Shown one piece after another: positions 1 through 64,000 of a stretch of DNA of 64,000 bases. The translations under genes were made by a program, and so were the position numbers. Numbering within the stretch: position 1 is the stretch's first letter; every line of letters starts with the position of its first letter. The DNA is from Spirochaetales bacterium. Lineage in GTDB: Bacteria; Spirochaetota; Spirochaetia; DSM-2461. The stretch lies in assembly GCA_003247135.1 (NCBI GenBank), contig QKAW01000033.1:86514-150513 (forward strand), written 5' to 3'. Under the pieces are notes generated by a model. That model searched no databases. It saw only the letters and a program-made list of their open reading frames with translations, and was not told the origin of the DNA.

Positions 1-766
1 TTTTAATAGTTGGTATGGATAAATCTCTCCCGATTTTAAGTGGTATATTATAAAAATTTCCACGTCGTTGTATAAAATCCAGATCAAAACCAATAACATG
101 CCAACCAATTATAATATCCGGATCCAGATAATTTAAAATATAAATAAACTGGGTAATAAGTTCTTTCTCTTGCTGATAGTATTTAATATACTCATTTTTA
201 TATCCTGATGGAAATTCTTCAGATCTCATTATTACTATTTTTTCTTCAAAATCTTTAGATGTAAAATAGATTCCAATTGAGTAGATAGAGCCGTCCCTGC
301 CTGTCTCGATGTCCAGAGAGAATACTTTAAACTCAGGTTTATAATCAGAACTATGTACTACAGGGTTAATAAAATATAATGAACTTCTGTTTCTTGTGTA
401 ACTTCCATCTATGGATATCCCTCCGAAAATAAACCTTTCCATCAGGTATCTTTCTTCCGGGAGAATATCGCTCTCATAGCATCTGATTTTTAACTCTTTT
501 AATCTGTTTCTTGTATTTATAAGGTCAGAATAGTTCTCGAAATATAGTCCATCAACTTCAGTATTAAAAAAAGATTTTAAATTAAGGTTTTTTCTCTCAA
601 GGTATTTAGTTTCTGGTGGCAGTTCGGCATCTCTGTCAATAAAAAACAGAGGTGAGTTGTTATTAACTTCAATTTGAAAGGGCCCGGATTCTCCTATTCC
701 CCAAAAAACATAACCTGTTTTCCCATTTGAATTTTTTCTGTGCCTTGTTAGTATATAACCTAGTAT
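1..766 (-). CDS. polB: DNA polymerase II (family B), N-terminal/exonuclease part; truncated by window edge
   Basis: Reverse-strand reading gives ...LGYILTRHRKNSNGKTGYVFWGIGESGPFQIEV...FSLDIETGRDGSIYSIGIYF...DPDIIIGWHVIGFDLDFIQRRGNFYNIPLKIGRD, matching PolB N-terminus and Exo I/II motifs. Not in the ORF track because there is no ATG/GTG/TTG start. Confidence 0.85.
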   Translation of the reverse strand, partial: MLGYILTRHRKNSNGKTGYVFWGIGESGPFQIEVNNNSPLFFIDRDAELPPETKYLERKNLNLKSFFNTEVDGLYFENYSDLINTRNRLKELKIRCYESDILPEERYLMERFIFGGISIDGSYTRNRSSLYFINPVVHSSDYKPEFKVFSLDIETGRDGSIYSIGIYFTSKDFEEKIVIMRSEEFPSGYKNEYIKYYQQEKELITQFIYILNYLDPDIIIGWHVIGFDLDFIQRRGNFYNIPLKIGRDLSIPTIK

Positions 767-776
767 CCCTGACTCC

Positions 777-2387
777 TTACAGAAGAGTCTCTTTGTCTAC
801 AAAGTCAATCTGATTTGGATCCAGGTACTTTGAGGCATAATGGAGATAAACCTCTTTTTCCACAAAAATTCTGAATAAATCAGGGTCTATATGATTCCTG
901 TTTCGCATGGAAGCCATAATTTTCATGGATTCACTCAGTTTTTTCCCCTTCTTGTACGGTCTATCCCGGGCTGTAAGTGCTTCAAAAATATCTGCTATAG
1001 CCATCATTCTTGCCTGAACAGACATCTGATCTTTTGTTAAACCCTTTGGATATCCCTTCCCATCCATTGTTTCATGATGGCCCCCGGCAATTTCCGGAAC
1101 ATTTTTAAGGTTTTTAGGGTATGGAAGCTCTTCAAGCATCTCTATACTAACAGATACATGGCTATTTATTATATCCCTCTCTTCTGTTGTAAGAGTCCCT
1201 CTTTTTATTGAAAGATTTTTAATTTCATCATCACTTAAAAGATTTTTAAGTTCACCATTTAATAGGATTTTTTTATTTCCAATACTCTGAACTCTACCAA
1301 CAGACTCTTCATTCATAGATTCACTACCAATATTGGTTATTTTTAGAAACGCTAAATCATCATTTAACTCTTCTACTGTTTTATTATATGTGTTTAAGTC
1401 AGATTCACTTCTTTCTGATTTTAAATATGTTAACTCCGCATCCCTTTTTAGAACTTCAAATTTATACTCAACCTGCTCTATTCTGTCGTAAATTGTTTCA
1501 AGCTTAGTAGCTTTATCTACAACATATTCAGGGATTGTTACCTTTCCAGCATCATGAAGCCATGATGCAATATGAAGCTCATAAAGTTCTTCAGGGGTAA
1601 GGTGTACATCTTTGTAAATCCCCGAATCAGTACTGTTTACAGCATCTGCAATAGCCATTGTAATAATAGGGACTCTTTGACAATGCCCCCCGGTATATGG
1701 GGACTTCTTATCAATTGCTCCCGCAATAACCTTGATAAATGATTCGAAAAGAATTTTTAAATCCCTTACAAGATTTTTATTTGTCAGCGTAATAGCAGCC
1801 TGGCTCGCCAGTGCTGATACTATACTTTCTGCATGCTTATCGAAGGGGATTATATTTTTATTATCTATACACCGGGCATTTAGAAGTTGAAGAACACCAA
1901 TAATCTCATCTTCATGATTAATAAGTGGTAGGGTTAAAAAAGATTTGGATCTGTATCCAGTAGTTTTGTCAAAACCTCTTGTACCGCTAAAATCAAAACC
2001 TTCAGCCTCATAGGCATCCGGGATATTAATTGTTTCTCCTGTTATTGCAACATAGGGTGCAATCTGGTTCAGATTCGGTTCACCACTCTCATTATACAGT
2101 TTTAAATTTGGGAAAGTTACTTTATGATCAGATGTTCCACCCATAAAAATATTTAATGAATCAGTCATAACTATTTCAAAACGTATCTCATTATCATTCT
2201 CTTTCATGTAAAGAGTTCCGCCATCAGCATTCGTTAAATTCTTTGCTTCCCTTAAAATCATTTCAAGCAACTTGTTTCTGTCTTTCTCTTTAGAAAGTGC
2301 AACACTAATATTTGTTAATTGTCTAATATCATTTTCAAGGGTTTTTATTTGAGATAGCTGGGTTTCTGATAACTGCTGATTCACCAT
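777..2387 (-). CDS. GAF domain + HD-GYP domain protein (putative cyclic-di-GMP phosphodiesterase)
   Basis: GAF-like N-terminus; HD-GYP motifs LHDAGKVTIPEYVVDK and GGHHETMDGKGYPKGL. Confidence 0.9.
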   Translation of the reverse strand: MVNQQLSETQLSQIKTLENDIRQLTNISVALSKEKDRNKLLEMILREAKNLTNADGGTLYMKENDNEIRFEIVMTDSLNIFMGGTSDHKVTFPNLKLYNESGEPNLNQIAPYVAITGETINIPDAYEAEGFDFSGTRGFDKTTGYRSKSFLTLPLINHEDEIIGVLQLLNARCIDNKNIIPFDKHAESIVSALASQAAITLTNKNLVRDLKILFESFIKVIAGAIDKKSPYTGGHCQRVPIITMAIADAVNSTDSGIYKDVHLTPEELYELHIASWLHDAGKVTIPEYVVDKATKLETIYDRIEQVEYKFEVLKRDAELTYLKSERSESDLNTYNKTVEELNDDLAFLKITNIGSESMNEESVGRVQSIGNKKILLNGELKNLLSDDEIKNLSIKRGTLTTEERDIINSHVSVSIEMLEELPYPKNLKNVPEIAGGHHETMDGKGYPKGLTKDQMSVQARMMAIADIFEALTARDRPYKKGKKLSESMKIMASMRNRNHIDPDLFRIFVEKEVYLHYASKYLDPNQIDFVDKETLL

Positions 2388-2419
2388 ATATAAATATTAG
2401 GTTTTTAATAGATCTAGGT

Positions 2420-2457
2420 CAACAATTAAAATGATAAAAGCTACCATAAAGGTAGCT
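2420..2457 (-). terminator. Rho-independent terminator of the small reverse-strand ORF
   Basis: Perfect 7-bp stem AGCTACC-ATAAA-GGTAGCT (2439-2457), followed on the minus strand by CTTTTATCATTTTAATT. Confidence 0.6.
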
Positions 2458-2460
2458 AGT

Positions 2461-2577
2461 TTACTCATTTTCAGCCATATTTTTTCTGGCCGCTTTTAAA
2501 ACCTTTTGTACAATAATATTTATTTGAGGTTTAAATACAAATCCAACAACAATACCTACAATAATTCCAAAAAACAT
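2461..2577 (-). CDS. Small putative membrane protein (38 aa)
   Basis: MFFGIIVGIVVGFVFKPQINIIVQKVLKAARKNMAENE with AGGAGG Shine-Dalgarno just upstream and a terminator just downstream; below ORF-track length cutoff. Confidence 0.6.
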   Translation of the reverse strand: MFFGIIVGIVVGFVFKPQINIIVQKVLKAARKNMAENE

Positions 2578-2675
2578 ATCAAGCCTCCTATTTGCTCTTT
2601 ACTACTTATTAGCAATAAGTGTGCCAATTGAAACTTATGGTTAGAATGCTTATAAAAGAGAGGAAAGTGGTTTTT

Positions 2676-2701
2676 TCCCCATGGGGATGGTAAATTTTAC
2701 C
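2676..2701. promoter_or_regulatory. Two adjacent palindromes upstream of the hybrid kinase
   Basis: TCCCCATGGGGA (2676-2687) and GGTAAATTTTACC (2689-2701). Confidence 0.3.
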
Positions 2702-2714
2702 AATATTAAAAAGA

Positions 2715-5700
2715 TTGTGTAGTAAAGCAAATACCAATATAATAACAGATATGATAAAAACAAAGATAAGGACTCAATTTTTACGACTATTTTTAATTAT
2801 AGGTTTAATTCCTCTTATATTAATAAGTTTTCTTATTTACTTCCAGTCAAGTAATAATCTTCTTAATATGTCATTTGGAAATATGGAATCAATTCAGGCA
2901 ATAAGAAGCAGCGATCTGGAAGGTGAGATAAAGCATCGGTTTGCAGAGTTTGAATCTTTATCAGCAGGGGAGATAGTTAAAGAGTTAACTCTGGCAATTC
3001 AGGAAAATACTCTAGATTCCCGTTTAAAAAAACTTGATTCCTATTTTGGTTCATTTATTCAGACAAACAGCTTTTATAATATAATGTATTTGTCTTCATA
3101 TAATAGTGAAATATTGTACAGTTTTAAAGAAGAAAAGGGCTATTACGGAGATTCAGGTTTAGCCCGGGCCTGGGATAAGGCAATGAGTTCTGAAACGACT
3201 ATAATAGAGGACTTTTCAGAGTATAAACCTTCAGGAAGTATTCAGGCCGCATTTTTGGCTAAAAAAATAAGGGATACCGATGGTAGACCGGTAGGTGTTT
3301 TAATTCTTCAGTTAACTGATCTGTTTGTGGAAAGTATTTTAAAGTCTCGAACAGGTATGGGACAAACCGGAGAATCCTATCTAATAACCTATAACATAAA
3401 GAGTAATAGCTATGAATTCAGAAGTAATCTCCTCTCTATGAAGAACGGAGAGTATAAAATAGGTTATAGTTGGAAGGGAGAACCGCTATCCTACTGGAGT
3501 GATGCTGTTAACAGTGGAGTTTATGGGGGGAAAGGGATATATAGAGACAGTGAAAACCAGAAGGTTCTTGTTGTTTTTAATAAAATTGACATGCCTCTTC
3601 TAAACTGGTATCTAATTTCAAAAATTGATAAATCCGAAGTAGTAAGCTCTCTTAACACTCTGGTTTTTAACAGTATATTTTTACTCCTTTTTATACTTAT
3701 TGTAATTTCTGTTTTGTCTATCTCATTCTCTAAAAAGATGACTGAACCTATAATTAAAGGGGCTAATTTTGCAGAGAGTATAGCCAATGGTGAATTTGAT
3801 CAGAAACTTGACATTCACAGAACTGATGAATTGGGTGTTTTAGCAAAATCCTTAAAAGATATGGGCCGGAAACTTAAAGAACAGTCATGGATACGTAGTG
3901 GAAAAGAGGGGCTGGATGATGTTGTCAGAGGTGAGCATGATGTAACTGAACTAGGACGTAAATCAATATCCTTTATTGCAAAACATTTAGATGCCCAAAT
4001 TGGACTGTTTTATGTTTTAAAGGGTGATGAATTTTTACACTTAACTTCATCCTACGCTTTTTCAGACAGAAAAGGAAATTTCAATAAAGTAGCTATAGGG
4101 GAAGGACTGGTTGGACAGGCTGCACTAGAGAAGAATGAGATTGTATATACCCATGTTCCAACAGACTCTCCGGAATTTAACTATGGAGTCTCTTCTGTTC
4201 TGCCTACATGCTATATTGCGACTCCACTAATATTTGAAGATGAACTGTTAGGTGTAATTTTAATAGGTATTTCTGTTCCTGTAACAAAATTACAGAGGGC
4301 ATTTATAACAAGTGTTAAGGATAATATTGCAATTTTAATGAACAGCGCAAGATCCAGTACTGTTATTCAGTCCCTTTTGGAAGATGCACAGAATAAACAG
4401 GAAGAGTTAAGAGTAACAAATGAAGAACTGGAACAGCAGACAATCGCCCTAAAGGATTCAGAGAAGGATCTACAGGCTCAACAGGAAGAGTTGAGGGTAA
4501 CTAACGAGGAGTTGGAAGAGAGAACTGAAGCTCTGGAAAAACAACGAATTATAATGAAAGATAAAAACAGGGAACTTGAAGTTATTAGAAAAGACTTGGA
4601 ACTAAAAGCAGAAGACCTGGAAAAAGCAAGTAAGTATAAGTCGGAATTTCTTGCTAATATGTCCCACGAGTTAAGAACTCCTCTAAATAGTATACTTATT
4701 TTATCCCAGTTAATTAGTAATAATAAAAAAGGGAATCTTGATGAGAAACAGGTAAAATCTGCAAATGCAATCTACTCCTCTGGAGAGGATTTACTAAGAT
4801 TAATAAATGAAATACTGGATCTAAGTAAAGTTGAAGCAGGAAAAATTGAGATCGCACCAGAAGTTGTAACCATAGATTCAATAATTGAAGATCTGGATCG
4901 GGTATACAGACCATCGGCAGAGCAGAAAGGAATAGATCTTGAATTTATAAAGAACTCTTCAGTACCTCTTAGTATTATAACAGACCCACACCGTTTACAA
5001 CAGGTTCTCAAAAACCTTCTAACTAATGCCTTTAAATTTACAGAAAAGGGTGGAAAAATTACTTTCTCGGTAAAATCTGATAGTAACAGCATAAAATTTT
5101 CCATTAAAGATACAGGGATAGGGATTCCAAAGGATAAGCAAAATGCAATTTTTGAAGCATTTCAGCAGGCTGACGGAAGTACCAGTAGAAAATATGGTGG
5201 TACCGGACTAGGTCTCTCAATATCCAGAGAGTTAATGAAGCTGCTTGATGGACATATAAAGCTGGAAAGTGAAGAGGGTAAGGGTAGTACATTTACTGTT
5301 ACTCTAAACTTAAAAGAGGGTTCAACATTCTCTGTAAAGAAAAACCAGGAGAGTGATGAGCTCCCGGAAGTTAATAAAGTTGGGGAAATTCATGTAAAAG
5401 ATGACAGGGAGAGTGTTGAAACAGGAAGTAATACTCTACTTATTATTGAAGATGATGTAAATTTTGCAGCAATTTTAAAGGAGCAGGCCCACGAAAGAGG
5501 CTTTAAAGTCCTTATTGCTGAGGATGGAGAGACTGGACTACATTTTGCAGACTATTACAAACCTTCAGGAATAATCCTGGATATTGGACTCCCAGGTATA
5601 GATGGGTGGGCTGTAATGAACAGAATAAAAAATGATCCTGAACTCAGACATATTCCGGTTCATTTTATGTCAGGAAAAGATGAGAGTCTGGAAGCCATGA

Positions 5701-6599
5701 AAATGGGTGCAATTGGATATATGCTTAAGCCTGTTACTCTTGATGGAATAAAAGATGCTTTTGAGAAAATCGAACATAGTATAGCAGATGGGCTGAATAA
5801 ACTTTTAATTATAGAGGATGATCAGATTCAACGGGAGAGCATCGAAGAGCTTATTTCTGGAAATGACGTGGAAGTTACCGGGGTTAGAACAGGAAAAGAA
5901 GCATACAATCTAATGATAAGCAAGAAATTCGACTGTATAATTCTTGATCTTGGCCTAGAGGATATGTCGGGTTACGATCTTCTTGACAAGATAAAAAATA
6001 ATGAAAATATTGCTTCAACACCTATAATTATCTATACAGGGCGAGATCTGACATCGGAACAGGAGATCAGACTAAATAAGTATGCAGAAAGTATAATAAT
6101 TAAAGGAGCTAAATCTCCTGAAAGATTACTGGAGGAGTCCTCTCTTTTTCTACACAGAATAAATTCCAATTTATCAGGATTACAAAAAGAGACTTTAGAA
6201 AAGATTAATAGAAGGGAAGATGTACTACCGGGTAAGAATATTCTGGTAGTAGACGACGATATGAGAAATATTTTTGCTCTTTCAAATATATTGGAAGAGA
6301 AGGATATGAATGTAATAATTGCCCGGGATGGACAGGAAAGTGTTTCAATTGTTAGAAATACACCGGATATAGACCTTATTCTAATGGATATTATGATGCC
6401 AAAAATGGATGGCTACGAGGCTATGAAGGAGATAAGAAAAGTTGCCAGCAAGGATTCATTGCCAATAATTGCATTAACAGCAAATGCAATGAAGGGTGAC
6501 AGAAATAAGTGTATTGATGCCGGTGCAAATGACTATCTTGCAAAACCCGTTGATAATAATAAACTTATATCTATGCTTCGAGTCTGGTTGTATAAATGA
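2715..6599 (+). CDS. Membrane hybrid sensor histidine kinase: periplasmic sensor, HAMP, GAF, coiled coil, HisKA, HATPase, three REC domains
   Basis: SKYKSEFLANMSHELRTPLNSILILSQLI (H box), GTGLGLSISRELMKLL (ATPase), and three receiver domains starting LLIIEDDVNF, LLIIEDDQIQ, ILVVDDDMRN. Start may be at the internal MIKTKIRTQF. Confidence 0.92.
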   Translation: MCSKANTNIITDMIKTKIRTQFLRLFLIIGLIPLILISFLIYFQSSNNLLNMSFGNMESIQAIRSSDLEGEIKHRFAEFESLSAGEIVKELTLAIQENTLDSRLKKLDSYFGSFIQTNSFYNIMYLSSYNSEILYSFKEEKGYYGDSGLARAWDKAMSSETTIIEDFSEYKPSGSIQAAFLAKKIRDTDGRPVGVLILQLTDLFVESILKSRTGMGQTGESYLITYNIKSNSYEFRSNLLSMKNGEYKIGYSWKGEPLSYWSDAVNSGVYGGKGIYRDSENQKVLVVFNKIDMPLLNWYLISKIDKSEVVSSLNTLVFNSIFLLLFILIVISVLSISFSKKMTEPIIKGANFAESIANGEFDQKLDIHRTDELGVLAKSLKDMGRKLKEQSWIRSGKEGLDDVVRGEHDVTELGRKSISFIAKHLDAQIGLFYVLKGDEFLHLTSSYAFSDRKGNFNKVAIGEGLVGQAALEKNEIVYTHVPTDSPEFNYGVSSVLPTCYIATPLIFEDELLGVILIGISVPVTKLQRAFITSVKDNIAILMNSARSSTVIQSLLEDAQNKQEELRVTNEELEQQTIALKDSEKDLQAQQEELRVTNEELEERTEALEKQRIIMKDKNRELEVIRKDLELKAEDLEKASKYKSEFLANMSHELRTPLNSILILSQLISNNKKGNLDEKQVKSANAIYSSGEDLLRLINEILDLSKVEAGKIEIAPEVVTIDSIIEDLDRVYRPSAEQKGIDLEFIKNSSVPLSIITDPHRLQQVLKNLLTNAFKFTEKGGKITFSVKSDSNSIKFSIKDTGIGIPKDKQNAIFEAFQQADGSTSRKYGGTGLGLSISRELMKLLDGHIKLESEEGKGSTFTVTLNLKEGSTFSVKKNQESDELPEVNKVGEIHVKDDRESVETGSNTLLIIEDDVNFAAILKEQAHERGFKVLIAEDGETGLHFADYYKPSGIILDIGLPGIDGWAVMNRIKNDPELRHIPVHFMSGKDESLEAMKMGAIGYMLKPVTLDGIKDAFEKIEHSIADGLNKLLIIEDDQIQRESIEELISGNDVEVTGVRTGKEAYNLMISKKFDCIILDLGLEDMSGYDLLDKIKNNENIASTPIIIYTGRDLTSEQEIRLNKYAESIIIKGAKSPERLLEESSLFLHRINSNLSGLQKETLEKINRREDVLPGKNILVVDDDMRNIFALSNILEEKDMNVIIARDGQESVSIVRNTPDIDLILMDIMMPKMDGYEAMKEIRKVASKDSLPIIALTANAMKGDRNKCIDAGANDYLAKPVDNNKLISMLRVWLYK

Positions 6600-7441
6600 A
6601 AAGTGATAAAGAGTTAATTGAGAATGAAGACCTGGAAATAGATCTAGTTTTAGAAGCTTTATTAAGAAAGAGTGACTACGATTACACAAACTACTCAAAA
6701 TCACATATTAAACGTAGGTTAAATCACCGTTTAACAGTTAGTGGAATGGAAAAATTTTCGGATATGATTCCTGAAATAATTTATAATCCGGAATTTTTAT
6801 CTAAACTGCTGGCAGACCTTTCCATAAACGTTACAGAGATGTTTAGGGATCCAGGCTTTTTTAAGATTCTAAGATCTACAGTTTTTCCCTATGTTAAGAC
6901 ATACCCCTTTATTAAGATTTGGCATGCGGGATGCAGCTCCGGTCAGGAAGTTTACTCCATGGCAATTCTCCTAACTGAGGAAAAGATGTATGAAAAGTCT
7001 CAAATATATGCCACAGATTTTAATAACGAGATATTAAATTCCGCTAAAGAGGGTGTATACCCTTTAGATTATATGAAGAAATATACTACGAACTACCAGC
7101 TTGTAGGTTGTTCTAACTCCTTCGCTGATTACTATATTACAGATAACTCTTCAGCTCTAATCTCTCCGGTTTTAAAAAAGAATATACTATTTTCTTTTCA
7201 CAACCTTGTAACAGATGGAGTTTTTGGGGAAATGCATATTATAATGTGCAGGAATGTTTTAATATATTTCGATAAAGAGCTCCAGAACAGGGTATTGAAA
7301 CTATTTTATGATAGCCTTATCCCTGGAGGTTTTTTATGTCTTGGCTCAAAAGAGTCAATTAAATTTTCAGAAGTAGAGAATTATTTTGAAGTAATCTCTT
7401 TAAATGAGAAAATTTTCAGGAAGAGAATTAATGTAACATGA
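6596..7441 (+). CDS. CheR-type protein-glutamate methyltransferase
   Basis: INVTEMFRDPGFF, WHAGCSSGQEVYSMAILL, MCRNVLIYFD motifs. Confidence 0.92.
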   Translation: MKSDKELIENEDLEIDLVLEALLRKSDYDYTNYSKSHIKRRLNHRLTVSGMEKFSDMIPEIIYNPEFLSKLLADLSINVTEMFRDPGFFKILRSTVFPYVKTYPFIKIWHAGCSSGQEVYSMAILLTEEKMYEKSQIYATDFNNEILNSAKEGVYPLDYMKKYTTNYQLVGCSNSFADYYITDNSSALISPVLKKNILFSFHNLVTDGVFGEMHIIMCRNVLIYFDKELQNRVLKLFYDSLIPGGFLCLGSKESIKFSEVENYFEVISLNEKIFRKRINVT

Positions 7442-8007
7442 GTAAGTATGACGTTGTATTAATTGGTGCATCTGCAGGTGGGTTAACGGTTCTGGAGTAT
7501 ATATTAGGGAATTTATCCCCAGAAATTTCAACTCCAATAATAATTGTTCAACATTTAAGTCCTGATAGCGGAAGTTCAATAACCGAATTATTAAGAAAAT
7601 TTTCAGTAATTCAGCTAACTGAACCGATAGATAAAGAGAGTATTTTAAACAATCATGTATATATAGCACCTGCGGACTATCATATATTAATTGAGAAAGA
7701 CAGGTCATTTGCTCTGAATCAGGGGCCAAAAGAGAATTATTGCAGGCCGGCTATTGATATTCTTTTTGAAACAGCTGCCGAGGTCTTTTTTGAGAAAACA
7801 ATTGGTGTTATATTAACAGGGGCAAACAAGGATGGAACAAGAGGGTGTGTAGCAGTAAAAAAGTTTTCCGGACTTGTTGTAGTGCAGGATCCTAAAGAGG
7901 CGTTAATTCCTGTAATGCCATCAGCTGTTATAGATGCAGGGTGTGCCGATTATGTTCTCTCAGCCAAAGAGATCGTACAGTTACTCAATAAAGTTCTCAA
8001 GGAGTGA
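7438..8007 (+). CDS. CheB-type methylesterase catalytic domain, no receiver domain
   Basis: VLIGASAGGLTVLEYIL, QHLSPDSGSS, GVILTGANKDGTRGC motifs; 189 aa only. Confidence 0.9.
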   Translation: MSKYDVVLIGASAGGLTVLEYILGNLSPEISTPIIIVQHLSPDSGSSITELLRKFSVIQLTEPIDKESILNNHVYIAPADYHILIEKDRSFALNQGPKENYCRPAIDILFETAAEVFFEKTIGVILTGANKDGTRGCVAVKKFSGLVVVQDPKEALIPVMPSAVIDAGCADYVLSAKEIVQLLNKVLKE

Positions 8008-9023
8008 TTATGTCCAAAATGAATATTCTGGTAGTTGATGACAGAGAAGAAAATCTGTTTTCCATGAAACAGTTATTAGAAAACGAAGAGCTTGACATTA
8101 ATGTTTATACCGCAGATTCAGGTTTAAAAGCATTAGAGCAGACTCTTAGTCACGATTTTCTACTAATTTTAATGGATGTTCAGATGCCGGAAATGAATGG
8201 ATATGAAACAGCTGAACTACTACGAGGAAGCAAAAAAACAAAATACATTCCAATAATATTTGTAACTGCCAACAGCAGAGAAGAGAATAACATCTTTCAG
8301 GGGTACGAGAGCGGAGCTGTTGATTACCTTTTTAAACCAATAAACCCAATGGTACTACTTAGCAAAATAAGGGTTTTTGTTGAGTTAGGAATGCAGAAAA
8401 TAGTTCTTGAAGAGAAGACTAAAGAACTGGATATAAAGATAAAAGAGCTGGAATCTTTAAAAAGTGAACTTGAAATAAAAAACAGAACCCTGGAACAGCT
8501 TACCATGGAGGATGGTTTAACAGCTTTAGGAAACAGAAGATGTTTTGACTTAACATTAATCACTGAGTGGCAGAGGGGATTACGTTTTAAACAACCTCTC
8601 TCTTTAATAATGATAGATATTGATCATTTTAAACTTTATAACGACACTTACGGCCACCAGGAAGGAGATATATGCCTTAAAAGGGTTGCAAGTTCTCTAA
8701 AAGCTACCTTAAAAAGACAGTGCGATATTGTTGCCAGGTATGGGGGGGAGGAGTTTATTGCGATACTTCCAGACACTGATTCCAATGGGGCTAAGCATGT
8801 AGCTGAGAGAATGTTAACAGCAATAGCTCGGCTTGAAATATCCCATAGTTCATCTTTAACTGAGAAAATTGTTACAGTTAGTCTGGGTGTTGCTACAATT
8901 GTTCCGGACTCAAACTCAATCCCGGAATTTCTGGTTAAAGCAGTGGATCAAGCTCTATACAAAGCCAAGGATGAGGGAAGAAACAGAGTAATAGTTGCTG
9001 ATTCAGTATCTATTTTAAGCTGA
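8004..9023 (+). CDS. Response regulator with GGDEF domain (REC-GGDEF diguanylate cyclase)
   Basis: REC: ILVVDDREENLFSM...LILMDVQMPEMNGYE; GGDEF: DGLTALGNRRCFD...ARYGGEEFIAILP. Confidence 0.93.
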   Translation: MIMSKMNILVVDDREENLFSMKQLLENEELDINVYTADSGLKALEQTLSHDFLLILMDVQMPEMNGYETAELLRGSKKTKYIPIIFVTANSREENNIFQGYESGAVDYLFKPINPMVLLSKIRVFVELGMQKIVLEEKTKELDIKIKELESLKSELEIKNRTLEQLTMEDGLTALGNRRCFDLTLITEWQRGLRFKQPLSLIMIDIDHFKLYNDTYGHQEGDICLKRVASSLKATLKRQCDIVARYGGEEFIAILPDTDSNGAKHVAERMLTAIARLEISHSSSLTEKIVTVSLGVATIVPDSNSIPEFLVKAVDQALYKAKDEGRNRVIVADSVSILS

Positions 9024-9866
9024 TAAAAGCTTTAAAACCTTCTTTGCTGTTAATGAAAGTATATATACCAATCCTGCTAATATTATTATCATTGGGCCTG
9101 ATGGTGTGTCGGTTATATAGCTTAAAGTTATACCAGAAACTGAAAAAATTGTTGTAAGAAAAATTGTACTAATAATTAATGGAGCAAGTCTTTTGTAAAA
9201 TAACCCGCTAATAGCGGATGGAATTGTTAATAAAGCTATAACCATTACTATTCCAACTATAGTAGTCATTAAAACTACAGTTATCGCTGTTAGAATCAGA
9301 ATTAGAAAGTAATAGAAATTAGGGCTTCCTCCTCTTATTGAAGTATACTCTTCATCGAAGCTGGAAGCCTGTAATTTGTTAAAAAAGAGAAACCCAACTG
9401 AAATTACAACAAGGTCAAGTGCACTAACAAGATAGAGATCCATATTGGATACAATTAGTATATTTCCAAAAAGATAACTCATAGGGTCTGTATAACCCGA
9501 AGTTTTGGAAATAAAAAGAAGACCGACTGCCATTCCAATTGCCCAGATAGCACCAATTATAGAGTCTTCCCGCTCTTTTCCGTAAATTTTTACACAGCCT
9601 ATAATAACTGCTGAAATTATTGAGGCCCCAAAGGCTCCAAGAGTTGGATGAAACCAGTCCCATCCAAAATTCTCCTTGGCATATAGAGCAAAACCAATTC
9701 CGGCTAAAACTGAGTGGCTAATAGCACCAGCAATATAACTTATTTTTCTAATAACAACAAAAGTTCCTATAACTCCAAATGAAATACTTGATAGTATTCC
9801 AATAATAAGTGCGTTTCTTAAGAATGGTATCTCAGGGTTTAAAAAAGATTGTATTAAATCACTCAT
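9015..9866 (-). CDS. Metal (Zn/Mn/Fe) ABC transporter permease, ZnuB/MntB family
   Basis: Multi-TM protein with SISFGVIGTFVVIRKISYIAGAISHSVLAGIG, typical of the ABC-3 family. Confidence 0.85.
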   Translation of the reverse strand: MSDLIQSFLNPEIPFLRNALIIGILSSISFGVIGTFVVIRKISYIAGAISHSVLAGIGFALYAKENFGWDWFHPTLGAFGASIISAVIIGCVKIYGKEREDSIIGAIWAIGMAVGLLFISKTSGYTDPMSYLFGNILIVSNMDLYLVSALDLVVISVGFLFFNKLQASSFDEEYTSIRGGSPNFYYFLILILTAITVVLMTTIVGIVMVIALLTIPSAISGLFYKRLAPLIISTIFLTTIFSVSGITLSYITDTPSGPMIIILAGLVYILSLTAKKVLKLLSA

Positions 9867-10620
9867 GAATTTCCTCTACTTTAGTACTGTGTTCTACAAA
9901 TTTTACAGGGTGACTAAATAGTTTATCTATAGAACATGATGTTATATCCCCAGTCGGATGAATTTTTACTTCTTTGTTTATACATATTACCTTTTTTACA
10001 TTTTCAGAAACAAAGGTTAAGTTGTGACTGATTAATATTATTGTCATCCGGTTATTTAATTTAAACAGAAGTTTGTATAGCATATTTTCTGTTGTGGCAT
10101 CTATGTTAGATGTTGGTTCATCAAGAATTAATACTTCCGGGTTTGCTGAGATGGCTCTTGCAATAAGAACTCTCTGTCTCTGACCTCCGGAAAGTTCCGA
10201 AAAGTGTCTGTTTTCAAACCCCTCCAAATCAACACTTTTTAAAGCGTTTCTGGCTGCATCTCTGTCCTGTTTGTTGTAAAATAGGGAGCCTTTCTTTAAT
10301 CGTCCCATTAAAACTACATCAATTACATTTATAGGAAATTCAAGGTCAAAATTTGTATATTGTGGTACGTATCCCACTCTTCCTCTGGCTTTTAATGGAC
10401 TTTGACCGAAGATGGAAATATAACCCTCTGTTGGTTTTAATAACCCAAGAATAAGTTTTGCCAGTGTAGATTTTCCACCACCGTTAGGGCCAATAAAACA
10501 GACAAAACTACCTCTATCTATATGAAAGTGGGCTTTGCTTATTACTTCCTCTCTGTTATATTTAAAACTTACATCCTCAATAATTATCTCGTTGTCATAT
10601 TTTGATTCAATCAATTCCAT
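9859..10620 (-). CDS. Metal ABC transporter ATP-binding protein, ZnuC family
   Basis: Walker A GPNGGGKSTLAKLI, signature LSGGQRQRVLIARA, Walker B VLILDEPTS; overlaps the permease gene. Confidence 0.88.
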   Translation of the reverse strand: MELIESKYDNEIIIEDVSFKYNREEVISKAHFHIDRGSFVCFIGPNGGGKSTLAKLILGLLKPTEGYISIFGQSPLKARGRVGYVPQYTNFDLEFPINVIDVVLMGRLKKGSLFYNKQDRDAARNALKSVDLEGFENRHFSELSGGQRQRVLIARAISANPEVLILDEPTSNIDATTENMLYKLLFKLNNRMTIILISHNLTFVSENVKKVICINKEVKIHPTGDITSCSIDKLFSHPVKFVEHSTKVEEIHE

Positions 10621-10637
10621 ACCCTTTTTATCTGATT

Positions 10638-12047
10638 CTAGAAGTTTATCACAAAACCTAAATAAAATCTAAACCCTCCCCAGATAAACTGTGGCTCGGA
10701 ATATGTAAGGTCTATTCCCTGCAGGTAACTTTGATTCTCAGTAATATCCCTGGTGGAATTTGGAACTAAACTACTATCCGTCTGTGGTTGTTCAAGTTCC
10801 TGTACATGAAAAAGAAGCTGGGATAGTTTAATATCAAGGGTTATATTCTCAAATAGCTTTCTTGTGTAGTCAACTTTTAAATCCAGTGTCTTTAAATAGT
10901 TGTAATATAGTTTTTTCTTTTCAGGCTCAGATGTAAAAATTTTTGAATAAGAGAAAAAATTCCATATATAATCAGAATAGATTTCAGTCATCTCTATAGA
11001 GTCTGAAAAATAGATATTAAAATCCCCACCAAAATTAAAGATACCAATCCTGTTATCCATCTTATAAGATGATATAATATTTATATTGTTAATAGAAAGT
11101 GCTGGTGTTACTAAATTACTAATTTTATAGAATAGGCCAGGTTTAATTCCTTGGCTGTATACTGTTAGGTTTATTGGGGAGAATTTATACTCATTATATA
11201 CTGCCTCCAACAATAAACTCCCTATTAATAATTCCCCACCGATCTTTATACCGTCGAAAACAGTTGTGTTATTTAACTTAAACAGATAATCTCTATTTAC
11301 ATTCGATTTAATATCTTTTTCACCTATATAAAATCGATATTTTTCTCCTATCAATTTAAATTGAATAAAATCAAAATCAAGGCCTAAATATCCGGAAATA
11401 TCTCCACTTGTTACCATATTATAAATTAAACTTATGTTATTAAAATCGAAATTATCCTGACTATGTGCTAAGCTGTAAACACTGGTACCAGCACCTGCTA
11501 TTAATTTATTAAATTTTAAATCTGCACTAATGGTGAGGTTTGCAGTCTCTGGTTTTAAGTTAAATTTTAAGCTATCAAACAAGTTAATTGGCAGATTAAA
11601 GTATGAATTACTAATCCTTCCATTTATACTTATTGAATCAAGAACAGGTATATTGTATCCAATATCAAAAATTAACTTATTATCAATTGTTGTGCTAAAA
11701 AACATATAGTTTTTATCATATTTAAGTCGAAAAAATGGATTATAAATATCCTGATCAAAACTTAATAAAGAGCTGTTAAAACTTAACTCTGCCAACTCCC
11801 TTGATTTTAAACCATTAATATAAAAGTGTATTAAATCTTTGCTTGCACCTAATTCTAGCAATAAATTGTCTGAATTAACCCCAAAATATAGGGAGGTTTT
11901 GTTAAACTGAATATCAGCATTTAGATCATCAGAATTATATTGCAGGGTATTTATATAGTTGTTTTCCATACCGGAATATATATTCAAGGAGAAAATAGTG
12001 GTAGAAAATGTAAAAAAAATAGAAAAAAATAGAAATTTCATGTGCAC
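10638..12047 (-). CDS. Hypothetical exported/outer-membrane-like protein
   Basis: N-terminal signal-like MKFLFFSIFFTFSTTIFSLN, beta-rich alternating sequence, C-terminal ...FRFYLGFVINF. Confidence 0.5.
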   Translation of the reverse strand: MHMKFLFFSIFFTFSTTIFSLNIYSGMENNYINTLQYNSDDLNADIQFNKTSLYFGVNSDNLLLELGASKDLIHFYINGLKSRELAELSFNSSLLSFDQDIYNPFFRLKYDKNYMFFSTTIDNKLIFDIGYNIPVLDSISINGRISNSYFNLPINLFDSLKFNLKPETANLTISADLKFNKLIAGAGTSVYSLAHSQDNFDFNNISLIYNMVTSGDISGYLGLDFDFIQFKLIGEKYRFYIGEKDIKSNVNRDYLFKLNNTTVFDGIKIGGELLIGSLLLEAVYNEYKFSPINLTVYSQGIKPGLFYKISNLVTPALSINNINIISSYKMDNRIGIFNFGGDFNIYFSDSIEMTEIYSDYIWNFFSYSKIFTSEPEKKKLYYNYLKTLDLKVDYTRKLFENITLDIKLSQLLFHVQELEQPQTDSSLVPNSTRDITENQSYLQGIDLTYSEPQFIWGGFRFYLGFVINF

Positions 12048-12051
12048 ATTA

Positions 12052-12071
12052 TATGATATTAATTTATCATA
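12052..12071. promoter_or_regulatory. Palindrome between divergent genes
   Basis: TATGATA-TTAATT-TATCATA in the 58-bp divergent gap. Confidence 0.3.
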
Positions 12072-12105
12072 ATACTACAAATTATAAATATAAAAGGAAA
12101 TAGAG

Positions 12106-14961
12106 ATGAAAAGATTTTTTAAATTGTTAAATGTATCAATTATAATCTTATTACTATTTGGTTGTAATGATTTACTGGGACCTGGTACCGATGGAGATCC
12201 TAACATTGACCCTGTAATTGATGATACCCCAACTTATGCTGATGAGGTCATAAACGAGTTTATATCCGAGATTTCTACACCAACTAGAGGAATTACTCCG
12301 GATATCGAGCGAATGAGAACAGTTATAAAAGCAGAACTAAAAGTTCAAGGATTGGAAAAATCTACATCTTTATCTGCTTTAATACCAGTTGTTGCCTCTT
12401 CTGCCCAGGTTTCTTTAAATGGTTTAGGAACTGATGATGAAAAAATTATCCTGATAAAGAAAATATCTGTTGCTTCAGTTGTTGTTGTTAGTAAAAAAGC
12501 AACTTCTGCATCAGATGAAGAGAAATCCACAATGGTTTCATCTGTTACTGAGGCAATGGTTGAAAAAATTACTAAATCCGGTATTAGTGCTGCAAAAATA
12601 GAAGAGACTACTAAAGAGACTGTATCTGCAATAATTAGTAATCTTGGTGCTGTAATTACTGAAGAAGCAACTGTTCTATCTATTGCTGCTAAAGTAACAA
12701 CTAAAGCAACAGTAGCTATTACAAAGAATACAGGTGTAGATAAAGCTATGCTTGAATCAGCTATTTCTAATTTACCTTTAGTAACATCCAAATCTCTTGA
12801 AATTGCTGTTAAAGAGGTTACAAATGAAGAGATAGATGATGATAAGAGAACACAACTCTTTAAATCAGCCTATTCCGCTGTAACAGCCTCTGTATCTACT
12901 ATTTCTACTACAACAACCTTAATTAAGAAAGAGGAAATTTCATCTCTATTAGTTAAAGTTCAGGAAGTAACATCAACGGCAATTAAGTCAGATGAATCCT
13001 TCCAGGGATTATCAAAGACTCTGGATGGAGAGATGCTTAAAGAGTCTCTAAAAGTTGTTAATAGCGATGAAGCTGCACTTGCTGCCTATAAAACCCAGTT
13101 AAGTACTTCTCAAACACTGGAAATATCAACTGGTGAGATTGAAAACGCTGAGAATGTTGCTAAACAGGAACAGGAACAGGCAAAAGAAGAGGCAAATGGA
13201 ACAGTATTTACAACAGCTGAACTTGAACAAAAAGCTTTAGCACAGCTTAAGTACAGAAACTTCTCAGGTGCTTATAACTACTTCCAGAAAGCCTATGACA
13301 ATGGGGATGCTTCAGAAAATGCAAAACTCTGGTGGGCAGTTTTAACAGTAGCTAATATCTCAACTGATTCAAAAGTTAGAACAGTAGCAAGTAATTTAGG
13401 AATTGAAAACTATCCATCAACACTAAACGAATTCTTTATAGATGATTTTTTAACTACTCAATATGTTCGTTCTTCATATGATAATAAGACTTGGAATGAT
13501 GAAACAAAACAATATGACGTTAAAACTTATTATAATTATGGAACAATGTTCAGTCATATTAAAAATCAGGAAATGTTTAATGATGTATGTTTAAGAACTG
13601 AGTTTGTTGATGGAGTGGAAGTGGCAAAATTAGATGTCCCTGCAACTCAAACAAATGCTCTTTTCTATAACCTTCAACTTAATTACCCAGAGGGATTAAA
13701 CAGTGTTTACGATTCAGTAGTAGAGGCTACATCAATTTTAGATAGTGTTGAAACAGTTTTGGCTTCAATTTCAGAAACAGCTTCTTTTAAATATACTTAT
13801 GATATGTTTTACACAGAGGTTTTAACTGAAGATTCTAATTGGCCAAAATACTTAAGTGATGATGAATCTTTTATACCTGCAGGTTTTATAGTAGGAAAAG
13901 CTGAAGTTTTAGGGGCATTATCTGTTTTAGAGCTATTTAGAAGTGTTTTATCCTATGGTCAAGCAGTATCATTAAATACAGATATTGCAGCTTATTGGAC
14001 ATTCTTTAATCCATTAAATGGATCAGCCTTTAAATTTGATCCTACTACAAAAGAGGCTGTAGGTATTAGCGAATCATTCGATTTATCAACAGTAAAAAGT
14101 CCATTTGCAGATGGCTTTTTATTTGCAAGAGATGGTGCAGATTCATATCTGGCAGAGTCAAAAGGTTACTTTAAAAAATCACTTAGCTACCTAAATCAGG
14201 CTTTTTCTATTGTAAAAAGTAGAAAAACGGATAGCCCATTTTCATTTGCTCCTTATGTTGAAAATAGTAATCCATCAACAGACAAAACAGAGCTTGGTTA
14301 TCAAATTTTTAAATTAGAGATGGGAAGACGATGGGAGGAAATTGTTACTGGATTAAATGTTGCTAAAATAATGACTGAAAAAATGATATACTCTCTGGAC
14401 AACAATTCTACAGTTTACTTCCCGGGAGATCTATTTGCCCATGTTCCTTATGACGATAATTATACTTCAACAGAGATGATTTTAAGTTACTACTCAGATG
14501 TAAATAATTGGCCAACAGCTGATAATGGAACCACCGGTTTTAATCTTGGAAAACTTTTTGTTAAACCAATTTTTGCAATAGATAATTTAATTCAGTTTAA
14601 TTCTGAAACAGCTGAACCGGCAATTTATACATCTGCAGATATGGTTGATTTTACACCGGCAACAGATTTTAATGAATCAAATACATATTTTATCAGATTT
14701 ATGGATATAACCTTTGGTGGACTAATAACTGGCTTTGATAATGGTTTTGAATCAGATAACCAGGAAAGCTTTAAATCAGAAAATTCCATGTATCTGAAAA
14801 TTCCTGACTATGCTGCATTTAGTGTTATTAAGCCAAAAGGAGATACCTATACTTCTACAGTTGATGGAACAACTTATACATCTACAGGTTCAATTTTTGG
14901 TGCAGCGGTAATGGATATGATAAATGATGACAAGTCTGATAACACTAATACAGGAGTTTAG
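12106..14961 (+). CDS. Large putative lipoprotein (951 aa)
   Basis: Lipobox LLLFGC; low-complexity Ala/Thr/Ser/Val-rich N-terminal helical region, distinct C-terminal half. Confidence 0.65.
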   Translation: MKRFFKLLNVSIIILLLFGCNDLLGPGTDGDPNIDPVIDDTPTYADEVINEFISEISTPTRGITPDIERMRTVIKAELKVQGLEKSTSLSALIPVVASSAQVSLNGLGTDDEKIILIKKISVASVVVVSKKATSASDEEKSTMVSSVTEAMVEKITKSGISAAKIEETTKETVSAIISNLGAVITEEATVLSIAAKVTTKATVAITKNTGVDKAMLESAISNLPLVTSKSLEIAVKEVTNEEIDDDKRTQLFKSAYSAVTASVSTISTTTTLIKKEEISSLLVKVQEVTSTAIKSDESFQGLSKTLDGEMLKESLKVVNSDEAALAAYKTQLSTSQTLEISTGEIENAENVAKQEQEQAKEEANGTVFTTAELEQKALAQLKYRNFSGAYNYFQKAYDNGDASENAKLWWAVLTVANISTDSKVRTVASNLGIENYPSTLNEFFIDDFLTTQYVRSSYDNKTWNDETKQYDVKTYYNYGTMFSHIKNQEMFNDVCLRTEFVDGVEVAKLDVPATQTNALFYNLQLNYPEGLNSVYDSVVEATSILDSVETVLASISETASFKYTYDMFYTEVLTEDSNWPKYLSDDESFIPAGFIVGKAEVLGALSVLELFRSVLSYGQAVSLNTDIAAYWTFFNPLNGSAFKFDPTTKEAVGISESFDLSTVKSPFADGFLFARDGADSYLAESKGYFKKSLSYLNQAFSIVKSRKTDSPFSFAPYVENSNPSTDKTELGYQIFKLEMGRRWEEIVTGLNVAKIMTEKMIYSLDNNSTVYFPGDLFAHVPYDDNYTSTEMILSYYSDVNNWPTADNGTTGFNLGKLFVKPIFAIDNLIQFNSETAEPAIYTSADMVDFTPATDFNESNTYFIRFMDITFGGLITGFDNGFESDNQESFKSENSMYLKIPDYAAFSVIKPKGDTYTSTVDGTTYTSTGSIFGAAVMDMINDDKSDNTNTGV

Positions 14962-15000
14962 AATGATTTTAGTATTTAAAAGATTTAAAGGTGGGGTAAA

Positions 15001-16725
15001 ATGAAAAAGATATTGGGTTTTATTGCATTACTATTTCTACTTTTTTCTTGTAGTTTAAATAATGTATTTGTATATAAAAAAAGCGAAATAACAGCTTTTA
15101 GTTTTACAGGAATAGAAACTGTAGCAGAAATAGATTCTTATAATAAAAAGATAATTGCATACGTTCCCTATGGAACTGATATAACATCTCTAAGTATGGA
15201 GTTTGAACAGACTGGTTTAACATTCAGTGTCCCAAGTGGTGCAAAGAATGACTTTACAAATCCTTTTGTCTTTCAAGTAACAAATTCCTATGCAAGTGTT
15301 TCAGACTGGACTGTAATAACTAAAGTAAGCAGTCAGATTCCTGTTGGTAAATGGGTGAGCGTTTCTGAGGACAAAACTATTACTTTAGATATTGCTGAAG
15401 ACGGTACATTTTCTTTCAGTGATTCCGCAAATACTACAACTGGTACATTTTCGATAAAAGGTTCTAAAGCATTTATTAAAGATGATGGTGAAGATTATTC
15501 CGGTGAATACCTATTTAGTATTACAGATGGTAAATTAAATTTCACTTATGTGATGGATAATGATTATATGAGAAAAGATTTTCTAACATCAAGTGAATGG
15601 TCATTATACAGTGAAACACCTGTTGAACCTGTAACTGGAAACACAATAACCGGAACTATAACACTTCCAGATTTGGCAGATGGTAAAAATATTTCTATTA
15701 TTATCGATACTGATACTGAAGGAGGAAATGGATCTGTTGCAGTTGGTAGTGGTACACTCTCTGGAACAACATATACATATTCAATTGATGGTGTAGCTGA
15801 TGGAAATTATTATATTTATGCAGTAGTAAATGTCGTTTCCGAAACTGGAGCACCACAAACTGGTGATTTCTTTGGTGCATATGGTATAACAAGTATTTCT
15901 GACTGGCCTCCTTCTGCACCAAATTCAGTAGTTAGTGGTTCAACAGGATCTACAAATTTCGATTTTAATCTATTTATTCCAGATTCATCTTTTTTTGGTG
16001 GCTCTGAACCAGTAACAGGAAGCTCTGTAAGTGGAACAATTACTCTGCCGTCATCAGCTTATGATGGTTATGATATTTCAGTAGCTTTAGATGAAGACTA
16101 TTATGGTGATAATGGAATGAAGACTACTTCTGGAAAGGTAACTGGTTCAACTTACAGCTATACATTTGAAAATGTGGCAGATAATAGTTACTATGTATAT
16201 GCTTATGTTTATACATCTCCTTCTACAGGACAGCCTAAAACAGGAGACCTGTTTGGTGCCAACGGAATCACTAATATGGATGCTTGGCCAGCGAATGCAA
16301 GTAAGATAATAGTATCTTCAGCAGATGTATCAGGTGTAGATTTTGTTATCACAGTAATGGATCATGATTTCCCTACAAGTGGCAGTGCTGATCCTATTAT
16401 TCAAGGGATTAGTGATGTAAATGATGCGATAAATGACCTTAATCAATCAGATCAAACCCCAGCGACTTCAACCTCGGGGTCAATAATGACATCTACTATT
16501 TCTAATTTTACAGCTTCTAACGGTTTAGTTGTTGATTATGTGCAAATACACAATGTTGCTGATGTTAATAATGTAGTATTAGTTAGCGCAACTTATACTT
16601 TTGCATCAGGAGCAGTTAATCAGGTAGTTTTTGATTCCAGTTATCAATTTGAATATTATATCAGAGACACTTCTGATATATATGTCTTTGATTCTACAAC
16701 TAATACATTTGTTAAGAAACTGTAG
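15001..16725 (+). CDS. Putative lipoprotein with two tandem ~100-aa domains
   Basis: Lipobox FLLFSC; internal repeat VTGNTITGTITLPDLADG...GDFFGAYGITSISDWP versus VTGSSVSGTITLPSSAYDG...GDLFGANGITNMDAWP. Confidence 0.65.
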   Translation: MKKILGFIALLFLLFSCSLNNVFVYKKSEITAFSFTGIETVAEIDSYNKKIIAYVPYGTDITSLSMEFEQTGLTFSVPSGAKNDFTNPFVFQVTNSYASVSDWTVITKVSSQIPVGKWVSVSEDKTITLDIAEDGTFSFSDSANTTTGTFSIKGSKAFIKDDGEDYSGEYLFSITDGKLNFTYVMDNDYMRKDFLTSSEWSLYSETPVEPVTGNTITGTITLPDLADGKNISIIIDTDTEGGNGSVAVGSGTLSGTTYTYSIDGVADGNYYIYAVVNVVSETGAPQTGDFFGAYGITSISDWPPSAPNSVVSGSTGSTNFDFNLFIPDSSFFGGSEPVTGSSVSGTITLPSSAYDGYDISVALDEDYYGDNGMKTTSGKVTGSTYSYTFENVADNSYYVYAYVYTSPSTGQPKTGDLFGANGITNMDAWPANASKIIVSSADVSGVDFVITVMDHDFPTSGSADPIIQGISDVNDAINDLNQSDQTPATSTSGSIMTSTISNFTASNGLVVDYVQIHNVADVNNVVLVSATYTFASGAVNQVVFDSSYQFEYYIRDTSDIYVFDSTTNTFVKKL

Positions 16726-17464
16726 ATAGAATTTCCTCGGGGAGTGTTTTTAGAATATATTCAGAGACACTTCTTGGGGAGCTTTTTCCAGGTAATCCAC
16801 GGGCTTTAATAAAGTTTAAATCTATTGATTTAGCAAATTTAAAGTCCTCAGTGGAGTCATTAGAGGTTACATCCAGAAATATTGAGTCCTCTGTTAAAAT
16901 TGATTTGTTAATTTTGGATAGTGAAAAGCTTTTGCTTGTGTTTATTATAATTTGTGGATGCTTGTTGTTTATATCATCAGTTACATTTGCTCCTAGTGTC
17001 TTAAGTAGTTGAGTTAGACGTTTTGCGATTCGACCTGTACCAATTATTTTGAAGATAGAGTCGTTTAACGTAAAGTCAGTTTTTTCTATAAGAATTTTTA
17101 TTATCTCTTCACAGGTTGGTATAACTGTAAGGTTTGTAAAAGCATCATTCCGGGTTATATCGTATAATCTTTCATCCTTAAAATTAAATGGCCCCCCAAT
17201 AATCTTACAATCCTTGTTTGCTTTAGATAAAAAAGAGTCTATATGAATTATATCTTCACTGTATGGAGAGTAAATAGTTGAATTATCAATAGTAAAAGGT
17301 ATGGGAACAAATATAATATCATAGCCCTTTACAACAATACCTTTACCACCAATTTTATTTAAGTAATGATTAAAACCTTCAAGCTTAACATCACAATTCA
17401 TCTCTTTTAGAGACTTATACAGATAGTAGTTTGTTAAGTCCCCGGCTAAAACTAAAATTTTCAT
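16712..17464 (-). CDS. Dipicolinate synthase subunit A (DpaA/SpoVFA)-like NAD-binding protein
   Basis: VIPTCEEIIKILIEKTDFTLNDSIFKIIGTGRIAKRLTQLLKTLGANV and FLDVTSNDSTEDFKFAKSIDLNFIKARGLPGKSSPRSVSEYIL resemble B. subtilis DpaA regions from memory (SIPTVEGTIMLAIQHTDYTIHGSQVAVLGLGRTG...; ILDLASRPGGTDFKYAE...APGLPG). Confidence 0.65.
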   Translation of the reverse strand: MKILVLAGDLTNYYLYKSLKEMNCDVKLEGFNHYLNKIGGKGIVVKGYDIIFVPIPFTIDNSTIYSPYSEDIIHIDSFLSKANKDCKIIGGPFNFKDERLYDITRNDAFTNLTVIPTCEEIIKILIEKTDFTLNDSIFKIIGTGRIAKRLTQLLKTLGANVTDDINNKHPQIIINTSKSFSLSKINKSILTEDSIFLDVTSNDSTEDFKFAKSIDLNFIKARGLPGKSSPRSVSEYILKTLPEEILSTVS

Positions 17465-17479
17465 GATGCATAATAAATG

Positions 17480-17983
17480 TTAAACCTTGGCAGGATCAAG
17501 GGAAATAGTAAATTCAGAGCCACAAATTAGCTGCTCGTATTTAACCCCGGAGACATCCAGCATCTTTCTTGAAGCTTTAAAAACATCTCCATCCCTATAT
17601 TTATCAGAAAGATAGATTATTTTCTTAATACCGCTTTGAATTATTGCTTTAGCACACTCATTACAAGGAAATAGTGCAACATATATTGTTGAGTCTTTAA
17701 TATCACTTCTTGTGGAGTTTAAAATAGCATTTAGTTCGGCGTGAACAATGTAGGGGTATTTAGTGTGTAAAAAATCACCCTCTTTTTCCCATGGGAATTC
17801 ATCATCAGAGCATCCAATAGGAAGACCGTTATAACCTATACCAATAATTTTATTATCCTTAACAATACAAGCACCAACCTGAGTGTTAGGGTCTTTACTC
17901 CTCTTTCCGGATAAAATTGCAATACCCATGAAATATTCATCCCATGAGATAAAATTTTCCCTTTTTTTCATAGCTTTTTCCAT
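17480..17983 (-). CDS. dCMP deaminase family protein
   Basis: DPNTQVGACIVKDNKIIGIGYNG, HAELNAILN, FPCNECAKAIIQSG zinc motifs. ORF-track start at 18103 is probably too far upstream; start at MEKAMKKRENFISWDEYFM preferred. Confidence 0.85.
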   Translation of the reverse strand: MEKAMKKRENFISWDEYFMGIAILSGKRSKDPNTQVGACIVKDNKIIGIGYNGLPIGCSDDEFPWEKEGDFLHTKYPYIVHAELNAILNSTRSDIKDSTIYVALFPCNECAKAIIQSGIKKIIYLSDKYRDGDVFKASRKMLDVSGVKYEQLICGSEFTISLDPAKV

Positions 17984-18033
17984 TGAATCCTCACCAATAA
18001 AAGTATAACCTATGACACAAAGGAAGGGAAGTA

Positions 18034-19668
18034 TTGAAACATTGGCAGGAATTAATAAATACCGAGAATCTGACTGAAGATGAAATAGTTCAGATCCCTT
18101 CATATAACCTCACAAACTTTTATTCAATGATACATTATTATCAGGATAATAATTGGGGTGTAGAGGCTCTACTGTCCGGAACAGGACTTTCTATCAGTGA
18201 TTTTGAAGACTTCTCCAAGTGGGTAAATCCAATACAGAATAAACAGTTAATAGAAAACCTGATTCTTAAAACACCAGTCTTTTTATCCCATAGAATATTC
18301 TATAATATTGGTTTTAAGTGTAAAAAAGAAAACTCCGTTTTAAGTACAATATTTAAATACACTCCCTTTGACTTAATAATGCTGGAGCCAAACAAAATAT
18401 CCAGGAAACTGGACAACTCCTACAAGTTTAACATAGTAAAAAAAGACGGAGACGAATATCTTCTTAAAATTGTTCCGAAGCCCTTTAAAAAAAGTATGGT
18501 TTATGGCCATGAAGTTTACGGATATTTGAGTATATTGGAAGCACTACTTGAGTTAAAAAAAATTAGGGTAAAGAACAAAAAGAGTATATGCTTTTCTGCA
18601 AACATTAAAGAAATAATTGATCAGTATTATACTAATCATGGTTTTGAAGTTTCCGAGAATAATATATTTCATAATAATGAGTTAATAGCACAAAGAAGAA
18701 CTGTTAATATTCTGGGAAGTGACTACCAGGGCTTTGAAGTAGTAAATGATTATACATATTTAGGCGAAACAATTTTTAAAAAAGGTGAATTATATAATGC
18801 ACCCTTCGATCTCTACAGTTGGAAAGTATCAAAAAGATCACTTTTTAGAGAAAAAATTCGTAATGTGCTGCTTAAAATAATGCATAAAAGTATAAGTGTT
18901 ATTGAGAAACAGCTTGAACTGAATAACAAAAAAGCACAGGATTTATTGCAGTTGACAAATGTAGTAAATATCGAAAAAAGGAACAGGGAACTACTGCTGG
19001 CAAAGATTGTCCATGAGATAAAATCTCCACTAGCCAGTATTGTTATGTTAATTGATTCACTGGATGAGGAGATACCCCAATGTTCCAATTTTATTAAAGA
19101 GGGCTTTACAATACTTGAAGATAAAAGCAATAAACTTATCAATTTTGTAGATAACGTAATGAGTTATTTTAACATAGATAACAATAATTTCGATCTAAAT
19201 ATAGAAGTTATCGATCTTGCTTTTTTAATGAGCGATGTTCTGGATAATTTTGAACATGTAAAAATATCCAGTGGAACATCATTAATATGTAAAATGATGC
19301 CGGACAAATATATTGTGAATGGTGATTATTACAGACTTCTTCAAGTCTTTCTGAATATTGTAAGTAACAGTGTAAAATTTACCAGAGATGGAGAAATTAT
19401 AGTAGAAGCAGATTTTTATGATAATTATATCTGTATTTCAATTAAAGATACCGGTTGTGGTATTAGCAGTGATAAGATAACTGATATTTTTAACATGTTT
19501 AATATACTTCAGCAGAATCCTGGACACAATCATAATGGTTTGGGTTTAGGACTTTATATTTCAAAGAATATTGTTCTTAAGCATAAAGGCTATATTGAAG
19601 TGGATTCTGAAGTTGGAACTGGTACTGAGTTTAGAATCTTTTTACCTGTTGCAGAGTGTTGTGAGTAA
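18034..19668 (+). CDS. Soluble sensor histidine kinase with long N-terminal sensor region
   Basis: HisKA LLLAKIVHEIKSPLASIVML; HATPase IKDTGCGISSDK...NGLGLGLYISKNI. Confidence 0.85.
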   Translation: MKHWQELINTENLTEDEIVQIPSYNLTNFYSMIHYYQDNNWGVEALLSGTGLSISDFEDFSKWVNPIQNKQLIENLILKTPVFLSHRIFYNIGFKCKKENSVLSTIFKYTPFDLIMLEPNKISRKLDNSYKFNIVKKDGDEYLLKIVPKPFKKSMVYGHEVYGYLSILEALLELKKIRVKNKKSICFSANIKEIIDQYYTNHGFEVSENNIFHNNELIAQRRTVNILGSDYQGFEVVNDYTYLGETIFKKGELYNAPFDLYSWKVSKRSLFREKIRNVLLKIMHKSISVIEKQLELNNKKAQDLLQLTNVVNIEKRNRELLLAKIVHEIKSPLASIVMLIDSLDEEIPQCSNFIKEGFTILEDKSNKLINFVDNVMSYFNIDNNNFDLNIEVIDLAFLMSDVLDNFEHVKISSGTSLICKMMPDKYIVNGDYYRLLQVFLNIVSNSVKFTRDGEIIVEADFYDNYICISIKDTGCGISSDKITDIFNMFNILQQNPGHNHNGLGLGLYISKNIVLKHKGYIEVDSEVGTGTEFRIFLPVAECCE

Positions 19669-19682
19669 AAAGGAGGGAGTTT

Positions 19683-20228
19683 ATGGAGTTGTTAGTAATT
19701 TCTGATATACATGGGAGTAGTACAGCCCTGGATAAAATTCTTGAAATCTATAATAGCAGGAAATTTGATAAAATTATTATATGTGGTGATGTTTTATATC
19801 ACGGGCCCAGAAATCCTCTACCGGAAGGATATAACCCTAAAGTTGTAGCCGAGAAATTAAACAGTATAAAAAGTGAACTTATGGTTATTAGGGGTAATTG
19901 CGAAAGTGAAGTGGATGAAATGGTTCTAGAATTTCCGGTAATGGGTACATATAGTTACTATAATGTTGGAGAGCATGATGTTTTTATAACCCATGGGCAT
20001 AAATACAATAGGGAGAATCTTCCACCTTTAAAGAAGGATTCAATACTATTAACTGGACATACTCATATTCCAACCGGGGATAAAACCAATGACATCTATT
20101 TCTTTAACCCGGGATCAATATCTCTGCCAAAGGGTGGTTTTGAACCTTCTTATGGAATACTAAATAGTGAAAGCTGGACTGTTTATGGGCTAAATAGTGA
20201 AAAAATTCTTATAGAGACTAAATTTTAA
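19683..20228 (+). CDS. YfcE/MJ0936-family metallophosphodiesterase
   Basis: SDIHGSSTALDKIL, GDVLYHGP, RGNCESE, THGHKY, GHTHIP metallophosphoesterase motifs. Confidence 0.85.
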   Translation: MELLVISDIHGSSTALDKILEIYNSRKFDKIIICGDVLYHGPRNPLPEGYNPKVVAEKLNSIKSELMVIRGNCESEVDEMVLEFPVMGTYSYYNVGEHDVFITHGHKYNRENLPPLKKDSILLTGHTHIPTGDKTNDIYFFNPGSISLPKGGFEPSYGILNSESWTVYGLNSEKILIETKF

Positions 20229-20257
20229 TGGTATAATAGCTGATTTACTGGATTATT

Positions 20258-20285
20258 TTGACATTTAATGGTAAATTGTTAAAAA
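20258..20285 (+). promoter_or_regulatory. Candidate sigma70-type promoter of the tetR-engB unit
   Basis: TTGACA (20258-20263), 16-nt spacer, TAAAAA (20280-20285). Confidence 0.4.
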
Positions 20286-20325
20286 TAGTTAATAAATTTT
20301 TGTCAAATTAAGAGAGGTTTTTACT

Positions 20326-20919
20326 TTGCCTAAGATTGTAGATCATGAAGAGAGAAAAAGAGATATAATGGAGATGGCTCTTACAATCTTTATTGAAGAG
20401 GGGTATACAAATACCAAACTTGCTAATATTGCAGATAAGTGCTGTATTGCCCGTACAACATTATACCAGTATTTTAGCAATAAAGATGATATCTTTAAAT
20501 ATGCAATTAAAACATTTACTGACTCTTTACAGGTAGATTACAAAACTATAGGAACAAGGCAGGATATTAATCCGGATGTAAAACTTAAAATGATAATTAT
20601 GGATATTATCGATGTATGTTTTACAAGACGGGAACTTCTGTTTTTATTACTTGAATTTCTAATTCAGGTAAAGAGTGAAGGTCGTCGTTTTGCCAGAAGT
20701 TTAAATAAAAGAACAATAAGAATAAGAAAGCTTTTCTCTAGAATAATAAGTGATGGTGTAAAAATGGAGCTTTTTAAAGACCTCCACGTACCTAGTATGA
20801 CAGATATCCTTGTAAGCCAGATAGAATCCATAGTCGTTCAGTTGTCCCTAACTGAGCAGTCTACCAGAGAAGAGAATATAGTAAGAATGACATGCTTACT
20901 GGACTGTTTTAAAAAGTAG
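20326..20919 (+). CDS. TetR-family transcriptional regulator
   Basis: N-terminal HTH: ALTIFIEEGYTNTKLANIADKCCIARTTLYQYFSNKDDIFKYAI. Confidence 0.88.
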   Translation: MPKIVDHEERKRDIMEMALTIFIEEGYTNTKLANIADKCCIARTTLYQYFSNKDDIFKYAIKTFTDSLQVDYKTIGTRQDINPDVKLKMIIMDIIDVCFTRRELLFLLLEFLIQVKSEGRRFARSLNKRTIRIRKLFSRIISDGVKMELFKDLHVPSMTDILVSQIESIVVQLSLTEQSTREENIVRMTCLLDCFKK

Positions 20920-20926
20920 GAGCAAT

Positions 20927-21520
20927 ATGATAAATTTTAAGAATGCTAAATTTTCAACAGCATTTAGTGCGAATTCAAAACCTCCTGAAGATCGATTTAT
21001 TGAAGTTGCATTTGCGGGAAGATCAAATGCTGGAAAGTCAAGTTCTTTAAATACATTAACCGGACAGAAAAAACTGGCTAGAACCAGTAGTAAACCGGGA
21101 AGAACACAACAGATAAATTTTTTTGGACTTGACGATAAGAGATTCCTGGTGGATCTGCCTGGGTACGGTTATGCTGCAGTATCAAAATCTTTAAAAGAAG
21201 AGTGGCAGGGTTTAATGGAAGGCTTTTTACGAAGTCGTCAAAGTTTAAGAGGTGTTGTTATTATTATGGATATCAGACATCCATTAAAGGATAATGATAT
21301 TCAGATGATTGAGTGGTGCGACGAAAGAGCACTTCCAATGCATATTGTTCTAACAAAGGCAGATAAGCTTAAAAAGAACAAGATAAACCAGACACTCTTT
21401 GCTGTAAAAAAAGAAATTCAGGATGTTAAAACTGATATCTCAGTTCAGGTTTTTTCTTCTGAGACTTCACTTGGTTTACCGGAACTTAGAGCAAAACTGG
21501 ACGAGTGGATGAGAGAGTAG
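20927..21520 (+). CDS. engB: Ribosome biogenesis GTP-binding protein EngB/YsxC
   Basis: GRSNAGKSSSLNTLTG, KPGRTQQINFF, VDLPGYGYA, LTKADKL motifs. Confidence 0.93.
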   Translation: MINFKNAKFSTAFSANSKPPEDRFIEVAFAGRSNAGKSSSLNTLTGQKKLARTSSKPGRTQQINFFGLDDKRFLVDLPGYGYAAVSKSLKEEWQGLMEGFLRSRQSLRGVVIIMDIRHPLKDNDIQMIEWCDERALPMHIVLTKADKLKKNKINQTLFAVKKEIQDVKTDISVQVFSSETSLGLPELRAKLDEWMRE

Positions 21521-22477
21521 TTGAAAAAAGCAGTTGTTGTTATTGTAACCCTTATGCTAATAGGGTGTTCAAAAAATATCACAAAAATAACAACTGCCAA
21601 AGGTTCCGGATTTATTAATGAACAGGGTAAAGTTGTAATAGAGCCTCAATTCATCTATGCCAAGGACTTTTCTGAAAATTTAGCAGCAGTATCTACCGAT
21701 GGTCTCACTTGGGGATATGCTGATTATAATGGAAACATTAAAATAGATAGTATCTTTGAAAAAGCATTAAGTTTTTCTGAAGGTTTGGCTCCGGTTTCAA
21801 TTGATGGGAGCTGGGGATTTATAAATAATAAGGGGAATATTAAAATTACTCTGAAATATCAGAGTGTATCTCAATTTAAAAATAGTATATCTAGAGTCGT
21901 AATAGATGGTAAAACTGAGTATATAGACAAAACCGGTAACACTGTTCTTACTTCTCCATATAGTTATGCCGGTTTATTTTCTGAAGGTCTAGCTGCTGCT
22001 ATGGAAAATAATAAGTTTGGTTTTATTGACATTTCAGGTAAGATTGTAATTCCATTTAAATATCTCTATGCAATGGATTTTTCAGAAGGCTTCTCTGCTG
22101 TTCGAACTAATTTAAAAAGTGGACATATAGGTAAAGATGATAAATGGCTATCCAGTAAGGATTACAACAGAGTCTTATCCTTTTCAAATGGGTTGGCGTA
22201 TGTAGAAGGAATGGATTTTAAAGGATATATTGACACAAAAGCCAGGGAAGTTTTACGGACAGAGTACGATTTTTGCTACAGTTTTTCCTCCAATCTGGCA
22301 AGAGTTGTTTCTGATTGTAAAACAGGATTTATAGATAAAACAGGTAAAATAGTAATTCCTTTGGAGTATGATCTGGCAACAGATTTTAAAAATGGATTTG
22401 CAACAGTTTTTAAAGATAAGAAGCAAATGGTTATTAATGTACATGGTAAAGTAGTGTATAATTCTGATCATGAATGA
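21521..22477 (+). CDS. WG-repeat lipoprotein
   Basis: Lipobox LMLIGC; repeated W/FGFIDxxGKIVIPxxYxxAxxFSEGLA units; TTG start. Confidence 0.8.
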   Translation: MKKAVVVIVTLMLIGCSKNITKITTAKGSGFINEQGKVVIEPQFIYAKDFSENLAAVSTDGLTWGYADYNGNIKIDSIFEKALSFSEGLAPVSIDGSWGFINNKGNIKITLKYQSVSQFKNSISRVVIDGKTEYIDKTGNTVLTSPYSYAGLFSEGLAAAMENNKFGFIDISGKIVIPFKYLYAMDFSEGFSAVRTNLKSGHIGKDDKWLSSKDYNRVLSFSNGLAYVEGMDFKGYIDTKAREVLRTEYDFCYSFSSNLARVVSDCKTGFIDKTGKIVIPLEYDLATDFKNGFATVFKDKKQMVINVHGKVVYNSDHE

Positions 22478-23462
22478 GATAACAATAATTAAACCCGATG
22501 ATTTTCATATTCATTTAAGACAGGGTTCTGATCTGGAATATTATGCAAAAGAGAGTGAAAAACAGTTTAAACGTGGCATTATTATGCCTAATACTGTTCC
22601 TCCAATAGTAACGGTTAATGATGTAAATAGATATAGAGATGAAATTTTAAAGGTTACAGAGGGTTTTGAGCCACTAATGACTTTTAAAATACTTCCGGAC
22701 AGTGATCCCGGTATAATATCTGAACTAAAACAAAACAAGGTTATAGCTGGGAAATATTATCCTGCTGGAGCTACAACAAATTCAGAAGATGGAATTACTG
22801 ACTGGAAAATTATGAAGCCTGTTTTAAAAGAGATGGAAAAACACGCTATGGTACTTAGTATACATGGAGAAGTTCCTGACTCATTTCTTTTAAACAGAGA
22901 GAGAGATTTTTTGCCAATTTTGGATGAGATACATAGAACATTTCCTAAACTTAGAATAGTTATGGAACATGTCTCTTGCAAGGAGTCAATTGATTATATA
23001 AATTCAGCCCATGATCATGTAGCTGGAAGTATATCATTACACCATTTAATATCAACAATTGAAGATGTTATAAATGATACAAGTATAAAATGTATGCCTA
23101 TCCCAAAAACACCTGAGGATAGAGAGGCTATTAGATTTGCAGCATTTTCCGGGAACAGAAAATTTTTCTTTGGTTCAGATAGTGCTCCTCATAAAGTCGA
23201 AGGTAAAATAGGCTTTAATCCTAAATCAGGAGTTTATACAGCCCCTGTTATCCTTCCTAAACTTGCAGAACTTTTTTATGAAAACGGAGTGTTGGATAAG
23301 CTAGAAAATTTTGTCTCTGTTTATGGTGCCAGATTCTATAAATTACCACTTAACAGAGAGCATATAACAGTTATTAAAAAGCCTATGATAGTTCCAGATG
23401 AGATGTATGGTGTTAGACCCTACCTGGCTGGCAGTGAAATCAGCTGGAGTTTAAAAAATTAG
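22470..23462 (+). CDS. pyrC: Dihydroorotase (E. coli PyrC type)
   Basis: IIKPDDFHIHLRQG, IMPNTVPP, FFFGSDSAPH motifs. Confidence 0.92.
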   Translation: MNEITIIKPDDFHIHLRQGSDLEYYAKESEKQFKRGIIMPNTVPPIVTVNDVNRYRDEILKVTEGFEPLMTFKILPDSDPGIISELKQNKVIAGKYYPAGATTNSEDGITDWKIMKPVLKEMEKHAMVLSIHGEVPDSFLLNRERDFLPILDEIHRTFPKLRIVMEHVSCKESIDYINSAHDHVAGSISLHHLISTIEDVINDTSIKCMPIPKTPEDREAIRFAAFSGNRKFFFGSDSAPHKVEGKIGFNPKSGVYTAPVILPKLAELFYENGVLDKLENFVSVYGARFYKLPLNREHITVIKKPMIVPDEMYGVRPYLAGSEISWSLKN

Positions 23463-24100
23463 TGGAAAGGATTGATCAAATCTTTACTATTCTTCAGGAA
23501 GAGGTAAAAAAATATAAAGTTCCGGTTGTGGATCTTATAAAGGTTCAGACTGGATCCCCATTTAAAATTCTGGTTGCTACAATTTTATCTGCAAGAACAA
23601 ATGACAGAACAACTTCAGAAGTCTGTTCCAGACTGTTTAAAGTCGTAGAAAATGCTGATGACTTTAATAGATTCTCGGAAGATGAAATAGCCGACCTAAT
23701 ATTTCCTGTTGGATTTTACAAAAATAAAGCACGATTCTTAAAAGAGCTTCCATTGGCTCTTAATGAAAAATTTAATGGAATAATTCCAAAAACTATAGAT
23801 GAACTTGTTACTCTTCCTGGTGTGGGAAGGAAAACAGCTAATCTTGTATTAGCTCAAGCTTTTGAAATACCTGCAATCTGTGTAGATGTTCATGTTCATA
23901 GAATTTTAAACAGAATTGATTATGTGAGAACAAAAACACCCTACGATACCGAAATGCGTTTAAGAAAAAAACTGCCTAAAAAGTACTGGTTAACAGTAAA
24001 TACAGTTTTTGTAATGTTTGGCCAGTATTTATGCAGACCAATAAATCCAAAATGTGATATCTGTCCAATCAATCACCTATGTGCTAAAAAGATAAAATAA
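23462..24100 (+). CDS. nth: Endonuclease III
   Basis: LSARTNDRTTSEV, LPGVGRKTANLVLAQAF, VDVHVHRILNR, C-terminal CxxxxxxCxxCxxxxxC cluster (CRPINPKCDICPINHLC). Confidence 0.93.
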   Translation: MERIDQIFTILQEEVKKYKVPVVDLIKVQTGSPFKILVATILSARTNDRTTSEVCSRLFKVVENADDFNRFSEDEIADLIFPVGFYKNKARFLKELPLALNEKFNGIIPKTIDELVTLPGVGRKTANLVLAQAFEIPAICVDVHVHRILNRIDYVRTKTPYDTEMRLRKKLPKKYWLTVNTVFVMFGQYLCRPINPKCDICPINHLCAKKIK

Positions 24101-24101
24101 T

Positions 24102-24197
24102 TTACATCATTAATGGTAAGAAGATCATTGATACAAGTGATACTAAAGAAAGTAAAGATATTGATGATACTACTGCAATTGCTATATTGTTTTTCAT
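24102..24197 (-). CDS. Small hydrophobic peptide (31 aa)
   Basis: MKNNIAIAVVSSISLLSLVSLVSMIFLPLMM with GGAGG Shine-Dalgarno (24204-24208); below ORF-track cutoff. Confidence 0.5.
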   Translation of the reverse strand: MKNNIAIAVVSSISLLSLVSLVSMIFLPLMM

Positions 24198-24341
24198 TTT
24201 ATGCCTCCGTGTTATGATTTAATAATAAATTTAAAATTAAATGGATCCCATGTACCATTTGGCATAATTTGACCTTGTATAAATAGATATCTGTTAGTAA
24301 CATATAATTGTTAAATCAAATTTATATGAAGGATCCCGTAG

Positions 24342-25172
24342 ATGATCAAAGTAAACAACCAGGAATTAAGTAAGAATGAATATCAGGGGGCGTGCTATAA
24401 CTATATGTCCCATACAAGGAAACAGGAATTAACCCCAGAGGATAAATTTATTGTAGCTAATCAATTAGTTGATACATATTTACTGTTAACAGAGGGAAAA
24501 AAGGGGAACTACTTTCCTGAAGATGCAGATGTAGAGAGTAATTTTACTAACCTTGTAGCTCAATTTCCATCCCAAGAGCAATTTGATAACACTTTAAAGG
24601 AGATGGGTGATACTGTAGAGAGTGTAAAAGAGCGACTTAGAGACGATCTTATTTTAAGAGCATATATTGAAGGTGAATTTTATAGTAAAATTTCAATTGA
24701 GAATTCTTCTGTTGAGAATTTTTACAAAGAACATGAGGATAAATTTATCTCTGAAACTCAGGTTAAGGCTTCTCATATTCTTGTAAAAGATGAAGAAACA
24801 ATTAACTCTATTAGTGAAAAACTAAAATCAGGGGACTCATTTGCTGATTTAGCTAAGGAGATTTCTGATTGTCCAAGTGGACAAAATGGTGGCGATTTAG
24901 GATTCTTCGGAAAAGGGAAAATGGTTCCGGAGTTTGAGACAGTTGCTTTTGAATTAGGACTTAATGAGATTTCCGAACCTTTTAAAACAGATTTCGGATA
25001 CCATATTGTAATGGTTACAGATAAGACAGAGGGTGGTAAACAATCCTTTGAAAGTGTTGCTCCAGAGATTAAAAGACACTTGGAGCAAATTGAAGCTCAA
25101 AGAGTTATTTCACAAAAACTCGAACAACTAAGAGCTGAAGCTTCTATCGTAATTGACAGAGAATCCCTGTAG
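24342..25172 (+). CDS. PpiC/parvulin-type peptidyl-prolyl isomerase without obvious signal peptide
   Basis: VKASHILVKDEETI...FADLAKEISDCPSGQNGGDLGFFGKGKMVPEFE...FGYHIVMV. Confidence 0.9.
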   Translation: MIKVNNQELSKNEYQGACYNYMSHTRKQELTPEDKFIVANQLVDTYLLLTEGKKGNYFPEDADVESNFTNLVAQFPSQEQFDNTLKEMGDTVESVKERLRDDLILRAYIEGEFYSKISIENSSVENFYKEHEDKFISETQVKASHILVKDEETINSISEKLKSGDSFADLAKEISDCPSGQNGGDLGFFGKGKMVPEFETVAFELGLNEISEPFKTDFGYHIVMVTDKTEGGKQSFESVAPEIKRHLEQIEAQRVISQKLEQLRAEASIVIDRESL

Positions 25173-25180
25173 TATTTAGA

Positions 25181-25211
25181 TAATCCCAATTTTTGGGATT
25201 ATTTTTTTTAT
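25181..25211 (+). terminator. Rho-independent terminator
   Basis: TAATCCCAA-TTT-TTGGGATTA followed by TTTTTTTT. Confidence 0.85.
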
Positions 25212-25247
25212 AAAGAAAGTAAAAAATGATGTTTAATCTTGCTTTAC

Positions 25248-25264
25248 ATACCCTATAGGGGTAT
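25248..25264. promoter_or_regulatory. CsoR-type Cu operator
   Basis: ATACCCTATAGGGGTAT, a pseudo-palindrome of the TACCC...GGGGTA type, immediately upstream of csoR. Confidence 0.75.
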
Positions 25265-25273
25265 AGTGTATCA

Positions 25274-25546
25274 ATGAACAGTGATGAAAGAGAAAAATTA
25301 TGTAAAAGACTTAAAAAAATTGAAGGTCAGGTTAGAGGTGTAGAAATCATGATCAGTGATAAAAGATATTGTATAGATATATTAAATCAGACAAGAGCTA
25401 TTATCTCAGGAATGAAAAAAATTGAGGAGATAATTCTGGAAAATCATATGAAAACATGTGTGTCTGCATCATTCCTGTCTGATAATGGTGATGATAAAGA
25501 GATTAAAATTAAAGAGGTTATTAATTTAATCTCAAAATATAGGTAG
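25274..25546 (+). CDS. csoR: CsoR/FrmR-family metal-sensing repressor
   Basis: RLKKIEGQVRGVEIMI...YCIDILNQTRAI...ENHMKTCV; operator and copA adjacency. Confidence 0.88.
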   Translation: MNSDEREKLCKRLKKIEGQVRGVEIMISDKRYCIDILNQTRAIISGMKKIEEIILENHMKTCVSASFLSDNGDDKEIKIKEVINLISKYR

Positions 25547-25552
25547 GTAAAT

Positions 25553-27775
25553 ATGAGTAAAAATATTAAAGAGGTATATCATATAACCGGGATGTCCTGT
25601 ACATCCTGTGCTGCAAATATAGAAAAGACAGTATCTGGATTATTAAACGTTACTGAAGCTAAAGTTAATTTTGCGGATAAAAAACTGATTGTTGAGTATG
25701 ATTCAAAAAACCTGAAAAGTCAGCAGATTTTTAATGCTGTAAAAGAGAAAGGTTTTGAACTAAGTACTCTGCAGGATGCTGCAGATCAGGATGAGAAACA
25801 CCTAAAGAAAGAATTAAACAGACTGATTGCGGCTTGGGCTATTACAATCCCACTATCCATAAAAATGCTTCTCCATATGATATGGGGTATACATTTGTTA
25901 ACAGGGCTGCCGTCCCTGTTGTTTGATATGGTTTTGTCTTTTGTTGTAATTTTTATAATTGGTTATCCTGTTGTAAAAATAACAGTTAACAGTTTGGTCA
26001 CATTTAACTTTAATATGGACTCCCTAATTGGGATTGGTGCCTTTGCTTCATTCTTGTCCGGAGTTTTTATTCTTTTTGGTATAGATATTGATAGTTTTGT
26101 CTCAATTGGTGCAATGATAATGAGTATTAATTTTATAGGGAATTACTTAAAACTTATGGCAACAGGCAGGGCAGGAAAGGCAATTAAGGAACTATTGGAA
26201 CTGGGAGCAAAAACAGCCTTTGTTATTCTTGAAAGTGGAGAAATTAGAGAAAAAGCTGTAGAAGTGTTAAAAATTGGTGATATAGTTTTAGTAAAACCCG
26301 GTGAGAAAATTCCTGTAGATGGTATAATTATTGATGGAAGCTCATCTATTGATGAATCTATAGCAACAGGAGAGTCTGTACCAGTGGATAAATCTGTCGG
26401 GGATAGTGTTATAGGTGGAACAATAAACCATGTAGGTGTTATTAAGGTTAAAATAGAAAAAATTGGAAGTGAAACCTTTCTTTCTCGAATTGTTCAGATG
26501 GTACAGGATGCCCAGGGCACAAAAGTACCAATTCAGGCCTTTGCTGATAAGGTCACTTCCATTTTTGTTCCAACAATTCTTATCATATCCTTAATAACCC
26601 TTGTTTTCTGGCTTATTTTTCCTGATAAAGGAATAAAAATTATATCACTATTTAGTGAATTCCTTCCCTGGATTGATACAGCAAGGGATCCTCTATCTAT
26701 GGCTTTATTTGCTTCCATAGCTTCTTTAGTTATTGCCTGTCCTTGTGCATTGGGTCTTGCAACTCCAACAGCTTTAATGGTTGGAATGGGTAAGGGGGCA
26801 AAAAGCGGTATTCTTATCAGAAACGGAGAATCAATTCAGACTGCTAAGTCCTTAGATGTTATTGTTTTTGATAAAACCGGAACTATTACAATGGGAAAAC
26901 CTAAACTTGATAGAATTTACTCAAATATTTCTGAAGAGAAGTTTTTAGAAATTGCAGCATCAATAGAACAACATTCTGAGCATCCTTTAGCAAAAGCTGT
27001 TACTGATGAAGCAAAGGTTAGAGGTCTTTCTCTACTTGAACCAAGGGAGTTTAAAGCTGTAGTCGGTAAAGGTCTTACAGGATATGTTGGTAGTGATTTT
27101 GTTGTAATTGGAAGTGTCTCTTATTTAAATGAACTGTCTGTAGATACAAGTGAGTTTAACAGTGTTATTTCTGAAAATCTTGATCTTGGTAAAACAGTAG
27201 TTGGAGTATTGGTAAATGATTCTCTTTCCGGAATAATTGTAATATCTGATCAGGTTAAAACAGATTCTGCAGAAGCTATAAAAGCCTTGCATGAGATGGG
27301 CTTAACAACTGTAATGTTAACAGGTGATAATTATAAGGCTGCACAATCTATTGCTAAAAGTGTAGGAATAGACAGGGTTGAGGCTGAATTAATGCCTGAC
27401 AAGAAGATCGAAATTGTTAAACAACTTCAGGAAAGTGGGAAAACTGTAGCAATGGTTGGGGATGGAATTAATGATGCACCGGCCTTAAAACAGGCTAATG
27501 TCGGTATTGCACTTGGAACTGGAACAGATATTGCTATAGAGTCTGGTGATATAACATTGGTAAATGGAAGTTTAATGGGGGTTGTAAAATCCATAAAATT
27601 ATCAAAAGGGACATTTTTTAAGATTAAGCAAAACCTTTTCTGGGCATTTTTCTATAATGTTATACTAGCGGTTACAGGGTTATTACACCCTGCTATTGCT
27701 GAAATTGCCATGGCATTAAGCTCAATAAATGTTGTACTTAACTCTTTAAGACTAAAAAATATAAGAATTGATTAA
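25553..27775 (+). CDS. copA: Copper-translocating P1B-type ATPase
   Basis: HMA domain [73 protein letters not shown]. Confidence 0.93.
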
Positions 27776-29325
27776 ATTATCAGGAAGATAATCATGGATA
27801 GAAAAAGCAAACCCAAAAGTGCTTTTATCAGAACAATTCTTGATTGAAACCAGCTAATCAATTTATCGTTTGTTGTTCCTTTATACACAGTTGTAAAAAC
27901 TATAAGTAAAGGAATAATAAACCCAAAATTGTAAAGAGTCAGGTAAAGATAGGATGAGATGTTACCTTCAATTTTAATAATATAAGCTATAATCGGCAGA
28001 TAAACCTGTCCTGTACAGGTTAACTCAAAGATTGTTACCATAACTCCAATAATGATTGTTCCAAGGATTAATCCCCTTGTTCGGGTATTAGTCTTAATTA
28101 CATTATGTATTCTCTTTTTTATACTCTTTGGTAATTGTAGCTTCATCTCTTTTACAGAACCCTTTTTAGCTAATAGAGCATCATAAAAACTTAGAAATGA
28201 TAATACAACAAGAACCAGTATTATTACATATTTAATAATATCCGAGATAATTTTAAAGTAGTTTGCAGCTCGAATTGCATTTAAAAGACCTAAACCCACA
28301 AGGTAGTAGGATGCAAAAATTGTTACAGAGAATATTATACCTACATGAAGAATTTCTTTCTTCCCTTTTCCGATGTAGAATAGTGATGATATTAGGAACA
28401 GAAGGGTTGTAAATGCACAGGGATTTACACCATCAAGAAGTCCCGCAAGAAAAATAGGTAGAGGTTTAAGATACTCAAGACTCTCTTTAAATTCACTGTT
28501 TTTTACATTAGTTGCTTTTGTCTCGTTATATTTTTCTTTAAAGTATTCTATATTAACATCAGTACCCTGAATAACATTTGAGTTAACTATGACTATTGGG
28601 AATTCCTTTAACTCAACTTGAAAAGACTCAAGTCTTCTCATTAATGAATCTATTTCACTCTTTTCCAGTACATTGTGCTTAACTACTGAGATCTGAAGAC
28701 CTAAATCTTTCTGAATTATTGGGATGTCCTGATTTATAAACTTTTCGCAGGTTGTACAACCCGGGGAGTAGTAAATATCCAGAATAACCCATTTTTCTTT
28801 TAAGTAATTAGCAGTTCCTATCTCTTCCAGTTCTCTCTCGTTTTCCTTACATCCAAGGCAGCCACTAGACAGAACTTCTGCTGGAGGTTCCGGAAGATTT
28901 GCATAGAATTTGATTGTTGCTCTTTCCCCATTGTAGTCGTATAGAACATGTCTGGACATAGTAGTATAACCTTCCGGTTCAAGAGTTACCTTAAATTTTA
29001 CAGTTTCTCCTGCTTCAATAACTCTGTTTTTTGGTGTTACTTCCAGACAGTCACATAAAGAGTAAAAGTTGATTGTTTTTGACTCCTCAGAGTCATTATT
29101 AATTTCAAATTCACTCTCTACCAAACTGTAATCATCCAGTTCTCCCAGAAATATTTCCCCGGGAATTTTAGATGAGAACAGTTGAATAGGAATTAATGCT
29201 ATAAAAAGAAAAAGAGTTATTTTTAGATTAAACCCCAAGGTATGCTTTCCGAACATCATCATTTTTAAGTAGGTTTTCCCCTGTATCTGACAGTGTAATA
29301 ACACCGTTTTGCAGAACATATCCAC
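27772..29325 (-). CDS. DUF1573-like + thioredoxin-like + DsbD/CcdA-like membrane fusion protein
   Basis: N-terminal CDCLEV domain, [12 protein letters not shown] redox motif, then TM domain with [13 protein letters not shown] and [11 protein letters not shown]. Track start overlaps livF; a start near TTG/ATG of ..[18 protein letters not shown] is more likely. Confidence 0.75.
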
Positions 29326-29935
29326 GATCTGAAATTTTTAATGCCTGGTTTGCATTCTGCTCAACAAGAAACACAGTAATATTGTGTTCTTTGTTCACTT
29401 TTTGAATAATTTCAAATATCTGTTTAACTATTAGGGGTGCTAAACCAAGAGATGGTTCATCTAAAAGCAGAAGTTTTGGTTCCATCATTAAAGCTCTTGA
29501 AATTGTTAGCATCTGTTGCTCTCCACCTGATAGAGTCCCCCCTAATTGGTGTCGTCTATCTCCAAGAATTGGAAATAGAGAGTACATAAATTCAATATCC
29601 TTTTTTATCTGCTTCTTGTCATTTCTAAGAAATGCACCTAACTCAAGATTTTCCAGAACAGTTAAACTAGGGAAAATTCTTCTTCCTTCTGGTGCCTGTG
29701 AAATACCAAGAGACACAATACTGTCCGGTGTCATACGAGTTAAATCTTCGCCATTAAAGGTAATACTTCCTGATCTTGGCTTTTCAAGACCTGAAATTGA
29801 TAGAAGTGTTGTAGATTTTCCAGCACCGTTTGCACCGATAAGAGAGATTATCTCTCCCTGCTTTACCTCAAGAGAAATACCCTTTAATGCATGAATATGT
29901 CCGTAAAATGTATTTATATTGTCAATCTTTAACAT
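29228..29935 (-). CDS. livF: Branched-chain amino acid ABC transporter ATP-binding protein
   Basis: GANGAGKSTTLLSISG, LSGGEQQMLTISRALM, LLLDEPSLGLAPLIV. Confidence 0.92.
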   Translation of the reverse strand: MLKIDNINTFYGHIHALKGISLEVKQGEIISLIGANGAGKSTTLLSISGLEKPRSGSITFNGEDLTRMTPDSIVSLGISQAPEGRRIFPSLTVLENLELGAFLRNDKKQIKKDIEFMYSLFPILGDRRHQLGGTLSGGEQQMLTISRALMMEPKLLLLDEPSLGLAPLIVKQIFEIIQKVNKEHNITVFLVEQNANQALKISDRGYVLQNGVITLSDTGENLLKNDDVRKAYLGV

Positions 29936-30720
29936 TAGAAATCCTCTCCTAGATATGCTTTAATAACTGTAGGGTTGTTTGCAGTCTCTTCCGGTGTTCC
30001 TTTTGCTATTAATCGTCCATAATCCATAACATAACACATATCTGAGAGATTCATAACTAAATGCATATCATGTTCTATCAGGAGAATGGAAAGATTGAAT
30101 TCATGCTTCAGTTTTTCAATTGTCCCTATAAGTTCAATAGTCTCCTGTGGGTTCATACCTGCAGCGGGTTCATCCAATAGCAAAAGGAATGGGTCTGTAG
30201 CCAAAGCCCGGGCAATCTCTAGGAGTCTTTGTGCTCCATAAGGAAGATTTGATGCAAATTCGTTAGCAAATTTTTCAAGGTTCATTACTTTTAAAATCTC
30301 ATGGGAATCATGAATTATTTTTTTCTCTTCTTCCTTAGTTTTTTTACCATTAAAAATTGCCCCAAGCACACCAGCGTTTGTTACTGCGTGTCTACCAATC
30401 ATAACATTCTCAAGAACAGTCATGTTTTGAAAAAGTCTGATATTCTGGAAAGTTCTCGCAAGCCCGATCTCAGTTATTTTATTTGGTTTAAGCCCATTGG
30501 CTCTTATAAGTTTTTTCCCGGGAGGAATTATATTGATATCACCACTTGTTGGTGTATAAACTCCGGTTAAACAGTTAAAAAATGTAGTTTTCCCGGCACC
30601 ATTCGGACCTATTAATGCTGTAATTTGAGATTCATGAATATCCAGAGATACATCATTAACAGCTTTTAATCCTCCAAACTGCATTAGAAGGTTTTTAATT
30701 TCTAAAACTTTACTACTCAT
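29935..30720 (-). CDS. livG: Branched-chain amino acid ABC transporter ATP-binding protein
   Basis: GPNGAGKTTFFNCLTGVY, IGLARTFQNIRLFQNMTVLENV, LLLDEPAAGMNPQET. Confidence 0.92.
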   Translation of the reverse strand: MSSKVLEIKNLLMQFGGLKAVNDVSLDIHESQITALIGPNGAGKTTFFNCLTGVYTPTSGDINIIPPGKKLIRANGLKPNKITEIGLARTFQNIRLFQNMTVLENVMIGRHAVTNAGVLGAIFNGKKTKEEEKKIIHDSHEILKVMNLEKFANEFASNLPYGAQRLLEIARALATDPFLLLLDEPAAGMNPQETIELIGTIEKLKHEFNLSILLIEHDMHLVMNLSDMCYVMDYGRLIAKGTPEETANNPTVIKAYLGEDF

Positions 30721-31927
30721 TAGATAAATCTCCTTCTATCTTATATATTTTACGAACATTCTGAATTATACCGCCTGGTCTGAAAACCATCATAACAATT
30801 AGTAAGAATCCAAATATTAACATTCTATACTGCTGAAATGCTCTTAAGTATTCAGGAAGAAGAATTAATATTAATCCCCCTAAAATAACACCACGGACAG
30901 AACCTTTTCCACCAAGAACTACGATACAGAGAATCATTATAGATTCCCAAACAGTAAAAGATTGTGGGTTAATAAATGTTGTTTTAGCTGCAAAAAGTAC
31001 TCCGGCAATTCCGGCAATTGAAGCACTTATAATAAAGAGAGTCATTTTAGCTTTTGTTAAATCTACACCCATAGCTTCACAAGCTATATCATCCTCTCTC
31101 ATGGCAACCCAGGAACGACCTATTCTGGAATTTTCCATTCGCCAAACTATAAAAATTATTAAAACTACTAAAGCAACAGCAATTAGATAGACAAATCTTG
31201 TTGAACCAAAATAACCAAAAGTATGACCAAAAAGGGTTGGCTTAGGAATGTTGGCTATACCAGAAGGTCCATTTGTTAGAGCTCCAAAATTCTCTGTAAC
31301 AATTCTTGTCATTTCTCCAAAACCTAGTGTAACGATAGCCAGGTAGTCACCTTTTAGTCTTAAAACAGGAAGCCCAACTATAGCTCCAAAAAGTGCACTT
31401 GCCAGACCACCTAAAGGAAGTGCCAACCAGAATCCAATTCCGAAATTTTGATTCAAAATTGCAAATGTATAAGCACCAACTCCAAAAAATGCTGCATAAC
31501 CAAGGTTTAAAAGACCACCTAAACCAACAACAATATTAAGTCCAAGACCTAAAATTATGTAGATTAAAGCTGTTGTAAAAATTGATGTTGTGTAGGGTGA
31601 AGTTATAAAAGGCAGAGCAATTATAAGAATAGTTGAGAAGATTAATACCCTTTTGGTTACCCCGGGTTTATCCATTAAAGAGTGATACTTTATACCTAGT
31701 TTACTCTCTTTAAATTTAAATGTTATACCTGCTTTTTGTCTCTCTTGTTGTCTTATCCACAAATAACTAATAACAAAAATAACAGAACCTACCAGGGCCA
31801 GCATATACCATCGCCAGGTAATCTCTTTTTCGATTGTATTTACTTTAATTACAGTTATAGGAAAAGTTAAAAGTATACCTAAAATTGCATTAATCAAGGA
31901 TTTTTTTAATATTTCTAGTCTATTCAT
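30713..31927 (-). CDS. livM: Branched-chain amino acid ABC transporter permease
   Basis: LGLNIVVGLGGLLNLGYAAFFGVGAY, LVTLGFGEM-type and GGKGSVRGVILGG motifs. Confidence 0.9.
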   Translation of the reverse strand: MNRLEILKKSLINAILGILLTFPITVIKVNTIEKEITWRWYMLALVGSVIFVISYLWIRQQERQKAGITFKFKESKLGIKYHSLMDKPGVTKRVLIFSTILIIALPFITSPYTTSIFTTALIYIILGLGLNIVVGLGGLLNLGYAAFFGVGAYTFAILNQNFGIGFWLALPLGGLASALFGAIVGLPVLRLKGDYLAIVTLGFGEMTRIVTENFGALTNGPSGIANIPKPTLFGHTFGYFGSTRFVYLIAVALVVLIIFIVWRMENSRIGRSWVAMREDDIACEAMGVDLTKAKMTLFIISASIAGIAGVLFAAKTTFINPQSFTVWESIMILCIVVLGGKGSVRGVILGGLILILLPEYLRAFQQYRMLIFGFLLIVMMVFRPGGIIQNVRKIYKIEGDLSNE

Positions 31928-31928
31928 A

Positions 31929-32837
31929 TTATACCTTCTGTTTTAGAGATTTACCTAAAAGACCGGAAGGCTTAAAGGTTAAAATTAATATAAGAAACAG
32001 GAATGCAAAAAGGTCTTCGTAATCACTGGAGATGTAACCAGTTCCGAAACTTTCTACAAGTCCAAGAACAAAAGCACCTAAAACAGCTCCACCTATACTA
32101 CCTATTCCACCTAAAACTGCTGCAACAAAAGCTTTAATTCCAACAATGAAACCAATATAGAAGTTAATTTGTCCTACCTGGGAACTAATTAAAACTCCTC
32201 CAATAGCAGCTGCTGCGGAACCTGTAAGAAATGTTACACTTATTACTTTATTTATATTTATTCCTAATAAGAGTGACATTTTACTGTCCTGAGCTGTTGC
32301 CCTCATTGCTTTACCTATTTTTGTAAATTTTACCAGAACTGTAAAACCTATCAAAAATATAGCTGTACAAATATATATTAATATTTGAGGAGAACTCAAA
32401 TAGTTTTCGACTGGTGCAAGGAATTTAAATTCCGGTATAAGGTTTGGGAATGATAAAAAATCTGATGTTTGAAATAGTAATACAAAGTTTTGTAAAAACA
32501 TTGAAACACCTATCGCACTTATAAGTGCTGATAATCTCTGTGTATTTCTTAAAGGCTTGTATGCAATTTTCTCTATAGTTACACCAAATGCAGATGAAAA
32601 AATTATTGCAAAGATTGTTGCAATTACAAGGGTTAGAACTGGATCAACACCAGCATAGTTTAGAACACTGGCAACTATAAGACCGGTAAATGCACCAATC
32701 ATATATAATTCACCATGGGCAAAGTTAATTAGTTTTATTATACCATAAACCATAGTATAACCGAGGGCTATTAGTGCATAAATACTTCCTCTGGTTAAAC
32801 CACTTAAAAGCAGTTTAAAAAAATATCCAACGTCCAT
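31929..32837 (-). CDS. livH: Branched-chain amino acid ABC transporter permease
   Basis: GSIYALIALGYTMVYGIIKLINFAHGELYMIGAF and GGIGSIGGAVLGAF. Confidence 0.92.
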   Translation of the reverse strand: MDVGYFFKLLLSGLTRGSIYALIALGYTMVYGIIKLINFAHGELYMIGAFTGLIVASVLNYAGVDPVLTLVIATIFAIIFSSAFGVTIEKIAYKPLRNTQRLSALISAIGVSMFLQNFVLLFQTSDFLSFPNLIPEFKFLAPVENYLSSPQILIYICTAIFLIGFTVLVKFTKIGKAMRATAQDSKMSLLLGININKVISVTFLTGSAAAAIGGVLISSQVGQINFYIGFIVGIKAFVAAVLGGIGSIGGAVLGAFVLGLVESFGTGYISSDYEDLFAFLFLILILTFKPSGLLGKSLKQKV

Positions 32838-32851
32838 TAAGACTCCTTCTT

Positions 32852-32886
32852 GAAAAAAATCAGGGAGCTTACGCTCCCCAGATTTA
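32852..32886 (-). terminator. Intra-operon terminator/attenuator between livK and livH
   Basis: Minus strand AATCTGGGGAGC-GTAA-GCTCCCTGATTTTTTTC: stable hairpin plus T-run. Confidence 0.75.
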
Positions 32887-34014
32887 TTATAGTTTAACCT
32901 CTACATATTTTCCATTTTTAACTTGGAAAGCATTGAAACCTACACCCTCAGGGTTTCCGTTTGCATCATAACCAATAGTACCTAGAGTTGTTTCGAAAGT
33001 ATTATCAATTAATGCTTTTCTTATCGCATCATAGTCTGTTGAACCCGCTGATTTTATAGCTTGTAAAAGAGACTCAGTAGCTGCATAAGCATTAAGGAAG
33101 AATGATCCCGGTTCTTCACCATATTTTGCAACATGTTTTTTAATTGCATCTTGAGCTAATTTACTTGATGAAGTATCAACTGGACCAGTTGCATAAACGC
33201 CTTCTGCAAAATCACCCGCAACTTTAATAAATGTGTCATCTTTAATACCATCACATGAAAGGAATGGAATATTTAAGTTTGTTTTTTTCATTTGAGTTAC
33301 AAGTTTAGAAGCTTCAGGGTGATATCCTCCCCAAACTACTGCTTGAGCTCCTGAACCTGATACTTTATTTAAAACAGCTGAATAGTCAACAGCTCCCGGA
33401 GTAATACCTTCAAAAAGTTTAACTTCTACAGAACCGTCTTTTTCCAGAATATCTTTAACAAATGTTGCAAAACCTTTACCGTAATCACCTTTATCGTGAA
33501 GTATAGCAACTGATTTTAACCCAAGACTTTTAATTAACTGTACTTCAACCACTGCTTGTGCATCGTCTGGCGCAATTGATCTGAAAAAGTTTGGATACTC
33601 ACCATTTGCAAGATCAGGATTAGTCGCTGATGGACTAATTGCAACTATTTTTGAATCTCTATAAATACCCATAGCAGCTTTAGTTGCTCCTGAACAGATA
33701 TGCCCAATAACACCAACAACTTTACTACCTGTTAACTTTGCAGCAACGTTTGATGCTAATTCTGGTTTACAACCATCATCTTCTGCAATTAACTCTATTT
33801 GTTTTCCTAAAACACCACCATTAGCATTCCAGTCCGCTATAACTAACTCAGCAGCTTTTAATGATGGAAGTCCATAAGGAGCTAAATCTCCAGTGTGTGC
33901 ACCGGCAACACCAATAACGATTTTACCGCCCTCTTTCTGTCCGTTAGCAAATATACTTGCACTTGGTAATATTATTGCAAGTATTGTTAATGCTATAATT
34001 CCTTTTAATTTCAT
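32887..34014 (-). CDS. livK: Branched-chain amino acid ABC transporter substrate-binding protein
   Basis: IVIGVAGAHTGDLAPYGLPSLKAAELVIADWNANGGVLGKQIELIAEDDGCKPE; adjacent livHMGF. Confidence 0.9.
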   Translation of the reverse strand: MKLKGIIALTILAIILPSASIFANGQKEGGKIVIGVAGAHTGDLAPYGLPSLKAAELVIADWNANGGVLGKQIELIAEDDGCKPELASNVAAKLTGSKVVGVIGHICSGATKAAMGIYRDSKIVAISPSATNPDLANGEYPNFFRSIAPDDAQAVVEVQLIKSLGLKSVAILHDKGDYGKGFATFVKDILEKDGSVEVKLFEGITPGAVDYSAVLNKVSGSGAQAVVWGGYHPEASKLVTQMKKTNLNIPFLSCDGIKDDTFIKVAGDFAEGVYATGPVDTSSSKLAQDAIKKHVAKYGEEPGSFFLNAYAATESLLQAIKSAGSTDYDAIRKALIDNTFETTLGTIGYDANGNPEGVGFNAFQVKNGKYVEVKL

Positions 34015-34373
34015 TTTCTACTCCTATAATTTCGCTTATCATTATTAAAGATGTAATATTTTCGAAATTCGTAAAATTAGAAAAAATCATATCATTTAAC
34101 TCTGATAAATTATTAAACCATTATATATATTGCATCTATTTTTGAAAAGGACATTGGACATTTTTGTCAAATTGGATTTGCATTAACTTATATCTTGTTT
34201 GTTTAATATTAGTTATTTAATTGTAATTTACAAATATTTAACGGTTTTGCTTGATTAACTATAGTGAAAATGAGTTAATCATTAATAAAATAAAAATTAT
34301 ATACATATGAAAATGTTTTAAACTGTTTTAATTGTTAATTATTTCACAGCCATACTTGGGTAAATAAGGTATT

Positions 34374-34412
34374 CTGCTATTTAGACCAAAAATAATTCAG
34401 TTTAAATAGCAG
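34374..34412. repeat. Inverted repeat downstream of trxB
   Basis: CTGCTATTTA (34374-34383) and TAAATAGCAG (34403-34412), 10-bp perfect arms, 19-nt loop. Confidence 0.5.
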
Positions 34413-34420
34413 GCTCTGTT

Positions 34421-35377
34421 TTATTGCTCAGCTAACCATCTTTCTGCATCAATCGCTGCCATACATCCAGTCCCGGCTGCTGTTATGGCTTGTCTATATT
34501 TACTGTCCATAACATCTCCACAGGCAAAAACACCCTCAATATTTGTTTTTGTTGAACCTGGCTTGGTTATAAGATAACCGTTTTCATCTTTATCCAACTG
34601 TGATTCAAATATCTCTGTATTAGGTTTATGTCCAACAGCTATAAAAAGCCCTTTTACACCAATATTTTTGTACTCTTTGGTTTTATTATTAAATACTCTT
34701 ACATCTTCTAGAGGGCCTGTGTCCTGTCCAATTACCTGGTCCAGTTCTGTGTTCCATAGCATCTCTATTTTAGAGTTTTCAAATGCTCTTGCCTGCATTG
34801 CTTTACTTGCCCTTAACTCATCCCTTCTGTGCATCAGGTAAACTTTTGAACAGAAATTTGTAAGGTAAATTGCCTCTTCTACAGCAGTATCACCACCACC
34901 TACAACTGCGACATCCTTTCCTTTAAAGAAAAAACCATCACAGGTTGCACATGCTGATACACCTCTGCCCTTAAATTTTTCTTCGCTTGGGTTTCCAAGA
35001 TATTTTGCTGTAGCACCAGTTGAAACTATTAATGCGTCACAACTGTACTTTTTACTATAGGTCTCCAATATGAACGGTCTCTGGTTTAATTGAGTTTTAA
35101 TAACCTCATCTTCAATAATTTTTGTATCGAATCTTAGTGCCTGTTTTTCCATATCCATCATTAATTCATTTCCATCCCGACCTTCAGGGAAGCCAGGGAA
35201 GTTATCAATTTCTGTTGTAGTAGTCAATTGACCACCCTTTTGAAAACCAGATATCATTACAGGATTCAAATTAGCTCTTGCAGCATATATTGCTGCAGTA
35301 TATCCAGCAGGGCCTGACCCCAGAATTATTAGTTTATGATGTTCAATCTCTTTTTCTGACATTATTTCTTCTCCCAT
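34421..35377 (-). CDS. trxB: Thioredoxin reductase
   Basis: LGSGPAGYTAAIYAARA, CATCDG redox motif, GGGDTAVEEA, GVFACGDV. Confidence 0.93.
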   Translation of the reverse strand: MGEEIMSEKEIEHHKLIILGSGPAGYTAAIYAARANLNPVMISGFQKGGQLTTTTEIDNFPGFPEGRDGNELMMDMEKQALRFDTKIIEDEVIKTQLNQRPFILETYSKKYSCDALIVSTGATAKYLGNPSEEKFKGRGVSACATCDGFFFKGKDVAVVGGGDTAVEEAIYLTNFCSKVYLMHRRDELRASKAMQARAFENSKIEMLWNTELDQVIGQDTGPLEDVRVFNNKTKEYKNIGVKGLFIAVGHKPNTEIFESQLDKDENGYLITKPGSTKTNIEGVFACGDVMDSKYRQAITAAGTGCMAAIDAERWLAEQ

Positions 35378-35394
35378 TTATAAAAATATAATAA

Positions 35395-36246
35395 CTAATT
35401 TTTTGAGAATTGGTAACATTTTTTTTCAATTATTTTGATAATAATTACTACTATTAAGCAGCATAGAGCAGTTTCAATTAATGTTTGTAAAGGATTAACC
35501 GGTTTAATTAATAAAAATAGTGGTGAAGACGGAAGGGGGGTATCGGGATAGTTAACAAAAACAATTGTAAAAAAGTTATTGGCAAAATGAATTCCCAGAC
35601 TATATTCGAGACCTTTATATTTTTGTGTAAGGTAGCTTAACAGAATTCCCATTGCAAAATAGGTAAAGAAAAAGATTGTTTTATCAGTTACTTCCGGGTT
35701 AGCAAGGTGGGGAAGTGCAAATAATATTGCGGAAATTACAACTGGTAAAAACTTTATTTTGATTATAGTAGATACAAATTCCTGAATATATCCTCTAAAA
35801 AGAATTTCTTCAGTTGAGGTCTGAATTGGGGTAAGAATCAGTGTTAATAGAAGAAATATTAGAAAATTATTGAAATTGAAATTAAATTTTAATGACTCTT
35901 TAAAGAAAACAAGAGTAAAGATCATTATAATTAACTGAATTAGAAACCATAAAAAGAAACCTGTAAATATTCTGTAAAATAAAACTTTGTTTTGTGTGGT
36001 TATCAATTTTTTGGGTTTAAATTTATGATAAATAAAGTAAATCAGAAAAATTGAAAGCAGTAGCGGAATAAAAGTCAGGTTTAACCCAATAAAATAAAAT
36101 ATTTTGCTGTTTTTATTAAATAGCTCTCTAACTAAAGGAATAATTGCCCAAGATGATATAATATAGAGAAGGAAGATCATTCCTCCTCCAAGTAGGTAGT
36201 TATACCATCTTGATCTTTCCATTACTCTTTGCTTTCTTCGGCCCAA
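35395..36246 (-). CDS. CPBP-family intramembrane metalloprotease
   Basis: TSTEEILFRGYIQEF, LFALPHLANPE, LGIHFANNFF motifs. Confidence 0.85.
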   Translation of the reverse strand: MGRRKQRVMERSRWYNYLLGGGMIFLLYIISSWAIIPLVRELFNKNSKIFYFIGLNLTFIPLLLSIFLIYFIYHKFKPKKLITTQNKVLFYRIFTGFFLWFLIQLIIMIFTLVFFKESLKFNFNFNNFLIFLLLTLILTPIQTSTEEILFRGYIQEFVSTIIKIKFLPVVISAILFALPHLANPEVTDKTIFFFTYFAMGILLSYLTQKYKGLEYSLGIHFANNFFTIVFVNYPDTPLPSSPLFLLIKPVNPLQTLIETALCCLIVVIIIKIIEKKCYQFSKN

Positions 36247-37160
36247 TCAGGTTTAGTTATTTTTGCATCTTCGTAAATTTTGTCAAAGAAATTATCAACT
36301 TTTATTCTTTGAGCTATATAAGTTCTTGCTTCCTCAAGGGTTGCAAATGTCTCTTCGGTTCTGTCTTCTACCAGAATTAAGTGGTATCCGTACTGGGATA
36401 ATACAGGTCCACTAACCTGATTTACAGGAATTGTAAATGCTACTTCCTCAAATTCTGGAACCATTTGTCCTCTTTGAAAACCACCTAATTGTCCGCCATT
36501 TGGTGCAGATGGCCCTTGAGAGTATTGAATTGCGGCTTCGGCAAAATCCATTCCTGCCATTATCTTTTCTCTAACTTCTGTAATATCTTTAAGAGCCTGC
36601 TCTTTGTTGGTATCATCTACAAGAAATAGAATATGTCGGGCAGAATTAACAGCAGCATCCTGCTTAAATACTGTTTCTTTGTTTTCATTATAAAAATTTT
36701 CAATATCTTCTTCCGGAACTTCAATATCCTGGTCTGCGGCATATTGGCTTAGGTCTGATAGTCTTTGTTGATATCTGAATTCATCTTTAATTTCATCAAA
36801 TGTGTAACCTCTGGATTCAATATCATTTATTAAAGCTTCTTCAGAACCGTATTGAAGGGATAGTTGAGCCATTTGCTGTTCCAAAAGTTCTTCATTTACA
36901 GCAATATTCAACTCATCCATTTTTTTCGTATGAGCAATTTTAAAAATCATGTTATTTAAAATTTGGGAGTGAAACATCACTTTTTCTTCATCTGTCATAA
37001 CATAATCTTCGGGAACCATTGCTTTTGTCAATTTTGCAACTTCAATGTCAAACTCTTCCTGAGTTATTTTTACGTTTGATACCTTTGCTATAGCTCTATT
37101 TTCCGGTGTTGTACATCCAAACAGAAGTGCTGCTATGCACAATAGTAAAATTTTTTTCAT
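36222..37160 (-). CDS. Lipoprotein SurA/PrsA-like peptidyl-prolyl isomerase
   Basis: Lipobox ALLFGC; parvulin domain SARHILFLVDDTN...YSQGPSAPNGGQLGGFQRGQMVPEFEEVAF...YGYHLILVED. Confidence 0.88.
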   Translation of the reverse strand: MKKILLLCIAALLFGCTTPENRAIAKVSNVKITQEEFDIEVAKLTKAMVPEDYVMTDEEKVMFHSQILNNMIFKIAHTKKMDELNIAVNEELLEQQMAQLSLQYGSEEALINDIESRGYTFDEIKDEFRYQQRLSDLSQYAADQDIEVPEEDIENFYNENKETVFKQDAAVNSARHILFLVDDTNKEQALKDITEVREKIMAGMDFAEAAIQYSQGPSAPNGGQLGGFQRGQMVPEFEEVAFTIPVNQVSGPVLSQYGYHLILVEDRTEETFATLEEARTYIAQRIKVDNFFDKIYEDAKITKPDWAEESKE

Positions 37161-37186
37161 TCAATCCTCTTTTTGTTCAATTTAAA

Positions 37187-38098
37187 TTAGTACATCTCTT
37201 TACCAAAGGCATGGCATAAAAGTTCTACAGCTATTTCTGCTGTTCTGTTATACATATCTAGGGCAGGGTTTACTTCAACAAGTTCAAAACTGGTTACTTT
37301 TTCACATTTTGAGATTACTTCCAATAATAATGCAGCTTCTCTATAGTGTAAACCACCTAAAACCTGGGTTCCTGTTCCTGGAGCCTCAAGGGGATCCAGG
37401 GAGTCCACATCAAATGAGATATGAACATTGTCAACTCCTCTTGTAGCAATTTCCACTGCTTCGTGAGCAACATTGGTTATTCCTTTTTTTATAATATCCA
37501 TCATTGTAAATACTGTTACACGAGAACTTTTTAGAAGTGCCGCTTCCTCTTTATCAATATCTCTTGCTGCAATTATTACACAATTCTCTTCTCTCACTGT
37601 GGGGGAGGGGCCAACACCTAAAAGTTCTCTGTTTCCTCTCCCTGTTGCTATTGCTAGTGGCATACCGTGTATGTTCCCGCTTGGTGATGTTTCGGTTGTG
37701 TTAAAATCCCCATGGGCATCAATCCAGATTAGCCCGGAATTCCCATTATGGAGCTTTTTCATTCCCGCTAGAGTTCCAATTGCAATACTGTGATCCCCAC
37801 CTAAAACCAGAGGCATGTATCCTGAATCAAGGATTCGTTCTATTCTCTCTTTTAAAAGTGTACATGTATCCATTATTATATTTAAATAATTTAATCCCAG
37901 GCTATCAGGATCTATGGAGTCGAATTGATCTACAGTGTAACAGTCAACAGTTCCAAAATCCTTGACGTCATGACCTAATGCTCTGAGTTTGGATATTACT
38001 CCGGCTACTCTTAAAGCTCCAGGCCCCATATCAACACCTTTTTTTGAAGCTCCAACATCCTGTGGTACACCTACAATACCAATTTTCTTAAATTTCAT
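37187..38098 (-). CDS. rocF: Arginase family protein, probable arginase
   Basis: VPQDVGASKKGVDMGPGALR, GGDHSIAIGT, IWIDAHGDFNTTETSPSGNIHGMPLA, ISFDVDSLDP. Confidence 0.88.
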   Translation of the reverse strand: MKFKKIGIVGVPQDVGASKKGVDMGPGALRVAGVISKLRALGHDVKDFGTVDCYTVDQFDSIDPDSLGLNYLNIIMDTCTLLKERIERILDSGYMPLVLGGDHSIAIGTLAGMKKLHNGNSGLIWIDAHGDFNTTETSPSGNIHGMPLAIATGRGNRELLGVGPSPTVREENCVIIAARDIDKEEAALLKSSRVTVFTMMDIIKKGITNVAHEAVEIATRGVDNVHISFDVDSLDPLEAPGTGTQVLGGLHYREAALLLEVISKCEKVTSFELVEVNPALDMYNRTAEIAVELLCHAFGKEMY

Positions 38099-38144
38099 AG
38101 AAAAAATAATATCATAATAGTACTATAAAGGAAATGGAGAAATT

Positions 38145-38366
38145 ATGAGAAGATTTTTTGAATATGGCCTGTTTTCTGCAGCTATTCTTTGCCTTGTTTA
38201 CTTTCTAGTTGCACTTTTTACAGGTGTGGCTATTACAATAACAACCCTGCTGCTTTGCGTTGCCGGAAGTATTCTATCAGGGCTTTTGGTTGCTGTTCTT
38301 CTAATAATTTTCTCTCCGGGTAAGCATATTAAAGAGGGTGAAGAGGATCATTATATAAGAAGATAG
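38145..38366 (+). CDS. Small hypothetical membrane protein (73 aa)
   Basis: Two hydrophobic segments; GGAAATGG upstream; protein MRRFFEYGLFSAAILCLVYF... Confidence 0.5.
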   Translation: MRRFFEYGLFSAAILCLVYFLVALFTGVAITITTLLLCVAGSILSGLLVAVLLIIFSPGKHIKEGEEDHYIRR

Positions 38367-39463
38367 CTGTCTTCCATCGTTATTTTATAAAAGAAATCAA
38401 TCTCTTTACTGAGATTTTTATCAGATAACAGAGCCCAAGTGGCGTGGTTAAGTGCATTTGTTGCTCCCAGGGCATTTAATTCTATATAGTCCAGGTGTGG
38501 GGAGATTGTCCTTTTTTTCTCCTGGTCCAGATTATTAAGGGCTATTGATGCTGCAGCAATAATCTGTTTAGGAGTCCCTCCCATTATCTGGGTAGCCGCT
38601 GCACTTGCCATTGCAGTTGCAATTATAATATCTGTATATATATTTCCATTAAGGATCTCTTTAAATAGGAGTTTTCCTATCATCCCTGCTGTTAAGAGTC
38701 CTCTAACAACCCTAATGTCAGAAAGTTTGTAAGTTTCCTTTAGTGTAAATAACACAGCAGGAATTATTCCTGCACTCTCCGCAGTTGGTGCTCCAACAAC
38801 AAATTTTCCTGAAGCACTCTCCTCAATCACTGCTAGGGAGTATGCAATTGTTTTACTTAATTCCTGTATAAAATCCCTATTTTTTATAGCTCTTGATAGG
38901 AAAAGTGATGCTCTTCTTGTTTTTACATCAGTTCCAGGCAGTCCCCCCTCAACTTCCAGACCAATATTTATGGTTTTTAGCATTAAGCTCCATTTTACCT
39001 CCATATACTCAATGAGGTTCGATGAATCAGTATGAATAGCGTATTCCCAAATTGTTCTTCCATTCTCATAAGTCCATTCCAGTAGTTCGCTTGTTGAGGA
39101 TTTTGAAGTGTCCAGTTCAATCTGTTCAGACTCTTCTCCCAATTTATTAAAAAAGTATGTCTTTTCTGCAAATATACTTTTCTCTTTTGTATAAGCCTGA
39201 AATTTTGCTGCAGTAATATCTTTGGGGAATTCATTTTCATCATCTAAGACTATCTTAGCAACATAGGGTGAAATAGCTTTTTTTAAAGCCTGTACTGTAA
39301 AATTCTCCTCTGACTCTGAAATAAACTTGCCATATAGAGTAACTTTTATTGTTGTAATATCCCTGCATTCGTCCTTAAAATCTTTAGCTGCTCTATATGG
39401 ATGTATAGAGTATTGACTACTTGGCCCTGGTCCTTCGATAAATAGATTTTTAATTGATATCAT
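38351..39463 (-). CDS. L-serine dehydratase-like protein lacking usual Fe-S cysteines
   Basis: EGPGPSSQYSIHPYRAA, GKFVVGAPTAESAGIIPAVLFT, IIIATAMASAAATQIMGGTPKQIIAAASIALNN, NALGATNALNHATWALL align by eye to SdaA but with no Cys in the C-terminal half. ORF track start is 39499. Confidence 0.7.
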   Translation of the reverse strand: MISIKNLFIEGPGPSSQYSIHPYRAAKDFKDECRDITTIKVTLYGKFISESEENFTVQALKKAISPYVAKIVLDDENEFPKDITAAKFQAYTKEKSIFAEKTYFFNKLGEESEQIELDTSKSSTSELLEWTYENGRTIWEYAIHTDSSNLIEYMEVKWSLMLKTINIGLEVEGGLPGTDVKTRRASLFLSRAIKNRDFIQELSKTIAYSLAVIEESASGKFVVGAPTAESAGIIPAVLFTLKETYKLSDIRVVRGLLTAGMIGKLLFKEILNGNIYTDIIIATAMASAAATQIMGGTPKQIIAAASIALNNLDQEKKRTISPHLDYIELNALGATNALNHATWALLSDKNLSKEIDFFYKITMEDSYLLI

Positions 39464-39498
39464 ACTGTCACCTTTTTTAATAATATAAATAATAGGCA

Positions 39499-40656
39499 AT
39501 GAACTATTTATTTACAAATTATTTTTTAATTATTTCGAATTTTCTTTTAAAGATGTCTAAATCCATATATATTATTGAGTTAATGAAAAGATTTTTATTA
39601 ATTTTATTTTTTATTGAGTTCCACTTTTTTTCTTCTGCTCAGGAAGTTGTTAAACTTACTTTTGCAGGGGATCTTATGGCTCATGATATAAATTTCAGAA
39701 CAGAACCATTAACAGATATCTATAAAGGTGTTTCAGACACTCTTCTGGAAGATGATCTGAGCTTTGTTAATCTGGAATTTCCTGTGGATGATGATAGAGA
39801 ACAGTCTTCATACCCATCCTTTAATGTTCATTCAACTTATATTGAGGCTGCAATAGATAGCGGTTTTGATATTTTTTCTCTTGGTAATAATCACACAAAT
39901 GATTTTGGTCTCAAAAGTTTACAAAAAACAGTTGCTAATATGAAAAAGTTTGAGAGAGAAAAGATGATCACCTATTCTGGAGTTTTTGATGATGATTTTA
40001 AATTCAAAACCCAGACAATTCAGATAGGGGAGCTTAAAATCGGATTTATAGCAGTTACACAATTTAACAACAATTACTGGAATAAAGAGGGTGCAAAGAG
40101 AGTTTACAAAGTCGATTATAAACTTGAAGAGGAGAGTAGTGATTTTCTGTCCTATATTGAGAGTATAGATAATGATTTTGACTGTCTTGTTTTATCATAT
40201 CATGGTGGAGAAGAGTATAAGCCTAAACCATCCCTTGAACGGTTGGAGTTTTTTGATAAATTGATAATTGCAGGTGTAGATATTTTGTGGGGTCATCATC
40301 CCCATGTTTTACAGCCATGGAAGCTTATTGAAGGTGAAAATGGAGATAAATTAATTATGTATTCCATGGGTAATTTTATCTCCGGGCAGTTAGCAATTGT
40401 AGACCCTGTTGATCATGACCTTAATTTTGCAGCCACCGGATTTTCAGCACTTTTTAAGGTTGAACTCGAGTTAGTTGATGGTAAACTGAAGATAAGAAAA
40501 GCAGAGCCGGATTTAATTGCAAATGTTCGAAATAGTAACAACTTTTTTGTAGCTGTTAACAAGGATGATGCTTTAACTATGGAAATGAACCATGATTGGT
40601 CAGAATTTTATAAGAAAATGTTTAGTATTGCAGAGAGCAGAATAAGGAATAATTAA
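39499..40656 (+). CDS. CapA-family (PGA_cap) metallophosphatase-like protein, exported
   Basis: LTFAGDLMAHD, VNLEFPV, SLGNNHTNDFG, GHHPHVLQPWKLI, YSMGNFISGQ. Likely start at internal MKRFLLILFFIEF. Confidence 0.82.
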   Translation: MNYLFTNYFLIISNFLLKMSKSIYIIELMKRFLLILFFIEFHFFSSAQEVVKLTFAGDLMAHDINFRTEPLTDIYKGVSDTLLEDDLSFVNLEFPVDDDREQSSYPSFNVHSTYIEAAIDSGFDIFSLGNNHTNDFGLKSLQKTVANMKKFEREKMITYSGVFDDDFKFKTQTIQIGELKIGFIAVTQFNNNYWNKEGAKRVYKVDYKLEEESSDFLSYIESIDNDFDCLVLSYHGGEEYKPKPSLERLEFFDKLIIAGVDILWGHHPHVLQPWKLIEGENGDKLIMYSMGNFISGQLAIVDPVDHDLNFAATGFSALFKVELELVDGKLKIRKAEPDLIANVRNSNNFFVAVNKDDALTMEMNHDWSEFYKKMFSIAESRIRNN

Positions 40657-42683
40657 TGAAAACTGTTATACTTGCTGAGAAGCCATCGGTTGGTAAAGAG
40701 ATTGCCCGAGTTTTAAAATGTTTTAAAACAAGCAGAAACTATATTGAAGGTGATAAATATATTGTTACATGGGCAATGGGGCATCTTGTAGAACTTGCGG
40801 ATCCTGAAGTTTATAATAAAGAGTTTGCTAAATGGAGTTTGGATACTCTTCCTATGTTACCTGACAGAATGAAACATCGGGTAATTAAAAAAAGTTCTGG
40901 TCAATTTAAAACAATTCAGGGAATATTTAGACGTGATGATGTTAATAATTTAATAGTAGCCACAGATGCAGGCCGAGAGGGTGAACTTGTCGCCAGGTGG
41001 ATTATGAGATTGGCAGGCTGGAAGGGGAATTTTTCACGATTATGGATTAGTTCCCAAACTGACGGTGCAATTAAAACAGGCCTCGAAAATCTAAAACCTG
41101 GTCATGATTTTGATAATTTACTAATGGCTGCAGAATGTAGGGCGGAAGCTGATTGGCTTGTAGGATTGAATATAACCAGAGCTTTAACCTGTAAGTACGA
41201 TATGAGGCTTAGTGCTGGCCGTGTCCAGACTCCTACCCTTGGAATTATAATCTCCAGAGAAGATGAAATAGAAAATTTTAGAAGTGAATCTTACTGGACA
41301 ATATCTTCAAGTTTTGGCTCATTTGATGCTCAGTGGAAAAATTCAAATGGTCAGGAGAGGTTGTTTAGTAAAGAGGTTGCAGACAAAATAGTAGATAACT
41401 GTATAAATAAAGCAGCTTTAGTTAAGGATTTAAATTTTAAGGAGAGTGTCGAAAATCCCCCATTGGCCTATGATTTAACATCGTTGCAACAGGATGGAGA
41501 CAGAATATTAGGGTTTTCAGCTAAAGAAACTTTAAAGATTCTGCAAAATTTATACGAGAAACATAAAATTGTAACATATCCAAGAACCGATTCTAAATAT
41601 ATAACTCCTGATATAGTTCCAACACTTGGAAAGAGATTATTGGCAATAAAAGAGACCCAGTTTAAGAAATCTGTAGAAACTCTTCTTGAAGAGGATTTAA
41701 ACCCTGGGAAAAGTTTTGTTGATCAGAGTAAAGTAGGTGATCACCATGCAATTATCCCAACCGAGGAATCTGTAAATATTTCTCAGTTATCCAGAGAGGA
41801 GAAAATGCTTTGGGAGATAATTGTTAAGCGGTTTTTATCGGTTTTATCTGCCCCTTCGAGAAGCACTCATATAACAGCAACTCTGGAGTGTAACGGGGAA
41901 ATATTTGTCACTAAAAGCAGGAAAACTATTTTTAAAGGGTGGAGATCTGTTGAAAACATATATAACGATTCTCCCCAGGATTTAAAGGAATTAAAAGTTG
42001 GAGATTTGGTGGATATTCAATCGATTAAAGCTGTACGAGGTGAGACTTCACCCCCTTTAAGATTCACAGAGGGAACCCTGTTGGAAGCCATGGATAATCC
42101 TGTTAAGTATATGCTGGATAAAAGTTTAAAAGAGTCAATATCCTCCGGATTGGGAACACCGGCTACCAGAGCAGATATTATTGAAAAGCTATTTTCTTCC
42201 TGTTATGTAGAAAAAAAAGGTAAATTCCTCTACCCAACTCCTCAAGGTAAGGAGTTATTGTCTGTGGTTCCTGATATGTTAAAATATCCTGATTTAACTG
42301 CAAAATGGGAGAGTGTTTTCGAAGATATAGCTATGGGGAAAATAAAGTCCAATCAGTTTTTAAAAGAGATTCGTTTAAAAACAGGAAATATTGTTAGCGA
42401 AATTAGAGATAGTTCAAAGGTTTTTGAGCCTTCCGGTTTAAGTAGTGAGGTTTGTCCTATGTGTGGGAAGAATCTTCTTTCAGTTAACGATAAAAAGGGT
42501 CGTTTAAAAAAGGTTTGCAGATCTATGGCCTGTGGATTTGAAGAAAGTGAAGGTAAAAAAAGCAGAAAGGATTTTGCAAGAGAGAAAGCAATGGGACGAA
42601 GATTAATTAAACAGTACTCCGATGACTCAAAGGATACTGTAACTCTTGGTGATATGTTAAAAGCCGCTATGGATAAAAAATGA
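40656..42683 (+). CDS. topB: DNA topoisomerase III
   Basis: LAEKPSVGKEIARVL, ATDAGREGELVARWI, LSAGRVQTPTLGII, ITYPRTDSKYI-like (VTYPRTDSKYI), C-terminal Cys zinc motif. Confidence 0.92.
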   Translation: MKTVILAEKPSVGKEIARVLKCFKTSRNYIEGDKYIVTWAMGHLVELADPEVYNKEFAKWSLDTLPMLPDRMKHRVIKKSSGQFKTIQGIFRRDDVNNLIVATDAGREGELVARWIMRLAGWKGNFSRLWISSQTDGAIKTGLENLKPGHDFDNLLMAAECRAEADWLVGLNITRALTCKYDMRLSAGRVQTPTLGIIISREDEIENFRSESYWTISSSFGSFDAQWKNSNGQERLFSKEVADKIVDNCINKAALVKDLNFKESVENPPLAYDLTSLQQDGDRILGFSAKETLKILQNLYEKHKIVTYPRTDSKYITPDIVPTLGKRLLAIKETQFKKSVETLLEEDLNPGKSFVDQSKVGDHHAIIPTEESVNISQLSREEKMLWEIIVKRFLSVLSAPSRSTHITATLECNGEIFVTKSRKTIFKGWRSVENIYNDSPQDLKELKVGDLVDIQSIKAVRGETSPPLRFTEGTLLEAMDNPVKYMLDKSLKESISSGLGTPATRADIIEKLFSSCYVEKKGKFLYPTPQGKELLSVVPDMLKYPDLTAKWESVFEDIAMGKIKSNQFLKEIRLKTGNIVSEIRDSSKVFEPSGLSSEVCPMCGKNLLSVNDKKGRLKKVCRSMACGFEESEGKKSRKDFAREKAMGRRLIKQYSDDSKDTVTLGDMLKAAMDKK

Positions 42684-43285
42684 TAAGAAAATTATTTATT
42701 TTAATTATTTTAATTAATATTACACTCTGTTTCTCTTTAGAAGTAGGTTTTACTGGAGGAGTATCTACATTAAATTACGCAGAATTAGGTAGTAATAACA
42801 AGGATGATCTTTATACATTCAACTCAACCCTTTTTGGAGTCGATACAAGTTTAGATTTTGATAAAATATTTATAAAAAATAGTATAAAAACAGAAGTCCC
42901 ATATAATTTATCTTTAACCGATTCATTTGGTAAAGATGATGATAACTATCTCATTAATTTAATCTATTTTGGAGGGAATCTGCAGTTAGGGATAGGATAT
43001 AAGCTCTTATCTATAAATTCTTTTTTTGTTAAAAGTCTGGTTTTGGTTAATCTTGACTATATTTATTTAAGAGATAATCTTCCCGGACATTATGATGAGT
43101 ATACTTATTTTGTTTTGGGACCGGGGCTGGAAATTGATGCAGGATATAAGGTTTCCTCAAAAATAAGTCTATCGGTAAGATCTAATTTTAGTTTTAATTT
43201 ACTACCAATTAATAATAGGGCAGGAACTCTGAAATTTTCAAATAATTGGCAAGTTCTTGCCGGGATATCATATTTATTATTTTAA
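42680..43285 (+). CDS. Hypothetical outer-membrane beta-barrel-like protein
   Basis: Signal-like N-terminus and amphipathic strands ending WQVLAGISYLLF. Confidence 0.5.
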   Translation: MIRKLFILIILINITLCFSLEVGFTGGVSTLNYAELGSNNKDDLYTFNSTLFGVDTSLDFDKIFIKNSIKTEVPYNLSLTDSFGKDDDNYLINLIYFGGNLQLGIGYKLLSINSFFVKSLVLVNLDYIYLRDNLPGHYDEYTYFVLGPGLEIDAGYKVSSKISLSVRSNFSFNLLPINNRAGTLKFSNNWQVLAGISYLLF

Positions 43286-43288
43286 TTC

Positions 43289-43316
43289 TTGACTTCTAAT
43301 TTAAAGATTCTAGTAT
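43289..43316 (+). promoter_or_regulatory. Candidate promoter of the Mrp-MBX-Nfn operon
   Basis: TTGACT (43289-43294), 16-nt spacer, TAGTAT (43311-43316). Confidence 0.4.
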
Positions 43317-43344
43317 TTATATAGTATCTTAATTGGAGGTTTGA

Positions 43345-43842
43345 ATGAATAAGCTACGGTTTCGTGTCCCCCTGGTCATAATGGTTTTTGGGCTATGGGC
43401 AATTTTAGTTCTGCCTATTACTACTCCTAAATTAATAATTGGAGTAGTGCTATCTGTTATATTTCTGATTATACCTTTTCCCGGTGCTGAAGTTTACGGG
43501 GATTTAAAATTTTCATTTAAAAAAGTAGCATATTTTATTGCTTACATTTTTTATTTCTTGTGGGCAGTTGTAAAGTCAAATTTAGACGTCGCCTTCAGAG
43601 TTTTATCCCCACAACTACCAATAAATCCTGGAATTGTTAAAGTTAAAACTAAACTGAAAAGCAGTTTGGGCAGGCTCGTACTGGCTAATAGTATTACATT
43701 AACCCCGGGTACAATTACTGTTGATATTGAAAATGAGTTTTTGTATATACACTGGATAAATATCGATACTGAAAATCAGGAATTGGCAACGGGTAAAATA
43801 GTCCAGGGTTTCGAGAAATATCTGGAGGTGATCTTTGGCTGA
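43345..43842 (+). CDS. Mrp/Mnh antiporter subunit E-like (MbxA-like)
   Basis: FYFLWAVVKSNLDVAFRVLSP...LANSITLTPGTITVDIENEFLYIHWI. Confidence 0.88.
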   Translation: MNKLRFRVPLVIMVFGLWAILVLPITTPKLIIGVVLSVIFLIIPFPGAEVYGDLKFSFKKVAYFIAYIFYFLWAVVKSNLDVAFRVLSPQLPINPGIVKVKTKLKSSLGRLVLANSITLTPGTITVDIENEFLYIHWINIDTENQELATGKIVQGFEKYLEVIFG

Positions 43843-44104
43843 CTTAATTCTTTTTATAGCTTGTTCAATAATTTTACTCTCAATATTACTTACATTTATT
43901 CGTTTAATAAAAGGTCCTGACTACATGAACAGAGTAGTTGCTTTTGATGTTATGACAATATCCTCAATTTCATTAATTATTTTCATTTCATATTTTTTAA
44001 AAAGATCTATTTACATCGATGTATCCCTTGTTTATGCCCTTCTAAGTTTTATAGGTGTTATAGCAGTTGCAAGGTTTAGTGAAAAAGGAGATTTGGATGA
44101 TTGA
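43835..44104 (+). CDS. Mrp/Mnh subunit F-like (MbxB-like)
   Basis: RLIKGPDYMNRVVAFDVMTI...VSLVYALLSFIGVIAVARF. Confidence 0.88.
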   Translation: MADLILFIACSIILLSILLTFIRLIKGPDYMNRVVAFDVMTISSISLIIFISYFLKRSIYIDVSLVYALLSFIGVIAVARFSEKGDLDD

Positions 44105-44447
44105 TATAATAGCTTCAGTAGTTATTCTTGTTGGGGCACTATTTTTACTTCTGGCAAGTATTGGATTACTACGAATGCCAGATTTGTATAATAGAATGCA
44201 GGCAGGAACAAAGGCTACAACACTTGGAAGTATTCTAATATTTTTAGGGTTTATAATTTTAAATGGTGATAATTGGTCCAAATATCTTCTTTTAATAATT
44301 TTTATTTTTTTTACAAATCCTCTATCATCCCATGCACTGGCAAGAGCTGCTCATTTTATGGGAATTAACCCTATTTTGGATAGAGAGTCAGAAATTTCCC
44401 CAAGGGATGATTTAAAAACAGAGAAAGATACGGAGGCAGAGTCGTGA
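44097..44447 (+). CDS. Mrp/Mnh subunit G-like (MbxC-like)
   Basis: LLLASIGLLRMPDLYNRMQAGTKATTLGSI; true start likely the ATG at 44097 rather than 44067. Confidence 0.88.
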   Translation: MIDIIASVVILVGALFLLLASIGLLRMPDLYNRMQAGTKATTLGSILIFLGFIILNGDNWSKYLLLIIFIFFTNPLSSHALARAAHFMGINPILDRESEISPRDDLKTEKDTEAES

Positions 44448-44692
44448 TTATTGTAGTTATTATAATTTTATCTCTTATAGCTCTGGTATCTGCCATTATG
44501 GCCATTATCTCCACAGACATGGTCAGTTCCATAATTTTTGGCGGAGTAGTCTCACTGGTAGCTTCAGTAATATATCTTGTTTATGGTTCCCCGGACGTGG
44601 CAATGACTGAAGCCGCAATAGGTTCTGGTCTTACAACCGTTGTATTTCTCTTTGCATGGTTTAGAGTTAAACATTTAGGAGGGAAAGAGTGA
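44444..44692 (+). CDS. MbhD/MbxD-like (MrpA C-terminal/DUF4040-like) subunit
   Basis: SIIFGGVVSLVASVIYLVYGSPDVAMTEAAIGSGLTTVVFLFA. Confidence 0.85.
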   Translation: MIIVVIIILSLIALVSAIMAIISTDMVSSIIFGGVVSLVASVIYLVYGSPDVAMTEAAIGSGLTTVVFLFAWFRVKHLGGKE

Positions 44693-45381
44693 TTAAAAGG
44701 TTTTTTACAATAATTTTAATGGTGTTTTTTGCATCACTGTTCTTTCCTTTGGTAGGATTAATTAGTGATAGAGATAGTGTCAGTTCTCTAGCAAAAGATT
44801 ATCTAGTTCAGGGAAGGGATGATTTTGGTGCAGCTAATATAGTTACAGCTGTAGTTGTTTCCTACAGGGGACTGGATACATTGGGAGAAGTAACTGTTTT
44901 ATTTGCAGCAGCAGCTGGAATCTCTCTGGTTTTTAAAGGTTTAAGAAATGAAGGAAAAGATAAAAAATATAGGGTTAACCCTCCATCAGAAATATTAAGA
45001 ACTGGTGCAAGAGTTCTTCTACCTCTAATTTTTATCTTTGGAGTCTATATTTTTATTAATGGTCATTTAACTCCTGGTGGTGGGTTTCAGGGAGGTGTTG
45101 TAATTGCATCTGGTATCCTCCTAGCCTTTTTTGCAGGTAATATAAAAGAGTTAAATCATGGGTTTGTGACTTTTATTGAGAGTGCTGCCGGTTTCTCCTA
45201 TGTTGCAGTAGGGCTTTTAGGAATCTGGCTAGCTGGAGGTTTTTTAGATCCAAGATTTCTTCCTATGGGTGAATTTGGTTCTCTCTTTAGTGCCGGAGCT
45301 ATACCGGTTATTTATTCTCTGATAGGTCTGAAAGTCGGTTCGGAAATGTCAGGAATTATTGATGCCATAAGGAGTTATTGA
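44689..45381 (+). CDS. MbhE + MbhF/MrpB-like subunit
   Basis: N-terminal NIVTAVVVSYRGLDTLGEVTVLFAAAAGI (MbhE-like) joined to NGHLTPGGGFQGGVVIASGILLAF (MrpB-like). Confidence 0.85.
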   Translation: MIKRFFTIILMVFFASLFFPLVGLISDRDSVSSLAKDYLVQGRDDFGAANIVTAVVVSYRGLDTLGEVTVLFAAAAGISLVFKGLRNEGKDKKYRVNPPSEILRTGARVLLPLIFIFGVYIFINGHLTPGGGFQGGVVIASGILLAFFAGNIKELNHGFVTFIESAAGFSYVAVGLLGIWLAGGFLDPRFLPMGEFGSLFSAGAIPVIYSLIGLKVGSEMSGIIDAIRSY

Positions 45382-45740
45382 TGATGACAAATTTACTTTT
45401 TATTCTTGCCGGAGCACTTGTTCTTGTTGGGTTGTGGGGAATATTGACCCGAAGGAATATTTTTAAAATAATAATCGGATTTTCTCTTGTAGATACAGGA
45501 GTTCATGTTTTTCTTGTAGCTATAGGGTACGTTAAGAATGGGACGGCACCAATTTTTGATAAGGAGTACAGCTCTTTACATAGTCTTTTAAATACGGTGG
45601 ATCCTATTCCTTCTGCTCTGGTTTTAACAGCTATAGTTATAGGGCTGGCGGTTACAGCATTAATGCTTAGTTTTGCAGTCAGATTAATTCTAAAAAACAG
45701 AACTCTTTTGGTTGATGGTAAAAAGGAGTTAAAATGGTGA
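45378..45740 (+). CDS. MrpC/NuoK-like subunit
   Basis: GALVLVGLWGILTRRNIFKIIIGFSLVDTGVHVFL...PSALVLTAIVIGLAVTALML. Confidence 0.85.
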   Translation: MMMTNLLFILAGALVLVGLWGILTRRNIFKIIIGFSLVDTGVHVFLVAIGYVKNGTAPIFDKEYSSLHSLLNTVDPIPSALVLTAIVIGLAVTALMLSFAVRLILKNRTLLVDGKKELKW

Positions 45741-48700
45741 ATCCAGTTTTTTTAATTGCAATTACTTTAGGGTTTGCATTTATTTTTCCTCTTTTTGAAA
45801 AGATAAATCCAAAATTATCCAGATTAGCAGGTATCCTTGTATTTTTAACCCTGGTTGTTATTCCTCTTATTTGGTTTATAAATATTAGCAATATGGATAT
45901 TCCATATATCTACTCCTCAACAGTTGGGCTTCCAAGTAATTTAACAATAAATTTAGCTGTTAGTTATATGGAGGCATTGGTTCTTCTAGTTGTTAACGGT
46001 GTTGGACTTTTTGTATATTTGCAAGAAGCATATTCAAAAGAGTCACCCTGGAAGGGCAAACAGATAATACTGCTTTCAATTGTTATGTTAGGTGCAAACG
46101 GTTTAATAATTACCCGAGATATTTTCAATATTTTTGTTTTTATGGAAATCTCAACAATTTCTCTGTTTGGTTTGTTGAGTTGCTCTTCTGATGATAGAGT
46201 CTTTGAAGGCGGGTTTAAATACATGCTTGCTTCAGGACTCTCTTCTGTCTTTTATTTAATAGGAATCGGATTTTTCTATTTAGTTGCCGGAACCTTGAAT
46301 TTGGATGCCCTACCGGATGGAATTAATTTTACAGGTGGAGTTTTGGGGGTTTTATGGCCACTGTTTCTTCTCTCCGGAGTTCTAATTGAGCTAAAACCAG
46401 CATTTGCAAATGGCTGGGGAATGGATACCTACGAAGCCGCAGATTACTCTCTTGGAGCAATAATGAGTGGTATACAGGCGACTGCTCTAATTATTGTTTT
46501 GACAAAAATTATTCCTTTAATCGAGAGTAATATTATTATGCCACTTTTACTTGTGGTTGGATCAATAACATTTATAATCTCTCATCTTCAAGCCCTTGGG
46601 CAATCTTCATTCAAGAAAATGCTAGGATACTCCTCATCGGCACAGATAGGGTTAGTCTTAATTGTTCTAGGTTCCGGAACAAATATACTTTTGGCAATAG
46701 TTCTGCTTTTAACTCACAGTGTAGCCAAATCCGGTCTTTTTTATACCGGGAAATATTTTAATGAGTGTGGTTCCGGACGTGATAAACCACTTTTAGTAGT
46801 TTTGTCTTCACTATTTGTTATAGCCCTCCTTGGGCTGCCTCCTTTCCCGGGGTTTGGAGCTAAGTGGACTCTTTTACAAATTTTAGGTGGAAAATCAGAT
46901 GTTTTTACTATTTTTATAATACTTCTTGGTTCTTTGCTGGAAGGAGTCTACCTATTTAGATGGTTAGGGTTAAAAATAAAATCAGACAGGGATAGTGGTT
47001 TGGTTGTTTCAGAGGTTGTTCCTGATGATGATGCAATTCCCGGATACAGTTCATCCGATACAATAGGAGTTGCTTCTCAAACCGGATTGGCTGGTTTGGG
47101 TGGTTGTATAAAGGTTCACTTTTCATCTGACTCTTTCTCTTATCATCAACTTTTTCCTGCATTAATGGCTGTTATTATGGTGGTTTCTGGTGTTGTTTTT
47201 AATAAGGGTGTTGGGCTAACCTTTAGATTTTTAATTCCGTTTAGTGGGATTCTGTTTTTCGTAGTACTGGACTTGTTTAGAGTTCCAACTAAATTTCAGG
47301 TTTTTTTGGCTATAGTGGCTTCTATTATTCTGGGATTTTATGTTTATCCTGAACTTAATGGTTTTAATACACTTTTTGGATTTATCTTTTTATTTGGAAT
47401 TGGTGTTCAGTTTATTGCATTTTTTAACAGGAAGGGGTACTCCCCTGGGCTTATGGCATTAACAGTAGGTCTTTTGGTTTCCTTGATCTCAATTTTAACA
47501 AGTAAAACTAATTTTCAACTGTTTTTCTCCTGGGAAATGATGACTCTAACATCCTATTTCCTGGTATTAAGGGGAGATAATGCATTTGCAGGTGGTTACA
47601 GGTATATTCTTTTTTCATTAGCTTCAGCGTTCTTTATACTTGCAGGTTTTTCTATGCTTCACGGTATTTTTATTGGTGAGTATATGTCTTTACCCCAAAA
47701 TTTACTTCCTGTTATTTTAATTATTATAGGAATAATTATTAAATTTGCTGGTATTGGAGTGCATATATGGTTACCTGTCAGTTATGCAGAAGCAGAGAAT
47801 GATGTATCATCGATTTTTTCAACAGTTCTTAGTAAAGTCGGTGTATATATGTTATTTCTTGGAGGTCTCTATTTTTCTAAAAGAGTCTTTAAAGGTGTTG
47901 ATACAATGTATCTTCTTGGCTGGATTGGAGTCTTAACCTCGGTTGCGGGTTCCATGATGGCTCTATTCCAGGAGGATATAAAGTATACTCTGGCATATTC
48001 ATCTATGGGTCAGGTTGGCTATATGATTTTGGGCTTCTCAATAATGAGTCATTTAGGCTGGATTAGTAGCCTCTATCTGGTAACAACCCACATGATGTTT
48101 ATTGGTATGCTTTTCTTATCGGTTTCTGGTGTAATATATAGAACTGGAACTAGGTTAATGTATCAAACCGGTGGATTAATTAAGAGGATGCCTTTAAGTT
48201 TTATTTCTGCTCTTTTTGCAATAATTGCTTTATCAGGAGTTCCTCCTCTATCAGGTTTTGGGGCTAAATGGCTTATGTATAGTGCATTACTTGAGAAGGG
48301 TTGGTATCTCCAGGCAGCTATGGCAATGTTTGCTTCAGGGGTTGCATTCCTATATCTGTTTAGACTGATTCACTCAATATTTTTGGGACAGGAGAAGGCT
48401 ATATATCTTAATGTAAAAGAGGCTCCAGCCCCCCTACTTATTCCTCAGTATATTTTTATGATCTGTGTTATGGCTATTTCAATGTTTCCTAATTTACTGA
48501 TAAAACCACTACAAACAGTAATTGAACCATATTTTGCATCAACTGTCAGGTGGGAAGGGTATGAAGTTATATCTGCCTTGGGTTACTGGAATGGAAATGC
48601 AGTTATGTATGTAACAATGGGTGTGTTTATTATTCCTCTTATCTGGTTATTAATAGTTAATAGACATGTTTATAAAGTTAAACAGTTTAATATTGTTTAT

Positions 48701-48946
48701 GCAGCAGAAAGGCCTTTTAAACCTGAAACAACTCATTATGCCTACAACTTTTTTGGCCATTATCAGAAAGCTCTAGGTTTTCTTGTTGAACCTCTAATTT
48801 CTAAATTCTGGAATGGAACCGGAATTCTTGTTAATAATTTATCCGGTGGTTTAAGAAGGTGGAATAGTGGCAATCCTCAGGGATATGTATTCCAGATTCT
48901 GCTATATGTCATATTTCTTTCATTTTTAATGGGAGGTACTAATTAA
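45734..48946 (+). CDS. Fused double antiporter-like subunit (two MrpD/NuoL/NuoN-type domains in one 1070-aa protein)
   Basis: Two complete domain copies: LGQSSFKKMLGYSSSAQIGL...LTHSVAKSGLFYTGKY...PPFPGFGAKWTLL and AGIGVHIWLPVSYAEAENDVSSIFSTVLSKVGVY...LAYSSMGQVGYMILG...PPLSGFGAKWLMY. Confidence 0.88.
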   Translation: MVNPVFLIAITLGFAFIFPLFEKINPKLSRLAGILVFLTLVVIPLIWFINISNMDIPYIYSSTVGLPSNLTINLAVSYMEALVLLVVNGVGLFVYLQEAYSKESPWKGKQIILLSIVMLGANGLIITRDIFNIFVFMEISTISLFGLLSCSSDDRVFEGGFKYMLASGLSSVFYLIGIGFFYLVAGTLNLDALPDGINFTGGVLGVLWPLFLLSGVLIELKPAFANGWGMDTYEAADYSLGAIMSGIQATALIIVLTKIIPLIESNIIMPLLLVVGSITFIISHLQALGQSSFKKMLGYSSSAQIGLVLIVLGSGTNILLAIVLLLTHSVAKSGLFYTGKYFNECGSGRDKPLLVVLSSLFVIALLGLPPFPGFGAKWTLLQILGGKSDVFTIFIILLGSLLEGVYLFRWLGLKIKSDRDSGLVVSEVVPDDDAIPGYSSSDTIGVASQTGLAGLGGCIKVHFSSDSFSYHQLFPALMAVIMVVSGVVFNKGVGLTFRFLIPFSGILFFVVLDLFRVPTKFQVFLAIVASIILGFYVYPELNGFNTLFGFIFLFGIGVQFIAFFNRKGYSPGLMALTVGLLVSLISILTSKTNFQLFFSWEMMTLTSYFLVLRGDNAFAGGYRYILFSLASAFFILAGFSMLHGIFIGEYMSLPQNLLPVILIIIGIIIKFAGIGVHIWLPVSYAEAENDVSSIFSTVLSKVGVYMLFLGGLYFSKRVFKGVDTMYLLGWIGVLTSVAGSMMALFQEDIKYTLAYSSMGQVGYMILGFSIMSHLGWISSLYLVTTHMMFIGMLFLSVSGVIYRTGTRLMYQTGGLIKRMPLSFISALFAIIALSGVPPLSGFGAKWLMYSALLEKGWYLQAAMAMFASGVAFLYLFRLIHSIFLGQEKAIYLNVKEAPAPLLIPQYIFMICVMAISMFPNLLIKPLQTVIEPYFASTVRWEGYEVISALGYWNGNAVMYVTMGVFIIPLIWLLIVNRHVYKVKQFNIVYAAERPFKPETTHYAYNFFGHYQKALGFLVEPLISKFWNGTGILVNNLSGGLRRWNSGNPQGYVFQILLYVIFLSFLMGGTN

Positions 48947-49878
48947 TGTTATCAGCTATATTAACAAAAACTTTTTATACATTTATATCGCTAATGGTTA
49001 TTCTTAATTATGCTTTGTTATTAATTGGGTCAATGGCAAGAATAAGAGCCAAGGTTCAGGGCCGGGTTGGCCAGCCTGTTTGGCAGCCTTATATTGATAT
49101 TATTAAAAATTATGGTAAAAGAACTGCAGTAACCCACGGTGTTATGTTTTATTTGGGGCCAGTTTTCAGGTTGGCAGGGGGACTTGGAACCTATCTTTTT
49201 ATGCCTGTTGTATATGGTTTTGTTATGTTTGAGAATTTCAGTTTTTCCGGGGATCTCCTTCTTGTTATGTATTTTATATTCTTTGGGCAGTTAGGGATGG
49301 CTTTGGGAGCGGGGGAGAGTGGGCATCCATACTCCCCATTAGGAGTTTCAAGAGGTTTAGCACAGATGACTGCATTTGAACTGCCCTTTGCTCTGGCTGT
49401 TATATCTATTGTTGCTCAGTATGGAACCCTTTCTATTACTGAAATTGTTGCGGCACAACAGGGGGGCTGGCAAAATTGGGTAGCCTTTACTAATCCCTTT
49501 GCAATGATAGCAGGAATGTTAGCCTTTTTGGGGATGAGTATGCAGAATCCCTTCTCTGTTGTTATTGCACCACAGGAAATTCCTATTGGCCCGCCTACAG
49601 AGATGCATTCTGCTTTTTTAGGGATGCTTCAAACTAACAGAGCAATATTTAATGGTGCAAAAATGGTTCTTTTTATGAATCTTTTCTGGGGAGGAGCAAC
49701 TCATAAATATCTATTGGTTGCAATTCTGATTATGGTTGTTAAAACTTTTCTAATTTATCTCTATGTAAATATTGTTGGAGCAAGTTTTCCAAGGTTTAAA
49801 ACAGAACAGTCAATCAGGTTTTTTCTGGGTGTTCCAACGATAATTGGAATTATTGCTGTTATTTTGCAAAGTATTTAG
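48946..49878 (+). CDS. NuoH/MbhM-like membrane subunit
   Basis: RIRAKVQGRVGQPVWQPYIDIIK, GESGHPYSPLGVSRGLAQMTAFELPFAL. Confidence 0.9.
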   Translation: MLSAILTKTFYTFISLMVILNYALLLIGSMARIRAKVQGRVGQPVWQPYIDIIKNYGKRTAVTHGVMFYLGPVFRLAGGLGTYLFMPVVYGFVMFENFSFSGDLLLVMYFIFFGQLGMALGAGESGHPYSPLGVSRGLAQMTAFELPFALAVISIVAQYGTLSITEIVAAQQGGWQNWVAFTNPFAMIAGMLAFLGMSMQNPFSVVIAPQEIPIGPPTEMHSAFLGMLQTNRAIFNGAKMVLFMNLFWGGATHKYLLVAILIMVVKTFLIYLYVNIVGASFPRFKTEQSIRFFLGVPTIIGIIAVILQSI

Positions 49879-49887
49879 GAGGTTTTT

Positions 49888-50616
49888 ATGGAAAAGGATA
49901 TGGAAAGAAGGTTATATGCTGATACAGGAGCTCCTGAAGGATCTCCAGTAGTAAATCCTGACCCGAGAACCCTTGGGGATAGTAGCAATATTCAACTATT
50001 TAATGAGCAATTAAAACTGTTAAATAGTGGCTTAACAGAAGAAGACAGACTTAATTTTTGTGATACACCACCCGAAGTTATTAAACCTTTTAGAGGCCAT
50101 TGGGAAAATTTCCTAAATTGGGCAAGAAGTGAATCCCTATGGATACTTGGTTTTGGTACCGGTTGTGGAGCTATAGAATTAAGACCATTAATGACAAGCC
50201 GGTTTGATATGTATCAGTATGGTATTCAACCAAGACCAACACCAAGACAGTCCAGTATTTTTGTTATTGGCGGTTATGCTTCTGTAAAAACAATGAAAAG
50301 AATTGTTAGAAGTTACGAGCAGATGCAAGGGCCTAAATTTGTACTGGGTTTAGGAAGTTGTACTATAAACGGTGGGATGTATTATGACTCCTATAATACT
50401 GTAAATCGCTTGGATCATTATATTCCGGTAGATGTATATATTGCTGGTTGTATGCCAAGACCAGAGGCATTACTGGCTGGGCTAATGGAGTTAAAAACAA
50501 TAATAAAAGAGGGCCGGGGTGAAGGTGCTAACAAGTATGCAGAAAATTTTGAATGGTATAAAGCAAATCAGAAAAGAATAATTAAAGATTGGAATATGCC
50601 GGATTACAACTGGTAG
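49888..50616 (+). CDS. NuoB/MbhJ-like Fe-S subunit
   Basis: FGTGCGAIELRP, KFVLGLGSCTINGGMYY, VDVYIAGCMPRPEALLAGLMEL. Confidence 0.9.
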   Translation: MEKDMERRLYADTGAPEGSPVVNPDPRTLGDSSNIQLFNEQLKLLNSGLTEEDRLNFCDTPPEVIKPFRGHWENFLNWARSESLWILGFGTGCGAIELRPLMTSRFDMYQYGIQPRPTPRQSSIFVIGGYASVKTMKRIVRSYEQMQGPKFVLGLGSCTINGGMYYDSYNTVNRLDHYIPVDVYIAGCMPRPEALLAGLMELKTIIKEGRGEGANKYAENFEWYKANQKRIIKDWNMPDYNW

Positions 50617-51167
50617 GAGGATTTATGAATATTGAACTCTATAAGAATTTGGAAAATTCCTTTGGTGTTACATCTCTGGAAGTAAAAAATAGAAATCAAT
50701 CCTATATCCGGGTTAAAAAGGAGATGGCAGTTCCATTGATAACCCACCTGAAATTAGTGGAGAGTTATAAGCATTTATCATTCTTTACTATAATTGACCA
50801 GATAGAAAAGGGTGAATTTGAGCTTCTATATATGTTGCATAGCTACTCAAGAAACCATGATTTAGGGATTATTGTAAGTATAGAACGACATGAAACTGAT
50901 ATGGAGAGTATACACCATCTGTGGCCAGCCGCTGAGACTTATCAGAGAGAACTAAGGGAGATGTTTGGAGTGGAATTTCCAGATTCCCCTGGATTATATG
51001 AAAATTTCTGCCTTGAAGGATGGGAAGGAATTCCTCCTATGAGAAGAGAATTTGATACAAAGAGATATAGCGAAGATACTTTTTATAAAAGACCAGGTCG
51101 AGAGACAAATGATCCTGCAAAGTATATGAAAGAGAAAATTTATCCAAGCGAGGCTGAAACATGGTAG
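50589..51167 (+). CDS. NuoC/MbhK-like subunit
   Basis: HHLWPAAETYQRELREMFGVEFPDSP...WEGIPPMRREFDTKRY; likely start at 50625 ATG. Confidence 0.88.
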   Translation: MEYAGLQLVGGFMNIELYKNLENSFGVTSLEVKNRNQSYIRVKKEMAVPLITHLKLVESYKHLSFFTIIDQIEKGEFELLYMLHSYSRNHDLGIIVSIERHETDMESIHHLWPAAETYQRELREMFGVEFPDSPGLYENFCLEGWEGIPPMRREFDTKRYSEDTFYKRPGRETNDPAKYMKEKIYPSEAETW

Positions 51168-52372
51168 AAAAAGGGTGTGCTAATTTATTTACTAGGAGCC
51201 AAAAACATATAAACGATAATCCCAAATTGCCTCCTATTGTTAATGGAAGAGCAAAATATAATCTGGAAAGCGGTAAATATCTTAAGATATGGCAAGGGCC
51301 ACAACATCCTGGAATTACAGGAAACATGAGTCTTGAGTTAACTGTGTGTGGGGATGAAATTGTCGACTGTAAAACCCATGTAGGCTATCTTCACAGAGGG
51401 TTTGAAAAACTGATGGAAAGGCGTAAGTATATGCAATGCTTTCCCATAGTTTGCAGAATAGCTGTTCCGGAGCCGGATTTTAATGAGTATCTATTTGCAG
51501 CAACAGTTGAGGAACTGGCTGGTATTGAAGCCCCGGAGAGAGCACTATGGATTAGAACTCTTAATCTTGAAATGGCAAGATTAGCAAGTTTTTTTATGTG
51601 GCTTGGGGGGCAGTCCGGATCCTTTGGTATGAACACCCAGGGACAGTGGACAGTTACAATGAGGGATTACATACTGGATAGATTTGAAGAGTTATCCGGA
51701 GGAAGAATTTATCATATGTATATGATTCCCGGAGGGGTCAGGGCAGATCTTCCATCAGGTTTCGAAAATCGGTTGCTTGATACATTAAAAACATGTGAAA
51801 AGTGTTTAGATGATGTTGAGTTAACAATGTTTAATAACTCAATCTTCAAAAAAAGATCTAAAGGTCTTGGAATCATCCATCCTGATATTGTTGATGAATT
51901 TGGAATTACAGGGCCAAATGCAAGAGCCGCAGGTTTTAAAAGAGATCTCCGGAAGGATGAGCCATATCTTAAGTATGATCAACTGGATTTTGAAATTATT
52001 ACAGGAATTGATTCTGATGCATATACAAGGGCCAGAGTGCGGCTTCAGGAGATGTATCAGAGTATTGATCTTATTAGGCAAATATTAGCAAAAATGCCAA
52101 AAACAGGGAGTTTTTTTACAAAGTTACCAAATGTTCTTCATTGGAATATTCCGGAAGGTCAAATTTACAAAAAAGCAGAGTGTACCAGAGGTGAGTATGG
52201 ATACTATTTAAGAAGTGACGGCTCGGACAAACCCAGAAGAATTTATGTCAGAGGGCCAAGTTATACCCATGCTGTCAGCCTAATGGAGAGATTGTGTATT
52301 GGGGGTAATATCTCTGATACTGCAGGTTTAATGGTGTCACTTCATACATATCCACCAGAAGTAGAGAGGTAG
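51161..52372 (+). CDS. NuoD/MbhL-like large subunit without [NiFe] ligand motifs
   Basis: GPQHPGITGNMSLELTVCGDEIVDCKTHVGYLHRGFEKLMERRKYMQ; no RxCGxC or DPCxxC motif. Confidence 0.9.
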   Translation: MVEKGCANLFTRSQKHINDNPKLPPIVNGRAKYNLESGKYLKIWQGPQHPGITGNMSLELTVCGDEIVDCKTHVGYLHRGFEKLMERRKYMQCFPIVCRIAVPEPDFNEYLFAATVEELAGIEAPERALWIRTLNLEMARLASFFMWLGGQSGSFGMNTQGQWTVTMRDYILDRFEELSGGRIYHMYMIPGGVRADLPSGFENRLLDTLKTCEKCLDDVELTMFNNSIFKKRSKGLGIIHPDIVDEFGITGPNARAAGFKRDLRKDEPYLKYDQLDFEIITGIDSDAYTRARVRLQEMYQSIDLIRQILAKMPKTGSFFTKLPNVLHWNIPEGQIYKKAECTRGEYGYYLRSDGSDKPRRIYVRGPSYTHAVSLMERLCIGGNISDTAGLMVSLHTYPPEVER

Positions 52373-52375
52373 AGA

Positions 52376-54151
52376 ATGAGTTTAAAAGATTTAGTCGCCC
52401 CTTTTATGGTTTGGGGCAGAGCACTGCAAAAACCCTATACCCAAAAAAATCCAATAATAACCAGACCGGGAGCAGACAGATATAGAGGTTTTCATGTAAA
52501 CGATATTCACAAATGTGTTGGTTGCGGAACTTGTGAGGAGATATGTCAGAATGAGGCTATAGACCTGGTTCCAGTTGATGGAATTGAAACGAAACATGGA
52601 GATTCTGGGCTTAGACCAAAGATTGATTACGGTAGATGCTGCTGGTGTGCTCTCTGTGTTGATATATGCCCAACTTCATCCCTTGGAATGAGTAACGAAT
52701 ATATATGGATAGATTCCAATCCTGAAGTTTTCAGGTTTATTCCCGGTGCTGAAAATAAAACCTGGGATAATAGTAAAAAAGGGTATAGACGAGGAGAGGG
52801 GTATGATCTTCTGGAAGGTCAGAGAGTTCCAATGCCTATGCTCAGTTTTGAAGAGAGTCAAAAAACATTTATAGAGATGGTACAGGGGTTTAGTAGAGAG
52901 CAGGCTTTGAGAGAAGCCGACAGATGTGTCTCATGTGGTCTCTGTATTGCCACATGCCCAGCTCATATGGATGTTCCAGGGTATATTAATGCTATAAGAA
53001 ATGATGATATGGAAGAAGGACTAAGAATAGTATATGAGGCAAATCCCCTCCCGGCATCCTGTGGTAGAGTCTGTTCCCATGCTTGCGAAGATGTCTGTGT
53101 AATGAAACACAAAGGAGATGCCCTCTCAATTCGTTGGTTAAAGAGATACATTGTAGACAGAATATACAAAGGTGATTATGAGAAAATCCTATCAACAGGA
53201 GAGGCAAAAAACGGGAAGAAAGTTGCAATTATTGGTTCCGGACCTGGAGGATTAGCAGCAGCTTACTATCTTTCACTGTTAGGATATGAAGTTACAGTTT
53301 ATGACAGTAACGAAAAAGCTGGGGGAATGATCCGGTATGGTATTCCTGAATACAGACTGCCCTATGAACAGGTAGACAAGGATATAGACTATATAAAATC
53401 CCTTGGTGTAAAAATTGTACAAAACACTAAAATAGGAGAAGACCTGGATTTTATGGAACTATACAATAATAACAATGCGGTCTTTTTCTCAACCGGATTA
53501 AAAGATCCCTATGGCCTGGATATTCCCGGGGAAGAATTTCCCGGAGTGACATCTGGACTCTCACTGCTTGATGATGTTACTATAGGTAAAACTCCAGATT
53601 TGGGAAAATCCGTTGTTGTTGTAGGTGGTGGAAATGTAGCCATGGATGCGGCCAGAACAAGTAGACGGTTAAATTGCGAAGTAACTATTTTATATCGTAG
53701 ACGAATAGAGGATATGCCCGCTGATGTTGAGGAGATCCATGAAAGTCAGGAAGAGGGTTGTATAATAGAGACTCAGGCAATTCCATTACGTATTGTTAAA
53801 GGGGATAAAACCAGACTGAAGTTATACTGGGGAAGAGCGGAAATGGTTACAGACCCTAAGGGTGGTAGACCAAGACCGGTGTTAATTGAGGGCAGTGAAG
53901 AGGTTATTGAGTGTGACACAGTAATTCCTGCCATCGGACAACAGGCTGATTATAGTTTTTTACCCGAGGAAATTGTTAATAATATTAAATTTAACCGTGG
54001 AATGGTTGAAGTTAATGAGTATAAACAGACAGGTGATTTAAAGATATTTGCAGGCGGTGATATTGTAAACTTTAAAAAAGATGCAATATCGGCAATTGCT
54101 AATGGTCATTCAGCTGCAAAGGGGATTGATTTATATTTGAATCAACTCTAA
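52376..54151 (+). CDS. NuoI/MbhN-like 2x[4Fe-4S] ferredoxin domain fused to GltD/NfnB-like NAD(P)-FAD oxidoreductase
   Basis: CVGCGTCEEICQNEAID + CCWCALCVDICPTSS, then CVSCGLCIATCPAHMDVPGYI, CGRVCSHACEDVC, VAIIGSGPGGLAAAYYLSLLG, VVVVGGGNVAMDAART. Confidence 0.9.
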   Translation: MSLKDLVAPFMVWGRALQKPYTQKNPIITRPGADRYRGFHVNDIHKCVGCGTCEEICQNEAIDLVPVDGIETKHGDSGLRPKIDYGRCCWCALCVDICPTSSLGMSNEYIWIDSNPEVFRFIPGAENKTWDNSKKGYRRGEGYDLLEGQRVPMPMLSFEESQKTFIEMVQGFSREQALREADRCVSCGLCIATCPAHMDVPGYINAIRNDDMEEGLRIVYEANPLPASCGRVCSHACEDVCVMKHKGDALSIRWLKRYIVDRIYKGDYEKILSTGEAKNGKKVAIIGSGPGGLAAAYYLSLLGYEVTVYDSNEKAGGMIRYGIPEYRLPYEQVDKDIDYIKSLGVKIVQNTKIGEDLDFMELYNNNNAVFFSTGLKDPYGLDIPGEEFPGVTSGLSLLDDVTIGKTPDLGKSVVVVGGGNVAMDAARTSRRLNCEVTILYRRRIEDMPADVEEIHESQEEGCIIETQAIPLRIVKGDKTRLKLYWGRAEMVTDPKGGRPRPVLIEGSEEVIECDTVIPAIGQQADYSFLPEEIVNNIKFNRGMVEVNEYKQTGDLKIFAGGDIVNFKKDAISAIANGHSAAKGIDLYLNQL

Positions 54152-54173
54152 TTTTTTTTTTGAAGGAGCCTTA

Positions 54174-55016
54174 ATGAATAGGATTATTGCTAAGGAACAA
54201 CTATCTGCAGATGTTTATAAAATGGAGATTGAGGCTCCCTATATTGCAGAGAGCAGAAAAGCAGGTCAATTTATTATTTTACAAATTGACAATGATTTTG
54301 GAGAGAGAATCCCCTTAACTATTGCTGATGCGAGTCTGGAAAGAAAAACAATAACTATTATTTTCCAAGCAGTGGGAAAGACTACAATTCATCTATCAAA
54401 GTTAAATGTAGGAGATAAAATTACAAATCTTCTTGGCCCTCTAGGGACACCTACAAAAATTTCCAATGTTGGAACTGTTGTATGTGTTGGTGGTGGTATT
54501 GGTGTTGCTCCAATGCATCCAATTGCCCAGGCTTATAAAGCTGCTGGAAACAGAGTTATTTCAATAATAGGTGCCAGAAACAAAGATCTTCTAATTATGG
54601 AAAAAGAGATAAAAAAATGCTCCGATGAAGTTATTATCTGTACAGATGATGGATCCTATGGAAGAAAGGATTTAGTAACTGCACCCTTAAAAGAGTTGTG
54701 TGAACAGGGTATTCCTTCGGAAGTTGTTGCAATAGGTCCTCCTATTATGATGAAGTTTGTATCAGAGACAACCAGACCGTTTAATGTTCATACTATGGTT
54801 AGTTTAAACACTATAATGGTAGATGGAACAGGGATGTGTGGCGGTTGCCGTGTTACAGTTGGTAATGAGACAAAATTTGTTTGCGTTGACGGACCGGAGT
54901 TTGATGGGCATAAAGTTGATTTTGATAACATGATGTTAAGACAGAAATCTTATAAAAACCAGGAAGACCATGCTACACACAAGTGTAGAATTGGATTGAA
55001 TGAGGGTGAAAAATAG
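54174..55016 (+). CDS. NfnA/SudB-like FAD/NAD(P)-binding [2Fe-2S] subunit
   Basis: LLGPLGTPTKISNVGTVVCVGGGIGVAPMHPIAQAYKAAGN, GTGMCGGCRVTVGNETKFVCVDGPEFDGHKVDF. Confidence 0.9.
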   Translation: MNRIIAKEQLSADVYKMEIEAPYIAESRKAGQFIILQIDNDFGERIPLTIADASLERKTITIIFQAVGKTTIHLSKLNVGDKITNLLGPLGTPTKISNVGTVVCVGGGIGVAPMHPIAQAYKAAGNRVISIIGARNKDLLIMEKEIKKCSDEVIICTDDGSYGRKDLVTAPLKELCEQGIPSEVVAIGPPIMMKFVSETTRPFNVHTMVSLNTIMVDGTGMCGGCRVTVGNETKFVCVDGPEFDGHKVDFDNMMLRQKSYKNQEDHATHKCRIGLNEGEK

Positions 55017-56512
55017 TGAGCCACATAAGAACATTTTCAGAACTTGAGCAGGAAGCTATAAAAATATATAACGAAATTAAAGATAAGGATTTAAAACCAA
55101 AGGATAGAATGGCTATTCCGCAAATGGATATGCCATCCCAGGATCCGATTATTAGAGGTAAAAATCAACAGGAAGTTGCTTTAGGTTATACTAAAGAGCA
55201 GGCAATGGTAGAGGCAGCACGATGCCTTCAGTGTAAGAGTGCCCCTTGTATAAACGGTTGTCCTGTATCTATAAATATTCCAAAATTTCTTGAGGAAGCA
55301 GCAAAGGGTGAATTCCAAAAATCTGTTGATGTTATTAAAGAGTCCAGTTTACTGCCTGCAATTTGCGGAAGAGTTTGCCCTCAGGAAAGCCAGTGTATGG
55401 AAGAGTGTACTGTAGGTAAATCTTTAAAAGATAAGATGAAATCTGTAGCTATTGGAAGAGTAGAGAGATTTGTTGCAGACCTTGAAAGAGAGACCTCTGA
55501 AGTTAAAACCCCTGAAATTAAACCATCTACAGGTTTTAAGGTTGCTGTAGTAGGTTCCGGGCCTGCAGGATTAACAGTAGCTGCAGATTTAAGAAAAGAT
55601 GGCCACGAAGTTGAAATTTTTGAAGCCTTTCATAAGCCCGGTGGTGTAATGATCTATGGTATTCCTGAATTCAGGCTGCCAAAAGCTATAGTAGAGAAAG
55701 AGATAGAAACCTTAAAGTCCATGGGTGTAAAATTTCACATGAATTTCCTTGTTGGTAGAACAAGAACAATAGAGGATTTAATGGAGAAAGATGGATTTAA
55801 TGCTGTTTTTATCGGTAGTGGTGCAGGATTACCAAAATTTATGAACATTCCTGGTGAAAATCTTGTAGGTGTTTTTTCTGCAAATGAGTACTTAACAAGG
55901 TCCAATCTTATGAAAGCTTACGATAAAGAGAGAGTAGATACTCCGATTTATCACTCTAAAAAAGTTGCGGTTTTAGGCGGTGGAAATGTTGCTATGGATG
56001 CAGCCCGAATGGCTTTAAGACTTGGTGCTGAAGAGGTTAATGTTATTTACCGAAGAACCAAGAATGAGATGCCAGCAAGAGCTGAGGAGATAGAACACGC
56101 CGAGGAAGAGGGAATAAAATTTCACTTTTTATCTAATCCGGTTCAAATCCTTGGGGATGAAACAGGTAGAGTTAAAGCTATTGAGTGTTTAAAATATGAA
56201 CTTGGTGAACCGGATGCCTCTGGTAGAAGAAGCCCTATTGCAATTAAGGGAAGTGAGTTTGTAATGGAGATGGATACAATAATTCCTGCTTTAGGTAATG
56301 CATCTAACCCATTAATTAAACAGACAACAGAAGACTTAATTACAAATAAATGGGGTAATATAACAGTTGATGAGAACAAAAGAACTTCAATTAAAGGTGT
56401 TTATGCCGGTGGAGATATAGTTCTTGGTGCAGCAACAGTTATTCTGGCAATGGGTGAAGGCCGAATAGCTGCTAAAACCATATCAGAAGATCTGTTAAAT
56501 AATAAACTTTAA
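55016..56512 (+). CDS. NfnB/SudA (GltD-like) NADPH-binding subunit
   Basis: CLQCKSAPCINGCPVSINIPKFL, VAVVGSGPAGLTVAADLRKDGHEVEIFEAFHKPGGVMIYGIPEFRLPK, VAVLGGGNVAMDAARMALRLGA; GTG start. Confidence 0.9.
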   Translation: MSHIRTFSELEQEAIKIYNEIKDKDLKPKDRMAIPQMDMPSQDPIIRGKNQQEVALGYTKEQAMVEAARCLQCKSAPCINGCPVSINIPKFLEEAAKGEFQKSVDVIKESSLLPAICGRVCPQESQCMEECTVGKSLKDKMKSVAIGRVERFVADLERETSEVKTPEIKPSTGFKVAVVGSGPAGLTVAADLRKDGHEVEIFEAFHKPGGVMIYGIPEFRLPKAIVEKEIETLKSMGVKFHMNFLVGRTRTIEDLMEKDGFNAVFIGSGAGLPKFMNIPGENLVGVFSANEYLTRSNLMKAYDKERVDTPIYHSKKVAVLGGGNVAMDAARMALRLGAEEVNVIYRRTKNEMPARAEEIEHAEEEGIKFHFLSNPVQILGDETGRVKAIECLKYELGEPDASGRRSPIAIKGSEFVMEMDTIIPALGNASNPLIKQTTEDLITNKWGNITVDENKRTSIKGVYAGGDIVLGAATVILAMGEGRIAAKTISEDLLNNKL

Positions 56513-56520
56513 TAATATAA

Positions 56521-56550
56521 AGGGGGCCATAGTTTATTTGGTCCTCTTTT
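56521..56550 (+). terminator. Terminator of the Mrp-MBX-Nfn operon
   Basis: AGGGGGCCATAGTTTATTTGGTCCTCTTTT: hairpin with G-U pairs then T-run. Confidence 0.6.
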
Positions 56551-56620
56551 ATAAATATTTACTGATAATAGTTACTGTTTTTATTATTTGATAGTATAAT
56601 TCAAAGGAAGGAGATATATT

Positions 56621-57097
56621 ATGTTTTATGATTTTTCTGTCAAAGATATGAAGGGTGAAAATATTCATTTAAAACAGTATGAGGGAAAGGTTTTACTTGT
56701 TGTAAACACAGCAACAGCCTGTGGGTTTACTCCTCAGTATACTGGATTACAAAAAATTTACGAAAAATTTCGGGATAAAGGATTTGAAATATTGGATTTT
56801 CCATGTAATCAGTTTGCAGAACAGGCTAAGGGCAGTGATAGTGATATAGCTTCATTCTGTACTGGAAGATTTGGTATTACCTTTAAACAGTTTTCCAAGA
56901 TTGAAGTTAATGGGGATAATGAAGAACCTCTGTATACTTTTCTAAAAAAAGAGAAGCGTGGAATTGGAAATCCCAAAATTAAGTGGAATTTTACAAAATT
57001 TCTTGTTGATAAAAATGGAAATGTGGTAAAAAGATACGGCTCAGTAGTAAAACCGGAGAAGATAGTAAAAGATATTTTAAAACTTCTTCTTAAATAG
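56621..57097 (+). CDS. Glutathione peroxidase family protein (Cys type)
   Basis: VVNTATACGFTPQYTGLQKIY, LDFPCNQFAEQAKGSD, KIKWNFTKFLVDKNGNVVKRYGS. Confidence 0.92.
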   Translation: MFYDFSVKDMKGENIHLKQYEGKVLLVVNTATACGFTPQYTGLQKIYEKFRDKGFEILDFPCNQFAEQAKGSDSDIASFCTGRFGITFKQFSKIEVNGDNEEPLYTFLKKEKRGIGNPKIKWNFTKFLVDKNGNVVKRYGSVVKPEKIVKDILKLLLK

Positions 57098-57125
57098 AAA
57101 AGACCTGCCAGAGGCAAGTCTTTTT
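57098..57125 (+). terminator. Rho-independent terminator
   Basis: AAGACCTGCC-AGA-GGCAAGTCTTTTT directly after the gpx stop. Confidence 0.75.
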
Positions 57126-57145
57126 ATATAGCATTTTATAGATAT

Positions 57146-58126
57146 TTAGTATCCATATCTTACTGTAAAGTTGAAGTCACTTACACTTGAAGATGATGTA
57201 CTAACCAATTTAAGGTAATAATCTCCATCTGTTGCATCGATACTAATAGGGGTACTAATATAATTTGTCAAATCCCCACTCTTTATAATTGATTTGTTAG
57301 AGTTATACAGATAGTACTTTGCATTTCCTGTTTCATTGGCATAAGCATCTCCTTTTGCAATTTTTAGTTTTGAAGATAGACTATTAGAAAATGTGAATTT
57401 ATAATAAATAGATTGATTAGATTTAAAAGTAGAAATCGTCTTCTCATATTGATCTACTTTAATTGTTATTGGATTATCAATTGATTCTCCTGGAGCTACA
57501 TAAACTGTCCAGTTTGCGTATAATTTTATGTCAGAAGTAACCTTTGTAGTATTTGTCCATTTAGTTACATCAGAGAAAGTGGAAGAAGTATACCAACCTT
57601 CCAAAGTAAATCCTGATTTAGTTGAGCTTGGAAGTGAGAATGTCATACCCTCTGCAACCTCTTTTGCTGTAACAGCTGATCCACCATTTGCTTCGAAAGT
57701 AACTGTATGTTTAGGCAGTTCATTTACTGTTATTGATACAGTTTTAGTTGCAGTTGCGTTTTCTCCACCTGTAGCTGTTAATGTTGCTACAACTTCAAAA
57801 GTTCCAGCTTCACTAAATTTTACACTGATCTCTTCTGAAAACCCTGATTTACCTACAGCTGATTCAAATGTAGCACTACCAACTTCATCACCATTTACTG
57901 TTAATTTTACAGTTCCTGAGTAATCTGTTGAGCTTGATGACATCATATCATCCTTTGTTTTACCTGTTACAGTAAATTTTACAGTACTATACTGATCGAT
58001 AGTAGTTTTATCTGCACTAAAATCAGTTATAACCGGTTTAATACCCATTAACTGGTTTATGTCACAGCTTGATAAAACAAGAGTTAAAGCTGTAATTAAT
58101 ACAATTGAAATTTTCTTGAAATTCAT
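57146..58126 (-). CDS. Lipoprotein with InlB-B (Listeria-Bacteroides) repeat and Ig-like region
   Basis: Lipobox LVLSSC; HTVTFEANGGSAVTAKEVAEGMTFSLPSSTKSGFTLEGWYTSSTFSDVTKWTNTTKVTSDIKLYANW. Confidence 0.8.
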   Translation of the reverse strand: MNFKKISIVLITALTLVLSSCDINQLMGIKPVITDFSADKTTIDQYSTVKFTVTGKTKDDMMSSSSTDYSGTVKLTVNGDEVGSATFESAVGKSGFSEEISVKFSEAGTFEVVATLTATGGENATATKTVSITVNELPKHTVTFEANGGSAVTAKEVAEGMTFSLPSSTKSGFTLEGWYTSSTFSDVTKWTNTTKVTSDIKLYANWTVYVAPGESIDNPITIKVDQYEKTISTFKSNQSIYYKFTFSNSLSSKLKIAKGDAYANETGNAKYYLYNSNKSIIKSGDLTNYISTPISIDATDGDYYLKLVSTSSSSVSDFNFTVRYGY

Positions 58127-58274
58127 ATTTCCCCCATAAATAATTTCTTAATGAAACAAATTATATTAGGTGAATATTAATTAAACATTAATGAAAATTA
58201 ATTTTAAAAAAGATTCTGACTATTGAATATATTGTTGTTAGGGTAGATAATTAAAATTAGGCAAGGATAATTTT

Positions 58275-59688
58275 ATGGAAAGAGAATTAAATAAGCATCT
58301 TACAGGAGAGTACAAACTAGGCTTTGAAACAAATATTGAATCAGAGACATTTCCTGCAGGACTAAATATAGAAGTAATTAAAGCAATATCACAAAAAAAG
58401 GATGAACCTAAATGGTTACTGGATTTTAGAATAAAGGCATATAATAAGTGGGTAACCCAGACAGAGCCTAACTGGGCAAACATTGAACATGAACCAATTG
58501 ATTACCAGAAAATAAGTTATTTTTCAAAACCAAAGAAGAAACTGAACAGTCTTATCTATCTTAAAGACATACGAAAGGTTGGGGATACCTCTGGAAGAGC
58601 AGAAAATACTCTCCGGTGTTGCTGTTGATGCAGTTTTTGACTCTGTCTCGGTTGTAACAACATTCCATGAACATTTAAAGGAGAAGGGAATTATTTTTTG
58701 TTCCATTAGCGAAGCTGCAAAAAATCATCCGGAACTGTTAAAAAAATACCTCGGTTCAGTTGTTCCGTATTCCGATAACTACTTTGCAACGCTGAACAGT
58801 GCTGTTTTTACAGATGGTTCCTTTGTGTACATTCCTAAAAATACCAGATGCCCAATGGAGCTTTCTACCTATTTTAGAATTAATGCCCAGAATACCGGAC
58901 AGTTTGAGAGAACATTAATCATTGCAGATGAGGGGAGTTACGTTTCATATAATGAGGGGTGTTCAGCTCCGCAGAGAGATGAGAATCAGCTACACGCAGC
59001 AGTTGTAGAGTTAATTGCCCATAAGGATGCCCAGATTAAATACTCAACAATTCAGAACTGGTATCCAGGTGACTCTGAAGGCAAGGGTGGAATATATAAT
59101 TTTGTGACTAAAAGGGGTATTTGTCATGAAAATGCAAAAATTTCATGGACTCAGGTAGAAACAGGCTCTGCAATAACCTGGAAGTACCCCAGCTGTATTT
59201 TAAAAGGGGATAACTCTGTTGGAGAATTTTACTCTGTAGCATTAACAACCTTAAAACAACAGGCAGATACAGGCACAAAGATGATTCACTTAGGGAAAAA
59301 CACAAAATCTACAATAATTTCCAAGGGGATATCTGCATTAAATGGAAAAAACAGCTACAGAGGGTTGGTGAAATTTAGCGGAAATGCAACAGGTTCCAGA
59401 AATTTTTCTCAATGTGATTCACTTTTAATTGGGGAGAATTGCAGTGCCCACACATTTCCATATCTGGATACAGCAAATCAGGATTCAATAGTTGAACACG
59501 AGGCAACAACTTCGAAAATAAGCGATGAACAACTTTTCTATCTTCGTCAGAGAGGAATTAATCCTGAGGATTCAGTAAGCCTTATTGTAAATGGCTTTTG
59601 TAAAGAAGTTTTAAAAGAACTTCCAATGGAGTTCGCAGTAGAAGCAAGGGAGTTGCTAAATATAAGTTTGGAAGGGAGTATAGGATAA
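58275..59688 (+). pseudogene. sufB: sufB, interrupted by a frameshift (ORFs 58275-58628 and 58579-59688)
   Basis: First ORF carries SufB N-terminus ([44 protein letters not shown]); +1 frame carries the rest ([36 protein letters not shown]...). Join lies at about 58546-58563. Confidence 0.85.
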
Positions 59689-60443
59689 TGAGCATTTTGG
59701 AAATAGATAACCTTGAAGTAGAGGTAGAAGATAAAAAAATAATAGACGGTCTTAACTTAAAAATAAACAGAGGAGAAGTTCATGCTTTAATGGGGCAGAA
59801 CGGTTGTGGAAAATCCACTCTTGCAAAAACAATTACGGGGCATTTTGCAGTTAAGGTTTTAGGAGGAGCTATAACCTATAAAAACAGAGACTTGCTGAGT
59901 ATGGAACCTGAAGAGCGTGCAAACCGTGGTATTTTTATGAGTTTCCAGAGCCCAAGGGAGATTCCCGGTGTAAATAATCTCTACTTTTTAAAGACTGCTT
60001 ATAATATAAAGCAGGAATTTCTTGGAAAAGAGGAGTTAAACTCTGCACAACTTTTAAAAAAGATTAAAGAGTTAACAGAAGAACTTGGAATTGATGATAA
60101 AATTCTAAAAAGATACGTTAATGATGGTTTCTCCGGTGGAGAAAAGAAGACAAATGAACTGCTACAGATGCTCCTTCTGGAGCCGGATCTGATTATTCTT
60201 GATGAAATTGACTCCGGACTTGATATAGATGCTTTAAAAAGAGTTGGGGAAGGTATAAATAAACTTCTTGATGGAAACAGATCTGTTTTAATTATTACCC
60301 ATTATAAAAGAGTTTTGGACTATATAAAACCGGATGTTGTTCATGTTATGTCAGGTGGGAAGATTATTAAAACCGGGGATATATCTATTGTTAATATCCT
60401 TGAGGATAAAGGTTATGGAGGTATAAGCAATGCAACTTCCTGA
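59688..60443 (+). CDS. sufC: Fe-S assembly ATPase SufC
   Basis: ALMGQNGCGKSTLAKTITGH, FMSFQSPREIPGVNN, FSGGEKKTNELLQMLLLEPDLIILDEIDSGLDIDAL. Confidence 0.93.
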   Translation: MSILEIDNLEVEVEDKKIIDGLNLKINRGEVHALMGQNGCGKSTLAKTITGHFAVKVLGGAITYKNRDLLSMEPEERANRGIFMSFQSPREIPGVNNLYFLKTAYNIKQEFLGKEELNSAQLLKKIKELTEELGIDDKILKRYVNDGFSGGEKKTNELLQMLLLEPDLIILDEIDSGLDIDALKRVGEGINKLLDGNRSVLIITHYKRVLDYIKPDVVHVMSGGKIIKTGDISIVNILEDKGYGGISNATS

Positions 60444-61503
60444 TCTGGACCTTAATAGTATAGAAGAGTTTAAAAATTTCAGTATAAAAGAGCTTTTTCA
60501 GAAAGAATATACCCTTAAAATATCATCTGAAGATGTGGATATTGATAATGATGATGGTTTTATAAACATAAATTTTATTAATGGCATACCTGAAAAAAAC
60601 TACTTTGATAACTTTATCCGAATAAATACCGGTGATGAAAAAGAGTGTAAAACCTTTAATCCCCTTGTGCATCTTAATAAAATTTATCCGAACAGAGTCT
60701 ATGAAATTGAGTTTTTACAAACACCGGATAAACCTGTTAAATTAACTAACTACTTTACAGATGATGGGAGTTTTACACCTGTTGATTTTAGATTTATTGT
60801 AAAAAAAGACATTACTGTGAATTTACTTGAAACAAATGTATCCTCTAGGGAATTTCTTACAATCTCAAACAGGGAATTCAATATCGAATCAGGGTTTGTA
60901 AACTATAGCAGGGTTGATAGAGTAAATAGATCATCATCATTAATATATAACTATTGTGGAAGGGTTATTTCCGGCAAGTTGGAAGCCGTATTGTTAAACA
61001 GTCAGGGATATATAACCATGAATAACTGGCAGATTAATCTGGAAAAAGAGGAGTCGATCTGTAATATTTTTGGAGTTATTGATCTGGATGGGGATACTAA
61101 GCACGGTACAATTTGTAAAATATCCCATAATTCAAATAATACAAGCAGCCAACAGGAATTTAGGCATATATTAAATGGTAGTTCTTATGCAATGTACGAT
61201 GGAGATAGTATAGTAAAAAATAGAGCAAAGGATTCTAAAACATCTCAAAGTTCAAAGAGTATTATGCTTTCAAAAAGTGCAAGAATTTTAAATAAACCTC
61301 GATTAAATATTTTTACAGGGGAAGTTAAAGCAACCCATGGCGCATCTGTAGGGAAACTGAATCAGGATGATATTTTCTATCTGAAACAACGGGGATTAAA
61401 GGACGAGACAGTTAAGAAATTACTTGTTGATGCTTTTATTGGGGATATTCTGGATAGAGTGAGTGACTCAAAAATTAGAGAGTATATTTATGATAAAAGA
61501 TGA
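60430..61503 (+). CDS. sufD: Fe-S assembly protein SufD
   Basis: SKSIMLSKSARILNKPRLNIFTGEVKATHGASVGKLNQDDIFYLKQRGL; position in suf operon. Confidence 0.88.
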   Translation: MQLPDLDLNSIEEFKNFSIKELFQKEYTLKISSEDVDIDNDDGFININFINGIPEKNYFDNFIRINTGDEKECKTFNPLVHLNKIYPNRVYEIEFLQTPDKPVKLTNYFTDDGSFTPVDFRFIVKKDITVNLLETNVSSREFLTISNREFNIESGFVNYSRVDRVNRSSSLIYNYCGRVISGKLEAVLLNSQGYITMNNWQINLEKEESICNIFGVIDLDGDTKHGTICKISHNSNNTSSQQEFRHILNGSSYAMYDGDSIVKNRAKDSKTSQSSKSIMLSKSARILNKPRLNIFTGEVKATHGASVGKLNQDDIFYLKQRGLKDETVKKLLVDAFIGDILDRVSDSKIREYIYDKR

Positions 61504-62677
61504 CTTTCCATATTTTAGCAACAGTAAAATAACATATCTTGATAATGGGGCAACCACTCAGAAGCCACAAAGGGTTATAGATTCTGTAGTTAAATACTAC
61601 TCTGAATATTGTGCCAATACCCATAGAGGAAGTTATAAAGATGGGAATTTGGCAACACTTAATTATGAAGATACCAGGGACTTTGTACGAAGTTTTATTA
61701 ATGCTAATAGTTCCCGTGAGATTATATTTACAAAAGGGGTAACCGAAGGAATTAATATGGTTGCTTCAAGTTTTGTTAAAGAGAATTTTAAAACTGTAAT
61801 TATCTCATCTCTTGAACACCACTCTAATATAGTTCCATGGCATAATCTGGGGTATAAAAAAGGTAATGGTCTGGAAGTAGTTAGGTTTAATAATAACCTG
61901 GAATTCGATCTTAGTCATTTTGAAGAGCTACTAAAAAAGAACCCTGGAGCCTTTGTCTCTGTCACTCATGTATCAAATGTTTTTGGAATTGTTCATCCAA
62001 TAAAAAAAATTACTGAGTTAACCCATAAATATGGAGGAAAGGTTTTAATAGATGGAGCCCAGAGTCTATCAAGAATAAATATCGATGTTAAGGAAATTGA
62101 TGCTGATTTCTTTGTCTTCTCTTCCCATAAATCCTATGGTCCTACAGGAGTTGGGGTTTTATATATAAAAGAGAGTAATATAAAAAGCTTTAAATTATAC
62201 CAGACCGGAGGGGCGGTTATTGATAGAGTTACTTACGATGATTCAACCTTTCTGGACTCCCCTCTCTGCTTTGAAGCTGGTACCCAGAATATTGCAGGTG
62301 TTATTGGTTTTAAATCTGCCCTGGAATATATTAAAAGCATTAGCTATGAGGTTATACAAAAACATGAGAAATATTTATTAGAGCTTTTACATAAGGGTTT
62401 AGGAGAGATTGATGATGTTTTACTCTACACCCACTCTAACCTGGTTGGTGGAAATCTGAGTTTTAACATAAAAGATATAACTCCAATTGATCTTGGACTT
62501 TTGTTGGATAAACAGGGTGTTGCTGTTAGAGCTGGACACCACTGTGCCATGCCAATAATGGAAGAGTTAGGGATAGATGGCACTGTTAGAGTAAGTCTCG
62601 GTATCTATAATGATAAAGAGGATATCGAAAACTTTCTTGCAAAACTTAAAAGAGCTGTAAGTATTTTAAAGGATTAG
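61490..62677 (+). CDS. sufS: Cysteine desulfurase SufS
   Basis: YLDNGATTQKPQRVIDSV, FTKGVTEGINMVA, LEHHSNIVPW, DGAQSL, SSHKSYGPTGVGVLY, RAGHHCAMPIM; likely start ATG 61490 overlapping sufD. Confidence 0.93.
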   Translation: MIKDDFPYFSNSKITYLDNGATTQKPQRVIDSVVKYYSEYCANTHRGSYKDGNLATLNYEDTRDFVRSFINANSSREIIFTKGVTEGINMVASSFVKENFKTVIISSLEHHSNIVPWHNLGYKKGNGLEVVRFNNNLEFDLSHFEELLKKNPGAFVSVTHVSNVFGIVHPIKKITELTHKYGGKVLIDGAQSLSRINIDVKEIDADFFVFSSHKSYGPTGVGVLYIKESNIKSFKLYQTGGAVIDRVTYDDSTFLDSPLCFEAGTQNIAGVIGFKSALEYIKSISYEVIQKHEKYLLELLHKGLGEIDDVLLYTHSNLVGGNLSFNIKDITPIDLGLLLDKQGVAVRAGHHCAMPIMEELGIDGTVRVSLGIYNDKEDIENFLAKLKRAVSILKD

Positions 62678-62680
62678 TTT

Positions 62681-63097
62681 ATGATTAATGAGAGAGTAAA
62701 AAAGATAATCGATGATCTGGAAATGTTTGATGAGGACATCGATAAATATGAATATATTGTGGATATAGGCAAAAATGCCCCGGATTTGGAAGAAAATTTA
62801 AAGAAGGACGAATTCCTTGTTCATGGTTGTACCTCCAAGGTTTGGTTAATTCCACAACTTATAGATGGTAAATTAAATTTTAAAGCAGACAGTAACTCTG
62901 TAATTGTTAAGGGGCTTGTTACAATTCTAGTCTCGATTTTTCAGAATTTATATATTGATGATATTTTAAACTTTAATAACACAGAGCTGGAAAAACTTAA
63001 CTTAACAGAGATTATTAGTCCTACAAGGCAGAATGGTGTGTACCACATGTTAAATAAAATAAGACACTATGCAGAAGTTTATAAGGAGGGTGTATGA
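62681..63097 (+). CDS. sufE: SufE-family sulfur acceptor
   Basis: YEYIVDIGKNAPDLEENLKKDEFLVHGCTSKVWL. Confidence 0.9.
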   Translation: MINERVKKIIDDLEMFDEDIDKYEYIVDIGKNAPDLEENLKKDEFLVHGCTSKVWLIPQLIDGKLNFKADSNSVIVKGLVTILVSIFQNLYIDDILNFNNTELEKLNLTEIISPTRQNGVYHMLNKIRHYAEVYKEGV

Positions 63098-63417
63098 GTC
63101 TCCGGGATGAAGTAATAAACAAACTTAAAAGGATTTATGATCCGGAAATACCAGTTGATATCTATAACCTTGGGTTAATTTATAATATAGATTTTGAAGA
63201 GTGCAGTAAGGGGTATTATTGTAATATACTTATGTCATTTACCTCTCCAAACTGCCCTGTAGCTGACTTTTTACTGGACAGTATTACAAGAAATGTTTCG
63301 GGTATAGAGGGTATTTACAAGGTTGATATAAGGGTTACCTTTGAACCACCTTGGACTCCGGATAAAATTACACCGGAGGGCAAGGAGCTTTTTGAAATGG
63401 AGAATGTCGGTTTTTAA
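63094..63417 (+). CDS. sufT: SufT / MIP18 (DUF59) family protein
   Basis: LKRIYDPEIPVDIYNLGLIYNIDF...MSFTSPNCPVADFLLDSI...VRVTFEPPWTPDKITPEGKE-type motif. Confidence 0.88.
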   Translation: MSLRDEVINKLKRIYDPEIPVDIYNLGLIYNIDFEECSKGYYCNILMSFTSPNCPVADFLLDSITRNVSGIEGIYKVDIRVTFEPPWTPDKITPEGKELFEMENVGF

Positions 63418-64000
63418 TTAAAAAATATGGCTAGAACTAAAATTTGATTCGTTTACTTTACCTTGGATACTTTTGTTAGAAAAATCTTTGTAATAAGAGT
63501 AAGTATAGTATCCTGCGGAACCATTTCCTGGGATAATATCTCCTGAAGATATGGTGCCACTTTCATCTAGATCAATGAAAAATGCATAACCCAAATATTT
63601 TGTCCTATTGAATGGTAATTTTATGATAATATTCCCAGAATTATCCGGTGTTGCAATAAAAACTGTTTTTTTTGTAGGTGAATTTTCAATTAAATTAGTT
63701 TCAGGGTTGTAATTTACTTCCAATTGCATAACACCTATTTTTTTATTCATATATGATGAGAAATTTCCAGTTATAGTAAGTATTGGCATTGGAAGATTTC
63801 CTTGTGTTATCTCACTTTTTGATGATTCATAATTTTCTGCTTCAGCAACTATTTTGTATTTATACGTAAGGGTTGGATCAAGTGATTCATGTAAGTATGA
63901 ATTTGTTTTTATGCTTATCATATCAGAATCAAGATTTGGTTCATCTCCGTTACTTGTAAAATAAATATAGTAATCTGTAGCATTCTCCACTTTATCCCAT
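63418..64000 (-). CDS. C-terminal part of a protein with fibronectin-III-like region; continues past the right edge
   Basis: Reading remains open to 64000 upstream of the track start: WDKVENATDYYIYFTSNGDEPN... Confidence 0.5.
   Translation of the reverse strand, partial: WDKVENATDYYIYFTSNGDEPNLDSDMISIKTNSYLHESLDPTLTYKYKIVAEAENYESSKSEITQGNLPMPILTITGNFSSYMNKKIGVMQLEVNYNPETNLIENSPTKKTVFIATPDNSGNIIIKLPFNRTKYLGYAFFIDLDESGTISSGDIIPGNGSAGYYTYSYYKDFSNKSIQGKVNESNFSSSHIF

Follow-up and report, generated by a model that had tools for sequence, protein, structure and literature searches.

The window (the whole 64,000-nucleotide stretch of DNA that was analysed) holds a 12-gene operon of the Mrp/Nuo type at positions 43345-54151, in which the genes are tightly packed and the last one encodes the fusion protein studied here. 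The gene order is that of Table 1: the Mrp-like subunits E, F and G, a small MrpB-like subunit, MrpB and MrpC are followed by a double antiporter, by NuoH, NuoB, NuoC and NuoD and finally by the fusion. The MrpF-like, small MrpB-related and MrpC-like subunits were named from position and conservation. The double antiporter unites both antiporter-like subunits in one chain; they appear as separate chains in L035, a Bacteroidales relative, and in two operons with a stand-alone NuoI (L081, L083).

Table 1. Genes and domains of the operon and of the adjoining NfnAB pair, in window positions.
Feature	Position	Strand	Basis of assignment
MrpE-like subunit	43345..43842	+	Pfam MNHE
MrpF-like subunit	43835..44104	+	Operon position; related operons match at 48-56% in the corresponding place
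MrpG-like subunit	44067..44447	+	Pfam PhaG_MnhG_YufB
Small MrpB-related (DUF4040-like) membrane subunit	44444..44692	+	Operon position and conservation; putative family assignment
MrpB/MbhE-F-like subunit	44689..45381	+	Pfam MnhB and MbhE
MrpC-like subunit	45378..45740	+	Operon position; related operons match at 49-63%
Double antiporter-like subunit, two Proton_antipo_M domains, 1070 aa	45734..48946	+	Two Pfam stretches
NuoH/MbsM-like membrane anchor	48946..49878	+	Pfam NADHdh
NuoB/MbsJ-like subunit, three-cysteine proximal site (C93, C158, C188; Gly90 at MbsJ C25)	49888..50616	+	Alignment to 6u8y_J; invariant in 14 operons
NuoC-like subunit, true start probably further in	50589..51167	+	Pfam Complex1_30kDa
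NuoD/MbsL-like subunit, without NiFe cysteines and without quinone residues H38/Y87 (Thr53, Val102)	51161..52372	+	Alignments to 6u8y_L and 2fug_4; relatives
Fusion protein, NuoI/MbsN-like and GltD/NfnB-like	52376..54151	+	591 aa, one open frame
NuoI/MbsN-like domain, two [4Fe-4S] (C47/50/53/57, C88/91/94/98)	52376..52720	+	NuoI models; 6u8y_N match; invariant Cys
GltD-type Fe-S domain (Fer4_20), two [4Fe-4S] (C184/187/190/194, C229/233/237/241)	52862..53167	+	Pfam; invariant Cys
Two dinucleotide-binding domains (FAD, NADP), YRRR motif after GGGNVAMDAA	53216..54097	+	Pfam; AlphaFold and Foldseek
NfnA, NADH-side flavoprotein	54174..55016	+	NCBIfam; adjoins fusion
NfnB	55016..56512	+	TIGR01316 gltA-type, 642 bits, above cut-off; tree

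A first-pass annotation of this DNA had read the last gene of the operon as a NuoI-type ferredoxin subunit fused to a GltD/NfnB-like FAD oxidoreductase, and had proposed a domain search as a check. Each motif that it quoted is indeed present in the single frame, and Pfam and NCBIfam agree on a NuoI-like start and a GltD-like remainder. Pfam places a Fer4 dicluster at residues 46-101, Fer4_20 at 163-264 (E = 1e-29) and Pyr_redox_2 at 281-574 (E = 1.5e-29). The NuoI models of NCBIfam are confined to the first ~110-128 residues (E = 8e-27) and its GltD-type models span residues ~145-590 (E down to 1e-131). A single model of NCBIfam, NF010590/PRK13984 ('putative oxidoreductase'), covers the entire fusion from end to end with 721-723 bits, which despite the end-to-end alignment lies below the curated cut-off of 946 bits. 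Residues 15-111 align with chain 6u8y_N of the Pyrococcus furiosus MBS (E = 4e-21). When 25 homologues with 44-77% identity are aligned, all cluster-ligand cysteines (16 out of 16) are invariant, so the fusion is the product of neither chance nor an assembly join; it carries four predicted [4Fe-4S] clusters. The closest named relatives, at 75-76% identity, are from Spirochaetales genomes.

The AlphaFold model of the fusion is confident from residue 281 onwards (pLDDT mostly 80-97) and poor at residues 1-170 (mostly below 50 with 25 sequences); cluster-to-cluster distances in the model are unusable. The best Foldseek matches of its confident part are NfnL, NfnABC, StnC and GltD (E = 1e-42 to 1e-34), and with DPD the matches extend to E = 1e-30; all of these proteins bind FAD and NAD(P)(H). 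A YRR(R) sequence after the second glycine-rich motif, which is typical of NADPH sites in this flavoprotein family, is present in the window protein and in most relatives. It is absent from L012-L015, L035, L036, L098, L100 and L106, where a TSLES/TCLEP-like sequence occurs instead; such fusions may use NADH, so not all members need use NADPH. A six-residue insert accompanies TSLES/TCLEP (alignment columns ~410-460) in L012, L014, L015, L035, L036, L098, L100 and L106.

Downstream of the fusion, at a distance of 22 bp, starts a complete NfnAB pair (54174-56512), of which NfnA is probably co-transcribed with the fusion operon. The second NfnB-like gene that had been noted two genes downstream is thus present, but as the B subunit of a complete pair whose NfnA had been missed. 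Whether one of the two GltD-like domains derives from the other is answered in the negative by the flavin-half tree: the NfnB rows form their own clade (100/99) apart from the fusion rows, and an origin of the fused flavin half from the neighbouring NfnB is rejected. The fused flavin halves do not group cleanly in one clade of this tree, as an archaeal stand-alone protein (L042) falls inside on a long branch, and placing all fusions on one side of a branch is rejected by an AU test (p = 0.005). The archaeal protein (L042:3954-5312), GltD-like and from Thermoplasmata, is encoded apart from any such operon. A single origin of the fusion was not recovered in the NuoD tree either, where L014/L015 join the operons with a stand-alone NuoI with moderate support (92/74).

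The association of the fusion with its operon was followed over 52 fusion genes, corresponding to 47 clusters at 95% identity from about seven phyla. They come from 20 named loci of the genome collection (19 fusions), from further loci in relatives and from a sample of 393 genomes spread over the phylum, 19 of which have a fusion copy (E ≤ 1e-120). A NuoD-like gene lies directly upstream in 49 of the 52. In a 50th (L104), it is likewise upstream with an inserted repeat between the two genes, and the remaining two fusions sit at contig ends. The repeat (L104:810-1500) consists of 'CHPEPVEGCHCERKRS'-type elements in a row. Scattering of the fusion outside such operons, which the first-pass annotation had named as evidence against a role in the complex, was not found among these genes. 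Where enough sequence was covered, the complete Mrp-Nuo-fusion order occurs in Spirochaetota, Cloacimonadota, Bacteroidales, a 'Deltaproteobacteria' MAG and Delongbacteria, and the Nuo part with the fusion is also found in Calditrichota and Caldisericaceae. NfnA, on the other hand, adjoins the fusion at a single locus out of 52, that of the window genome, in flanks that often span only about 1.5 kb. Judged by this difference in linkage, the fusion is part of the complex, whereas NfnAB is not, with the window genome as a possible exception; NfnAB as a conserved component of the complex is rejected. Its position next to the fusion may mean that NADPH supply was coupled to the complex locally and recently.

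Other genes follow the fusion elsewhere. In Spirochaetota, an ArsR-type repressor is found directly after it (L025:12049-12366, L026:6674-7003, L027:11730-12062). These repressors contain the ILC cysteine that is known from persulfide sensors and lack a C-terminal cysteine. In Calditrichota, a ferritin/rubrerythrin-like gene, assigned by eye, occupies the same place (L037:8470-8940, L038:3556-4014, L040:3051-3521). In the Bacteroidales genome, a dihydroorotate-dehydrogenase-like gene, also assigned by eye, starts 15 bp past the fusion (L035:11797-12780) and recalls PreT-PreA pairs.

The top PDB matches of the NuoB- and NuoD-like subunits are chains J (E = 9e-63) and L (E = 2e-91) of the P. furiosus MBS. 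MbsJ C28, C93 and C123 are the ligands of the proximal cluster in MBS, C25 being too distant; the open iron of this cluster has been proposed to reduce polysulfide, and the three-ligand site is held to be catalytic (PMC7684303). The equivalent cysteines of the window protein are C93, C158 and C188, and the three are kept, with C25 replaced by Gly, in 14 out of 14 operons. At the places of Nqo4 H38 and Y87, the NuoD-like subunit has Thr53 and Val102; both residues are replaced in the relatives too, and MBS likewise lacks them (PMC7684303). The marks of complex I, i.e., the quinone-binding His38/Tyr87 and the adjacent CC pair at N2, are absent from the window subunits and from the relatives examined. 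MbsL C85 and C385 correspond to Ala101 and Tyr397 in the window, C85 being kept in most relatives; in MBS, catalysis continues when both are mutated (PMC7684303). The CxxC pairs of group 4 NiFe hydrogenases were found neither in the NuoD-like subunit of the window nor in those of its relatives, and a true Mbh-type operon from the same search (L087) does contain CGIC and CYSC, so the test discriminates. Beside the former NiFe motif (VCRIC/VCRIA), Cys98 of the window protein is conserved without exception in the operons seen, both fused and stand-alone, and is Leu in MBS. Finally, menD and mqnC gave no match over the cut-off in 13 related genomes, eight of which are of high quality.

The MBS/MBX features present are the three-cysteine proximal site, the lack of quinone and complete NiFe residues, and the linkage of NuoH/B/C/D to an Mrp module that has two antiporter-like domains. 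A separate ferredoxin-accepting MbsN is absent, its counterpart being the domain fused to the flavoprotein. For this reason the complex is, by its sequence features, a variant of the MBS/MBX type and not a plain member. By homology with MBS, sulfane sulfur would be the best-supported acceptor. A quinone or hydrogen reaction is unlikely, given the missing quinone and NiFe residues, the contrasting L087 control and the lack of menD and mqnC matches over the cut-off.

The genus-mates G001 and G002 have an otherwise similar complex in which NuoI stands alone, at about 137-147 amino acids, and no flavin half is present. Second operons of this type occur in G004 and G006, both of which have the fused version as well. 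Such operons are L081 (in G001), L082, L083 and L084. The putative input module is thus swapped between close relatives. The three-cysteine NuoB-like site is also present in the stand-alone-NuoI operons where it is covered (G001, G004), and hence the electron input appears to change and the acceptor site does not. The NuoD tree unites the stand-alone-NuoI operons in one clade (99/99), next to which two fused members are placed with moderate support. The NuoI half of the fusion is 41-45% identical to the stand-alone NuoI and shares its RCCWC.LC motif.

Based on these observations, we consider it fairly probable that the fusion serves as the electron-input subunit of an MBS/MBX-type complex that transfers electrons from NADPH to polysulfide and thereby drives ion pumping. 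We infer that the subunits assemble into one complex, in which NADPH rather than NADH would reduce the FAD of the GltD-like half. Single electrons would then pass from the FAD through the two clusters of this half and the two of the NuoI half to the proximal [4Fe-4S] of the NuoB-like subunit, at whose one open iron polysulfide would be reduced. Through the NuoH-like anchor and the two antiporter-like domains of the Mrp module, this redox step would drive the pumping of ions, probably Na+. The nucleotide would be the donor because use of the pump requires that electrons end at the NuoB/NuoD/NuoH site. With NADPH at about -320 to -380 mV and polysulfide at about -260 mV, the driving force is small compared with that of ferredoxin, so few ions would be pumped per electron pair. 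Rnf is encoded in the same genome as the fusion and, together with NfnAB, it would make NADH, ferredoxin and NADPH interconvertible upstream of the complex. The invariant clusters and the linkage in 50 out of 52 cases bear out the earlier proposal of a wire from the peripheral electron chain to a flavin/NAD(P) site, which in the folded complex would be continuous. What is added to that proposal is the type of machine, which appears to be neither quinone-reducing nor a hydrogenase, and the likely direction of the electrons.

One counterpoint is that ferredoxin, which MbsN accepts, may still be accepted by the NuoI-like half as well. Two other readings we regard as unlikely. In the first, the protein would be a ferredoxin:NADP+ oxidoreductase, in which reduced ferredoxin docks on the NuoI-like half and NADP+ is reduced by the GltD half. 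Indeed, MbsN takes ferredoxin in MBS (PMC7684303), GltD/NfnB domains can work in both directions, and the P. furiosus Mbx was once proposed to be such an enzyme, as cited in PMC6349859. Nonetheless, the P. furiosus complex was later shown to be a sulfane reductase (PMC7684303), and the window genome already has NfnAB for this redox exchange. Moreover, with donor and acceptor both on the fusion, NuoB, NuoD and NuoH would be bypassed without pumping, which leaves the linkage to a whole complex unexplained. In the second, equally improbable reading, ferredoxin at the NuoI half and NADPH at the GltD half would both feed a sulfane reductase, and the flavin half would act as a second entry point or as a redox buffer. 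The features that the NuoI half shares with the stand-alone, presumably ferredoxin-fed versions (41-45% identity, RCCWC.LC) are in line with this, and Rnf and Nfn in the same genome bring all three pools into play. However, the NuoI half gives no specific sign of a retained ferredoxin surface, and the flavin half may cover part of the distal end.

The chances are slimmer still that the fused flavin bifurcates, splitting NADPH electrons between the exergonic polysulfide branch and a low-potential ferredoxin branch, so that the complex would pump ions and also make reduced ferredoxin; in this genome, NfnA would then dock on the fusion. A complex-I-like NAD(P)H:quinone oxidoreductase, as the general likeness of the NuoB/C/D/H-type subunits might suggest, is largely refuted: both quinone-binding residues are absent in every relative examined and neither menD nor mqnC exceeds the cut-off in the 13 genomes, and a quinone acceptor is rejected. 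A membrane-bound hydrogenase (Mbh/Ech) with an NADPH module shares the Mrp-Nuo architecture and is practically ruled out by the NuoD-like sequence, which lacks the NiFe cysteine pairs that L087 has.

If NADPH indeed feeds this complex, a complex I relative can exchange its electron input and yet keep an ancient sulfur-reducing site. The ferredoxin-type version with a stand-alone NuoI and the presumed NADPH-type version with the fusion, occurring in close relatives, would then be a natural experiment on the origin of the nucleotide module of complex I. As Cloacimonadota, Calditrichota, Spirochaetota and others have this fusion too, NADPH-driven sulfur respiration may occur in many uncultured anaerobes.

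Among known systems, the P. furiosus MBS (formerly Mbx; PDB 6u8y) is similar in its Mrp module with a double antiporter, its NuoH/B/C/D-type subunits and its three-cysteine proximal cluster, as well as in the lack of a complete NiFe set and of quinone residues. It differs in having a stand-alone ferredoxin-accepting MbsN, in place of the MbsN-like domain joined to a GltD-type flavoprotein that is seen here, and in MbsJ C25 (Gly here) and MbsL C85/C385 (Ala/Tyr in the window). The NADPH modules NfnB, GltD, StnC and NfnABC have the fold, the two [4Fe-4S] clusters and the FAD and NADP domains in common with the flavin half. Those proteins, however, are soluble and deliver electrons to NfnA, GltB or a NuoF-like subunit, whereas the partner here is a NuoI domain of the same chain. 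The available text of a survey of Nfn fusions describes four patterns, none with NuoI (PMC6405883). Yet the architecture as such is not new, as it is already in the databases as NF010590; that model spans the whole fusion, but its family is merely named 'putative oxidoreductase' and the window protein stays at 721 bits against a cut-off of 946. At the level of whole genomes, one out of 14 control genomes exceeds this cut-off, that of Thermotoga maritima. The T. maritima mbx operon has been described with 12 genes (PMC2246101), as in the window, or its MBX with 13 subunits, modelled as ferredoxin-fed, and the mbxA transcript is up about 4-fold with S0 (PMC9431562). T. maritima may carry the version of the complex described here. 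Its MBX, drawn as a ferredoxin:sulfur pump, may be NADPH-fed, and, if so, estimates of its ATP yield would change. With complex I, finally, the window complex would share an Fe-S chain that leads to NuoB from a nucleotide-oxidising flavoprotein (NuoEFG in complex I) at its opposite end. Unlike complex I, it has no NuoEFG and no quinone site, and it would achieve this arrangement with a GltD-type flavoprotein unrelated to NuoF and with an Mrp-type membrane arm.
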